Source: Fischerella thermalis PCC 7521 (GTDB lineage: Bacteria > Cyanobacteriota > Cyanobacteriia > Cyanobacteriales > Nostocaceae). Taken from it: a stretch of 45,708 bases of DNA. The DNA lies in contig NZ_AJLL01000027.1 of NCBI RefSeq assembly GCF_000317225.1, positions 1 to 45,708 of the forward strand. The letters are read 5' to 3'. Each line of letters opens with the position of its first letter. Within the stretch, counting starts at the first letter, position 1. The notes beneath the pieces were generated by a model. The model made no database searches. It saw only the letters and a list, made by a program, of their open reading frames with translations, and was not told where the DNA came from. A program made the translations under genes and the position numbers. Of this stretch, positions 1-45,708 are shown one piece after another.

Positions 1-86
1 TGGACACAGATGGACACAGATGGATTATTCGTTAGCTCTTGAGTGGTGATTTCTAGCCATGATTTTACATTAAATATTAAGTTAAA

Positions 87-3000
87 GTGGTGGTAAATGT
101 GGTTAAGCAGGTTAAACAAGTCATTTTTGAAATAGGAGAGGGTTCTTTTGAGAGGGGATTTCCTGTCAAAGTGAGAATTGGTCAAGCTGGTAAGCCTCAT
201 ACTGCTGAGATTATCGGGAGATTACCACCTGCACCAGAATTTCCAACAATATACACTACATGGCAATCTATTTATGAAAAATTGCCAGCAAATTGGTTGA
301 TTATTATTCCTAAAAATCAGATTACAAACTTTTCTAGTAAAGATGCTTGTAATCAAGCTGCTCAAGCATTTCAAGATAGTTTTAATGCTTGGTTAAATCA
401 AGCGCCTGTTTTAGAAATAGAGCGACAATTATCAAGACAAATTGGAAATTCTGAAGATGTTCGGTTTATTTTACAGACTCAAGATTCATTACTGCGGAGA
501 TTACCTTGGCATTTGTGGGGTTTTTTCTCTACTAGCCATCCCCAAGCAGAAATAGTCATTAGTTCAGAATACGAACCATCAACAAAGCAACTGCAAATAC
601 CAGTCAAAGTTTTGGCAATTTTAGGTAGTAACCAGGAGATTAATCTCGAGCAAGATTTATATTTTCTCAAAAATTTACCAGGTGCAAAAGTTAAAGCATT
701 AATAGAACCTACACGCCGTCAACTAATTGAAAATTTGAGAACTCAACCTTGGGATATTTTATTTTTTGCCGGACATAGTATCAGTAAAGAGGGTGACTGT
801 TGGGGAGAAATTCAAATTAATGCCGACGAGAGTTATTTATCATTACGAAATTTACGTTACTCTCTTAGACATGCAGTCAGACAGGGATTAAAATTGGCAA
901 TTTTTAACTCTTGTGATGGATTGGGATTAGCACGCAATTTAGCTGATTTACGCATTCCTTACACAATAGTGATGCGAGAACCTGTACCTGATATTATTGC
1001 TCAGGAGTTTTTGAAATATTTTCTGACTGCATTTACTAGTGGTGAATCTTTATATGCGTCTGTAAATCAAGCACGGGAACGCCTATATGAGGAGTGGGAA
1101 AGGGACTACCCTTGTGCTTCTTGGCTACCTGTAATTTTTCAGAATCCAGCCGCAACGGAACTAAAATATCCCCGAATTATGAACTGGAAAGAAAAGGCTT
1201 ACCGAGCAGTTATTGTCACAGTTTCGCTGGGGTGTATTGGTGCAGTTTTGTGGCGTGGAGTTGATGACATTAATTTCCGTAATCGGTTTAGTGATGGCAA
1301 TAAAATTTTAGTGAAAACAGTTTCGACTGACTATAAAAAGCAAGGAGTGCAAGCATTATCATGGAAAAATTATAATCAAGCAGTTAGTAAATTCAAACTT
1401 TCTTTAAAACAAAAATCTAATGATCCGGAATCATTAATATATTTGAATAATGCCAAGATCGGCAATCAAGAAAAATTGACGATCGCAGTTGCAGTTCCCA
1501 TTGGTACGAATCCTGATGTCGCCCAGGAAATTTTGCGGGGTGTAGCACAAGCTCAAGATGAAATTAACCGTAGAGGTGGTATTGATGGTAAGTTACTTAA
1601 AGTTGAAATAGCCAACGATGATAACAATCCTACTATTGCTCAAAGGGTTGCTCACAGATTTGTTCAGAGTCAAAATATCTTAGCAGTAATCGGACATAAC
1701 AGTAGTGATGCTAGCGTCCCTGCTGCTAATATTTATCAAGCAGGAAAATTGGTGATGATTTCACCAACTAGTACTTCTCCATTGGTAACTAACCCCGAAA
1801 ACCGATCTGCTGGGAGTTATATCTACAGAACTGTAATTAGAAATGATGTCATTGCTGAAACTTTAGCCGAGTATGCAAAAAAAGAAGGCAAAACTCGCGT
1901 TGCTATCTGTCGTGATTCTCAAGCAAAAGATCAGTCTTATGAACCAGCAATAGCTTCAGCACTGAGTAAAAATGATATTCAGTTAATTGATATTCACTGC
2001 GATTTAGCAGCAAAGAATTTTCAGCCAGAATTTGCCATTGAACGTGCGCTCAAAGTGCAAGCAAATAGTATATTTCTCAATCCCCATGTTGACAGAATTG
2101 ACAAAGCTATAGAGATTGCTAAAGCTAATCAAGGCAAATTAATGCTTTTTGGCAGTCACAGTATGCAAACTCAAAAAACTCTTAAGGCTGGTAAAACTGT
2201 CAAAGGTTTAGTGATGGCTGTTTCTTGGCATACCGACGCTTCTGCTAATAAAAACTTTGTCAAAGATGCCTACAAACTTTGGAATGATCCAAATTCTATC
2301 ACTTGGCGCACAGCAAATGCCTACGATGCTACAAATGCGATCGCTCAAGCCCTAATCCAAAAAGATAACACCAGAGAAGGTATCCAACAAGCTTTATCTG
2401 GTGATTTTGCTCTAGAAGGTGCTACGGGAACTATACAATTTTCACCTTGGGGCGATCGCATCGGTACGGCGATGTTAGTGGAAGTCAAACCTGATGTACA
2501 AAATCCTAATAACTATAGTTTTGTACTGAAAGACTCTGTTTTTAATCGTATTAGCTTGGGAGACAAAATTTTATTTCAAGATACAAACCCCAGTAGCGAG
2601 AAAAAAGCAGGTATACAAGCTTTTGCAACAGAGAAATATGAGATGGCGATCGCATATCTTCAAAAATCTCTGCAAAATATGCCCAATGATCCCGAAACAC
2701 GCATATACTTACAAAATGCCCTTGCTGCTCGTCATGGCAAAGTTTTAAAAATTGCCGTCAGTGTCCCGATTGGTAGTAATCCCAATGTTGCCAGAGAAAT
2801 ACTTCAAGGTGTAGCTCAAGCTCAAGATGAAGTTAATAATAAAGGTGGTATTCAAGGATATTTGTTGCAGATAGAAATAGCAAATGACGATAACAATCCT
2901 GATATTGCCAGAAAAATTGCTAACTATTTTGTCAGCCACAAGCAAATTCTAGCAGTTATTGCTCATAATGCTTCCGATGCTTCTGTAGCAGCCTGTGAAA

Positions 3001-3809
3001 TTTATCAAAAAGGGAAATTAGTCAATATTTCTCCTACTAGCTTTTCGCTAAAATTATCGGGGTGTGGTTCCTATGTATTTCGCACTGCTCCCAATCTGCG
3101 TTTTTTGGCTGATTCTGTTTCTCACTATGCGATCGATGTTGCTGGTACAAAAAACTTGGCTATTTGTGTAGATGAAAAAGCTATAGATAATCAATCTTTT
3201 CGCGATGAATTTGCTTCTGCTACCATTGCCGGTGGTGGAAATATTGTGAATATTAGCTGTGATTTTTCTGCACCAGATTTTGATCCTCATAAAATTATTG
3301 TCGATGCAATTAGCAATGGTGCTGATGGCTTATTTTTAGCTCCCCATATTGATAGAATTAGTAAAGCTTTAGATTTAGCTAAAGCCAATCAAGGCAGACT
3401 CAGATTATTTGCCAGTACTTCACTATATACCTTACAAACTCTCCAGCAAGGAAAAGCTGATATTAATGGCTTAGTGTTGGCTGTTCCTTGGGAAGCGAGA
3501 AGAAATTTTGCAAGTGAATTTGCTAAGAACTCCCAGAAACTTTGGAATAGTTTAGTAACTTGGCGTTCTGCTACAAGTTATGATGCAACTATAGCTATAG
3601 TTAATGGTTTACAGCAAAGTAAAACTCGTAGTGGACTGCAAAAAGTCTTGCGTAATCCTAAATTTTCTGCTAATGGTGTAACTGGAAAAATTCAGTTTTT
3701 ACAATCAGGCGATCGCCCTATTAAAAATAAAAATGATATTGTCTTGGTGAAAATTCAACCAAGTCGTACATTTGCAAATCAATATGAATTTTTTCCTTTA
3801 TATCCTTAA
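87..3809 (+). CDS. CHAT-domain protein with one TM helix and two TPR/periplasmic-binding modules
   Basis: The N-terminal ~360 residues look like a CHAT (caspase-like) domain. The probable dyad is His230 in FFAGHS and Cys276 in FNSCDG. One hydrophobic helix lies at about 372-391, preceded by basic residues (MNWKEKAYR), which predicts a cytoplasmic N-terminus. Two homologous modules follow, each a TPR-like helical pair (about 413-456 and 838-880) and a LivK-type type I periplasmic binding domain (about 463-830 and 884-1240). Both binding domains share the PIGxNPxVAxEIL and ANDDNNPxIA stretches, so they arose by internal duplication. An in-frame stop lies just upstream, so the start must be GTG at 87, 90 or 99. 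I infer a membrane sensor coupling extracytoplasmic ligand binding to a cytoplasmic protease; substrate and ligand are unknown. A 10-base unit (tggacacaga) is repeated at positions 1-20 upstream. Confidence 0.85.
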   Translation: MVVNVVKQVKQVIFEIGEGSFERGFPVKVRIGQAGKPHTAEIIGRLPPAPEFPTIYTTWQSIYEKLPANWLIIIPKNQITNFSSKDACNQAAQAFQDSFNAWLNQAPVLEIERQLSRQIGNSEDVRFILQTQDSLLRRLPWHLWGFFSTSHPQAEIVISSEYEPSTKQLQIPVKVLAILGSNQEINLEQDLYFLKNLPGAKVKALIEPTRRQLIENLRTQPWDILFFAGHSISKEGDCWGEIQINADESYLSLRNLRYSLRHAVRQGLKLAIFNSCDGLGLARNLADLRIPYTIVMREPVPDIIAQEFLKYFLTAFTSGESLYASVNQARERLYEEWERDYPCASWLPVIFQNPAATELKYPRIMNWKEKAYRAVIVTVSLGCIGAVLWRGVDDINFRNRFSDGNKILVKTVSTDYKKQGVQALSWKNYNQAVSKFKLSLKQKSNDPESLIYLNNAKIGNQEKLTIAVAVPIGTNPDVAQEILRGVAQAQDEINRRGGIDGKLLKVEIANDDNNPTIAQRVAHRFVQSQNILAVIGHNSSDASVPAANIYQAGKLVMISPTSTSPLVTNPENRSAGSYIYRTVIRNDVIAETLAEYAKKEGKTRVAICRDSQAKDQSYEPAIASALSKNDIQLIDIHCDLAAKNFQPEFAIERALKVQANSIFLNPHVDRIDKAIEIAKANQGKLMLFGSHSMQTQKTLKAGKTVKGLVMAVSWHTDASANKNFVKDAYKLWNDPNSITWRTANAYDATNAIAQALIQKDNTREGIQQALSGDFALEGATGTIQFSPWGDRIGTAMLVEVKPDVQNPNNYSFVLKDSVFNRISLGDKILFQDTNPSSEKKAGIQAFATEKYEMAIAYLQKSLQNMPNDPETRIYLQNALAARHGKVLKIAVSVPIGSNPNVAREILQGVAQAQDEVNNKGGIQGYLLQIEIANDDNNPDIARKIANYFVSHKQILAVIAHNASDASVAACEIYQKGKLVNISPTSFSLKLSGCGSYVFRTAPNLRFLADSVSHYAIDVAGTKNLAICVDEKAIDNQSFRDEFASATIAGGGNIVNISCDFSAPDFDPHKIIVDAISNGADGLFLAPHIDRISKALDLAKANQGRLRLFASTSLYTLQTLQQGKADINGLVLAVPWEARRNFASEFAKNSQKLWNSLVTWRSATSYDATIAIVNGLQQSKTRSGLQKVLRNPKFSANGVTGKIQFLQSGDRPIKNKNDIVLVKIQPSRTFANQYEFFPLYP

Positions 3810-4573
3810 TGCCAATATAAAACTTTTTCCTTAACTAAATTGCGTCCATCACGAGAAACTCTCAGCATTTTCCGGTTGAGAAGATAACGAGTTTTACCTT
3901 TAATAGCAATATATTCACTATCTTCTGCTTTCGTAGAGGAATTGTAGTTTGACAATAATGGTAGAGTAATTATACTAGTTCCATTCTTAGTTAAAGCTAT
4001 ATAAGTATCTGGCATTTCTCTACCACAAATATACACAATATAGTTTTTGGTTGCAGCTTCTACAAAGGAAGTATTACCTTCAGGACAACCCTTCGTTAAA
4101 GATTGACCATCAGCTGCGATCGCATTATTAACTTTTTCTCTCAAAACAAGACTATTACGTTTACTAAATTTAGTTACTACTAATTCATAGGGTGTAACAG
4201 TATATATTACCCCAGTATCTTTAGCAAAGTAAGCTTCACCTACTTTATTACTAATAGGAATAATAATTTTACTGCCACTATTTTTATAAATTTGTACGTA
4301 ATATCCTAAAGAGCTTTTTTCGTCTCCTCTGCAAATATAAACATAATACTTATCTGTCTCAAAAATTCGCTTCGGTAGTAATTGTGCAGATGGACAAACT
4401 TGTTTTTGTGTTAGTTGTATCAGGGAATGATTCAAGTTACTTACTAATGTAGATTCCTTTTTAATTTCTGCTTGTGTCTTTGCCAAAGGAGAGAAAAATA
4501 ATAAGCAGCTGAGACTGACAAAGGCTAACTTCAAACTTCCTTTGTGATACAATCTGAATTGTAAAAAACTCAT
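3806..4573 (-). CDS. Secreted protein of unknown function
   Basis: I do not recognise this 255-residue protein. Residues 1-36 form a typical signal peptide: a basic start, then a hydrophobic core LKLAFVSLSCLLFFSPLA, then a polar region with a likely cut near AKTQA. The mature part has an internally repeated pattern: a Cys-Pro pair (CPSAQLL, CPEGNTS), then a YYVYICRG or NYIVYICGR strand, then a Tyr-rich strand. This suggests two related beta-rich halves with conserved cysteines. It is convergent with the CHAT receptor gene and the two stop codons overlap. No catalytic motif is visible. A periplasmic or exported location is inferred from the signal peptide alone. Confidence 0.65.
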   Translation of the reverse strand: MSFLQFRLYHKGSLKLAFVSLSCLLFFSPLAKTQAEIKKESTLVSNLNHSLIQLTQKQVCPSAQLLPKRIFETDKYYVYICRGDEKSSLGYYVQIYKNSGSKIIIPISNKVGEAYFAKDTGVIYTVTPYELVVTKFSKRNSLVLREKVNNAIAADGQSLTKGCPEGNTSFVEAATKNYIVYICGREMPDTYIALTKNGTSIITLPLLSNYNSSTKAEDSEYIAIKGKTRYLLNRKMLRVSRDGRNLVKEKVLYWH

Positions 4574-4703
4574 ATTTTTAAAATTTTAAACAGCAAAACT
4601 ACTGCCATTAACAACTAGTTATTGGCGTTAAAATATCAGTAGATTTGGATATTGCACCAGCTTTTCATCCCGCCCAGAAATAAATTTCTCGGCTAATAAC
4701 TAA

Positions 4704-4721
4704 AGTCTACTTAAGTAGACT
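4704..4721. repeat. 18-base perfect palindrome in degenerate hairpin element
   Basis: AGTCTACTTAAGTAGACT is self-complementary throughout. Just before it lie the hairpin AGAAATAAATTTCT (4677-4690) and the words GGCTAATAACTAAAGTC. The same order of motifs (AAATTxCT..GGCTAATA..AAAGTC hairpin) is found at 34429-34477, so this is probably a decayed copy of one dispersed element. Confidence 0.5.
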
Positions 4722-4865
4722 AAAAGACTTTGGACTTGTCTTTAGACGGGTTGAACTATAAGCCAAAAATCTTAATTCTTGGCGGACTCAATGAAAATGA
4801 AATCACCTTGGAAACATTCAGTGTTTTAACGGTTGCAAAGCTGGAATTATTATCCTACGAAAAAA

Positions 4866-4895
4866 AAGTCCAGAACAACAAAAAGCCCTGGACTT
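4866..4895. terminator. Bidirectional intrinsic terminator candidate
   Basis: The arms AAGTCCAG and CTGGACTT pair perfectly around a 14-base loop. The plus side is followed by ATTTATTTTTTT. The minus side is followed by a T-run (eight A on the plus strand before the stem). It lies ~180 bases downstream of the minus-strand operon ending at 5071 and could end that transcript. Confidence 0.55.
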
Positions 4896-5006
4896 ATTTA
4901 TTTTTTTAAAAATCTAATTCTTAAATAAAGTTATTGTTATGGTTAGTGGTTGATTGTTGTTTGTTGATTGGTAGTTGTTGTAGAGACGTGCCATGCTCTA
5001 CAGTGG

Positions 5007-5071
5007 TTAGTAGTTAGTAGTTAGTGGTTAATAATTATTTCTCTACTCCCCACCTCCCCACCTCCCCACCT
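5007..5071. repeat. Short tandem repeats TTAGTAG and CCCCACCT
   Basis: Two full copies and one variant copy of TTAGTAG occupy 5007-5027. Three perfect copies of CCCCACCT occupy 5048-5071. The second array reaches the stop codon region of the SRPBCC gene. Such heptamer and octamer arrays are common between genes of filamentous cyanobacteria. Confidence 0.7.
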
Positions 5072-5520
5072 CATCTTCCCTCACACTCCCGTCTGGTGAT
5101 GTGATGGCGATAGCGAAACATTGCTTCCAGTTGTACATTCACCAACCAGCCACCCAGAAATTCCACTGGATCTCCACCAGGTAAAGAAAAAGAAACTTCA
5201 TCAGTCAACCTAGTTTTACCATTTTCCGGTTCAAATCGATGCCGATGCACCCAATAATCGAAGGGACCAGATATTTGTTCATCGGTAAATAAATGAAATT
5301 CTTCGTATTCGGTATGACGTGCTAACCAGCGCAAAGGTAATGGTCCGAGAAAAAGACGAAATTCCGTCACAGCACCCACACCCAACCCTCCCTCACGACG
5401 CATGACTTGTACAGGTTGCCAAGGTGGAGTTAGCATTTGTAAAACATCTGGTCTTTCATGAAATCGCCACACAACCTCTACCGGTGCATCAATTACTGAG
5501 GAGTATTTAAAGTCCAGCAT
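5071..5520 (-). CDS. SRPBCC (START/polyketide-cyclase-like) family protein
   Basis: The protein begins MLDFKYSSVIDAPVEVVW, the typical first strand and helix of SRPBCC hydrophobic-ligand-binding proteins. It continues with RWLARHTEYEE, FDYWVHRHRFEP and a C-terminal helix with QLEAMFRYRHH, like the cyanobacterial cell-division-inhibitor-like or cyclase-like SRPBCC group. Length is 149 residues, normal for one domain. ATG at 5520 is chosen because GAGG lies nine bases upstream; an in-frame GTG at 5541 would add seven residues and overlap the previous gene. It is the last gene of a minus-strand run with the CPXCG and radical SAM genes. The ligand is unknown. Confidence 0.75.
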   Translation of the reverse strand: MLDFKYSSVIDAPVEVVWRFHERPDVLQMLTPPWQPVQVMRREGGLGVGAVTEFRLFLGPLPLRWLARHTEYEEFHLFTDEQISGPFDYWVHRHRFEPENGKTRLTDEVSFSLPGGDPVEFLGGWLVNVQLEAMFRYRHHITRRECEGR

Positions 5521-5537
5521 TGGGAACAACCTCAAAT

Positions 5538-5726
5538 TCACCCTTCATATTCAGTATCAATTTCAATATCCAGAGTCTCTTCATCAACACGGATATATAA
5601 AATATTGGGACGACAGCAAACCTGACAATCTTCCACATAAGATTGTTGTCCCCCTCCACTCAAGTCAACAAAAGTCAGATTTGTTTCCCCACAATAAGCA
5701 CAATAAAACTCTGCTGTAGTTTGCAT
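5538..5726 (-). CDS. CPXCG-motif cysteine-rich small protein
   Basis: This 62-residue protein has the motif YCAYCGE near the N-terminus and CQVCCRPN about 22 residues later, a four-cysteine zinc-ribbon arrangement. An acidic tail rich in Asp and Glu follows. This matches the small bacterial family known as CPXCG motif-containing cysteine-rich proteins (Cys_rich_CPXG). The role of the family is not known; zinc binding is inferred from the cysteine spacing. It sits 52 bases after the radical SAM gene and 17 bases before the SRPBCC start, so the three are probably cotranscribed. Confidence 0.8.
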   Translation of the reverse strand: MQTTAEFYCAYCGETNLTFVDLSGGGQQSYVEDCQVCCRPNILYIRVDEETLDIEIDTEYEG

Positions 5727-5778
5727 CTATCAATTTTAGATTTAGATTGCTAATTGCCAATGAATAACTTTCTTATCA

Positions 5779-7428
5779 TTAACCGTTAGCAGTTAGCAAT
5801 TGCTCAGATGGTTTAAACTGACTTGTAGCTTCTGCCAGATGCTTTTGCAGGGTAGACTGTGGTAAAGACCCATGTAAATGATGCCAAGGTAAGACTTGCT
5901 CAGTTGACCAATTAGCATGAACATAGAAATCTAAGTCAGGTAGTTTCCCTTTCAGTTCCTTAAAAGCACGTTTGTAGCTACCCAGAGAATCCCCAAAGTT
6001 GCGCGTAAGTTCCAGTAAGTGTGATAACCTGCGATCGCCCCTTGATATCAAAGCTTGAATTATGGACCAATTGTAACTTTCCGGGCGAAAATCTATCCCT
6101 TGGGGTTTGAGCTGTTTTTGTAATAACTGTAACCGCTTTTCTGCTTGACGATTCACCCCAAACCATTGAAACGGCGTATGCGACTTAGGTACAAAGGTAC
6201 TGCATCCCAATGTTAACCGTAAACCGGGAGCAGCTTTTTTGATCTCGCGCATCATTGCGACAGTAGCATCCAAATCCTCAGCTTCCTCCCCAGGAACCCC
6301 TACCATTCCGTAGAGTTTCAAACCTGTTAATCCGCCAGCTTTAGCATTTACTGCTGCTTGGATGATCTCGTCGTTATGCAACTTTTTATTAATGATTTGC
6401 CGTAATCTTTCCGAACCACTTTCTACAGCAATAGTCAGAGATTTAGTATCACGTTTCGCCAAAGTTTGCGCTAACTCTACCGTCACAGTATTAGTTCGCA
6501 CCGAAGCAATACTCAACCGCACATTATCGTATTTTGGTTGACTAATATAATCTAATAAATTCTCAAACTCAGGATGTTGAGTCACTGAAGCACCCAATAA
6601 TCCCAGCCGATTTGTCACAGCTAAACCTCTTTCAATCGCTGGGATTAATGACTCTTCTATACTCGCGGTTCTAAAAGGTAAAGTGAGATAACTTGCCAAA
6701 CAGAAACGACACATTTCTGGACAACTTCTCACCACTTCTACCATATAAATATTGTCCCAAGCTGCCTTCTGGGTGACTACCGTTGAAGCTGATAAAACGT
6801 TGCCACGATAAGTTTGCTTTTGGACTACAGTTGGAATTTCTGATGAAGTTGGACTAATAAACTTAATTGCACCATCGCCACTATTATATTCAACTTCATA
6901 TAAACTTGGAACATAAATTCCTGACACTTGTGCCAGTGCTTTTAATTGAGTTTTTCGGTCAGCATTTCTCACAGCTTTATAAGCATCAATAAAATTACCA
7001 AGCAGATTTTCGCCATCTCCCAAAAGAATGACATCAAAAAAATCTGCAAAGGGTTCTGGGTTAGCAGTGAGGACAGGTCCACCACCAAAAACAATGGGAT
7101 GATGATCATCACGAGCAGCCGTGCGGATCGGAACTTCTAAAAATTCCAGTAAATTCAAAATATTCACATAATCCAGTTCCCAAGAAACAGAAAAGCCGAA
7201 TAACTCTGGTTCTTTGGGAAGTGATTCATGCATATCAGTAAACAGGCGACTCACCTGTACATCTGCACGCATAGCCAAAGTCGCCCATACTACCTGATAG
7301 CCAAGACTAGTTATACCTACCGTATACTCATTGGGAAAGGCAAAGATTGTGGAAACAGCGTTAGTTTCAGGAGTAGCAGGAGTAAATAAAAAGCGTTCGG
7401 CAGAAAAAACAGATGATGTCACAGGCAA
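5779..7428 (-). CDS. Radical SAM protein with B12-binding-like N-terminal region
   Basis: The 549-residue protein carries SCPEMCRFCLA, the Cx3Cx2C cluster motif of radical SAM enzymes, near residue 235. The N-terminal ~200 residues resemble a B12-binding-like Rossmann domain (FGFSVSWELDY, HPIVFGGGPVLTANP, DVILLGDGE). The DxHxxG cobalamin-ligand motif is not visible. Later signature stretches include ASVRTNTV, IAVESGSERLRQ and LKLYGMVGVPGE. It resembles the TIGR03960-type radical SAM proteins found widely in cyanobacteria. The substrate is unknown. No ATG is available: the frame opens with TTG at 7428, and GTG two codons later is equally possible. The SemiSWEET gene ends 20 bases upstream. Confidence 0.8.
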   Translation of the reverse strand: MPVTSSVFSAERFLFTPATPETNAVSTIFAFPNEYTVGITSLGYQVVWATLAMRADVQVSRLFTDMHESLPKEPELFGFSVSWELDYVNILNLLEFLEVPIRTAARDDHHPIVFGGGPVLTANPEPFADFFDVILLGDGENLLGNFIDAYKAVRNADRKTQLKALAQVSGIYVPSLYEVEYNSGDGAIKFISPTSSEIPTVVQKQTYRGNVLSASTVVTQKAAWDNIYMVEVVRSCPEMCRFCLASYLTLPFRTASIEESLIPAIERGLAVTNRLGLLGASVTQHPEFENLLDYISQPKYDNVRLSIASVRTNTVTVELAQTLAKRDTKSLTIAVESGSERLRQIINKKLHNDEIIQAAVNAKAGGLTGLKLYGMVGVPGEEAEDLDATVAMMREIKKAAPGLRLTLGCSTFVPKSHTPFQWFGVNRQAEKRLQLLQKQLKPQGIDFRPESYNWSIIQALISRGDRRLSHLLELTRNFGDSLGSYKRAFKELKGKLPDLDFYVHANWSTEQVLPWHHLHGSLPQSTLQKHLAEATSQFKPSEQLLTANG

Positions 7429-7448
7429 TAATTTCAGAAATAAAATGT

Positions 7449-7703
7449 TTATCCATATCTAATTTTAAGCCATAAAATTATCATGTTAAAAATTAAAGTT
7501 ATAAAATTAGCTAAAATAATCGCCAAATCCTGACGAAAAATTCCATATAACAACCATAAAAAAATACCGATAATAAAAGTAATCAACATCGTATAAGAAA
7601 CATCTTTTGCTGATTTTGATTGCCAAGTCTTCAGCATTTGTGGCAAGAAAGCGCTAGTGGTAAGCGTAGCGGCAGCTAATCCTAAAATAGTGAGAAAATC
7701 CAT
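7449..7703 (-). CDS. SemiSWEET-family (MtN3/PQ-loop) sugar transporter
   Basis: The 84-residue protein has three hydrophobic helices in the order expected for one bacterial SemiSWEET unit. The first carries the PQ-loop motif LPQMLKTWQSKSAKDVS, the second runs from SYTMLITFIIGIFLWLLYG and the third ends the protein. Family members work as dimers in the cytoplasmic membrane and move small sugars down their gradient. It is the first gene of the minus-strand run leading to the radical SAM gene. A metabolic link between the two is not evident. Confidence 0.85.
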   Translation of the reverse strand: MDFLTILGLAAATLTTSAFLPQMLKTWQSKSAKDVSYTMLITFIIGIFLWLLYGIFRQDLAIILANFITLIFNMIILWLKIRYG

Positions 7704-7897
7704 AGATTAGATGCATCATATTTAGTTAAATATATCCACTTATTATATCAATATTAACTATTATAAAATCTATCTCAACCAAATTATTTTTAACACTTTA
7801 TCAGTGTTAATCATGTGTTCCATGAGTGTTCGCTTTTCTCTACCCATCCAAATACAAACCGCTATATCTTAAAATCCAATACAGTTAGTGTTAGTAC

Positions 7898-7967
7898 TCT
7901 TGGTGTCTTAGTGTCTTAGTGGTTTCAAGATAATCTTTTTCACCACCAAGACACCAAGACACCAAGA
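7898..7967. repeat. Inverted repeat with 26-base arms made of CACCAAGA-like units
   Basis: Bases 7898-7923 pair with 7942-7967 in 24 of 26 positions, with an 18-base loop. Each arm is itself a degenerate tandem repeat (ACACCAAG on the right arm). In RNA the two mismatches would be G-U pairs on one strand. A related unit (CTTCGTGTCTTTGTGGTG) occurs near 18645. Confidence 0.65.
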
Positions 7968-8082
7968 CAAACTTTCACTGTAAATCGTAGTAGACATGGA
8001 GTGTCTACAGTCCAGGGTACACCGTGCAAGGCGATGCACACAGACTCTGGGTTAAAAAACAATATATTTATTAGTAAATAGA

Positions 8083-8113
8083 AAAACCCGGCTGATAAAA
8101 TCAACCGAGTTTT
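8083..8113 (-). terminator. Intrinsic terminator of the M16 peptidase operon
   Basis: Read on the minus strand, AAAACTCGGTTGAT and ATCAGCCGGGTTTT pair, with G-U wobble, around a three-base loop and run into a T-tract. It lies 17 bases beyond the stop of the second M16 gene, the expected place for its terminator. Confidence 0.6.
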
Positions 8114-8130
8114 CATGATAGTTAATCAAT

Positions 8131-9606
8131 TTAACTTTGTGTTTGGGGTGAACCAGGAATAGTCACATCTATTGGTGTCACTTGTTTAGCTAATTGTGTC
8201 AATGGTGGGTTGATCGCTGTTTGATTTCCCACAACCAAAGTTACTAAAGAATCTGGTTTTAAATATTTCTGTGCTACTCTCTGCACATCAGCTGCTGTGG
8301 TTGCTGCTACTGCTTTTTGGTAGCGGAAGAGAAAATCAGAGGGATAGCCATAATATTCATATCGCATCAAGCGCGATAAAGTTTGGGCGGGGTCTTCAAA
8401 ATTGAAAACAAAGGAATTGAGAGTAGATTCTTTAGCAAAAGCTAATTCTTTGGGCGTGATTGGTTGAGTTTGGAGGCGTCGTATTTCTGTTTGCAAAGAC
8501 TTGACAAATTGTACAGTTGCATCAGATCGCGTTTGTCCACCAGCAATGAACATACCAGGATAATCATAGCGTGGACTCCAGTAACCGTATACAGAGTAAG
8601 CTAAACCCTGACGCGATCGCACTTCATTAAATAAGCGTCCACCAAAACCATTTAAAACGCCATTCAACACATCCAACGCTGGATAGTCGGGACTGTTAAA
8701 TTGTCCTCCCAAATGACCAATGAGAATGCTACTCTGAGTCAGCTGTGGTCGATTGACAAAAAATACCCCTCCTCCTTGGGCTGTGACCTGTGGTAACTCG
8801 GGTTTAGTAAAATTGGGATTGGGTTTCCAGTCACCAAACTTGTCTTGAATTAAGGATTTCATCTTTTTAGGATCAAAGTCACCCACAATCCCCAAAATCA
8901 TATTGTTGGGATAGAAATACTGTTGGTAAAATTTCACTAAATCCGGACGAGAAATTTTAGCCAACGTCTCATACTCTGTGGTACGGGCATAGGGACTGTC
9001 TTTACCGTAGACTAATTTCTTAAATTCTCGTCGGACAATTTCATTGGGATCATCATTGCGCCGGGAAATCTTACCCCGCTCTTGTGTCTTGGCTAAGGCT
9101 AGTTTATCTTCAGCAAAAACAGGTTCACGCAGGATCTCAGCAAACAACCCTAACACAGTTTCGACATCTTCACTCAGCGCTTCAAAGCTAGCATTACCAC
9201 TAGTTTCATTAATATCAGTCTCCACTGAAGCTGCCCGCTGTTCCAACATCTGGTTTAATTCATCTGGCGTATGGGAACGAGTTCCTCCAGTCCGCATTAC
9301 CGTCCCTACCATCTGAGCTAAGCCGACTTTATCTGATGGTTCAAAGCGATCGCCAGTACCAATCAACGCCGCACCATTCACCAACGGTAATTCGTGATTT
9401 TCCATCAGATAAACCACCATACCGTTATCCAACTTATACCGCTCATACTTCGGCAACTTAATTTCCGGTAATGGTGCAAACTCTAGCTCTGTATAGTGCT
9501 TTGCTGCTGTCGCCGCCCAAGAAAAATTAACAGTTAAAAGTACTGAGACAAAAGCAGCAATTACTGCACAAACCAACCCCTTAAATTTAAAACTTTGGAT
9601 TTTCAT
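8131..9606 (-). CDS. M16 family peptidase-like protein, non-catalytic partner
   Basis: The protein has the insulinase/processing-peptidase fold markers (YKLDNGMVVYLMENHELP, KVGLAQMVGTVMRTGGT, FYPNNMILGIVGDF, QGLAYSVYGYW). The zinc motif HxxEH is absent: the corresponding stretch reads QMVGTVMRTGGT. This is the pattern of the inactive subunit in two-gene M16B systems. ATG at 9606 is chosen because it begins a clear signal peptide (MKIQSFKFKGLVCAVIAAF to SWA); the longer frame to 9684 overlaps the upstream gene. Length is 491 residues. It is directly downstream of the active M16 gene, so a heterodimer in the periplasm or cell envelope is likely. Confidence 0.85.
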   Translation of the reverse strand: MKIQSFKFKGLVCAVIAAFVSVLLTVNFSWAATAAKHYTELEFAPLPEIKLPKYERYKLDNGMVVYLMENHELPLVNGAALIGTGDRFEPSDKVGLAQMVGTVMRTGGTRSHTPDELNQMLEQRAASVETDINETSGNASFEALSEDVETVLGLFAEILREPVFAEDKLALAKTQERGKISRRNDDPNEIVRREFKKLVYGKDSPYARTTEYETLAKISRPDLVKFYQQYFYPNNMILGIVGDFDPKKMKSLIQDKFGDWKPNPNFTKPELPQVTAQGGGVFFVNRPQLTQSSILIGHLGGQFNSPDYPALDVLNGVLNGFGGRLFNEVRSRQGLAYSVYGYWSPRYDYPGMFIAGGQTRSDATVQFVKSLQTEIRRLQTQPITPKELAFAKESTLNSFVFNFEDPAQTLSRLMRYEYYGYPSDFLFRYQKAVAATTAADVQRVAQKYLKPDSLVTLVVGNQTAINPPLTQLAKQVTPIDVTIPGSPQTQS

Positions 9607-9655
9607 CTGCTTTTTGCCTGTTCTTTTATACCTCTTCATACCTCTTGTTTTTTCC

Positions 9656-11203
9656 TCATCCCTGTTGTGACAACAATTTACCAATGGTGCGATTCTCGGA
9701 TGTAAAAGTTGCCTTTGCTACTCGCTGAACATCCGCAGCGCTCACAGCTTGCAATTGCTCCAACTGCTTAAATAAGTTTCGCCAAGAACCAGTTTTCACC
9801 TCATACTCCAACAACTGCTGCGCCATCCCCATGTTAGAATCAAGGGATCGCAACAATTCTGCCCTTGCTTTAGTTTTGACTCGATCTAATTCCATCGCTG
9901 ACACGGGTTCCGTCTTGAGTCTGTCAATTTCCTGGCGTAAAGCGATCGCGACTTCATCAACCGTATGACCCGGAGCCGTGAGAGCATAAAATAACATCAA
10001 ATTCGGATACTTGTTTCCGGGAAAACCACTAAAACCTTGGGCTGAAAGTGCTAATTGCTGTTTTTCCACCAAAGATTTATACAGACGTGATGTCCGTCCA
10101 TCACTCAGCAAACTAGCAATAATTTCATAAACAGCATCATCTGGATGGGTAAGTGCCGGACGATGATAACCTTCTAAGTACCAAGGTTGAGAATTTAACT
10201 TGACTGTTACTTCCCGCGTTTGTTTCTGTGGTGGTTCCACTGGCAGTTTTGCCACAGCTTTGGGTTTTGCTTTGTAGCGCCCAAAGTAGATTTGCGCTAG
10301 TCTTTTAACTTCCTTGGGGTTAACATCTCCCACAACAGCCATAGTTAAATTACTCGGCACATAGTACGCATCGAAAAACTTTTGTACATCTTCCCGTGTC
10401 AAGTTGCGTATATCTTCGTCATAACCAATAATTGGACGCCTGTAGGGGTGGACTTGGAAAGCTGTATCGATAAACTTTTCTAACATCATTCCAATCGGAG
10501 AATTGTCTACCCGCAGGCGTCGTTCTTCCAAAATCACATTTTTTTCTTTATAAAACTCCCGGAATACAGGCTCAAGAAAACGTTCTGATTCCAGCGACAT
10601 CCACAATTCCAACTTGTTAGCAGGAAAGCTGTAAAAATAACGGGTGGCTTCTGTGGAGGTATTAGCATTTAAATTTACACCTCCCGCCTGTTCCACAATT
10701 CGTCCCAGTTCATTTTGATTGACAAGTTTGGCTGCTTGTGCTTCTACTTGCTCAAATTGCGCTGTCAACTTAGCCACTTCCTCTTTCTTGCCAGCAGCTT
10801 GGGCAGCTTCAATTTGGGCAGCTAGTTGATCTAATTTGTCTAGCAGGGGCTTTTCTGCTTCGTAGTCTTTTGTACCAATCCTCGTCGTACCCTTAAAAGC
10901 TAAATGTTCTAAAAAGTGTGCTACACCAGTTTTTTTATCCGGCTCATCCACACCACCGACATCAGCATAGGTAAGAAAAGACACAACTGGTGCTTGGTGA
11001 CGTTCCAAGACAATAAACTTCATCCCATTGTCAAGGCGAAACTCTGTCAAATGCTTAATCACTCGATCCAGATAGGGTTGAATTGAGCTTTGGGCTGGTG
11101 GAGCTTGAGTTCTAGCGAAAGCAACTTCTGGTGATAATCCCCACCACAAAGTCAATGCTAAAAGCAAAATGGCAATCAGACGACTTGCTTTGTGTTTCAA
11201 CAT
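9656..11203 (-). CDS. M16 family zinc metallopeptidase, catalytic partner
   Basis: The zinc motif HFLEH (His96, Glu99, His100) is present, and LEERRL downstream supplies the likely third ligand. A charged, Ala-rich helical insertion (about residues 118-160, with LDKLDQLAAQIEAAQAAGK) separates these parts. The C-terminal half has the second, non-zinc M16 domain (PWYLEGYHRPALTHPD, LLSDGRTSRLYKSLV). ATG at 11203 starts a good signal peptide (LIAILLLALTLWWGLSP to AFA), giving 515 residues; the longer frame to 11338 adds 45 residues with no family resemblance. The substrate is unknown. It leads the operon with the inactive partner and is divergent from a TetR gene. Confidence 0.88.
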   Translation of the reverse strand: MLKHKASRLIAILLLALTLWWGLSPEVAFARTQAPPAQSSIQPYLDRVIKHLTEFRLDNGMKFIVLERHQAPVVSFLTYADVGGVDEPDKKTGVAHFLEHLAFKGTTRIGTKDYEAEKPLLDKLDQLAAQIEAAQAAGKKEEVAKLTAQFEQVEAQAAKLVNQNELGRIVEQAGGVNLNANTSTEATRYFYSFPANKLELWMSLESERFLEPVFREFYKEKNVILEERRLRVDNSPIGMMLEKFIDTAFQVHPYRRPIIGYDEDIRNLTREDVQKFFDAYYVPSNLTMAVVGDVNPKEVKRLAQIYFGRYKAKPKAVAKLPVEPPQKQTREVTVKLNSQPWYLEGYHRPALTHPDDAVYEIIASLLSDGRTSRLYKSLVEKQQLALSAQGFSGFPGNKYPNLMLFYALTAPGHTVDEVAIALRQEIDRLKTEPVSAMELDRVKTKARAELLRSLDSNMGMAQQLLEYEVKTGSWRNLFKQLEQLQAVSAADVQRVAKATFTSENRTIGKLLSQQG

Positions 11204-11380
11204 TGGCAATCCAAAATTGGCATGATTCATAAGCAAAATTAGAAGTAAAGTTTTGTTACTGAAAACCCGGGGTACTTGCGAGTAGAGCGTTAATCTTGTA
11301 TTAAGCTTTCTGTTTTTTTTGTACTTGTCGTAAGACAATAATGCTACGAGTCCTGTTCCGGATATTTCACTATAACTGTT

Positions 11381-11995
11381 ATGCGCGTTTTTAATTCTCC
11401 TCCGCCATCAGAGGCACAAACCCGTGGCCGTATTTTACAGGCAGCACGGCGCTTGTTTGCCTCCCAGGGATTTGATGGCACCACCACCCGCGACCTAGCA
11501 CAAGCTGCTGGAGTCGCGGAAGGGACGCTATTTCGTCATTTTCCAAATAAAAAGGCCATTTTGGTAGAGGTAGCGACTGCTGGCTGGGTGGAGATTCTCA
11601 CCGATTTGCTGACAGAATTAAGTGAAATGGGCAGTTATAAAGCTGTAGCACAGGTAATGCGCCGCCGGATGTGGAACATGCAAAAAAGTGCCGACTTGAT
11701 GCGGGTGTGTTTTATGGAGGCACAATTTCACCCAGATTTACGCGATCGCATCCAGTCAGAAGTGATTGACAAAATGACTGATGTTGCCGAAGCGTTTTTC
11801 CAAACGGCCATGGATAAAGGCATTTATCGCCAAATGGATGCCAAATTAGTAGCAAAAGTCTTCTTGGGAATGTTTGCGATCGCAGGTTTTTCTCACAATA
11901 CCCTGATGGAACCTGATGCTTCCCCTCAACAAATGCAGCAAATGGCAGAAGGACTTGCTGATATTTTCCTCAATGGTGTGTTAGCTAAAGATTAG
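11381..11995 (+). CDS. TetR/AcrR family transcriptional regulator
   Basis: Residues 12-62 form the TetR helix-turn-helix: RGRILQAARRLFASQGFDGT, then TTRDLAQAAGVAEGTLFRHF and NKKAILVEV. The remaining ~140 residues are the helical ligand-binding and dimer domain and are not diagnostic of a ligand. Length (204 residues) is normal. It is divergent from the M16 operon across ~178 bases, so control of itself and of that operon is a reasonable inference. The stop overlaps the stop of the convergent DUF4332 gene. Confidence 0.88.
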   Translation: MRVFNSPPPSEAQTRGRILQAARRLFASQGFDGTTTRDLAQAAGVAEGTLFRHFPNKKAILVEVATAGWVEILTDLLTELSEMGSYKAVAQVMRRRMWNMQKSADLMRVCFMEAQFHPDLRDRIQSEVIDKMTDVAEAFFQTAMDKGIYRQMDAKLVAKVFLGMFAIAGFSHNTLMEPDASPQQMQQMAEGLADIFLNGVLAKD

Positions 11996-12429
11996 GTGAT
12001 CGCTTGAGCTTGTTGAATCCACTGCTGTACTTGTTCAACAGCAGGACATAAATCTCGCCTTTGCATCGTCGCCACTTGCAAGCGCAAAATTTGTTTGTGT
12101 AATCTGTGAGTGGGAATTGTCGCCAGCAAGGCTACAGAACCGACACCAGCATGAAGTAACAGTCCACAATACTGAGTACCAACGCTAGGAATTCGGGCTA
12201 AATCGGCTAGTGCTACCCATTTATTGACATACTGAAGATGAATTTGCAGTTTATTGGCGAGTTTCACTTTAGCCTGAAGAGTTTGGCTTTGTGCAATTAG
12301 TGCTTTTGTAGTGGCAATACCACAATTTTGCAGTTGAGATACTTCTTGCTGAGATAATCCTGGTAGTTGTTCAATCGGCCAGTCACAGGATTGTACAAGA
12401 TTAACTGGCGCTTTAGGTTTAGGAGACAT
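11992..12429 (-). CDS. DUF4332 domain protein
   Basis: The 145-residue protein contains a helix-hairpin-helix-like pair: LPGLSQQEVSQLQNCGIATT near residue 23 and LARIPSVGTQYCGLLLHAGV near residue 78. Both resemble the HhH repeats in DUF4332 proteins. Such motifs often bind DNA non-specifically, but no function is established for this group. It stands alone on the minus strand and ends inside the stop region of the TetR gene. Confidence 0.72.
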   Translation of the reverse strand: MSPKPKAPVNLVQSCDWPIEQLPGLSQQEVSQLQNCGIATTKALIAQSQTLQAKVKLANKLQIHLQYVNKWVALADLARIPSVGTQYCGLLLHAGVGSVALLATIPTHRLHKQILRLQVATMQRRDLCPAVEQVQQWIQQAQAIT

Positions 12430-12728
12430 TTCTATAATTTAACAATGAGCTCGTACTTACTAAATTAACGTTGATCACAAAAATCGGTTCATCCATAGAG
12501 AACATCGTAATGTTTGTGACCAACGTCTTAATTTTCTTTGTGAATCAAACCACACTTGCCACAAACATGAAAGCGATCGCAAATAACAATTCAATTTAAG
12601 TACGTACCGACGCAAAAATATTTATCCATTTTCCCAGAAAGCAAAGCCCGACACACATGAGTACAGTGTTTCGCCAGTAATGAAAACTGATAACTGCTCG
12701 TACTGATATCCGATACTTTAACTCCTTT
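12430..12728. other. Intergenic region with zinc-ribbon-like coding remnant
   Basis: The minus strand from about 12578 to 12490 reads, in one frame with a stop in the middle, FHVCGKCGLIHKEN then DVGHKHYDVLYG. This looks like a fragment of a zinc-finger protein, perhaps from a transposase. The segment is flanked by imperfect inverted words, CGTACTTACTAAATT (about 12450) and AATTTAAGTACG (about 12592). No intact gene is present. Confidence 0.3.
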
Positions 12729-13316
12729 CTAAACTGAAAACATCGTAGCCTTCAGGAAGTCTGTGTGTGAAATACAAGCACCTGCTTGTAAGTATTCCAT
12801 AGCCTTGAGGGCAGAACAGTGAGCCTCCCAATCAGAGCCAGCACAACAATCTGCAATCACATGAAAATAATAGTCCCGCTGGTGGGCATCTACGGCTGTA
12901 TAGTGAACGCAAACATTAGTCATTGTCCCCATAAAAACCAAAGTATCAACTTTTAACCCTCGCAAGAGAATCTCCAAATCCGTGCTAAAAAAGCAACTAT
13001 AGCGGCGTTTAACAATTACAAATTCTCCTTCTATGGGAGCGAGTTCCTTATAAATTTCAGTACCAGGCCATGTTTCCAAACAATGAATTTGCTCTGCACC
13101 ATCTAACTCTCGACCAAAATCTACCATTTGTTTACGATGAACTTCCTGAGTATGGATGATGGGCAGTTTGGCTTGTCGAGCAGCAACAAGAACTTGCTTC
13201 GCCTTAGGTAATACTTCTGCTGCTCCCACTATTGCTAAAGAACCACCTGTAAAGACATAGGTTTGAAAGTCAATACTGATTAAAGCAGTTCTTTTCAGAT
13301 CCAAATTGAACTTCAT
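12729..13316 (-). CDS. Isochorismatase-like cysteine hydrolase
   Basis: The catalytic triad of the family is visible: Asp16 in ISIDFQ, Lys103 in VIVKRRYS and Cys136 in MTNVCVHYT. Family members hydrolyse isochorismate, nicotinamide, N-carbamoyl amides, ureidoacrylate or biuret; the motifs do not tell which. Length (195 residues) is normal. It follows the ABC permease gene by 58 bases on the same strand, so it may act on the imported substrate. An amide or carbamoyl compound is a plausible guess from that context only. Confidence 0.82.
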   Translation of the reverse strand: MKFNLDLKRTALISIDFQTYVFTGGSLAIVGAAEVLPKAKQVLVAARQAKLPIIHTQEVHRKQMVDFGRELDGAEQIHCLETWPGTEIYKELAPIEGEFVIVKRRYSCFFSTDLEILLRGLKVDTLVFMGTMTNVCVHYTAVDAHQRDYYFHVIADCCAGSDWEAHCSALKAMEYLQAGACISHTDFLKATMFSV

Positions 13317-13374
13317 AAATATCCGTAGTAAACTTCCACTTTCCTTTCCCCTAGCTTGAACAGCAAAAATTTAA

Positions 13375-14241
13375 TTAGTCTACAGCCCATTTACAGCTTA
13401 TACGCAGTAACAATTGAAACAATAAATCAAACACCAAACCAATCAAGCCAATAACAATCAAACTTGCAAAAATTTCATCAGTCTTGAGAAATCTTTGAGC
13501 AACGCTAATCCGGCGACCTAACCCTTCTGTCGCGGCCACTAATTCAGAAACAATCACCAAGTTCCAAGCCCCCGCCATATTTACCCGACAAGCATTAATC
13601 ACGGTAGGGAGAATAAATGGAAAGATGACTTGCAGTAAAATCTGTCTTTTGTTTGCACCCAAAGTGTAAGTAGTATCCAATAACTCCTTGGGTACAAACT
13701 TCACCGCATCCATAACCATCAGGATATTGAAGAACACATTACCAATAAAAATCAGCATAATTTTTGACGTTTCTTCCACACCAAAATACAAGATTAGTAA
13801 GGGAATAAACGCTGGAGCTGGCATGTAGCGCACAATACCAATTATCGGTTCAAGAAGTGCTCGAATACTAGCAAAAGCCCCCATCAACAACCCTAATGGC
13901 ACGGAAACAACGGCCACCAGTAAAAATCCAACCGATACTCGAAATAAACTAAAGGTGGTATCCGTTTGCAAATCCCCAGTTGCTAAAAGTCTTTGAAATG
14001 CACCCAAAACTTGACCTAAAGAAGGTAGAAAGAGCGGTGAAATCAAACCAGTGCTAGTTATTGCCCACCAAAGTAAAAAAGGAATAGCAATGGACAAAAA
14101 CATTAAAGTCCATGCCAGATTTTGTGGTATATCCTCAGCCACCTGCCAAAAACTAAATTCTGGCAACATTTTTTGAAGATGTCCAAAATAGATTTCTTTT
14201 AAACCTTTGCTATTTTGGCTATGATTTTTTTTGTGCAGCAT
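13375..14241 (-). CDS. ABC transporter permease, nitrate/sulfonate/taurine (NitT/TauT) type
   Basis: The 288-residue protein has about six hydrophobic helices and the family stretch LLMGAFASIRALLEPIIGIVRYMPAPAF. The ATPase-contact loop DTTYTLGANKRQILLQVIFP (the EAA loop) is followed by LPTVINACRVNMAGAWN. This matches SsuC/TauC/NrtB-type inner-membrane permeases. ATG at 14241 overlaps the end of the binding-protein gene by 23 bases; an in-frame TTG at 14265 and an ATG at 14169 are alternatives. No ATPase gene is present in the window, so a distant or shared ATPase must serve it. Confidence 0.87.
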   Translation of the reverse strand: MLHKKNHSQNSKGLKEIYFGHLQKMLPEFSFWQVAEDIPQNLAWTLMFLSIAIPFLLWWAITSTGLISPLFLPSLGQVLGAFQRLLATGDLQTDTTFSLFRVSVGFLLVAVVSVPLGLLMGAFASIRALLEPIIGIVRYMPAPAFIPLLILYFGVEETSKIMLIFIGNVFFNILMVMDAVKFVPKELLDTTYTLGANKRQILLQVIFPFILPTVINACRVNMAGAWNLVIVSELVAATEGLGRRISVAQRFLKTDEIFASLIVIGLIGLVFDLLFQLLLRISCKWAVD

Positions 14242-15253
14242 AGGCCTTGACAAAGCGATCGTCAAATAATTTGCTCAGATCAGGCGCCTGTTTAGCTAGA
14301 CCTGTTTGAATAAGAAAATTGCTAATTTCTCCAGCAGCATACTGTAATGATGTCATGTCTTGACCTGGGCGAAATGCTTTCAAATTCTCGGACAGTCCTA
14401 ACAGTGTCACACCTGATGAGAAATTTTTATATTCTGAGACTGAAACTCCGGCACGTTCCGCCATAATTTCATAAGACTTTTGGGGATTAGCTCTGATAAA
14501 ATCTAGGGTTGCAAACCAACTATTTACCAAAGCTTGAACATCTTGAGGACGCTCGTTCAGTGTTTTGCGACTAACCACTAAATGATCGGAAATTGCACCA
14601 GGGAAGTCTTTAGAACTGAATAATTCTTTACTCCCAGGACGGGATAAAGCCTTTGTGGTAAAGGGTGCAAATACTCCGACAGCATCAACTTGTCCTGCTA
14701 CAAAAGCTGCTGCTGCTGCACCCGTTTCTAGCGGTCGAAATTCAATATCTGCCTGAGTTAAACCTGCCTTTGCTAATCCTAAAAGTATGAGAAAGTGGTC
14801 AACGGTTCCTTCTTCAGCAGCAACTTTTTTACCTTTAAGATCAGCGATACTATTAATGCCTTCGCGGACAATTACTTTGTCGCTACCAGTTGAGTTATCA
14901 ATGGTTAGAACAACAATTTGATCTGAGCCAGCTGCGACGGAACTGATCACATCGTTTAACGTTTGACCGTTTGCATCTAGTTGACCTGCTCTCAAAGCAT
15001 TAATTGAGTCCAAATAAGCATCAAACCACTTCAAATCTACATTGACTTTATTCGCTTCAAACAGCTTTTCTTTTTTAGCTACTTCCCACGGAAAGAACCC
15101 AGCCCAAATATTTAAACCTAATTTTATGGGAGTAGTTACTACAGGCGTTGCAGTGTTCGTAGTCGGTGTGGTGGTTTGTCGAGTGCAACTAACTGTTACA
15201 ATCAAACTGATTAAAAATATGACAAATAAAGCTAGTAAAGCACGTGGTTTCAT
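14219..15253 (-). CDS. ABC transporter substrate-binding lipoprotein, NMT1/SsuA-like
   Basis: The start at 15253 gives a lipoprotein-like signal (MKPRALLALFVIFLISLIV, then TVSC) with a Thr/Pro-rich linker. The mature protein has the NMT1/SsuA/TauA pattern: KLGLNIWAGFFPWEVAKKE, LDANGQTLNDVISSVAAGSD, SIADLKGKKVAAEEGTVDHF, and VFAPFTTKA. The family binds nitrate, aliphatic sulfonates, taurine, bicarbonate or thiamine precursors. The ligand cannot be read from the sequence. It is the first gene of an apparent operon with the permease and the cysteine hydrolase. Confidence 0.85.
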   Translation of the reverse strand: MKPRALLALFVIFLISLIVTVSCTRQTTTPTTNTATPVVTTPIKLGLNIWAGFFPWEVAKKEKLFEANKVNVDLKWFDAYLDSINALRAGQLDANGQTLNDVISSVAAGSDQIVVLTIDNSTGSDKVIVREGINSIADLKGKKVAAEEGTVDHFLILLGLAKAGLTQADIEFRPLETGAAAAAFVAGQVDAVGVFAPFTTKALSRPGSKELFSSKDFPGAISDHLVVSRKTLNERPQDVQALVNSWFATLDFIRANPQKSYEIMAERAGVSVSEYKNFSSGVTLLGLSENLKAFRPGQDMTSLQYAAGEISNFLIQTGLAKQAPDLSKLFDDRFVKAYAAQKKS

Positions 15254-15515
15254 ATAATTTAGTGGAAACACCCACAATTATCACTTAATTAATAGCTTAT
15301 GAGAATATTGGCGTGAAAAAGACAAAAAATCATTGATTATTTACTAGTGGTTCACCAAAACAAGTTTGAGGGGTAAAATAATGAACCGCGGAGGCACGTA
15401 AACACTTTCATCGGTTTCGGTGAGTAGTGTCTTAAGTAAAGGTAGATGCAAACCGTGCCCAAGAAAAGCACAATTATAAATTGTTTTACCTAGCTTGTGT
15501 TGATATAACGGTGTA

Positions 15516-17072
15516 CTAATTACCAACACGAACTAAGCGAATTTCCGTACGTTGATTACGGCGATCTTCACCGGATAATCCTGGTAAGGCTTCTTTTGAA
15601 CCTTTGCCTTCAGCAAAGATATTATGGTTCAAGCCACGCTGACGTAAATATTGGACTACTTCCTCTGCCCTTTGTTGACTTAGCTTTTGATTAGCTTCAG
15701 GATCGCCAGTCGCAGAAGTATGACCAATGACTCGTAGTGCAACTGTTTGTTCGTTGAAATCTCCAATTTCCTGAGCTAGTTTATCTAGGGTCAGACGAGC
15801 TTCATTGGTCAGTAGTGCGGAATCTGTCTTGAATTTGACCTCTCCTCGCAATCGCAAGTTACCAATATTAGGGGCAGTTCCAATTTGGTTCTGGTTTAAA
15901 TTGGGAATCGAAGCCATCTCCTGACCTTCAAGCTTCTTCGCTAAGTCTGGATTGTCAGAACGGACTTCATCAATCAGATTTTTTGTATTTTGTGCAGCCT
16001 TGGCAATTAATTCAGACTTGTATAAACTCTCTGAACTCAAGGGAAGTTCTTTCCGTTTTCCTGCTAATGTTAGCACTGCCGCAGTTGAGCGGATTTTTTT
16101 ATTAAGTGTGCCGTCTGTGAGCCATTTTTGGGCTTCTAAAGAGGTGAAAAAATCGATACCTCTAATGGCAATTACTGCTTCTCTAGGAGATAGATTGCTC
16201 ACAGCAGCTATTTCTGTTTGCAAGCGTGAAGCATCACGTATATTGGCATCCATCTCCCGATAGTAAGCCGATAAAAATTGTTCGATAACCCCAGGCTGAG
16301 ATTGCACAAGGCGATCGCTGGCAACGATCACATCAATAATTGTGCCTGGGGCATCCTTGCTAGATAAAACTACTGTATACCCTTGTTGCCGAGCCTGACT
16401 CACATAAGGTTCCCAAACAATGGCGATCGCAACATTTTCATTCGGGTCTTGCAACAATTTCCAAGCTTCACCAGCATCCGCTACTTTCTTAAGTTGGAAA
16501 TCTGATAACTTGAATGCTTCAAATTTACTACTCAGAACCATTGCTAGATACTCACTCGGAGTATCACCTGCAAAAGCAATACTCAACTGCTGTCCTTTGG
16601 TATTTGCTTGTTGGATCAGTTGAGGTAGATCTATTAAAGATTTTAGATTGGGATATTTTTTCGTATTCAGGACTACCGCATCAGCCCCAACAGTTGTATC
16701 AATCAAGCCAACTATTTTCCCCTTAGTTGGATTGACAAGAAACTGGTCGAGTGTTGTCAGTATAATATCAACTTTTCCCTGATTCAGGCGCTCTGCCAAT
16801 TTACTAAAACTTAATTCCTGTTGATAACGTACATCTTCTAATCCAACTTCTTTAAGAGTTTTCTGGAAAGCCTGACCACGGAAAGTACTGTAGCCACTGA
16901 AATCATTACCCGAAACTATTAATTTCTTAATCGTTTCTTTTGTCGAGTAGTTTTTCGTGGTTGTGATCGAAGGCAAATACTGATCAAACAACCAAGTGCT
17001 AATAAAAACAAGGGATGATAATCCCACTGCCATACTCAGCACGATTACAAATAAATTTTCTTTTTGTTTCAT
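15516..17072 (-). CDS. Membrane-anchored substrate-binding protein fused to an OmpA peptidoglycan-binding domain
   Basis: A hydrophobic anchor at residues 7-29 precedes a ~320-residue periplasmic-binding domain of the NMT1/ABC type (KVDIILTTLDQFLVNPTKGK, IAFAGDTPSEYLAMVLSSKF, VAIAIVWEPYVSQARQQGY). The last ~120 residues form an OmpA-like domain: FKTDSALLTNEARLTLDKLA, LRVIGHTSATGDPEANQKLS, QQRAEEVV and DRRNQRTEIRLV, which carry the usual meso-diaminopimelate-binding residues. Start has GAGGG just upstream. I infer a solute-binding protein tethered to both membrane and cell wall. It precedes the ATPase-less ABC genes on the same strand across a 262-base gap, and could deliver substrate to them or act as a receptor. 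Confidence 0.83.
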   Translation of the reverse strand: MKQKENLFVIVLSMAVGLSSLVFISTWLFDQYLPSITTTKNYSTKETIKKLIVSGNDFSGYSTFRGQAFQKTLKEVGLEDVRYQQELSFSKLAERLNQGKVDIILTTLDQFLVNPTKGKIVGLIDTTVGADAVVLNTKKYPNLKSLIDLPQLIQQANTKGQQLSIAFAGDTPSEYLAMVLSSKFEAFKLSDFQLKKVADAGEAWKLLQDPNENVAIAIVWEPYVSQARQQGYTVVLSSKDAPGTIIDVIVASDRLVQSQPGVIEQFLSAYYREMDANIRDASRLQTEIAAVSNLSPREAVIAIRGIDFFTSLEAQKWLTDGTLNKKIRSTAAVLTLAGKRKELPLSSESLYKSELIAKAAQNTKNLIDEVRSDNPDLAKKLEGQEMASIPNLNQNQIGTAPNIGNLRLRGEVKFKTDSALLTNEARLTLDKLAQEIGDFNEQTVALRVIGHTSATGDPEANQKLSQQRAEEVVQYLRQRGLNHNIFAEGKGSKEALPGLSGEDRRNQRTEIRLVRVGN

Positions 17073-17218
17073 ACAACCCTCGCATTATACAAGTGATTTT
17101 ATGAGGATTTAACTCGGGTTATAAAATCCTTTGTTTTAGAGTGTATTTTCGCTAAAAATTGATTTTACAATCACCACTCATCACATAAATAATGAAACTG
17201 ATAACTGAGAACTGTGCC

Positions 17219-18601
17219 ATGCTCACCCATAATACCTGCATTTCCCTGATCGAGACCCTACGCCAGCGCAGACAAAAATTAGCTAGCCACATTGATTTTC
17301 CTGCAATTCTTTGGTCAGGAAACAGCAGTCCACGCAATTTTCCAGCCAATGTTTTTCCTTTCCGGGCTAGCAGCCATTTTCTCTACTTTACAGGATTACC
17401 TCTACCAAATGCCGCTATTCGCCTCGAAGCAGGCAAACTGGAACTATTCATGGATGATCCCACCCCTAGTAACGCCCTTTGGCATGGTGAAATGCCCAGT
17501 CGAGAAGAAATAGCCACTCAAATCGGGGCAGATGCAGCCTATCCCATGGCAGAATTACAGCTACACCTAGAAGGAGCAGCAACAATTCCTGTCCAAGATC
17601 CAGCCACTTGGACACAACAATCACAACTGTTGAATAGATGGGTACTGCCACAAAACCAACTGCAAGGCATTGATTTAGAATTAGCCCAAGCCATTATCGA
17701 TTTACGTCTCATCCACGATCAAGGAGCCTTAGCCGAATTGCGAAAAGCTGCTGCTGTTACCATTGAGGCACATAAAGCAGGTATGGCTGCAACAACTAGC
17801 GCCAAAATAGAAGCAGAAGTACGCGCAGCTATGGAAAAAGTCATCATTGCCCACAACATGACTACTGCCTACCAAAGTATCGTCACTGTTCACGGCGAAA
17901 TTCTTCATAACGAACAATATCACCACCCCCTACAACCAGGTGACTTATTACTTGCCGATGTCGGTGCTGAAACAGAAATGGGTTGGGCTAGTGATGTCAC
18001 TCGTACCTGGCCTGTAAGTGGAAAATTTTCATCTACCCAACGAGATATTTATGATGTAGTCTTGGCAGCCCATGATACTTGTATTGCCCGGGTGCAGCCT
18101 GGTGTAGAATACCGAGATATTCATCTGTTGGCATGTACCATTATCACTCAAGGTTTAGTAGATTTAGGCATTTTGCGAGGAGATGCCGAAAATTTAGTAT
18201 CAAGGGATGTCCATTCCTTATTTTTTCCCCATGGTATTGGTCATTTACTGGGTTTAGATGTCCATGATATGGAAGACTTGGGCGATTTAGCCGGATATGA
18301 ACCAGGAAGAAAAAGGAGCGATCGCTTTGGTCTAAGCTATTTGCGTTTAAATCGTCCTTTGCAGACAGGTATGTTAGTAACAATTGAGCCTGGTTTTTAT
18401 CAAATCCCAGCGATTATCAATGATCAAAAAGTACGTTCCACCTACCAATACACAGTTAACTGGGAACGCTTATCTCAGTTTGCTGATGTACGTGGTATCC
18501 GCATTGAAGATGATATTTTAGTTACAAACAATGGTAGAGAAATCCTAACAGATGCTTTGCCAACTGATGCTAGTGCAATAGAGGAATTAGTTAGTGGTTA
18601 G
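17219..18601 (+). CDS. Xaa-Pro aminopeptidase (M24B, aminopeptidase P family)
   Basis: All five metal ligands of the pita-bread fold are present: Asp247 in LLADVGAE, Asp259 in WASDVTR, His342 in PHGIGHLLG, Glu390 in TIEPGFY and Glu430 in GIRIEDDIL. An N-terminal aminopeptidase-P domain (residues 1-150, with NFPANVFPFRASSHFLYFTG) precedes the catalytic domain. The enzyme removes N-terminal residues before proline, using two Mn ions, in the cytoplasm. ATG at 17219 is preferred because the upstream in-frame ATG at 17192 lies in AACTGATAACTGA-type intergenic filler. Length is 460 residues. It is divergent from the OmpA-fusion gene. Confidence 0.9.
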   Translation: MLTHNTCISLIETLRQRRQKLASHIDFPAILWSGNSSPRNFPANVFPFRASSHFLYFTGLPLPNAAIRLEAGKLELFMDDPTPSNALWHGEMPSREEIATQIGADAAYPMAELQLHLEGAATIPVQDPATWTQQSQLLNRWVLPQNQLQGIDLELAQAIIDLRLIHDQGALAELRKAAAVTIEAHKAGMAATTSAKIEAEVRAAMEKVIIAHNMTTAYQSIVTVHGEILHNEQYHHPLQPGDLLLADVGAETEMGWASDVTRTWPVSGKFSSTQRDIYDVVLAAHDTCIARVQPGVEYRDIHLLACTIITQGLVDLGILRGDAENLVSRDVHSLFFPHGIGHLLGLDVHDMEDLGDLAGYEPGRKRSDRFGLSYLRLNRPLQTGMLVTIEPGFYQIPAIINDQKVRSTYQYTVNWERLSQFADVRGIRIEDDILVTNNGREILTDALPTDASAIEELVSG

Positions 18602-18956
18602 TGATCCTCATAATAGTGCCATCGCAGACAATAAGTTTTCTTCGTGTCTTCGTGTCTTTGTGGTGAAAAATAAATTTATTTATTGGCGCTGTGAAAATCT
18701 AGTGCAAGATATCAGTTATTATTTCGGCTGAGCGATAATATCTGCTCAAAACAATCTTATTGCTACTAAAAAAAGCCACAACGAAGATAACTAGCTAGTA
18801 GTAAGCGTTGGGCTGACTTTTATGAATTTTCTTATCCATTGGGCAGGTAATATCTTTGAATTCAAATTAGTATTATTTTCCCCAAGGGGTTGACCCTGGA
18901 ATCATAACCAAGTTATGTAATTGCTATCACCGATTATCTAGCAGAGGGTGTGGCAG
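18602..18956. other. Intergenic region upstream of the psiE-like gene
   Basis: No gene is seen. It contains the words GTGCAAGATATCAG (18699-18712), which match the terminal repeat of the hairpin element at 34.5 kb, and CCCCAAGGGG (about 18881). A promoter for the next gene should lie here, but I could not place a convincing Pho box. Confidence 0.4.
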
Positions 18957-19409
18957 ATGAGAAAACTGTTTAAGCGCATTCGGGAAACAGGACAAGATGA
19001 AAACTTTATGCACCTGATTGAAAATATAGAGGTGCTTGTATCAAAAATTCTCTCTGTGATGATGGTGGTAGTAATTTTTGTAGCTGTATTTGACTTAGGT
19101 ATTTTTTTATTAAAAGAATTATTTGATACGCCATACGGTAAATTTAACAAAACTTTATTTACAATTTTCGGCTTATTTTTAAATATTTTGATTGCTTTAG
19201 AAATTCTTGAAAATATCACAGGTTATCTCAAAAAACATGTTTTACAAGTAGAATTAGTGATTGTAACTTCTTTAATTGCCGTCGCGCGTAAAATTATTAT
19301 TTTAGATCTAGAAAAAGTTTCAGGAATTGATATCATCGGTTTAGGTATTGCTTTACTTGCCCTTTCAATTAGTTATTGGATAGTTCGTAAAACGACTAGC
19401 AAAAATTAA
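18957..19409 (+). CDS. PsiE-like (phosphate-starvation-inducible) membrane protein
   Basis: The 150-residue protein has four hydrophobic helices. The first begins after IENIEVLVSKILSVMMVVVI, then LFTIFGLFLNILIALEILEN, then VELVIVTSLIAVARKIIILD and GIDIIGLGIALLALSISYWI. The LEILENITGYLKKH and LIAVARKIII pattern is typical of the PsiE family. ATG at 18957 is chosen because AGAGGG ends eight bases upstream; a GTG at 18948 is in frame. The family's function is unknown beyond phosphate-starvation induction in E. coli. Confidence 0.8.
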   Translation: MRKLFKRIRETGQDENFMHLIENIEVLVSKILSVMMVVVIFVAVFDLGIFLLKELFDTPYGKFNKTLFTIFGLFLNILIALEILENITGYLKKHVLQVELVIVTSLIAVARKIIILDLEKVSGIDIIGLGIALLALSISYWIVRKTTSKN

Positions 19410-19487
19410 ATATAGGGTAGGGCGCAAAGCTTTTTATCCCTACAGTAATGATCTTTTATTGTTCTTTGGTTTTGCTCAAAGTTAATT

Positions 19488-19943
19488 ATGGCAGCAGAAT
19501 TTTTTCAGTTTGAATCGGATTTTGTTGACTCTCTGCGTTGTATCCCAATGCAGGTACGTTGTAAGCTCGATACCTGTGGTATCAAACTGAAGTTATCAGA
19601 TTGGAATCACATGACTCAAGTAGAGCGTCAACAACTTGTTGAACTACCTTGCACTACAGAATCTGACATTCAAGCCTATCGGAAATACATTCAAGATTTG
19701 ATTTTACAACGCACTGGTATGCCTGTAGCTGAGTTACCTGTTGAATCTCATCCAGCTTGGATGGATACCACTACTGTACCAACTAGTGTGTATGAAAAAG
19801 CTCAAAAAATGGGTGTTACTATTACCACTGAACACTGGTCAACTCTAACTGATTTACAGCGTTTTGCCCTAATTAAATTGAGCCGTTCTCATCATGAGAA
19901 TAAAAACTTTTTACCGGCTTTGAAGGAATTTAATTTGTTATAA
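19488..19943 (+). CDS. Nitrate reductase associated protein
   Basis: The 151-residue protein begins FFQFESDFVDSLRCIPMQVR and continues KLDTCGIKLKLSDWNHM. This is the signature of the small cyanobacterial family annotated as nitrate reductase associated (Nitr_red_assoc). No catalytic motif is evident, and its biochemical role is not established. In other cyanobacteria the name comes from gene neighbourhoods with nitrate assimilation; no such gene lies in this window. It stands between the PsiE-like and DJ-1 genes on the plus strand, 78 bases after the former. Confidence 0.85.
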   Translation: MAAEFFQFESDFVDSLRCIPMQVRCKLDTCGIKLKLSDWNHMTQVERQQLVELPCTTESDIQAYRKYIQDLILQRTGMPVAELPVESHPAWMDTTTVPTSVYEKAQKMGVTITTEHWSTLTDLQRFALIKLSRSHHENKNFLPALKEFNLL

Positions 19944-20073
19944 AAAATCTTGGAAGTTTTACTGAAGCAAAGTTTTTGATATAAAGTATTTGATAATACA
20001 AAGACACCAGGACATGAAAATCATATAGGTGCTTGTGAAATTATTTTTTACCATACAAGGGAGGATATAAAAT

Positions 20074-20676
20074 ATGGCTGCCAAGAAAATTTTAATGCTC
20101 GTTGGGGATTATGTAGAAGACTACGAAGTTATGGTTCCCTTTCAAGCACTACAAATGGTAGGACATACTGTTCATGCAGTTTGTCCCAACAAACAAGCAG
20201 GCGAAAAGGTGCGAACTGCTGTTCATGACTTTGAGGGAGATCAAACTTATAGTGAAAAACCAGGTCACAACTTTACTTTAAATGCCACTTTTGATGAAGT
20301 AAATCCTGACACTTACGATGCTCTAGTCATCCCTGGAGGACGCGCACCAGAGTACATCCGTTTGCATCAAAAGGTGTTAGAAATTACTCGTCACTTTGCC
20401 CAAGCAAACAAACCAATAGCTGCTATATGTCACGGTTTACAATTACTAGCAGCAGCAGATGTGTTAGTAGGAAAGAGTTGTACTGCTTATCCTGCTTGTG
20501 GACCGGATGTACACCGTGCAGGTGGTCATTATGTCGAGATTCCAGCTGATGAGGCAATAGTTGATGGTAACTTGGTGACTGCACCCGCTTGGCCAGCCCA
20601 TCCTCGTTGGTTAGCAGAGTTTCTGAAGGTACTTGGTACAAAGATTGAACATGTTGAGATAGCTAAAGTTGGCTAA
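20074..20676 (+). CDS. DJ-1/PfpI family protein
   Basis: The nucleophile elbow AAICHG (Cys119, His120) and the early acidic partner in [13 protein letters not shown] mark a DJ-1/PfpI protein of the class I glutamine amidotransferase-like fold. Length (200 residues) and the strand [13 protein letters not shown] fit the PfpI-like branch. Members include proteases, deglycase-like and stress proteins; which activity applies here is not clear. GGGAGG about nine bases before ATG is a strong ribosome binding site. It is followed by a nested inverted repeat that probably ends its transcript. Confidence 0.87.
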
Positions 20677-20688
20677 ATTTAGTCAAAA

Positions 20689-20767
20689 GTTATCAGTGAA
20701 CAGTAAAAACTCCCTCAAAACTATACTTGAGGAAGTTACTCAATTAACAAAACTGATCACTGATAAC
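20689..20767. terminator. Nested inverted repeat, probable terminator after the DJ-1 gene
   Basis: GTTATCAGTGA (20689-20699) pairs perfectly with TCACTGATAAC (20757-20767). Inside it, ACTCCCTCAA and TTGAGGAAGT (20709-20736) form a second hairpin with one mismatch. No T-run follows, so termination is inferred from position, 13 bases after the stop codon. The remaining ~210 bases before the FHA-PrsW gene hold no gene. Confidence 0.45.
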
Positions 20768-20977
20768 CAAATAATGAACCAAGCTCATCTAATGTCTAAA
20801 GCTGATGTTGTCTAACTGTCAGCAACACAAGATATCATTTATTTTGATTTTTATAATTTATAATTCCTGAGCAAAGAGTGAAGCTATAGTGGATTTAGCA
20901 ATTCTGCTAATTAGTGCAGCTAGGATTAATTCTTACTGCCAATTATATTTTTGCAATAGTTTATACCCTGCAACTCG

Positions 20978-22354
20978 ATGACAGGCAAATACGCAAGACA
21001 AAATGCATTTCTGCGGCTAGTGTCTGGTAATGGGGCAGCTTATGGGTCTGATTTTCGCTATTCGCTGTTTCCCACTAAAGAAGTAGTAATTGGACGTGAC
21101 CCTAGCTGTCAAGTTGTCTTAGATGCCATGATTTACCGCATGGTATCTCGTCGTCATGCGGTGGTTCGTCCTCTTCCTCCCTCCCCAGATAGCGAATTAG
21201 GTTGGGTAATTTGTGATTTGAACAGTGCTAATGGTACTTATCTCAATGGACAACGCTTGCAAGGTTGTCAGCAATTGGTAAATGGCGATCGCATTACTCT
21301 TGGCTATGATGGCCCGGAATTGTTGTTTGAGTACGAATTTAACCACCAATCTACTGTAATATCTTCCATTGCCGAAGCCACATCCCTACCACCGGCTGGC
21401 TACCAAAACACAAACATACCAGATTCTTCGGTTAGTTTTACACAACTGTTTCCCATTATTTCTACTGGTAAAGATTTAACTCGTAAAGCCTATCTTATCC
21501 CTGGCATTCTTACGGTCGTCTTTGTAGTACTGATGTTTGCCACTGTCGGCGATCCCCAAGCAAATCAAGTAGTTGTGGGGACTTACATAGCTTTTGCCGC
21601 CTATTACTTTATTTACCAGTTGTGTGGAAAACGCAAGCCTTGGTGGGTGTTGATGGGTTCAGGATTGACAACAATGTTGATCTTGCTGAGTCCTCTCACA
21701 GATTTTTTTATTTTCTTCTTTCGTGAAGTTCTACCTGGTAGTTTGCCTGCAAATCAGCAGGAATCCGTTACCTTTACAGAATTACTCATTCGGTACTTTT
21801 TCGGTGCTGGTTTGATGGAAGAATTACTCAAAGCCCTACCGATACTGGGAGCTTATGCGATCGCTAGAGGTTTATCATCACCTTGGCGGGAACGTGTCGG
21901 TGTCTGGGAACCTCTTGATGGTATTCTTCTAGGAACCGCTTCTGCTGTAGGATTTACTCTGTTAGAGACATTGGGGCAGTATGTACCGCAAATTATTCAA
22001 AGTGTGACTTTCCAGGCTGGGGATGGTGCTGGTCAACTAGCAGGATTGCAACTGCTGATTCCCCGCATCTTGGGTTCTGTGGCAGGACATATGGCTTACA
22101 GTGGCTATCTGGGCTATTTCATTGGTTTAGCTGTTCTCAAGCCCAGGAAAAGTTGGCAGATTTTGCTCGTTGGCTATTTAACTGCCGCAGGACTTCATGC
22201 TTTATGGAATGCTACGGGAACCATCAACGGCTTATTGTTAGTGGTTGTCGGTGTATTATCTTACGCTTTTTTGATGGCTGCTATTCTCAAAGCCAGGGCG
22301 CTATCACCAACAAGAGAGCAAAATTTTGCTACCCGCTTTCTTGGCCCGAAGTAA
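20978..22354 (+). CDS. FHA domain fused to PrsW-type intramembrane protease
   Basis: Residues 14-130 are a complete FHA domain, a phosphothreonine reader: VVIGRDPSCQVVL, VSRRHAVV, LNSANGTYLNGQRL and NGDRITLG. From residue ~165 the protein is polytopic with ~8 hydrophobic helices. It carries PrsW-family motifs: LMEELLKALPILGAYA (the EExxK-type motif), DGILLGTASAVGFTLLETLG, GHMAYSGYLGYFIG and GLHALWNATG. PrsW proteins are membrane proteases; in Bacillus PrsW cleaves the anti-sigma factor RsiW. The FHA reader suggests that phosphorylation recruits the substrate or controls activity. It is convergent with the operon of the CHAT-FHA and PP2C genes. Confidence 0.87.
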   Translation: MTGKYARQNAFLRLVSGNGAAYGSDFRYSLFPTKEVVIGRDPSCQVVLDAMIYRMVSRRHAVVRPLPPSPDSELGWVICDLNSANGTYLNGQRLQGCQQLVNGDRITLGYDGPELLFEYEFNHQSTVISSIAEATSLPPAGYQNTNIPDSSVSFTQLFPIISTGKDLTRKAYLIPGILTVVFVVLMFATVGDPQANQVVVGTYIAFAAYYFIYQLCGKRKPWWVLMGSGLTTMLILLSPLTDFFIFFFREVLPGSLPANQQESVTFTELLIRYFFGAGLMEELLKALPILGAYAIARGLSSPWRERVGVWEPLDGILLGTASAVGFTLLETLGQYVPQIIQSVTFQAGDGAGQLAGLQLLIPRILGSVAGHMAYSGYLGYFIGLAVLKPRKSWQILLVGYLTAAGLHALWNATGTINGLLLVVVGVLSYAFLMAAILKARALSPTREQNFATRFLGPK

Positions 22355-22396
22355 TGCCGTTTCTCTAAAATTCTCTAAAAGCACTTGGCGTCACCG

Positions 22397-22438
22397 GGCG
22401 TGGAAGGTTTGTATCAAGAATTTTTTGAAATAGTATAA
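22397..22438. repeat. 42-bp dispersed repeat, copy 1
   Basis: This stretch begins GGCGTGGAAGGTTTGTATCA and matches 32653-32694 in 36 of 42 positions. Both copies lie between convergent genes, just beyond their 3' ends. Function is unknown. Confidence 0.6.
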
Positions 22439-22456
22439 ACTTTACTAGATTGTAAA

Positions 22457-22482
22457 TAGGGGTACACAGCTGTGTACCCCTA
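22457..22482. terminator. Perfect 26-base palindrome between convergent genes
   Basis: Bases 22457-22469 (TAGGGGTACACAG) are the exact reverse complement of 22470-22482. AT-rich sequence flanks both sides (TGTAAA, AAATTTTATAT). It lies between the stops of the FHA-PrsW gene and the 214-residue minus-strand gene, so a bidirectional terminator is the simplest reading. The rest of the 358-bp gap holds no gene that I trust. Confidence 0.5.
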
Positions 22483-22712
22483 AAATTTTATATATTCCAG
22501 ACTCCACCTCATTGAAAACGAACATATTTTTTCCCTCTTTAGGTAGATGACGCAGGTCTTGCAATTTGATAAGTTTCGGATACGATAAATGCTCTATAAA
22601 TTGAGAGAACAAATTAGAACATTCCACAAAGTTTGCAAGACGAGCGCCATGCAAATATAAGGTTGCTTGCAAATAGAAAGATTGAAGCAGGCTAAAAGAA
22701 AATAGATTTTTT

Positions 22713-23357
22713 TTAAGCTTCCCCCTGAAAGCTGTTGAGTTGTTGTAAAGCATAGTAAGCGATCGCCATACTAACTCTTGCTTGTTCAATTTCAGATAGA
22801 TTTTTCCATTCGTGTTCATCAATTCGGTTAAGAACAGTTTCTGCGGTCTTTTGTGATTCGCTACTCCGCATCGCATAAGCATAAGGACGGGCCAAAACCA
22901 ATAAATCTTCAGCTCCCCAGCCAGGTAATACAGACTGAACACATTCCACTAGTTTATCTGCCATTAATTGTTGGGTAGTACAAATATCAGCAGCTTTTTG
23001 AGCGATCGCCTTTAACCATTGTTTTGGTACGCCTGTAGCCAAGCGGCTTTGTAAAGTTTCTTGAAGTTGAATTACTATGTTACTATCTGTAGTATGATTG
23101 TAGGGTAAAGCATGAGAAGTCCATAACGCTTCTAGATGATTGTAAAAATCTTCAGAGCGTGTTGTGAGTTCTTCTTCTAGGACATCTTGCAGCAAAAACT
23201 GCTCTTCCAAGTGATGAAAATATTCTTCTGATTGCTCATCAGCTGGATTCCAAGGATAAGTGCCATCCTCTGGTTGCAGTAGTGCTTCTAAAAATTCCAG
23301 TTCGATTTGAGAGGGGATTGTTTGGAGTTTTTCTAAACCGTTGGTTTGTCTATTCAT
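22713..23357 (-). CDS. Conserved-looking helical protein of unknown function
   Basis: I do not recognise this 214-residue protein. It is acidic and almost wholly helical in appearance, with aromatic-rich helices such as EEYFHHLEEQFLLQDVLEEE and SEDFYNHLEALW. The second half contains WLKAIAQKAADI, LVECVQSVLPGWGAEDLLVL and ARVSMAIAYYALQQL. No signal peptide or membrane helix is visible. GGGAG eight bases before ATG supports the start. It is downstream of the CHAT-FHA and PP2C genes on the same strand, so it may be a partner or substrate of that signalling cluster. That role is inference from position. Confidence 0.65.
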   Translation of the reverse strand: MNRQTNGLEKLQTIPSQIELEFLEALLQPEDGTYPWNPADEQSEEYFHHLEEQFLLQDVLEEELTTRSEDFYNHLEALWTSHALPYNHTTDSNIVIQLQETLQSRLATGVPKQWLKAIAQKAADICTTQQLMADKLVECVQSVLPGWGAEDLLVLARPYAYAMRSSESQKTAETVLNRIDEHEWKNLSEIEQARVSMAIAYYALQQLNSFQGEA

Positions 23358-23587
23358 TTTGTCGTCTCCCGATTAATTATTTTGTGGTATTTACAGCTAC
23401 ACCAGCTTCCATCTAATTTCCGCACACAAAGTTTAATTCTGCTGGTTTTTCTGTAAGCTTTTTGCTGAGATTGAAAAATAGAAACAAACACTGGAGTCAA
23501 AAGGCTAGCAGCTAGGGAAAATAAGAAGTTGTAAGGATTTTCTTTACCTGATTGTGGACAATTACTTTTAGTATGTAAGTTGTCCAA
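23354..23587 (-). CDS. Doubtful small membrane-protein frame
   Basis: A 77-codon frame fills most of the gap between the CHAT-FHA gene and the 214-residue gene and overlaps the start of the latter by four bases. It has one hydrophobic stretch, FLFSLAASLLTPVFVSIF, and a basic Cys-containing tail (KLCVRKLDGSWCSCKYHK). Its only start is TTG at 23587 without a clear ribosome binding site, and the frame contains no methionine. It may be translated and coupled to the next gene, or may be chance. The 342-bp gap holds nothing else. Confidence 0.25.
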   Translation of the reverse strand: MDNLHTKSNCPQSGKENPYNFLFSLAASLLTPVFVSIFQSQQKAYRKTSRIKLCVRKLDGSWCSCKYHKIINRETTK

Positions 23588-23699
23588 AATGGTAGATTCG
23601 GCTACAAATGAACTGACTGATAATTACTTGATAGTACAAGCTCCCAGATTTCAGAAGTCCAACTAATCCAAAATCTAAAATCCTTTGTGACTCCTCAGT

Positions 23700-25283
23700 T
23701 TAGGAACTCTCAATCATAAACTCCCAAGGATGACTATTTCTACTACCAAACTTTAACTGCATTCCTGGTTCCAGCAGAACTTCCTGGTGGTGGATTTGTT
23801 GCCAATCACTATTACTAGAGCTGGAAATCCAAGTTGTACCGTAGGTAGAGTTTTCTCTTAGGTAATATGTTCGCACTGGATTAGCGCCTGTGAAAGTATT
23901 CCGACACAAGATTTCAGCTTGGCGTCGAGAAACAGAGGGCTGTGGAATTACAATGTCATTATCTGTAGTACGACCGATGCGAGTAACTCCGGTTTTCAGT
24001 TTATAAGTGATCCCAGCCGATCGCAAGCAAGCCATAGGCAGCAGAGAAGCCATACCAGGTATGGAAGTTTCTGGTAATTCCGTATTACCCTCTTCGTAAC
24101 TCCGAATCAGTTCGCCATCAAATTGTGGATGTAGATAGAGAACAGGTAATGTCCAAGGTAGTTGGTTAAATCTATAAACTGCCAATAGATTTTGTCTTGC
24201 TTCTGCTACAGCATGGTCGATTGGCAGTCGCCTTCGCAAAGCTTGGACAAAGGTATGAATAAAAGTCAGACTTTCCTCGTCAGCAATTTGGTCACGCATT
24301 CCTAAAGCAGCAGGAACGCCATTGCGAATCAGCACCTCGATCAAACTGCTGCAAGGTATCGCCTGACCGTTAACAGCAGCAGGTTGCGCTCCCCAACAGG
24401 CATTTAAAACTGCTAATTTCACTCCCGTATGGCTGAGAACTTGTGCCAATTCCATACCATTGAGACGCATCCCAGGACGCAAATGCAAATACCCACCATC
24501 GGGGCCTCGGGAGCCATGACCTCCATAGAATAAAATATTGTAATTTCTGGTTTCTAGTTCTTGGATCAACTGCTGTGGGGTTGGTTGCACTAGTGTCTTG
24601 ACTGTACAAGGTGCGTATCCTTGGCTATGACTTCCCACTATAGAGCCATTAGAAAGAGTTTGCTCTAAAATAGCAGCTTCTCTATCCAGTTGGAGATTAT
24701 TTTCATCCTCTCCCAGGACTAGCAGAATATTTAATGATTGATCAGGTCGCAAACGCAGTGGTAGCGGTTCAACCTCATTAGTAGTACGACTAAATAAAAT
24801 GTTTTGAGACAGTGACATTGCCGACTGACCAACTTCGCGCTGCATAATTTCCCACGGCAAAGCAGTTAAATTTGGGTCACGAATTTCTAGTCGAAAGCGC
24901 AAACGTGTATTTTGACCAGCGGCAATACCACTGCTGTATTCCAGACTGCCCAAGATTGGGCCATCGAACAACCAACGCCAGAGGCTAATTCCCAAATGTT
25001 GCATCAAATGGCTAGTGTAACTCATCTGACCAGAAGTTGGTGAAAGCAACTCATTTGGGAGTGGGTTTGATGTTGTGGGTATGGCTGTGGGGGAAATATC
25101 TATGCAACTGTCAGGAGCAAACATCTCCTGCCACTTTCGCCAAACTTGAGTTAACTCCGCTGACCAGACGCAATCATGGATATCACGAGCGCCAGGGTAG
25201 GGAGCTTCAAACACACAAATAGCGAAATGGTCGGGACCAGCATTGACGAGACGCTTAACCGCCAAGTTCAGGGATGGATTCAT
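23700..25283 (-). CDS. CHAT-domain protease-like protein with C-terminal FHA domain
   Basis: Residues ~1-400 form a CHAT caspase-like domain. The likely dyad is His256 in FYGGHGSRG and Cys296 in LNACWGAQ. The QLIQELETRNYNILFYGG and RNGVPAALGMRDQIADEESL stretches are typical. The last ~100 residues form an FHA domain (VTRIGRTTDNDIVI, SVSRRQAEILC, NSTYGTTWI). In it the usual SRRH histidine is Gln and the NGT motif is changed to YGT. ATG at 25283 is used; a TTG three codons earlier is the alternative. No membrane helix is seen. It lies between a PP2C phosphatase gene (138 bases upstream) and small unknown genes, which suggests a protease placed under phosphothreonine control. Confidence 0.87.
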   Translation of the reverse strand: MNPSLNLAVKRLVNAGPDHFAICVFEAPYPGARDIHDCVWSAELTQVWRKWQEMFAPDSCIDISPTAIPTTSNPLPNELLSPTSGQMSYTSHLMQHLGISLWRWLFDGPILGSLEYSSGIAAGQNTRLRFRLEIRDPNLTALPWEIMQREVGQSAMSLSQNILFSRTTNEVEPLPLRLRPDQSLNILLVLGEDENNLQLDREAAILEQTLSNGSIVGSHSQGYAPCTVKTLVQPTPQQLIQELETRNYNILFYGGHGSRGPDGGYLHLRPGMRLNGMELAQVLSHTGVKLAVLNACWGAQPAAVNGQAIPCSSLIEVLIRNGVPAALGMRDQIADEESLTFIHTFVQALRRRLPIDHAVAEARQNLLAVYRFNQLPWTLPVLYLHPQFDGELIRSYEEGNTELPETSIPGMASLLPMACLRSAGITYKLKTGVTRIGRTTDNDIVIPQPSVSRRQAEILCRNTFTGANPVRTYYLRENSTYGTTWISSSSNSDWQQIHHQEVLLEPGMQLKFGSRNSHPWEFMIESS

Positions 25284-25421
25284 TACATACAAACATCAAA
25301 ATCAAAATTTTTCAATAACGCAGCTACAAAAGACAACAAAAATAATTGCCTTTTGTTGAATTTTTTCTTTTAACTTTTACCTGTATTATTTCAGGTTTCT
25401 ACTAGTTTATCGAGTTTTTGA

Positions 25422-27761
25422 CTATTCAGTGTGACGACGGGGTTTAGTCTGTTTAGAACCTGATTCTCGTTGATTCGATGGTGCAAAGGTACGATAAGGC
25501 TGTGACTGACATTGAGCTATAACTTCCTGTGAGGGTGTAGAGATATCCTGTGCCTGTGATAATTTTTGGTATTCGGATAATTGTAGTTTGTACACTTCGC
25601 CTGCTTTCACCGCAGGATTTCTCTGTATAGGAGCTAACGGGTCAGATAGGTTTGTAGGTGAAGTGACACCATCTCCAACAGAGCATATCCGCACATAGAG
25701 TAATTGATCTGGATTTTGCTGTTGTGCTGTGATTACTTGACTATTGAGAATTCTCAAAACACTGCCAGCAGGTGCGATCGCTTGTTGTGGAGGTGATGTA
25801 TTTGTCAATAGTTGTATCTTAGTTGCTGTCTCAATCAGATCAAGGCGATCGCTTGGTGCAGGTGATACAATAGTTGGTTTCAAGTCAACAGAGGGAGTAT
25901 TATGAATTGTGGGAAGAACAGAATCGTTTTTTTTGTTATTGAGCATCCACAAAGTCCCAAATAAACCAGCACCTAACACTAATCCTACAAGGATAATCAA
26001 CTGTAGTGGCACAAAATTCGGTCGCTTACTTGGCTGGGTATCTGGAATGACTTGGGTTTTTTGATGATAACCACCTTCTGTTTTAGGTTGTAGGGTTTTG
26101 GCTGGGTAAACACTACTAACAGTTGCCAGATCAGCTATGTCAGACAAAACAAATTGTGGTTTTGTCTGTGGTTCTGAGTACTTAAATTGGTAGTGTACTA
26201 GGGCAATGGTGACATTGTCATGTCCATTTTGGGTGTTAGCAATCTCTAGTAACTTCTCTACCACACTCATTGCGTCAGTTTTACCGTGGATTAACGGTAA
26301 AATTTCTGTCTCCCAGTGCTGTTCCACACGGTCAAAGTCACTCAAACCATCGGAACACAGTAGAAAAATACAATCTTCGTCAAGAATAAAGCGTTCTGCT
26401 GAAGGATGTAATGAACTGCTAGGACTCATTCCTAAAGCTTGTACCAAGGAACCAGAAGCACCTTGTTGGATGGCATCTCGATAAATAGCATAGCCCAATC
26501 GTACTTCACGTGAAGCGACATCATCATCAAGGGTTACTTGATAGCAACCATGGCGCGTAATCCAGTAGGCACGACTATCACCAACATGAGCAATATACAT
26601 TTCATGGGCGACAGGCAAAGCCATGACCAAGGTTGTTCCCATCCGCTGGCGTCCTTGGCGACTCTCGCTGTCGTTGCGCTGGCTAATTTTGTCGTTAGCA
26701 ACAGCTGCTGCTCGTTGTAAATCTTCTAGTAGGGAATTTGGGTCAATGTGATCGTAAGGAACTTTAGTTAGTTCTTGTACCTGCTGTTGAATGGTTTCAA
26801 TCGCCAGATTTGAGGCGACATTACCACCTTCGTGTCCGCCGATTCCATCACAAACTATTGCCAAAGCGCTGGAGTGGGGTGGTTTGCTGATAATGCTACC
26901 ACTAGGTGGATAGCAGGCGTCTTCGTTGCGTTGACGACTTGGACCTGTGTCACTGACTGTAGCAATTGTGATGGCGGGAGATTGGGAACGCCCTAGTGTT
27001 GAGAGTCCTTTATCTAAAACTTTCACTAGTTGCTCAGCTGTGTGGATTTCTCCTTTGATCAAGGCATAACAAATTTCTTTGACAAATTCTGCGATCGCTG
27101 GTTTGGCTGTGCTTACCAACTGTTGCCAAAACTCTCCTAAATGGGCCAAACTCGCTACAGAATCCTCTTCATAACGCAATTCCAGTAGCCGGACTAAGGA
27201 GCCTTCTACCCTTAATAGTTGGGGATTAAGTAAGCTTGAGGCGACACCTTCACTAGCCAGAGGTTGCCACAATTGTGCTATCTGCCACAACCAATTAAGT
27301 TGTCGCATTGATGTAACTTCACTCCACACAGTTGTTAACTCACCACATAGCTGTACATCGAATGAAGTGGCGCTATATATAATTTTTAGCGGCGGTTTTT
27401 CTAAAAGTAATATGTCTTGCCCTTGACTGCCATTTGATAAAGAAACTACACCGTATACCTGTGGTACATGTAAGCGGTAGGGAATTAATCTTAAATAAGG
27501 TCTGATTGATTGTAATTTTTCTGGATCTGGCGTTTGGGGTAAATAACCAGGCTTAGTATCTAAAAGAATATATTTATCTATGACTAGATAGCGAGTGGCT
27601 AATATCTCTCCAGGATTACCCAAATTCAGACCATCTGCCACAGCCCAGAGGAAGCGTTTGGGTAAAGATGTAGAGCATCGCTGGCAGAAGCTGTGGGTTA
27701 TAGAGTTGGGAGCCTGACAAAGTTCGTTTGGGCAATAGAGGTTAGCCGCATCATTTTCCAT
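25422..27761 (-). CDS. Membrane PP2C protein phosphatase with zinc-ribbon prefix and kinase-like remnant
   Basis: The N-terminus has a four-cysteine ribbon (YCPNELCQAPN, FCQRCSTSL) like the 4-Cys prefix of cyanobacterial Ser/Thr kinases. Residues ~50-250 retain a kinase-like order (EILATRYLVIDKYILLDTKP, QIAQLWQPLASEGVASSLLN, then LVRLLEL) but lack HRD, DFG and the glycine loop, so this part is probably a pseudokinase. Residues ~265-530 form the PP2C domain: DTGPSRQRNEDACY, VCDGIGGHEGG (Asp305), AHVGDSRAYWI, LLCSDGLSDF and GHDNVTIALVHY. All metal-binding aspartates appear intact. A TM helix (LQLIILVGLVLGAGLFGTLW) near 600 leads to an extracytoplasmic tail. It heads the run with CHAT-FHA and probably removes phosphate from proteins read by the nearby FHA domains. 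Confidence 0.87.
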   Translation of the reverse strand: MENDAANLYCPNELCQAPNSITHSFCQRCSTSLPKRFLWAVADGLNLGNPGEILATRYLVIDKYILLDTKPGYLPQTPDPEKLQSIRPYLRLIPYRLHVPQVYGVVSLSNGSQGQDILLLEKPPLKIIYSATSFDVQLCGELTTVWSEVTSMRQLNWLWQIAQLWQPLASEGVASSLLNPQLLRVEGSLVRLLELRYEEDSVASLAHLGEFWQQLVSTAKPAIAEFVKEICYALIKGEIHTAEQLVKVLDKGLSTLGRSQSPAITIATVSDTGPSRQRNEDACYPPSGSIISKPPHSSALAIVCDGIGGHEGGNVASNLAIETIQQQVQELTKVPYDHIDPNSLLEDLQRAAAVANDKISQRNDSESRQGRQRMGTTLVMALPVAHEMYIAHVGDSRAYWITRHGCYQVTLDDDVASREVRLGYAIYRDAIQQGASGSLVQALGMSPSSSLHPSAERFILDEDCIFLLCSDGLSDFDRVEQHWETEILPLIHGKTDAMSVVEKLLEIANTQNGHDNVTIALVHYQFKYSEPQTKPQFVLSDIADLATVSSVYPAKTLQPKTEGGYHQKTQVIPDTQPSKRPNFVPLQLIILVGLVLGAGLFGTLWMLNNKKNDSVLPTIHNTPSVDLKPTIVSPAPSDRLDLIETATKIQLLTNTSPPQQAIAPAGSVLRILNSQVITAQQQNPDQLLYVRICSVGDGVTSPTNLSDPLAPIQRNPAVKAGEVYKLQLSEYQKLSQAQDISTPSQEVIAQCQSQPYRTFAPSNQRESGSKQTKPRRHTE

Positions 27762-28289
27762 AGTTTTCCCACCGGTCAGCGATTGGCAATTTCCTTAATA
27801 GTATTGGCGGCGGTATCTAGACCGCTCATATTTTTTTAAATTGATATATCCAGACTTTGGAACAATCGAAACAATCATAATTTAAATTTTGATCGATCAA
27901 GTCAAGTACGAAGGTGCGCCCCAACAACAATAGTAATTACTCCACCCCACAGTTACTTTGTAGACTGCTCCGTCACCGGAGAGAATAAACTGACTACTTG
28001 TCATCCAAATATAACGCCTTCACAGCTACAACTGCTGGTTGAGACTAATTACCCCAGAAGAAAGAGGAGATAATACTAGTCTTTCTTTTAGTTTATAGGT
28101 AGTCCGGCATCAATAAACAAACTGAAAGAACATAGCTAATAGCTTGTCTTTACTTGCTGTTAGCAATTTGCTATAGCCAAAACATTAAGCTTATTACTTC
28201 TGCCTAGCACGTTAAAAGCAAATTTAACATATTTACTCAGTTAAAGTGTAGTTAAAGATCATAATGAAAAAAAAATTCATCGCACTGCT
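27762..28289. other. Intergenic region upstream of the PP2C gene
   Basis: No gene is seen. A short hairpin GCGGT-ATCTAG-ACCGC (27810-27825) is followed by a T-rich run on the plus strand, but its five-pair stem is weak. The promoter of the PP2C operon should be in the first ~150 bases. Confidence 0.35.
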
Positions 28290-28589
28290 ATGTCAGGCGA
28301 TGTAATTTCAGAAGAATCACAAACCATTGAGGATAAATCCAAAGAAGTTGCTGTAGATGCTCCTGATCTGATGGATGCTCATATCCAAGTGACAACACAC
28401 ATTGTTTTGGAGTAGATCTCAGGAAAAAAACAGCTTTACATCATCTTCAAAAATGCCCAAGAAACTTTAGGACAACTGCAATTTGATGAATCAGAAAAGC
28501 TAATTTGGTTGCAGTCGGTGGTTATACAGCAATATTTATTGATTTTTGAGTTTACGCATGACATTAAGTTTGTTAATAAATTAATATGA
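28290..28589 (+). pseudogene. Possible decayed gene split by an in-frame TAG
   Basis: ATG at 28290 opens a 41-codon acidic frame (MSGDVISEESQTIEDKSKEV at its start) ending at TAG 28413-28415. The same frame continues without another stop for 57 codons, reading QLYIIFKNAQETLGQLQFDE and then SEKLIWLQSVVIQQYLLI, to TGA at 28587. The composition of both halves looks coding. I do not recognise the family. A real 41-residue protein followed by chance open frame cannot be excluded. Confidence 0.3.
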
Positions 28590-28649
28590 ATGAGATTACA
28601 TTTCTTATTAGAAATCTTAATTTTAATTTGCAAATTAAATAGTTGATGA

Positions 28650-30008
28650 CTATTCAACATTAAATAAATTTAAAGGTTTTTCTAAGCGTAGGAGAATAAA
28701 TTCGGTATTGTCAACTTGTCTAGGAGTGCGACCAAAACTATCAGCATAGTTATTATCGTTGATTACAAGCAGGGTTGTTTTATCTACAGGCAATACGCTT
28801 TCTATAGTCACGAATGGAAATGTGAAGCTGCCTGCCTTGGTGCTACTGCCTCCTATGCGATTGGGATCTGAGATATTTAATAAATCTACCAATAATTCTT
28901 TATCTACAAAACCCTGAGCATCAATTTGTTTAAGATTTATTTTATAAATACGCTTGAATTGAGCAGGATATTTAAAGGCGGAATTGTGAGGATCTCCTTG
29001 CTTGTGATCACGTTCTATCACAATATATTCATGATCATTAATTGCTGTAAGTTCACCAATTGCATGGCTTTGGTGTTCTAGCTGATAAAAGAAAATTTGA
29101 CCTGTGTATTGTTTGGTCGCTAAGTCAAATTCATGAATTAACAGGCGCTGCTTTAAAGAGTCATGCTTTAAAGATCCTTCTAACAAAGCATAAAGTTTGG
29201 TTCCACTACTGTTAAGCGCCAACCCTTCAAAACCTCTAGAACCACCCAGGTTTGCAGCATCAATTCTTGCTTGCTCATCAGGTAAATTCATCAAATCTGG
29301 GTGGTCAGGAGATTTTACAAAATTTAACTTACCAATACCTAAAAAGTTGGGTAAAGGAATAGGAGCATCTAGTAGTTCGCCATTTTGTCCTATATGCAGT
29401 AAAAAAGGGCCAAATTCGTCTCCCAACCAGTAGCTACCATCACTCAAGCGGCGGAAGGATTCTATATCAAAATCTCCCCCTGTTAATAAACGATTTGTTC
29501 TGATTTCTTGGCTAACAGAGATAGTGCTACCTGGATAAAATGATTTTTCTGCAACAATAGGAAAGTTAACTTTACGATTTTTATCATTTAGTTCCAAAAA
29601 GCTTTGACGACTAAACCAAGATAGTCTTTCTCCGCTTTGTAGATTCACAGGAAAAACTTTACCTGTAGTAAAATCAGGTTCTATCGCATAAATACGTAAT
29701 CTATAATCAGGCGAATTGCCCTTACTGCCAAAACCATTATCTGAAATGACTAGATAAGTGCCTGCTTTTGGTCCTTTAACAACACCGGAAAAACCCTGTA
29801 CAGGTTGGGTATGAACAAAAGGAGTTGTACGATTTGTCTTTTTAAATTGAGCTGTTGTCGAACCAGCAGCAAACGTATCCGCACTCAAGACAGCACGCCC
29901 AACTAGTTCTGCTGCTTGAATTGGAGACAAGAGCGTAAACAGTAAAATAACAAGAGGCTGTGGCAATAGCCAAGCAGCCAGTTGTTTGAGAAAGTAGCGG
30001 TAAAGCAT
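28650..30008 (-). CDS. Phytase-like esterase (esterase-like activity of phytase family), secreted
   Basis: Residues 1-32 form a signal peptide ending QAAELVG. The mature protein has the beta-propeller pattern of this family: VQGFSGVVKGPKAGTYLVIS, DNGFGSKGNSPDYRLRIYAI, DIESFRRLSDGSYWLGDEFG, RGFEGLALNSSGTKLYALLE and YIVIERDHKQGDPH. Length (452 residues) is typical. The family includes extracellular phosphoesterases and phytase-like enzymes, but the substrate here is not known. It ends close to the 28.3-kb pseudogene candidate and follows ndhM on the same strand with a 108-base gap. Confidence 0.83.
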   Translation of the reverse strand: MLYRYFLKQLAAWLLPQPLVILLFTLLSPIQAAELVGRAVLSADTFAAGSTTAQFKKTNRTTPFVHTQPVQGFSGVVKGPKAGTYLVISDNGFGSKGNSPDYRLRIYAIEPDFTTGKVFPVNLQSGERLSWFSRQSFLELNDKNRKVNFPIVAEKSFYPGSTISVSQEIRTNRLLTGGDFDIESFRRLSDGSYWLGDEFGPFLLHIGQNGELLDAPIPLPNFLGIGKLNFVKSPDHPDLMNLPDEQARIDAANLGGSRGFEGLALNSSGTKLYALLEGSLKHDSLKQRLLIHEFDLATKQYTGQIFFYQLEHQSHAIGELTAINDHEYIVIERDHKQGDPHNSAFKYPAQFKRIYKINLKQIDAQGFVDKELLVDLLNISDPNRIGGSSTKAGSFTFPFVTIESVLPVDKTTLLVINDNNYADSFGRTPRQVDNTEFILLRLEKPLNLFNVE

Positions 30009-30116
30009 TAGGTAACAATTTATCAGTGGTTTAATGCCAAGATATATACCCTAATGCCTTGCTTGTACAGGAGTTAGGAGTAAAAATTTTATAATTCATA
30101 ACTCTTAACTCTTCAC

Positions 30117-30500
30117 TTATGACTTCATTAACCCGTAACTATCTTGATCTTCAGTTGCAACTTGGGGAAGTCCCATGCTGTAATTGTTGACGCGAGCAGA
30201 GAGATTGTAACTGATTTCGCCTTTGTGCAGGAGCGATCGCAGAAAATGCTCTAGGTCTGACCCGATGCGGCGTAAATTGTAATCAGTCAGGTCTGCACCA
30301 CTAGATGCTTCTACTAGTTCATCAAACTTGCGATAAACCTTTTGCAGAGCATCTTCATTCCAGGTAAATTCGTTGTCTGGGTCAACATCCAACGTTAAGA
30401 CCTGATTGCTGGGAACTAGTTCGCCATCCCGGTCAATTTCTGCCGCAAAAATACGGATATGCCGGGTTGTGGACTTAAGCAGCATTGGGTTATCGTCCAT
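30117..30500 (-). CDS. ndhM: NAD(P)H-quinone oxidoreductase subunit M
   Basis: The protein matches NdhM in almost every conserved stretch: [68 protein letters not shown] and NYSMGLPQV. NdhM is a cyanobacterial/plastid-specific subunit on the cytoplasmic face of the thylakoid NDH-1 complex, which carries cyclic electron flow, respiration and CO2 uptake. Length is 127 residues. ATG at 30500 gives the Nostoc-like MDDNPMLLK start; ATG at 30485 is the alternative. No other ndh gene is in the window, as expected for dispersed cyanobacterial ndh genes. Confidence 0.92.
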
Positions 30501-30867
30501 AACGGTGTCAGATTCAGGTAATAGCAGTTCTCGTTTGACTAGAATACAAGCAATTTATCGAAGATGCCACGATCAGCGAATACCTATCAGGTTCTTAGCC
30601 TTTTGAGAATAGGGATATTTCTATCTTAATCTTGATTGGCGAACGGTGAGTAGCGGCCAACAGGTAACAGGGAAAGTTAATTAGGATATTGATCATTGTT
30701 CCAATTCCCAATTCCTTATCCTCCCAACTCACAGTTGAATCCCCTTGAATCTTTAGCTAAGATGGCCGCCACAACCCTCTAATCAAAAATCTGGGCCTGT
30801 TATTAGGCAAAAGATTCATCTACTAGCACAAGACTACGGGAGGTGAGGGTTTACTGCGCTAAAAAAC

Positions 30868-30919
30868 AGACAATGAGTGGAGGATGCTGATCCTAACCAA
30901 TGGAAGCCCTCATCTGTCT
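30868..30919 (+). ncRNA. Candidate structured RNA segment (strand uncertain)
   Basis: AGACA plus ATGAG (30868-30877) pairs with CTCAT and TGTCT (30909-30919), leaving one bulged C. Inside, AGGAT-GCTG-ATCCT (30881-30894) forms a second hairpin. Farther out, GTTGGGT (about 30952) can pair with ACCCAAC (about 31020). No known cyanobacterial RNA (6S, tmRNA, RNase P RNA, Yfr1) is recognised. Expression is not shown by the sequence. Confidence 0.2.
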
Positions 30920-31134
30920 AATGATTTAGTAGGAGTTTGGACTCTAGTGTTGGGTAGTTACATCTTGACGTTGGTATAGCTCACAATTTTTCTACTCTCT
31001 GCTTTTTCATAGGATTGGCACCCAACTTAATCAATGAGAACAGTTCAAGTCCTTAGTGATTGTATTGATTTGGATATATTGTTTTTATTTTTTAGGAAAG
31101 AAGAAAATTATTTAGTGAGGAGGAACCCCTTGGT

Positions 31135-31206
31135 ATGCATCACTGTCAAGTTTTTCGTACATGTCCAGCGAAAGGCATTTTAAAACAGTATACTTGGCTG
31201 GAATAA
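31135..31206 (+). CDS. Candidate 23-residue peptide with strong ribosome binding site
   Basis: GTGAGGAGGA lies about ten bases before ATG at 31135. The peptide would read MHHCQVFRTCPAKGILKQYT and then WLE. It has two cysteines and no resemblance to PatS, PatX or other known small peptides that I can identify. The strong Shine-Dalgarno sequence is the only support. Confidence 0.2.
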   Translation: MHHCQVFRTCPAKGILKQYTWLE

Positions 31207-31746
31207 TTTGCACTCAGTTTATATTGTCTATTCAAAGAAAAATTGTTACCGATTAAGAGTTTCCCTATTAATAACTTGTACGTATTCATCAACAAGAAAA
31301 ATCCTACATCTAGTAATTTTACGTAAATTTTTCCCTAACAACGACAGGCTTTCATTATGTAAAATAAAATCCGGGTTTGTACTTACGTATAACCACGACT
31401 AAATCAGTAAAATCCCAAACTGTTATTGACGAAGAGATAAAGTTGATGTAAAAACCTTTAAAAAGCCACAACAAGTTCTTACAGAAACTTTATTGTATAC
31501 AATCTCAAAAACTGAATAATAGTTATGGCTTGGTTCAACCACAGTATTTGCTGCAAAATCTGAGTCTTGACATTAAGAGTCGAGATAGAAACAATAGCAG
31601 GAGAAGCAAAATGAAATGCAAATTTCGTTTAAGGAAAGAAAAAGATTGATTCAAACATTTTGGATTTCAAAAAAATATAAAGAATTTTTGCGCCTAGATA
31701 TAGTCCCTCACCTCTATCATCAAAAAATAAAGGAATCCTAAAAACT

Positions 31747-32028
31747 ATGAACTCTAAAGTATTACCACGCCAAATAAATAATATTGAAGTAGGCGTTTAT
31801 GAATGTGAAATCCATCTCAAATTTCGGTTGATTGAGGAAAAAAGTTTATTAGGCGATCGCGACCAACTTTTGCAGGTGTTATTAGATGCTTTACTAACTG
31901 AAGGATCTGACGAGTTTCTAGAGACTCTGCAAGCTTCTGTTAAAGCCCAGGAAATCTCTGAACTGAAAGCATCACCACAAATGCGACGTCAATTAATGCG
32001 TTTACGTAACTCTACTGAAAATGCTTAG
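31747..32028 (+). CDS. Small protein resembling the heterocyst regulator family Asr1734/Npun_R1517
   Basis: The 93-residue protein has LPRQINNIEVGVYECEIHLK, FRLIEEKSLLGDRDQLLQVL, a helix ending AQEISELKASPQMRRQLMRL and a short polar tail. It fits my memory of the small family found in heterocyst-forming cyanobacteria that includes Anabaena Asr1734, a negative regulator of heterocyst development; this match is from recall, not alignment. The C-terminal basic helix could bind DNA, but no HTH is obvious. AAGGA lies 11 bases before ATG. The gene has an unusually long upstream non-coding region. A canonical NtcA site (GTAN8TAC) was not found. Confidence 0.55.
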   Translation: MNSKVLPRQINNIEVGVYECEIHLKFRLIEEKSLLGDRDQLLQVLLDALLTEGSDEFLETLQASVKAQEISELKASPQMRRQLMRLRNSTENA

Positions 32029-32756
32029 TCTTGTGAACAGTAATTACCAGTAATTGTATGTCTTGTATTGGGCAGGGAATGGTGACTTTTTTGAGTTTCT
32101 CATTGGCTGATTTGTTATTTTGATGAGTCTGCTTGTGTAACCCAATCCCAATAGTTACAAGCTTCAGTACACTTTTACTCTATTGAGAAGGTTCTTTTTG
32201 GGCGTCTGGGGAGAGACACTATCCCTTTTACAGTAGCCTTCACCCTTTGCACTACGGATACAGACTGGGTGCCTACTAATGTGTTTGAACCTTGCTTTCT
32301 GGCAGGTTTTAAATTTGATTTTATATTTCCAGGGTATTGCTAGAACCAGCACTCTTGATAAATATTGAGAGGTTCATGCCATTTTAGATTGGAAATCTTT
32401 ATCTGGGTATAGATTCTGTAAATCTATCTGTTGCAATCATTTTTCAAATTGGTATCACACTCTATACAAATCGTAAAAATAACAGAAATCAGAATCCTGA
32501 CCTCAGAATTCTGACTTCTGGATTATGTTGATTAGACAATAGAGTTGGCAAAAAGACAAGGGGAGCCAGTGCGGTGGTGATTTCCCCATAAGCGACTACA
32601 GTAGACACACCAGTGGCTTCTGTAAAGTTAGGGTTCTCGGCATAAAGCACGTGGCGTGGAGGATTTGTATCAAGAATTTTGTGAATTGGTACAATTTTAG
32701 ATCACACAACGAAGGGTAAATGATAAAAATTTCGCCTGCATCGACCGCCTTCTACA
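32029..32756. other. Intergenic region with repeat-derived sequence
   Basis: No credible gene is present in these 728 bases. Repeated AGAATTCTGACTTCTG-type words occur near 32480-32525. A segment beginning GGGGAGCCAGTGCGGTGG (about 32560) resembles iterated palindromic elements common between cyanobacterial genes, in degraded form. The second copy of the 42-bp repeat lies at 32653-32694. Confidence 0.45.
32653..32694. repeat. 42-bp dispersed repeat, copy 2
   Basis: This copy begins GGCGTGGAGGATTTGTATCA and shares 36 of 42 bases with 22397-22438. It lies 62 bases beyond the stop of the minus-strand response regulator gene. Confidence 0.6.
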
Positions 32757-33452
32757 TCACTTAGCCAAACCATGTTCAAGAGCAAAACGAACTAACTCAG
32801 TTCGGCTATTCGTGCCAGTTTTACTAAACAAACGGCTGACATATTTTTCAACATTACGGACGCTGGTTTCTAAGCGACGAGCAATTTCTTTGTTCATTAA
32901 GCCTTCTGCTACCAAATTTAAAACACTTTGCTCACGGGGAGTTAAGTCGATTGTAAATGGTGGTGGAGATTGGGCGATCGCATTTCTTTGAGTCAACAGT
33001 GCTTTGATTTGGGCGATTTGATTAGCCAAATCGGCAATGTCAGGTGTCTCTCCTTCTTCAGTTGTAGTTGGAGTTTTGCTTGTCCGTCGTGCTAGCAAAT
33101 TTTCGATTATTGCCACTAACTCATCAGGATCGAAAGGCTTGGGCAGATAAGCATCTACGCCGGCTTGATAACCTTGGATGCGATCGGTCGTCATGCCTTT
33201 TGCGGTTAAAAATATCACTGGTAATGCTTGAAACCGGGGGTCTTCACGGAGTTGCTTGAGAAATTGATAGCCATCTACCTGAGGCATCATAATGTCAGAG
33301 ATTACCAAATCAGGTGTACTTTGTTGCATCAACTCCCAGCCCTCACGAGCGTTACTGGCAACCTGAACGTTGAAACCACTTTCCTGTAAATAATCTTTTA
33401 CTGCTTCACGCAGCCCCGGTTCATCATCTACCAGTAACAATTGTGCTGACAT
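32757..33452 (-). CDS. NarL/LuxR-type response regulator (Ycf29-like)
   Basis: Residues 1-120 are a receiver domain with the acidic pair Asp9/Asp10, phospho-acceptor Asp53 in ISDIMMP, Thr83 in FLTAKG and Lys105 in LPKPFD. A ~40-residue linker with a coiled-coil-like stretch (DLANQIAQIKALL) leads to a LuxR-type HTH: LTPREQSVLNLVAEGLMNKE, IARRLETSVRNVEKYVSRLF, then KTGTNSR. It is a DNA-binding output regulator of the kind that includes plastid Ycf29. AAGGAA before ATG supports the start. No histidine kinase is adjacent; the nearest upstream gene on the strand codes a GAF protein. Confidence 0.87.
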   Translation of the reverse strand: MSAQLLLVDDEPGLREAVKDYLQESGFNVQVASNAREGWELMQQSTPDLVISDIMMPQVDGYQFLKQLREDPRFQALPVIFLTAKGMTTDRIQGYQAGVDAYLPKPFDPDELVAIIENLLARRTSKTPTTTEEGETPDIADLANQIAQIKALLTQRNAIAQSPPPFTIDLTPREQSVLNLVAEGLMNKEIARRLETSVRNVEKYVSRLFSKTGTNSRTELVRFALEHGLAK

Positions 33453-33629
33453 TTACAGTTTCCTTCCTTCGACTTTATCTCCAATTTAACAGGCTGTTGG
33501 TAATCATGCATAAAGAGTGATGGATGAGCAAGCCAATCAGAATAGGGTGTAGGAGGAATGATTACAACTGTTGCACCTGAGTCTAATTTCCTTTACATCC
33601 CATACCCCTATACCCTTTGTTACAAGGAT

Positions 33630-34340
33630 TCAAAACCTTAACTCAATCGTATTGAAATATAGGAAGATTATATTCCTTGCTTCCTCCCTAGCTGAATTTA
33701 TCCAATCTAGTGAAGTAATAGCTAGTCTCAAGACTTGTTCTTTCAACGCAGAAATATTTAATGTCAAAACTTGACTTACACTGTTAAAGTAACCAAGTTC
33801 CGAATTGTACTGGCTCTGCTCACAATTTAAGACCTCTGTATCTATTATTGTGCTGATACGATGTGCAGCTAGTTGTAGCTGTTCCACATCACGTTCAGTA
33901 AACTGATGAGGCGTAAGAGTGCCAACGTGCAGTACTCCGACCACGCCTTGTTTAAGCGGTATTGGTATGCCAACAAGTGATTTCAAATCCTTTTGGCGTA
34001 GAATTGGGCTAACTATTTCGACCTCTGACAAGTTATTTAATATCATTGGCTTCATACTTGCGGCAATGCGACCAGCTATACCATGCCCAATGGGAATACG
34101 GATATGTTTTGCTATCTCTTCCTCAAGTCCAATACTGGCGTACACATCCAGGTTCTGTTGATCTGTAACAGGTATTAGGAAAGTAACAGTATCTACAGAC
34201 ATATACTCTTTCAACCACTCAAGCACTTTCTGAAGTGATTGATCAAGCTTAGCAGCTGTGTCGTTTTGCTTTTCACCTATAAAGACATTCCAACCTTTAT
34301 AGAAATTTGGTAAACCAGCGTCATCTTTCCAATACAACAT
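33630..34340 (-). CDS. GAF-domain protein, possibly truncated sensor
   Basis: Residues ~25-185 form a GAF domain: SLQKVLEWLKEYMSVDTVTF, IPIGHGIAGRIAASMKPMIL, KDLKSLVGIPIPLKQGVVGV and LHVGTLTPHQFTERDVEQLQ. This GAF type usually precedes a histidine kinase or a PP2C/RsbU phosphatase. Here the protein ends ~50 residues after the GAF domain with an unrelated helical tail (LNISALKEQVLRLAITSLDW). So it may be a shortened remnant of a longer sensor or a stand-alone regulator. No Cys or His of a bilin-binding GAF is obvious. It lies 177 bases upstream of the response regulator on the same strand. Confidence 0.72.
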   Translation of the reverse strand: MLYWKDDAGLPNFYKGWNVFIGEKQNDTAAKLDQSLQKVLEWLKEYMSVDTVTFLIPVTDQQNLDVYASIGLEEEIAKHIRIPIGHGIAGRIAASMKPMILNNLSEVEIVSPILRQKDLKSLVGIPIPLKQGVVGVLHVGTLTPHQFTERDVEQLQLAAHRISTIIDTEVLNCEQSQYNSELGYFNSVSQVLTLNISALKEQVLRLAITSLDWINSAREEARNIIFLYFNTIELRF

Positions 34341-34919
34341 TATAAAACTCCAGTAAATCCAAAGTACTGAAAATAACGGTAATATTGCTAAGAATTATAA
34401 TTTATATCTTGCATCAAATTTTCATACGCCAAGGAATAAATTCCTTGGCTAATAGCAAAAGTCAGATAAATCTGACTAGGATGGTATTTCAGTCCGTTTC
34501 AACGGACTTATGCTATTAGCTTGAGAATTTATTCTCAAGCAGGATATGGGGTAGGTGCAAGATGTCAGATAACGTTTTTATAAATGCTGGCAGGGAAATA
34601 ACATTATTTAAAATATGAAGTTTTAATGAAATTCTAAAAATAGAAGTGTAGATGTATCTGAGAGTTTAACCTAAATTTAATTATAAATATATCTAACTTC
34701 TTTAATCTTTATTACCTTTGAGATGAGAAATGTTTTTTAAGAATATAAATCTAGATGAGAGATTAGATCGTGTAGGCTGGTAATGGGTAATCGGTAATGG
34801 CAAAAATCAATTACCAATTACCTTTTCCGCAGTCCAACTTGAGTTGGTAGCTAATTAAAATTAATAATTAGCAATTAGCAATCAACTATTAACTATTCAC
34901 AACTTCAAAATTCAAATAT
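34341..34919. other. Intergenic region with four-hairpin element and STRR words
   Basis: No gene is present. The region contains the 158-bp hairpin element (34406-34563) and, near 34785-34905, TTACCAATTACC and AATTAGCAATTAGCAATC-type repeats of the kind frequent between Nostocales genes. Confidence 0.6.
34406..34563. mobile_element. MITE-like element made of four hairpins inside terminal inverted repeats
   Basis: The outer words ATCTTGCA (34406-34413) and TGCAAGAT (34556-34563) are inverted copies. Inside are four perfect hairpins: 34429-34448 (CCAAGGAA/TTCCTTGG), 34460-34477 (AGTCAGA/TCTGACT), 34491-34508 (AGTCCGTT/AACGGACT) and 34519-34540 (GCTTGAGAAT/ATTCTCAAGC). GCTAATAGC (34448-34456) and GCTATTAGC (34512-34520) also pair and enclose hairpins two and three. 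It carries no gene. It resembles non-autonomous palindromic elements of filamentous cyanobacteria; mobility is inferred. Confidence 0.55.
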
Positions 34920-35888
34920 TTATAGCATCTGAATGATTTTAGCTTCCTCTGGTAATTTAGCTTCTCTTTGACCGACAGTACGCGCTCTAGCAGTGAATAA
35001 ACCAATGGGAGTATTTAATAAATCTACGAGGTGAATTTTACCTGCTAAAGCCTTGATGCTATCTCTTGGTAGTTCTTTGATTAACCAGCGTGCTAATCGA
35101 TAGGTGCATTCTTTTAATGTTATGTCTCGCATTAACTCCACACCATACAATTCATGTAAATAGCGATTTGAATGTCCATAACGCCGCCATTGGCTTTGTA
35201 ATTCTTTGAGTGTGGTGCGGTGGCGATGTTGTACGATCGCCTTGGTCGCAAATTCTAAGCGTCCGATATTTTCTCGCTGAATCCGCCAACAGATATCAGC
35301 ATCACCACCAGTTGTCAGATAGGGGCGAAATAAACCTGCTTTTTCTAATGCTTGTCGTCGAATCGCTAAATTTGCTGTTTGACCGTAGGGACAAAACTGA
35401 TGATTGAGGGTGTGCTTTTGCGATAAAGTATCTTGACGGTCGGCAAATTTTTCTAGTAAATTATTGCCAGGTAGTGCTGTGATTTCACCAGCAACAATTG
35501 CCACATCATTGTTAACAAAAGGTGCAATTAAAAACTCTAGCCACTCTGGTTGAGGACGACAATCAGCATCGGTAAAAGCAATAATCTGCCCATTCGCAGC
35601 GCGAATACCTGTATTACGGGCAGCGTAGGAACTTTGAATTTGATTTTCACTAAGAGGACGGATTAATATAGGAGAATTTTTAGCAGTTTGCTGTAAGATT
35701 TCAAAAGTGCGATCGCTACTATTATTATCTACTAGCAAATATTCTACCCATTCTTTTGGGTAAGTTTGAGCAAATAGACAATTAATTAATTCTGATAAAT
35801 CTGTTTCGCTGTTATAAATAGGGATAACCACCGATACCCTCGGCAAGAAAGCATCAGTGGTCGTTGTGTTAGTTGATTGGTGATTCAT
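34920..35888 (-). CDS. Family 2 glycosyltransferase
   Basis: The GT-A fold motifs are clear: VSVVIPIYNSETDLSELINC, EYLLVDNNSSDRTFEIL, SYAARNTGIRAANGQIIAFT and the metal-binding DAD in TDADC. GGDADICWRIQREN corresponds to the acceptor/catalytic ED-type region. The enzyme transfers a sugar from a nucleotide donor; donor and acceptor are unknown. ATG at 35888 gives 322 residues. The longer frame to 35975 runs into AGTTGTTGG-type repeat sequence and is unlikely. No membrane helix is evident. Its neighbours do not form a polysaccharide cluster. Confidence 0.87.
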   Translation of the reverse strand: MNHQSTNTTTTDAFLPRVSVVIPIYNSETDLSELINCLFAQTYPKEWVEYLLVDNNSSDRTFEILQQTAKNSPILIRPLSENQIQSSYAARNTGIRAANGQIIAFTDADCRPQPEWLEFLIAPFVNNDVAIVAGEITALPGNNLLEKFADRQDTLSQKHTLNHQFCPYGQTANLAIRRQALEKAGLFRPYLTTGGDADICWRIQRENIGRLEFATKAIVQHRHRTTLKELQSQWRRYGHSNRYLHELYGVELMRDITLKECTYRLARWLIKELPRDSIKALAGKIHLVDLLNTPIGLFTARARTVGQREAKLPEEAKIIQML

Positions 35889-35963
35889 ACTATTTAGGAT
35901 TTGGGATTCACAACTAGTTAGTAGTTGTTGGCTGGTGGTTAGTTGTTGATACTTTTGATAATC

Positions 35964-35984
35964 AACAAACAACAAACAACAAAC
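35964..35984. repeat. AACAAAC heptamer array
   Basis: Three perfect tandem copies of AACAAAC, followed by a partial copy. With AGTTGTTGAT just upstream it forms an imperfect hairpin. It lies between the glycosyltransferase and protease genes. Confidence 0.75.
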
Positions 35985-36026
35985 AACTGCCTAATTTTTA
36001 GTATTCCCAAATCCTAAACCTGAGTA

Positions 36027-37367
36027 TTAAAGTCGTAAATTATCAGCACCAAAGCTGTTTGCTTTTTGAGTAGTTTGATTTTGCAAAGGTTGGGCAAACT
36101 GATTGTTAGAAAGAATATTCAAAGCACGGGTATACTGAGGATCTTTGTTAGTTCCTAACAAATCAGGGTTAGATGCTAACTGCCGCTGTTGTTCTTCTGT
36201 TAAGTCTAACTTAATATCTGGTGTTATTCCCTTATGGTTAATATCTGTACCTTTTGGAGTGTAGTAATGGGCAATGGTAATTGCTACACCAGAACCATCT
36301 CCTAGTTCATGTACTGATTGGACTAAGGCTTTGCCAAAGGTTTGACTACCAACTACTATTGCTCGTTTATTATCCTTAAGTGCGCCTGTGAGAATTTCAC
36401 TCGCGCTAGCTGAGTTATTGTCAACCAGTACCACTAAAGGACGGTTTGTTAGGGCTGTGTGATTGGCTTTACTCTCATCACTACCGCCTCTACGGTCTAC
36501 AGTACGGACAATTGGGCCATTGTCTATCCACATCCGGGCAATTTCAATACTGGCTTGCAACAAACCACCAGGATTACCCCGTAAATCTAGTACAAAGCCA
36601 TCAACTTGTTTGCCATTCAAATCACGGATAGCCCGTCGCATCTGATCGGCAGCATGGGCGTTGAATTCCCGTAAACGAATATAGCCAACCCGGCGGCGAC
36701 CTTCTTGTTTGAGGGCATAACGTACTGTTGGAACTTCGATCGTAGCTCGTGTCAGTTTGAGGTCAAAAGCACTGTGTCCTTCTCTTTCCAATCGCAAAGT
36801 CACCATTGTACCTGCTCGACCACGAATCAGCTTGGATGCGTCTTCGATCTTCATCTGACGGGTGGATTTGCCATCAATAGCTACAATTTCATCTCCAGGC
36901 TTGATACCGGCTTTGATTGCTGGCGAATTTTCTAAGGCTTCTACAACAACTAACCGCTTGCTATTTTCATTCACCTCCATCCGAATCCCAATCCCAGAGA
37001 CTTCCCCGGATGTTTGGTTGGTTAGGGCTTCAAATTGTTTAGGATCCATAAAGCGCGTGTATGGATCTCCCAGCTTTTGCAGCGCTTCCCGGATAGCGGT
37101 GTAAGCTTCTTCTCGAGAAGAATAGTTTCTGCTTAATAGGCTTTGTCTGATTGTTAGCCAATTTTGGCGGTTAAAAGAACCATCTACATATTCGCGATTT
37201 ACTAGTTGCCATACTTGGTCAACTACCTGTTTAGGGCTATCTTGTAGAGCTGCACGAACAGAACGACACCAACCTGGTCCGAACACAGATACTGTAGCTG
37301 TGGTGGCGATCGCTCCTCCAATTAAAGCTACTTGCAGTGGCGAGTAACGTTTTGCAGATTGTTTCAT
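36027..37367 (-). CDS. C-terminal processing peptidase (S41, CtpA/Prc family)
   Basis: The protein has an N-terminal signal or anchor (PLQVALIGGAIATTATVSVF), a helical region with VWQLVNREYVDGSFNRQNW, a PDZ domain (~130-210, with SGIGIRMEVNE, SPAIKAGIKPGDEIVAIDG) and the S41 catalytic core. The Ser-Lys dyad lies in VDNNSASASEILTGAL and VVGSQTFGKALVQS. Cyanobacterial Ctp proteases act in the lumen/periplasm; CtpA trims the D1 precursor. Which of CtpA, CtpB or CtpC this is cannot be decided by eye. ATG at 37367 gives 446 residues; the frame to 37400 lacks a signal-like extension. Confidence 0.9.
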   Translation of the reverse strand: MKQSAKRYSPLQVALIGGAIATTATVSVFGPGWCRSVRAALQDSPKQVVDQVWQLVNREYVDGSFNRQNWLTIRQSLLSRNYSSREEAYTAIREALQKLGDPYTRFMDPKQFEALTNQTSGEVSGIGIRMEVNENSKRLVVVEALENSPAIKAGIKPGDEIVAIDGKSTRQMKIEDASKLIRGRAGTMVTLRLEREGHSAFDLKLTRATIEVPTVRYALKQEGRRRVGYIRLREFNAHAADQMRRAIRDLNGKQVDGFVLDLRGNPGGLLQASIEIARMWIDNGPIVRTVDRRGGSDESKANHTALTNRPLVVLVDNNSASASEILTGALKDNKRAIVVGSQTFGKALVQSVHELGDGSGVAITIAHYYTPKGTDINHKGITPDIKLDLTEEQQRQLASNPDLLGTNKDPQYTRALNILSNNQFAQPLQNQTTQKANSFGADNLRL

Positions 37368-37671
37368 GTATATAAGCTGGAATAGTTGTGTGGTTGACAA
37401 TTTAGCAATCAGAAGCTTTTTAGAAAGTTATTAGTTTGCTCGGCTATACTCCCTTCATCCTGTTTTCCTTTTAATTGTCTTGAAAATACCGCAATTTCTA
37501 TCAAGGACTTATCCCGCACTAGTCAACTTGCTCAGTCAGCTTACTGCATTCGCATGACACTTTCATCAGTGTCATAATTGCACTCATTATTACCTAATAC
37601 CAATTACTGCTAGATGCATCAATTTTAATGATTAAAAAATATAGGTAATTTAAATTTTATATAAAGTTGTC
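37368..37671. other. Divergent promoter region between ctp-like and ydcF-like genes
   Basis: This 304-bp stretch is AT-rich at both ends and contains no frame of note. CATGACACTTTCATCAGTGTCAT (about 37553-37575) includes the inverted words ATGACAC and GTGTCAT, a possible operator. Confidence 0.4.
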
Positions 37672-38376
37672 ATGAACCGTAAAGTTACGAGTAGTCATAA
37701 TGTTCCCCGTAGAAATACCTTGTCGAAAAAGTGGAGAGTGTTACGAAAAATTAAATTTTGCTTGGGTCTTCTCCTTAGCATTTGGCTAGTGTTTACCACT
37801 ATAACTTTAGTCTCCGCATCCTCCAAGCCAGTGGACACTTTTTTCGTACTTGGTGGCAGTATTCGCCGGGAAATGTACGTCGCCAAACTGACCAAGCAAT
37901 ACCCACAAGTCAGAGTTTTAATTTCTGGAGGTTCGCCAGACGTCTGTATTTGGCTCATTTTTCAAAGGGAAGTAGCTGCAATGGCAAATGTTTGGCTGGA
38001 GAAGTGCGCTAGCTCGACTTTCAGTAATTTCTACTATAGTATTCCGATTCTACGTCGTTGGCATGTGCATAAAGTCATGTTAATCACCTCCCCCACACAC
38101 CTACCACGGGCAAAATGGCTAGCACAGATTTTATTAGGCGCACATGGTATCTGGGTAGAAACAGAAGTGGTACACGAGCAAGGCATTCCTGGTAATCGTG
38201 AATATTGGGCGAAAACTGGATTAGATCTGACCCGTAGTTTATTGTGGGCAGGATTAAGCCAGATTATTCAGCCGCAATGTTCTCAAGTGACAAAGTTGGC
38301 AGATGTGGATATCAAAGCTTGGCAGGATCGCAGTTTTAAATGTGAACGGCAGGGAAATTTGGAGTGGAGGAGGTAG
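37672..38376 (+). CDS. YdcF-family (DUF218) membrane-anchored protein
   Basis: A basic N-terminus and one hydrophobic helix (IKFCLGLLLSIWLVFTTITL, ~29-48) precede the DUF218 domain. Its marks are TFFVLGGSIRREMYVAKLTK, VRVLISGGSPDVC, KVMLITSPTHLPRAKWLAQI and the final GLDLTRSLLWAGLSQII. The usual active-site-like acidic motif after the STNT region is partly replaced here (CASSTFSNFYYSIPIL). DUF218 proteins such as SanA and YdcF are linked to envelope integrity and bind S-adenosylmethionine in one case. The exact role here is unknown. It is divergent from the protease gene. Confidence 0.78.
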   Translation: MNRKVTSSHNVPRRNTLSKKWRVLRKIKFCLGLLLSIWLVFTTITLVSASSKPVDTFFVLGGSIRREMYVAKLTKQYPQVRVLISGGSPDVCIWLIFQREVAAMANVWLEKCASSTFSNFYYSIPILRRWHVHKVMLITSPTHLPRAKWLAQILLGAHGIWVETEVVHEQGIPGNREYWAKTGLDLTRSLLWAGLSQIIQPQCSQVTKLADVDIKAWQDRSFKCERQGNLEWRR

Positions 38377-38520
38377 GGAGATGGGGTGATGGAAAGAAGT
38401 AACCAAAGTAACCAAAAGGAAGAGGCTGAGCTAATAAACCTCAGTTCGGGTTAAGAAGATTTTGCTGTTGAACTTAAGCACCAGTTCTCAAAAATCGAAC
38501 TACAGAGGTACAGAGATTAC

Positions 38521-38526
38521 GGAGGA
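38521..38526 (+). promoter_or_regulatory. Strong ribosome binding site that decides a TTG start
   Basis: GGAGGA ends eight bases before TTG at 38535. It is one of the best Shine-Dalgarno sequences in the window, and it supports the non-ATG start of the DUF72 gene. Confidence 0.7.
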
Positions 38527-38534
38527 ATATAATT

Positions 38535-39389
38535 TTGAGCTTTTTTATCGGTTGCGCTGTTTGGGCATATAAAGGTTGGGTGGGTGAACTTTTTCCTCCA
38601 GGTACTCGCCCTGCTGACTTTCTCCATCTCTACAGCCGTCGTTTCACTACAGTGGAAGGTAACACCACATTCTACGCTATACCAAACCAAGAAACTGTAG
38701 CCCGATGGGCAACCGATACACCACCAGGTTTTGAATTTTGCTTAAAATTGCCCCGAGATATTACCCACAATCAACAGCTACAACCTTATATCCCTGATGC
38801 TTTGAAATTTATCGAGGTGATGCGTCCTCTAGGTAAGCGTCTCGGTCCGATTTTTGCTCAGTTACCCCCTAGTTATGCACCGACATTACTTGACGATCTC
38901 ACCGCTTTTTTGTCAGCTTGGCCTCATACAGAAATACCACTAGCCTTGGAAGTGCGACACCGCGACTGGTTCAAAGAACCCCACGCTAGTAATTTGGAAG
39001 CACTATTAGAAAAGTTAGGTGTAGGAAGAGTATTACTAGACTCCCGCCCAATTTACACTGGTGATGACGACCCCCAGCTACAATCAGAACGACGCAAACC
39101 CAAATTACCAGTGCAGTTTAGTATCACCGCACCTTTTAGTTTGATTCGGTTTATTTCTCACCCCAATTTAGAAATTAACCAGCCTTTTATGGCAGAGTGG
39201 GTTACACAAATTCAGCAATGGTTGCAGCAGGGAAAGCGCATTTATTTCTTTGTTCATTGTCCCCTTGAAGAGCGATCGCCAAACACAGCTCGTCACTTCC
39301 AAAAATTACTAGAACAAAACGGCGTCAAAGTCCCACCCCTTCCTTGGGATAACTTAGACTCTCCACCAAACCAGTTAAATCTTTGGTAA
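38535..39389 (+). CDS. DUF72 domain protein
   Basis: The TIM-barrel family DUF72 is recognised by FFIGCAVWAYKGWVGELFPP, LHLYSRRFTTVEGNTTFYAI, FEFCLKLPRDITHNQQL, GPIFAQLPPSY, LALEVRHRDWF and the C-terminal RIYFFVHCPLEERSPNTA. Length (284 residues) is typical. Function is not established for the family. The start is TTG at 38535: GGAGGA at 38521-38526 lies at ideal distance and no ATG fits. The stop codon touches a 14-bp tandem repeat array. The gene is convergent with aroE. Confidence 0.88.
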   Translation: MSFFIGCAVWAYKGWVGELFPPGTRPADFLHLYSRRFTTVEGNTTFYAIPNQETVARWATDTPPGFEFCLKLPRDITHNQQLQPYIPDALKFIEVMRPLGKRLGPIFAQLPPSYAPTLLDDLTAFLSAWPHTEIPLALEVRHRDWFKEPHASNLEALLEKLGVGRVLLDSRPIYTGDDDPQLQSERRKPKLPVQFSITAPFSLIRFISHPNLEINQPFMAEWVTQIQQWLQQGKRIYFFVHCPLEERSPNTARHFQKLLEQNGVKVPPLPWDNLDSPPNQLNLW

Positions 39390-39390
39390 T

Positions 39391-39432
39391 TGGTAATGGG
39401 TAATTGGTAATGGGTAATTGGTAATGGGTAAT
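39391..39432. repeat. TGGTAATGGGTAAT tandem repeat, three perfect copies
   Basis: Three exact 14-base copies stand directly after the DUF72 stop codon. Related words (GGTAATTGGTAAT) recur near 34790, 41590 and 44075, so this is the local short-tandem-repeat family. A CGCTACGCG-type inverted word follows near 39472-39487. Confidence 0.85.
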
Positions 39433-39522
39433 TGTTAGTAGTTGTTTAATACTTACTCCACCCTTACGGGAAGACGCTACGCGTCTACACACCCCTCACA
39501 CCTCCCCACCTCCCCAATTCCC

Positions 39523-40386
39523 TCACAATCCCAAATGTTTTTGCAAAGCTTGACGCATCACATCTACAGGTACACTTTCCCGTTGTAACCAAATTTTTAA
39601 TGCTGCTGCACCTTGTTGGACAAGCATTTCTAGTCCATCGATCGCAGTTACACCTATTTGTTGCGCCTGTTGTAAAAATTTCGTTGGATTAGGAGTATAA
39701 ATTAAATCGTAAGCGATCGCTTGCGATGATAGATTTGCCATTTCTGCTGCACTCAAGGGCGATTCATCGATTTTGGGATACATACCAATAGGAGTTGTAT
39801 TGACTAGCAAATCTGCTTGCGGGATTAATTCGGGCAATTCATCCCATCTGTGAACATTGAGATTAACTTGTAGTGGTGAATTTTCCCAACTTTGAGAAAA
39901 ATCTCTCAATCGCTGTACATTTCGCCCCACAACGTGAATTTCTGCACATCCTAACTTTGCACAACCTGCTACTACAGCCCTAGCAGCACCACCGTTACCT
40001 AAAATTACTGCTATTTTCTGACTCCAATTTTGCTGATGTGCTTGTAAAGGAGCAAGAAATCCTTCTATATCCGTGTTTGTACCTATCCAAGAGTTATTTT
40101 TCTTAATAACTGTATTGACTGCTCCTACGGCTTGAGCAATAGGTTCTACGGCTGACAAAGATCGTAAGATTGCCTGTTTATGAGGAATTGTGACACTAAA
40201 GCCCACAACACCAATAGCTGCAAAACCCTGAATAGCTGTGTGTAAATCTTCTGGTTTAATTGGAAAGGGCAGGTAGACATAATCTATTCCCAATTGCGCG
40301 ATCGCTGCATTATGCATAACTGGCGATAGTGAATGTTCTATTGGATAGCCGATAACTCCTAGCAGTTTAGTTTTCCCTGTAATCAA
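39523..40386 (-). CDS. aroE: Shikimate dehydrogenase (NADP+)
   Basis: The N-terminal substrate domain has GYPIEHSLSPVMHNAA and the catalytic Lys70 in VTIPHKQ and Asp106 in GTNTDIEGF. The NADP-binding loop is LGNGGAARAVVAGC, followed by VGRNVQRL (Arg pattern for NADP). The C-terminus has DLIYTPNPTKFLQQAQQIG and DGLEMLVQQGAAALKIWL. The enzyme reduces 3-dehydroshikimate to shikimate in aromatic amino-acid synthesis. Length is 287 residues. The start is TTG at 40386, with AAAGGA about seven bases upstream, and gives the usual MITGKTKLLGVIG beginning. Confidence 0.94.
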   Translation of the reverse strand: MITGKTKLLGVIGYPIEHSLSPVMHNAAIAQLGIDYVYLPFPIKPEDLHTAIQGFAAIGVVGFSVTIPHKQAILRSLSAVEPIAQAVGAVNTVIKKNNSWIGTNTDIEGFLAPLQAHQQNWSQKIAVILGNGGAARAVVAGCAKLGCAEIHVVGRNVQRLRDFSQSWENSPLQVNLNVHRWDELPELIPQADLLVNTTPIGMYPKIDESPLSAAEMANLSSQAIAYDLIYTPNPTKFLQQAQQIGVTAIDGLEMLVQQGAAALKIWLQRESVPVDVMRQALQKHLGL

Positions 40387-40423
40387 TGTTTTGTCCTTTG
40401 TCAGTTATATGTTGTTGGCTGTT

Positions 40424-40462
40424 TGTTGATAGTTAGTTCCAAATAGCCAGCAACTATCAACA
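40424..40462. repeat. 11-bp inverted repeat upstream of aroE and the alpha/beta hydrolase gene
   Basis: TGTTGATAGTT and AACTATCAACA are exact inverted copies with a 17-base loop. It lies between two divergent genes (aroE and the hydrolase). It could be an operator or merely part of the TTGTTGAT repeat family of this genome. Confidence 0.5.
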
Positions 40463-40520
40463 ATCAACAATTAATTAAAGCCTACAATTATTAGAGGGTA
40501 CTTAACATTTCTTTGGAATC

Positions 40521-41462
40521 ATGCAGGCAACAACAGCCTTCTCTACAACCCCTATTCCTGGCAAATATTGGCAGTGGCGAGGGCATAACATTTACTATGT
40601 ACAAGCAGGAAAATCGCAACTCCAACATCCACCTTTACTGTTAGTGCATGGATTTGGTGCTTCTACTGACCACTGGCGCAAAAACATCGCCCAACTGCGC
40701 CACGATTTTGAAGTTTGGGCTATAGACCTTTTGGGATTCGGACGTTCAGCTAAGCCAAAATTGGAGTATGGCGGTGATGTGTGGCGAGACCAACTTTATG
40801 ACTTTATCACTGAGGTCATAGGTCAAAAAGCAGTACTAGTAGGTAATTCTCTGGGTGGTTATGCTAGCTTGTGTGTTGCAGCCCAACGTTCTGATGCAGT
40901 AGCGGGTTTAGTATTACTAAACAGCGCTGGGCCGTTTAATGAGAATGAGCATACAGCTGAACCAGAAGCACTGCAAACTCAAATCGAACCACCACAACAG
41001 CCAGATAATTTGCAGAAACTCTTAGGTGATGTTGCCAAATGGATTTTTCAACAACCTTTTGCCCAGTTTCTATTATTTCAATACGTCCGACAAAAAAGTG
41101 TCATTCGTCAAACTCTAGAAAAAGTTTATCTTGACAAAAGCGCAATTACAGAGCAACTAATAGAAGAAATTTCTCGCCCTGCTTATGATCAAGGTGCTTT
41201 CGATGTATTTTCCTCGGTGTTTAGAACTCCCCAAGGTGAAAAAGTGGATATGTTACTCAAGCAATTAACTTGTCATTTACTACTATTGTGGGGAGAAGCA
41301 GATCCTTGGATTAACGCTAGAGAACGTTCGCAAAAATTCCGCCAATACTATCCTCAATTGACAGAATACTTCCTACGCGCAGGGCATTGTCCTCACGATG
41401 AAGTACCAGAACAGGTTAATTCCTTACTGCGGGAATGGGTCTTTTCGGTAGTTAGTAGTTAG
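40521..41462 (+). CDS. Alpha/beta hydrolase
   Basis: The catalytic triad is visible as Ser110 in VGNSLGGYA, Asp261 in GEADPW and His289 in RAGHCPHDE, with the oxyanion-hole HGFGAS (residues 43-48). A lid region occupies ~140-230. Length (313 residues) and the opening WQWRGHNIYYVQAG are typical of a group widespread in cyanobacteria and chloroplasts. These are often annotated as hydrolase or pheophytinase-like; the substrate is not known. It is divergent from aroE. Confidence 0.88.
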   Translation: MQATTAFSTTPIPGKYWQWRGHNIYYVQAGKSQLQHPPLLLVHGFGASTDHWRKNIAQLRHDFEVWAIDLLGFGRSAKPKLEYGGDVWRDQLYDFITEVIGQKAVLVGNSLGGYASLCVAAQRSDAVAGLVLLNSAGPFNENEHTAEPEALQTQIEPPQQPDNLQKLLGDVAKWIFQQPFAQFLLFQYVRQKSVIRQTLEKVYLDKSAITEQLIEEISRPAYDQGAFDVFSSVFRTPQGEKVDMLLKQLTCHLLLLWGEADPWINARERSQKFRQYYPQLTEYFLRAGHCPHDEVPEQVNSLLREWVFSVVSS

Positions 41463-41475
41463 TTAAATTTTGTAG

Positions 41476-41501
41476 GTTGGGTCGAGTTTACGAGACCCAA
41501 C
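41476..41501 (+). terminator. Hairpin after the alpha/beta hydrolase gene
   Basis: GTTGGGTC and GACCCAAC pair perfectly around a ten-base loop that can extend the stem (TCG/CGA). It begins 14 bases after the stop codon. It has no T-run, and the same kind of GTTGGGT hairpin is a common dispersed repeat in cyanobacteria, so termination is uncertain. Confidence 0.4.
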
Positions 41502-41839
41502 ATCATCAGGAAATGAAAGTGCAGCTACAAGAGTAAATGCAGCTATTTTTTGGAAGAAAATATGATTGTCCATTCAATTGTATCAACAGGGTATTTGGTA
41601 ATGGGTAATTGGTAATGGGAAAAACCAATACCCAATGCTGAAGCTATATATCATAAATTATTAATCGGACATGATATAAAAACAAGAAAAGCCCTCACTA
41701 CAACGCGGGTTCCTTTCTTTGTAACACTGACTAATACTGTTTCTCTATGGGTCTGGTAAGTTTGGTGATAAGGAGGATAAGGGAGACAAAGCTTCCTTGT
41801 CTCAGCCAAGCAGGAATTTATGAATACTAAAAATGCAAA

Positions 41840-41863
41840 AACCTGGTCAAAGGGGACCAGGTT
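41840..41863 (-). terminator. Intrinsic terminator reading on the minus strand
   Basis: AACCTGGTC and GACCAGGTT form a nine-pair stem with a six-base loop. On the minus strand it is followed by TTTGCATTTTT. It lies 29 bases beyond the stop of the 20-codon minus-strand frame. No larger minus-strand gene is upstream that it could serve. Confidence 0.55.
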
Positions 41864-41892
41864 ATGCAAACTCTTTGGTGATCAAGTTGATG

Positions 41893-41955
41893 TTATCGTT
41901 CAGAGTTAAAAAAGTAGAAAACTAAGGTGGACATCACTAGCAGTAAACCCAGCAT
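41893..41955 (-). CDS. Candidate 20-residue single-helix membrane peptide
   Basis: The frame reads MLGLLLVMSTLVFYFFNSER, one hydrophobic helix followed by a polar, charged end. GGAG lies 15 bases upstream, a weak spacing. Upstream is the 18-base palindrome at 41985-42002 with a TATATT box beside it, and downstream is a good terminator, so a short transcript is likely. I do not match it to a known photosystem, cytochrome b6f or NDH small subunit. Confidence 0.35.
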   Translation of the reverse strand: MLGLLLVMSTLVFYFFNSER

Positions 41956-41984
41956 AATATTGTTTTTCCGCTCCGGGATTTGGC

Positions 41985-42002
41985 TTCTCCTAACTAGGAG
42001 AA
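41985..42002. promoter_or_regulatory. Palindrome upstream of the tiny membrane frame
   Basis: TTCTCCTA and TAGGAGAA are exact inverted copies separated by two bases. On the minus strand a TATATT box overlaps its upstream edge (about 42001-42007). It could be an operator or a 5' leader hairpin. Confidence 0.4.
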
Positions 42003-42262
42003 TATACCACTTTAATATTACTGTTATGCTGACAGCTTACTTGGGCTTCTGACGGGGGACACCAAGTCATTTGCCCAATTCAGTTTGGTTGTGCTTTGTT
42101 TGGTGTCCTAATTATTAATCTATCATCCTAAAAATTAGTCGCAAGTGCCTTTTAACTCAAGTTAACGAGTCTTTAAGTTTCTCAATATAACAGATAAATT
42201 TGTTGGTAGTTGGTAGTTGTTTGTTGTTTGGAAGAACCAAAGATCAACCACCAACAATATAA

Positions 42263-43222
42263 TCACCAACTCCACATCACAGGGTTATCATCAAGATGAT
42301 CAGTAACAGTACGCCCAATAGCATCAATTTGTTGCAGTTCAGCTTCTGAAAGTTGAACATCAGCTGCTTTAGCATTATCTTGTGCTTGTTCTGGGTAACG
42401 CGCACCTGCGATCGCTTGAGTTTGAGGTTGAGCAATCAACCAGGCTAGGGCTAACTGAGCTAGACTACACTGATGCTGTTGTGCGATTGGACGCAGTTTT
42501 TCTAAAGCTTGTTGCGCGCGAGTAAAGTTTTCTCCTTGAAATAGCTTGTTATCTTTACGGTTATCTTTGGGATCAAATTTATGATTGGGGCCAAATTTCC
42601 CTGTCAACAATCCCTGGGCTAATGGTGAGTAGGCAAGAATAGATATATTGTTTTCCACACAATATGGCATAGCATCTTTTTCTACCTGTCGCCAAAATAA
42701 AGAATAGGGCGGTTGTAAACTATCAATACGTCCGTACTGAGCTGCTTCTTCTAATTGGCTACGGGAAAAGTTGCAAACACCAATAGCCCGAATTTTACCT
42801 TGTTCTTTTAGGTGATTCAGAGCATCCATTGTCTCTGCAATCGGGACAATCTCACTATTAAACGCACCCGAAGGCCAATGAATTTGATAAAGGTCTATGT
42901 AGTCGGTTTTGAGATTTTGGAGAGAGCGATCGCAAGCCTCTATAACTTGATTGTACTTGAGATGGCTGGCAAAAACTTTAGTAGCATACTCGACGCGATC
43001 GCGGACATCAGATAAAGCTTCAGCAACAATTCGTTCTGAATGCCCGTCACCATATACCTCCGCAGTATCTATTGTAGTAATACCAGCTTCAAAAGCTGCA
43101 CGTATAGTTTGAATTGAGTCCACATCTTCAATTCCTACCCACATTTTTTTACCAGCTTGCCAAGTCCCCATGAGGATAGGTGTAATTTTTACTTCTGATG
43201 TACCCAAGCGTCGCTTTTGCAT
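42263..43222 (-). CDS. Aldo/keto reductase
   Basis: The catalytic tetrad Asp52, Tyr57, Lys82 and His115 is intact (TIDTAEVYGDG, YATKVF, YQIHWPS). The barrel continues with AIGVCNFSRSQLEEA, ISILAYSPLAQGLLTGKFG and LALAWLIAQPQTQAIAGARY, which places the NADPH-binding loop. Length is 319 residues. Family members reduce aldehydes and ketones with NADPH; the substrate is not known. It is a single gene flanked by intergenic sequence. Confidence 0.92.
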   Translation of the reverse strand: MQKRRLGTSEVKITPILMGTWQAGKKMWVGIEDVDSIQTIRAAFEAGITTIDTAEVYGDGHSERIVAEALSDVRDRVEYATKVFASHLKYNQVIEACDRSLQNLKTDYIDLYQIHWPSGAFNSEIVPIAETMDALNHLKEQGKIRAIGVCNFSRSQLEEAAQYGRIDSLQPPYSLFWRQVEKDAMPYCVENNISILAYSPLAQGLLTGKFGPNHKFDPKDNRKDNKLFQGENFTRAQQALEKLRPIAQQHQCSLAQLALAWLIAQPQTQAIAGARYPEQAQDNAKAADVQLSEAELQQIDAIGRTVTDHLDDNPVMWSW

Positions 43223-43290
43223 GTTTAAACCCTAATTAATAATGCTTTTTTGAGCTTACGCATTTTAGGTAGGTGTATCATTAATCAAGA

Positions 43291-43374
43291 AACTACCCAA
43301 GCTATTGCACTACAATTACAGGCGTTTCTCTATCTATCTGGTGGAATAATTCTTCAACCACAAAGGTTGTACAC
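43291..43374 (-). pseudogene. Degenerate duplicate of the L,D-transpeptidase gene tail
   Basis: Bases 43291-43374 closely match 43465-43548, which hold the last codons and downstream bases of the L,D-transpeptidase gene. On the minus strand the copy reads VYNLC, then after a frameshift VEELFHQIDRETPVIVVQ and a stop. The true tail reads MYNNDVQELFEQVSVGTPVT then VVQ. The copy stops there; no more of the gene is recognisable upstream of it. Confidence 0.6.
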
Positions 43375-43475
43375 ATCAACAGAATTATATGAAAGACTAA
43401 CACAAGAAAAAGAGGCAGGCTTCAATAGTCTTTTTTACATGAAACTTTTGGGTATTCAGGATAAAACTAACCAAC

Positions 43476-44024
43476 CTATTGCACTACAGTTACTGGTGTT
43501 CCTACACTTACCTGCTCAAATAATTCTTGAACATCATTGTTGTACATACGAATACAACCGTGTGAGGCTGCTTTACCTACTGATTCAGGATTAGGAGTGC
43601 CATGAAAACCAATCCAATTTGTACCATTTGTCCAAAATCCAATCCAATAGCGGCCAAGGGGATTTTTAGGGCTTCCTCCTGGAATAGACTCACCTGTAAA
43701 AGGATGCAACCAAGTCGGATTTTTAGTCATATTAAGTACTTGGAAATTACCGATTGGAGTTTCCCAACCTGGTCGACCTACTGCAATTGGATAAGATTTA
43801 ATTTTAGTTTTGCCTCGATAAAGAATAACTTGACGTTGGCTAAGAATAATCTTTAAATTAATAGGCTGATTTATGGAATTAACTGTAGATTTTCCTTCAT
43901 TTTGAGAGTATGGTGTGCTAATGGATGGAGCTTCTGTAAGAATACTTATTAAAGTACTAGCGCTAGCAATCACAACAACACTAGCAAGCGTTGAACGCAA
44001 ACTTATATTGGGTTTTTCGCTCAT
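43476..44024 (-). CDS. L,D-transpeptidase (YkuD family)
   Basis: After an N-terminal anchor or signal helix (STLASVVVIASASTLISIL) the YkuD domain begins at INLKIILSQRQVILYRGKTK. It has YPIAVGRPGWETPIGNFQVL, the HGTPNPES stretch and the catalytic SHGCIRMYNND (Cys nucleophile with conserved His and Arg). The enzyme forms 3-3 peptidoglycan cross-links or anchors proteins, in the periplasm. ATG at 44024 is used: GGAG lies five bases upstream, while the longer frame starts with TTG at 44039. Length is 182 residues, short but complete for the family. Confidence 0.9.
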   Translation of the reverse strand: MSEKPNISLRSTLASVVVIASASTLISILTEAPSISTPYSQNEGKSTVNSINQPINLKIILSQRQVILYRGKTKIKSYPIAVGRPGWETPIGNFQVLNMTKNPTWLHPFTGESIPGGSPKNPLGRYWIGFWTNGTNWIGFHGTPNPESVGKAASHGCIRMYNNDVQELFEQVSVGTPVTVVQ

Positions 44025-44741
44025 TTGTTCTCCAAACAAATCTTCAATTGTGCAGTAAATTGCAAAAATTTTGGTAATTGGTAATTAAGATACTGATGAT
44101 TTTTCTATGCTCAATGCCTAACAAAGAAGCATAATATCGTAAGCAGTTAGCCGAACTTGATATCAGATATTCTCTGATATGCAACTAAATATGCTCATTT
44201 AGAAGTGTTTACTGAATATGGAAATTTCTTCTTAATACTTATCTGTGATGATTTATTGGTCTTCTGTCTCAAGGTTAGTGTCAGATTACATTGTTTTGTA
44301 ACAAAAAATACATATGAATGATTATTTTATTACGAAAATAAAATTTTGTATCGTCCGCATCAAGGCAAAGTTTCCGAGTGCAAGGAGGAATAAATGTGCA
44401 AGTTGTTTTTCTATCTTCTGGTGAGAGGTAGATATTTTTGCAATTAAACCAGGTATTGAGTTTAGTTAAATAGTCGATTTACCAAATTTTTCTTATTTCC
44501 CAATTTAAGGACAAAATTGCATAAATTCATTCATCATGAAATTCCTATAGCTAAAATCTGCACTTATTTGCGTTTTCCTGTGCGAGTCTTAGCGTTTAAA
44601 AATACTACCAATCCAAACCAGTACTCAGCAACTTGAAGCCAAAAGATTTATTCTATAAATCTTCCTCAATTCATTTCCCCAGATAGTGGCATGTTGCATT
44701 ACTCTTGGCGTCAAATAAAATCAGAGTTAAAGTAGATACTT
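44025..44741. other. Intergenic region before the DUF1802 gene
   Basis: No gene of normal size is present. A 17-codon frame with AGGAGG lies at 44394-44447. AT-rich palindromic words (ATTTTATTACGAAAATAAAAT, about 44332) could mark a promoter or a terminator. STRR-like GGTAATTGGTAATT occurs near 44074. Confidence 0.4.
44394..44447 (+). CDS. Candidate 17-residue peptide with consensus ribosome binding site
   Basis: AAGGAGG lies about six bases before ATG at 44394. The peptide would be MCKLFFYLLVRGRYFCN. It is PatS-sized but lacks the RGSGR or RGTGR signal pentapeptide. The near-perfect Shine-Dalgarno sequence is the only support. Confidence 0.2.
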   Translation: MCKLFFYLLVRGRYFCN

Positions 44742-45332
44742 ATGGTGACTACAACTTTTAACGCACTTAAAGAATGGGCAGTTGCCGTCACTGCTTTAGA
44801 AGCAGGAAAAACAATCATGCTGCTTCGTAAAGGTGGTATTCACGAACGTAATGGACGCTTCCAAGTTGTCCATGACGAGGTTTTGCTCTACCCAACTTAC
44901 GAACATCAACAACCTTTTTTACTCAAGCCTGAGTATGCTAATCTTGTTTATCCTGTGACACCAGGCTGGCATCCACAAACAATCCGCATTGGCAGTTGGG
45001 CAAAAATTACCGATATTTTTCCAGTTTGTGATGAATTAATAGTTAATGCTTTGCTTCCCTTTCATATTTGGAACGAGCATTTTATTAGCGATCGCCTCAA
45101 ATGGAAAGCACGTCAGCCATTATATATTTTGCTACTAAGGACATACAATCTATCCCAAGTTCGGGAAATTCCTTATCTACCTGAGTATGGTGGTTGTAAA
45201 TCATGGATTCATTTGGATGAAACAATTAATTTACAAGGAGCAGAACCGGCTTTATCAGATTCTACTTACAATCAATTAGTAGCAGAAATTCGTGATATTG
45301 TTGGTGACAAGTTTTATGCGCCATGCGTTTAA
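44742..45332 (+). CDS. DUF1802 family protein
   Basis: The 196-residue protein fits DUF1802: ALKEWAVAVTALEAGKTIML, LRKGGIHERNGRFQVVHDEV, LLYPTYEHQQPFLLKPEY, RIGSWAKI and LPFHIWNEHFISDRLKWKAR, then LPEYGGCKSWIHLDE. The family is common in cyanobacteria and its function is unknown. No signal peptide or membrane helix is seen. No clear ribosome binding site precedes ATG. The downstream 370 bases carry several inverted repeats but no other gene. Confidence 0.85.
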   Translation: MVTTTFNALKEWAVAVTALEAGKTIMLLRKGGIHERNGRFQVVHDEVLLYPTYEHQQPFLLKPEYANLVYPVTPGWHPQTIRIGSWAKITDIFPVCDELIVNALLPFHIWNEHFISDRLKWKARQPLYILLLRTYNLSQVREIPYLPEYGGCKSWIHLDETINLQGAEPALSDSTYNQLVAEIRDIVGDKFYAPCV

Positions 45333-45431
45333 AAAGTAAAAGCTTGGGTTAGGCAATAGGCAATAAGCAATAACTAAGAAGGCTCTTTGATGTGTACTTA
45401 GCTTCGCAGAAATTAAATAGGATTCTTATAC

Positions 45432-45473
45432 TTACTTTAAAAGTACAACTAGTTACTTTTAAAGTACAACTGG
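45432..45473. promoter_or_regulatory. Tandem 21-bp direct repeat, each with a 13-bp palindrome
   Basis: The units 45432-45452 and 45453-45473 are adjacent and differ at only two positions. Each contains a perfect odd palindrome, TACTTTAAAAGTA and TACTTTTAAAGTA. The 21-base period is two helical turns, as in cooperative operators. TAC/GTA arms of this kind resemble sites of HxlR/DUF24 redox regulators such as YodB. The regulated gene is probably outside the window. Confidence 0.5.
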
Positions 45474-45496
45474 AAATGTTTAGGCAGCGGCAATTT

Positions 45497-45550
45497 TCTG
45501 ATGAGCCGCGCTTATCAATTTAATTAAGAATCATTATAAGGCTCATCAGA
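45497..45550. repeat. Perfect 11-bp inverted repeat with 32-base loop
   Basis: TCTGATGAGCC (45497-45507) pairs exactly with GGCTCATCAGA (45540-45550). It lies just beyond the tandem operator-like repeat. Its loop is AT-rich. Confidence 0.5.
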
Positions 45551-45627
45551 TAATAAACAAGTATTTGAATTTGTTCATCAGTGGGATATATGGCAATCTT
45601 ATATGATTTGTGAGAATCACAAAGTCC

Positions 45628-45660
45628 AGATCCCCGACTTTTCAGAGAAGTCGGGGATCT
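45628..45660. repeat. 13-bp-stem hairpin of a common cyanobacterial repeat
   Basis: AGATCCCCGACTT and AAGTCGGGGATCT pair perfectly around a seven-base loop, followed by TGTTGTTCTT. The same CCCCGACTT hairpin is, to my knowledge, widely dispersed in cyanobacterial genomes. It may act as a terminator for a gene to either side. Confidence 0.6.
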
Positions 45661-45708
45661 TGTTGTTCTTGGTGCAAGTTATCAGCTACAACGCGTTTTA
45701 GTAGAGAC

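Follow-up and report, generated by a model that had tools for sequence, protein, structure and literature searches.

Two described CHAT proteases offer the closest parallels to the system considered here. The Anabaena protease HetF carries transmembrane (TM) and TPR elements after its CHAT domain, as stated in a figure legend of PMC8406250, and acts on a dedicated regulator, PatU3, which it can cleave according to a passage of PMC12288457. In Craspase, the TPR-CHAT protease Csx29 is paired with a neighbor-encoded partner, Csx30, which is cleaved; CHAT substrates are often encoded close to the protease gene, Csx30 being the demonstrated case in the relevant passage of PMC9729208. Fusions of PrsW and FHA domains have also been described, and a passage of PMC3482391, which does not name their partner genes, proposes them to be signaling peptidases.

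The window analyzed here, a stretch of 45,708 nucleotides from Fischerella thermalis PCC 7521, contains a block in which CHAT, FHA and PrsW domains occur side by side (Table 1). The sequence-only reading had described an FHA-PrsW gene on the forward strand, convergent with a run of reverse-strand genes for a PP2C phosphatase, a CHAT-FHA protein and a helical protein (HEL); all four open reading frames were verified at those positions, and the domain scores of FHA-PrsW, CHAT-FHA and PP2C all exceed the Pfam cut-offs. CHAT-FHA probably starts not with the listed TTG (25292) but three codons further in, with the ATG of position 25283, because homologues such as that of locus L039 begin there. Terminator-like sites are no more frequent in the region than in shuffled sequence (4 found against 5.2 expected), so that only position and length speak for the stem between the convergent genes. 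No kinase gene lies in the block; the whole genome has 45 Pkinase-family matches, 40 of them over the cut-off, and none of the matches listed is on the window's contig. We tentatively favor a reading in which HEL is the target of a phosphothreonine-guided HetF-type protease controlled by a PrpJ-type phosphatase, FHA-PrsW being more loosely associated. The PP2C, CHAT-FHA and HEL genes, which across loci are separated by small same-strand gaps (medians of 169 and 177 bp), are probably a co-transcribed operon for phosphorylation-regulated proteolysis.

Table 1. Features of the block and its surroundings, in positions of the window.
Feature	Position	Strand	Remarks
FHA-PrsW	20978..22354	+	N-terminal FHA 21083-21304; PrsW intramembrane metalloprotease domain 21635-22285
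Terminator-like palindromic stem, 11 pairs	22457..22482		Lies where the PrsW and HEL genes converge
HEL, 214 aa, all-helical	22713..23357	-	No known family; predicted model and 34-sequence alignment
HEL hypervariable linker, residues 80-97	23067..23120	-	Candidate hinge or cut site
CHAT-FHA	23700..25283	-	HetF-like CHAT 24174-24992; C-terminal FHA 23745-23984; His259, Cys299 (530-aa numbering)
PP2C phosphatase, probable PrpJ orthologue	25422..27761	-	N-terminal four-Cys ribbon, region ~60-260, PP2C domain, one TM followed by a C-terminal part on the far side of the membrane
PP2C single transmembrane segment, residues 583-601	25959..26015	-	Mean hydropathy 2.39
PP2C juxtamembrane K-T-x-x-I, residues 568-572	26046..26060	-	Candidate phosphothreonine docking site
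ndhM	30117..30500	-	Pfam NdhM, 180 bits; housekeeping neighbor in the conserved synteny, outside the proposed function

The CHAT-FHA protein (Pfam CHAT 77.5 bits, FHA 43.2 bits) retains H259 and C299 in 27 of 27 aligned proteins, and we take these to be the CHAT catalytic His and Cys. FHA domains bind phosphothreonine by means of GR, SxxH and NG motifs, the Arg and Ser being the phosphothreonine contacts. Within the CHAT-FHA family G440, R441 and S455 are invariant and the His of SxxH is present in 26 of the 27 proteins, the window protein having Gln, while the Asn of NG is mostly missing; in FHA-PrsW, G39, R40, S57, H60, N85 and G86 are invariant in all 23 aligned proteins, so that both families keep the Arg and Ser throughout. 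The nearest named relative of the CHAT domain is HetF: among the HetF-type matches listed, the CHAT domain is 34-41% identical to that of the window protein, the alignment spans most of the CHAT region, and both are cyanobacterial. The alignment covered 21 HetF-type loci, with the genome's own HetF counted twice among them; of the two loci scored on the HetF model, one passes (1424 bits) and the other lies under the cut-off (879.5). CHAT-FHA scores 158.6 bits against the NCBIfam HetF equivalog NF045509, below its cut-off of 1200, as compared to 1424 bits for the genome's own HetF, and is shorter than the latter (530 against 835 aa). Where HetF has TM and TPR elements, CHAT-FHA has an FHA domain, with no TPR match in Pfam (E 0.1) and no hydrophobic segment above a hydropathy of 1.6. 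It differs from Csx29 in the same substitution of FHA for TPR, and no gRAMP or CRISPR gene, such as Craspase has, was seen in the block. A search of its profile against the PDB (E 0.01) matched FHA proteins alone. CHAT-FHA would be a soluble HetF-type Cys-His protease, which its FHA domain may recruit to a phosphothreonine-bearing target or scaffold.

The strongest association of this protease is with HEL. Across 148 genomes both are found in 97, CHAT-FHA alone in 4, HEL alone in 10 and neither in 37; the CHAT-FHA count comprises 101 of 105 matching genomes, the other four having best matches weaker than E 1e-50 that were taken as HetF-like. Phylum-wide (214 genomes), all 53 genomes with a full-length CHAT-FHA also have HEL, which is present in 56; here 53 of 57 genomes were retained, after exclusion of four with one partial match each (~175-210 bits). 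CHAT-FHA and HEL are hence a near-obligate pair, and this near-perfect co-occurrence joins an uncharacterized family to a HetF-like protease. HEL itself matches no Pfam (E 0.1) or NCBIfam family, and when 34 HEL sequences were compared with Pfam at E 0.1, each of the 19 families matched did so in one member alone. The predicted model is all-helical (mean pLDDT 71.6) with pLDDT under 50 at residues 83-90; its fold has no PDB match at E <= 0.001, and its profile has four, the best at E 0.031 (myoglobin, designed bundles and one unrelated protein). The linker in which the low-scoring residues lie is 0-32 residues long across the 34 sequences, with a majority-residue frequency of 0.17 as against 0.56-0.66 in the helical segments.

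We propose that HEL is the dedicated partner and most likely the client of CHAT-FHA, and by analogy with HetF/PatU3 and TPR-CHAT/Csx30 it might be cut in the variable linker between its two helical parts. HEL could conversely be a regulator or inhibitor that keeps CHAT-FHA inactive, so that genomes would not retain the protease in its absence. We consider this unlikely: it accords with the one-way dependence (HEL lacks CHAT-FHA in 10 of 107 genomes, and no full-length CHAT-FHA among the 53 phylum-wide lacks HEL), but a substrate would show the same pattern, the hypervariable linker fits a cut site or hinge, and HEL is kept under purifying selection even in genomes where CHAT-FHA is lost. By the last of these observations HEL is not merely a protease client either. 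A strict link of HEL to HetR was also considered and rejected, with HetR absent in 29 of 107 HEL genomes and HEL absent in 8 of the 86 genomes with HetR over the cut-off, one further genome falling below it.

The third gene of the proposed operon encodes a PP2C phosphatase (PP2C_2, 45.8 bits) whose metal-binding Asp motifs D281, D305, D471 and D515 are invariant in 26 of 26 sequences. Its predicted model (mean pLDDT 64.4) matches PstP and tPphA, placing it among the PP2C/PPM phosphatases. The order of helices and strands in the model suggested a pseudokinase at ~60-260; this was dropped, as profiles lend it no support, and comparison of the part beyond the Cys ribbon with 28 kinases of the same genome (hhalign) gave probabilities of at most 2.8%, near the reversed control. 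Under the favored reading this membrane PP2C would strip phosphates and so set the recruitment of the protease.

Gene order, which the sequence-only reading required to extend past this strain, is conserved well beyond it: among 64 surveyed genomes with coordinates known for all four relatives, 21, spanning 8 of 33 families, have them no more than 15 kb from CHAT-FHA, and order and strands are constant across linked loci save for four HEL exceptions and one of PrsW. The core is the CHAT-FHA-HEL pair, separated by at most 3 kb in 59 of the 97 genomes with both (17 of 24 families). Their adjacency survives reversed order (four genomes; also locus L063), and in three fetched loci they are adjacent with no other tracked neighbor; of 38 order-wide loci, 7 have HEL away from CHAT-FHA. 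For PP2C the linkage counts are minimum values, because they draw on matches from 123 of the 144 genomes, as a rule the top match in each. The synteny also takes in leuD, ndhM and def, and the linkage of PP2C and PrsW may therefore be inherited gene order. It is conceivable, though somewhat unlikely, that the whole block (leuD, ndhM, PP2C, CHAT-FHA, HEL, PrsW, def) is old chromosomal synteny in which functional partnership is limited to CHAT-FHA and HEL, with PP2C and PrsW acting independently beside them. In 40 loci hand-picked for diversity (38 with CHAT-FHA, two picked for its absence), ndhM (21) and def (17) are found little less often than PrsW (24) and PP2C (26), and PP2C family matches, being near-universal in the order, occur in 144 of 148 surveyed genomes. 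Against this, PrsW remains linked to HEL and CHAT-FHA in six loci without linked PP2C or ndhM, an argument that is weak because five of these keep def, and the genomes with HEL are enriched for a juxtamembrane motif and a long tail in PP2C, which phylogeny may explain.

FHA-PrsW (FHA 65.4 bits, PrsW-protease 129.5 bits) has the EExxK, Glu and His motifs that characterize PrsW intramembrane proteases, and none of E281, E282, K285, E330, H371, H407 and N411 varies among the 23 aligned proteins; it scores 20.4 bits against the PrsW equivalog NF033739, below the threshold of 225. It was earlier supposed to be tied to the CHAT-FHA/PP2C set. This is contradicted in part, because PrsW and CHAT-FHA also occur separately: 14 of 82 PrsW genomes lack CHAT-FHA and 33 of 101 CHAT-FHA genomes lack PrsW (47 of 148 genomes with one and not the other), which also favors inherited order. 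The broader proposal of phosphorylation-controlled proteolysis retains the support of the domains, conserved order, intact catalytic residues and invariant FHA Arg and Ser, but not with FHA-PrsW bound to the set. Under the favored reading, the latter might be a second, optional phospho-guided protease on the facing strand.

FHA domains follow a pT+3 rule, and RsiW provides a parallel for PrsW cleavage of a single TM with its N-terminus in and C-terminus out. On this basis FHA-PrsW might dock on a phosphothreonine of the KTxxL/I motif of PP2C and cut its similarly oriented TM, thereby freeing the phosphatase, which we hold to be very unlikely. Of 85 long-tailed PP2Cs, 41 carry the motif [KR]TxxL/I/V no more than 35 residues ahead of the TM, where shuffling gives a mean of 5.1 and a maximum of 12. 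None of 20 control PP2Cs from outside the block has [KR]TxxL/I within 30 residues; these controls comprise seven second copies and, from genomes that lack CHAT-FHA, 13 best copies. However, 7 of 44 short-tailed PP2Cs (shuffled mean 2.9, maximum 8) also have the motif, and it is found in the absence of PrsW too (6 of 48). Likewise, PrsW accompanies 64 of 85 long-tailed PP2Cs against 12 of the 44 others (Fisher, phylogeny uncorrected), but HEL, with 80 of 85, is tied to the long tail more strongly (again uncorrected). These comparisons used 129 of 139 sequences, 10 without a recognized end motif being dropped, and the juxtamembrane-motif tally of 71 of 101 includes many close relatives. An extended version, to which we give scarcely any credence, is a two-protease relay: the balance of a kinase and PrpJ would set phosphothreonines for both FHA domains, CHAT-FHA would cut HEL and thereby switch some function of the membrane or septum, and FHA-PrsW docked at KTxxL/I would cut the PrpJ TM, freeing PrpJ. 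If true, this would amount to a second proteolytic pathway of the HetF-PatU3 type, with phosphorylation as its gate.

The order and strands of the block match alr1728-all1729-all1730-all1731 of Anabaena PCC 7120, a strain absent by name among the best 80 of 500 relatives, which as the best-scoring loci are close kin. From order and strand alone, FHA-PrsW, HEL, CHAT-FHA and PP2C would correspond to these genes in turn, making PP2C the probable orthologue of PrpJ. The latter, a PP2C said in the title of a 2007 paper to be membrane-located, resembles the window protein in domain, location and expected locus arrangement. A prpJ (all1731) mutant is without the major heterocyst glycolipid according to a passage of PMC6161253, and passages on PrpJ make no link to a protease; alr1728 is listed as a "Fox gene with unknown function" in a passage of PMC4005646. 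The block gives a probable molecular setting for these two heterocyst phenotypes, and in heterocyst formers the set would probably serve envelope maturation. Two other candidates were set aside: HltA, which a passage of PMC9430166 describes as a GAF-PP2C of group II, and all1729 as a filament core gene, since PMC2821919, in the relevant passage, lists and then removes it, its tree suggesting a different family. An anti-phage defense system was rejected too, PADLOC giving one weak PP2C match alone (E 0.0016), and the cell-death role envisaged earlier finds no support here either. Published passages on the likely Anabaena counterparts deal with heterocysts and filaments.

All four ORFs are present in the window, with the domains and strands that the sequence-only reading had described for them. 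Pfam detects FHA with PrsW in one protein, CHAT with FHA in a second and PP2C in a third, while the 214-residue helical protein (HEL) has no family match in Pfam or NCBIfam. The genome of this cyanobacterium (5.44 Mb) has 17 FHA and 12 CHAT matches; its kinase-family matches number 45, of which 40 exceed the cut-off. The nearest named relatives of CHAT-FHA, among the best 80 of 500, come from Fischerella, Westiellopsis and Pelatocladus (92-93% identity). A second CHAT gene in the window encodes a 1240-residue protein, in which the CHAT domain appears, by eye, to be followed by two substrate-binding-protein repeats. The genome also has a second FHA-PrsW, 61% identical to the first, with a kinase-family match about 550 bases from it.

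Coordinates of the features (window positions, unless a contig is named; C26 is the window's contig and C11 another contig of the same genome, G000)
Feature	Position	Strand
FHA-PrsW	20978-22354	+
HEL	22713-23357	-
CHAT-FHA	23700-25283	-
PP2C	25422-27761	-
1240-residue CHAT protein	87-3809	+
CHAT match in the 1240-residue protein	C26:678-1124	
Phytase-like gene (PF13449)	28650-30008	-
Second FHA-PrsW	G000:C11:12125-13477	
Kinase-family match	C11:10825-11577	

Relatives of each of the four proteins were searched for in 148 genomes of the Cyanobacteriales, where the neighbourhood proves to be conserved: all four genes fall inside 15 kb in 21 of the 64 genomes with coordinates for all four, and the strand layout is nearly fixed. 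Among pairs at most 15 kb apart, PP2C is upstream of CHAT-FHA on the same strand in 45/45, HEL downstream on the same strand in 55/59 and PrsW downstream on the opposite strand in 33/34. Distances of at most 3 kb separate CHAT-FHA from HEL in 59 of the 97 genomes having both, CHAT-FHA from PP2C in at least 44/97, PrsW from HEL in 43/72 and CHAT-FHA from PrsW in 30/68. By family, CHAT-HEL linkage is seen in 17 of the 24 having both, CHAT-PrsW in 12/21 and CHAT-PP2C in 13/26. Among the 80 named loci (best 80 of 500), CHAT-FHA is accompanied by HEL in 79, PP2C in 76 and PrsW in 73, several of the absences falling in short loci at contig ends.

The shared synteny also takes in three housekeeping genes, leuD and ndhM on the upstream side and def on the downstream side (ndhM confirmed by Pfam, leuD and def assigned by reading their sequences). 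Of 40 order-wide loci, 21 have ndhM and 17 have def, compared with 24 for PrsW, 26 for PP2C and 34 for HEL; since housekeeping genes share the synteny to this extent, linkage of PP2C or PrsW alone is weak proof of a module. PrsW lies beside HEL and CHAT-FHA without a linked PP2C or ndhM in six loci, five of which keep def. The CHAT-FHA/HEL pair stands out from the remaining linked genes: it is still adjacent in three loci without any other tracked gene (L054, L064, L073), and in four genomes its order is swapped yet adjacency is kept (e.g. L063). HEL is away from CHAT-FHA in 7 of the 38 order-wide CHAT-FHA loci. Between ndhM and PP2C, the window has a phytase-like gene which may be a local insertion, because its relatives occur in 5/80 named loci (best 80 of 500) and 0/40 order-wide loci.

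Across the order, 97 genomes have both CHAT-FHA and HEL, 4 CHAT-FHA only, 10 HEL only and 37 neither; of the CHAT-FHA-only genomes, G044, G123 and G127 gave partial matches only and G030 is 61% complete. In a phylum-wide sample of 214 genomes, full-length CHAT-FHA was found in 53, all 53 with HEL (HEL total 56), and beyond the order 4 of the 5 genomes carrying both genes have them side by side. In six genomes of one family (f18), PP2C, HEL and PrsW occur together and the CHAT-FHA search gave no match. Purifying selection on HEL there (dN/dS 0.13-0.50 over 15 pairs, the 0.50 pair being very close sequences, one partial) indicates that HEL has a role without CHAT-FHA. The single module of the sequence-only reading is best restated by degrees: CHAT-FHA with HEL is well supported, PP2C is a plausible member and PrsW a weak candidate.

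The HEL AlphaFold model is all-helical (mean pLDDT 71.6, pTM 0.49), with low confidence at residues 1-13 and 83-90. Majority-residue frequency is 0.56 at 15-79, 0.63 at 98-164 and 0.66 at 182-206; it falls to 0.17 at 80-97, a region of 0-32 residues across the aligned sequences, so HEL comprises two conserved parts with a hypervariable linker between them.

Residues which, from family knowledge, we take to be catalytic or binding are invariant: H259 and C299 of CHAT-FHA (27/27 aligned), E281, E282, K285, E330, H371, H407 and N411 of PrsW with R40, S57, H60, N85 and G86 of its FHA domain (23/23), and D281, D305, D471 and D515 of PP2C (26/26). The FHA of CHAT-FHA keeps G440, R441 and S455; the window protein has Gln at 458, and the Asn of the NG motif is mostly missing in the family. 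FHA-PrsW fusions were earlier noted as likely signalling peptidases (PMC3482391). The CHAT domain of CHAT-FHA scores 158.6 bits with the NCBIfam HetF model (cut-off 1200), on which the genome's own HetF reaches 1424 and a HetF-type protein of genome G047 reaches 879.5, below the cut-off. The CHAT-FHA profile recovers 21 HetF-type loci at 180-238 bits (own HetF counted twice). The genome has ten further CHAT places, of which this profile matches only two at E 0.001 (34 and 47 bits). HetF is reported to require its conserved active site for function and to be found at midcell and junctions (PMC8406250).

The PP2C protein begins with a four-Cys ribbon, matched by Pfam DZR at E 0.1 in 22/26 proteins; DZR is missing from the Pfam table of the window protein itself, yet its four Cys are invariant (26 aligned). 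The modelled catalytic fold matches PstP and tPphA, and a single TM follows the PP2C domain. Ahead of the TM, [KR]TxxL/I occurs in 71/101 block copies, many of them close relatives, and in 0/20 PP2Cs from outside the block. With one PP2C per genome and kinship uncorrected throughout, [KR]TxxL/I/V is found in 48/129, 47 of these 48 from HEL genomes; a post-TM tail of at least 80 residues is found in 85/129 (80 HEL genomes, 64 PrsW genomes); and the motif occurs in 41/85 long-tailed PP2Cs (shuffled mean 5.1, maximum 12) versus 7/44 of the remainder (shuffled mean 2.9, maximum 8). Second-copy PP2Cs outside the block (L196-L202) have another recurring stretch, SELSEASKALLY-like, between the PP2C domain and the TM.

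In gene names of Anabaena PCC 7120, the letters r and l denote the strand. The strands of alr1728-all1729-all1730-all1731 are those of PrsW, HEL, CHAT-FHA and PP2C, and from this order and orientation we infer that they are the counterparts. all1731 is prpJ, whose mutant lacks the major heterocyst glycolipid and is unable to fix N2 under oxic conditions (PMC6161253); a 2007 paper, by its title as cited there, places PrpJ, a PP2C, on the plasma membrane. alr1728 figures in PMC4005646 among the Fox genes, function unknown, with two predicted FurA sites and a level that rises upon FurA overexpression. Among the matches listed in open-licence literature, most subscription papers being outside this scope, we found no description of CHAT-FHA together with HEL; one set of listed papers contains no occurrence of all1730, and another none of the phrase 'chat domain'. 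HetR is a marker of filamentous lineages; it occurs together with HEL in 78/148 genomes, and as HEL is present in 29 genomes without HetR, the gene set is not confined to these lineages.
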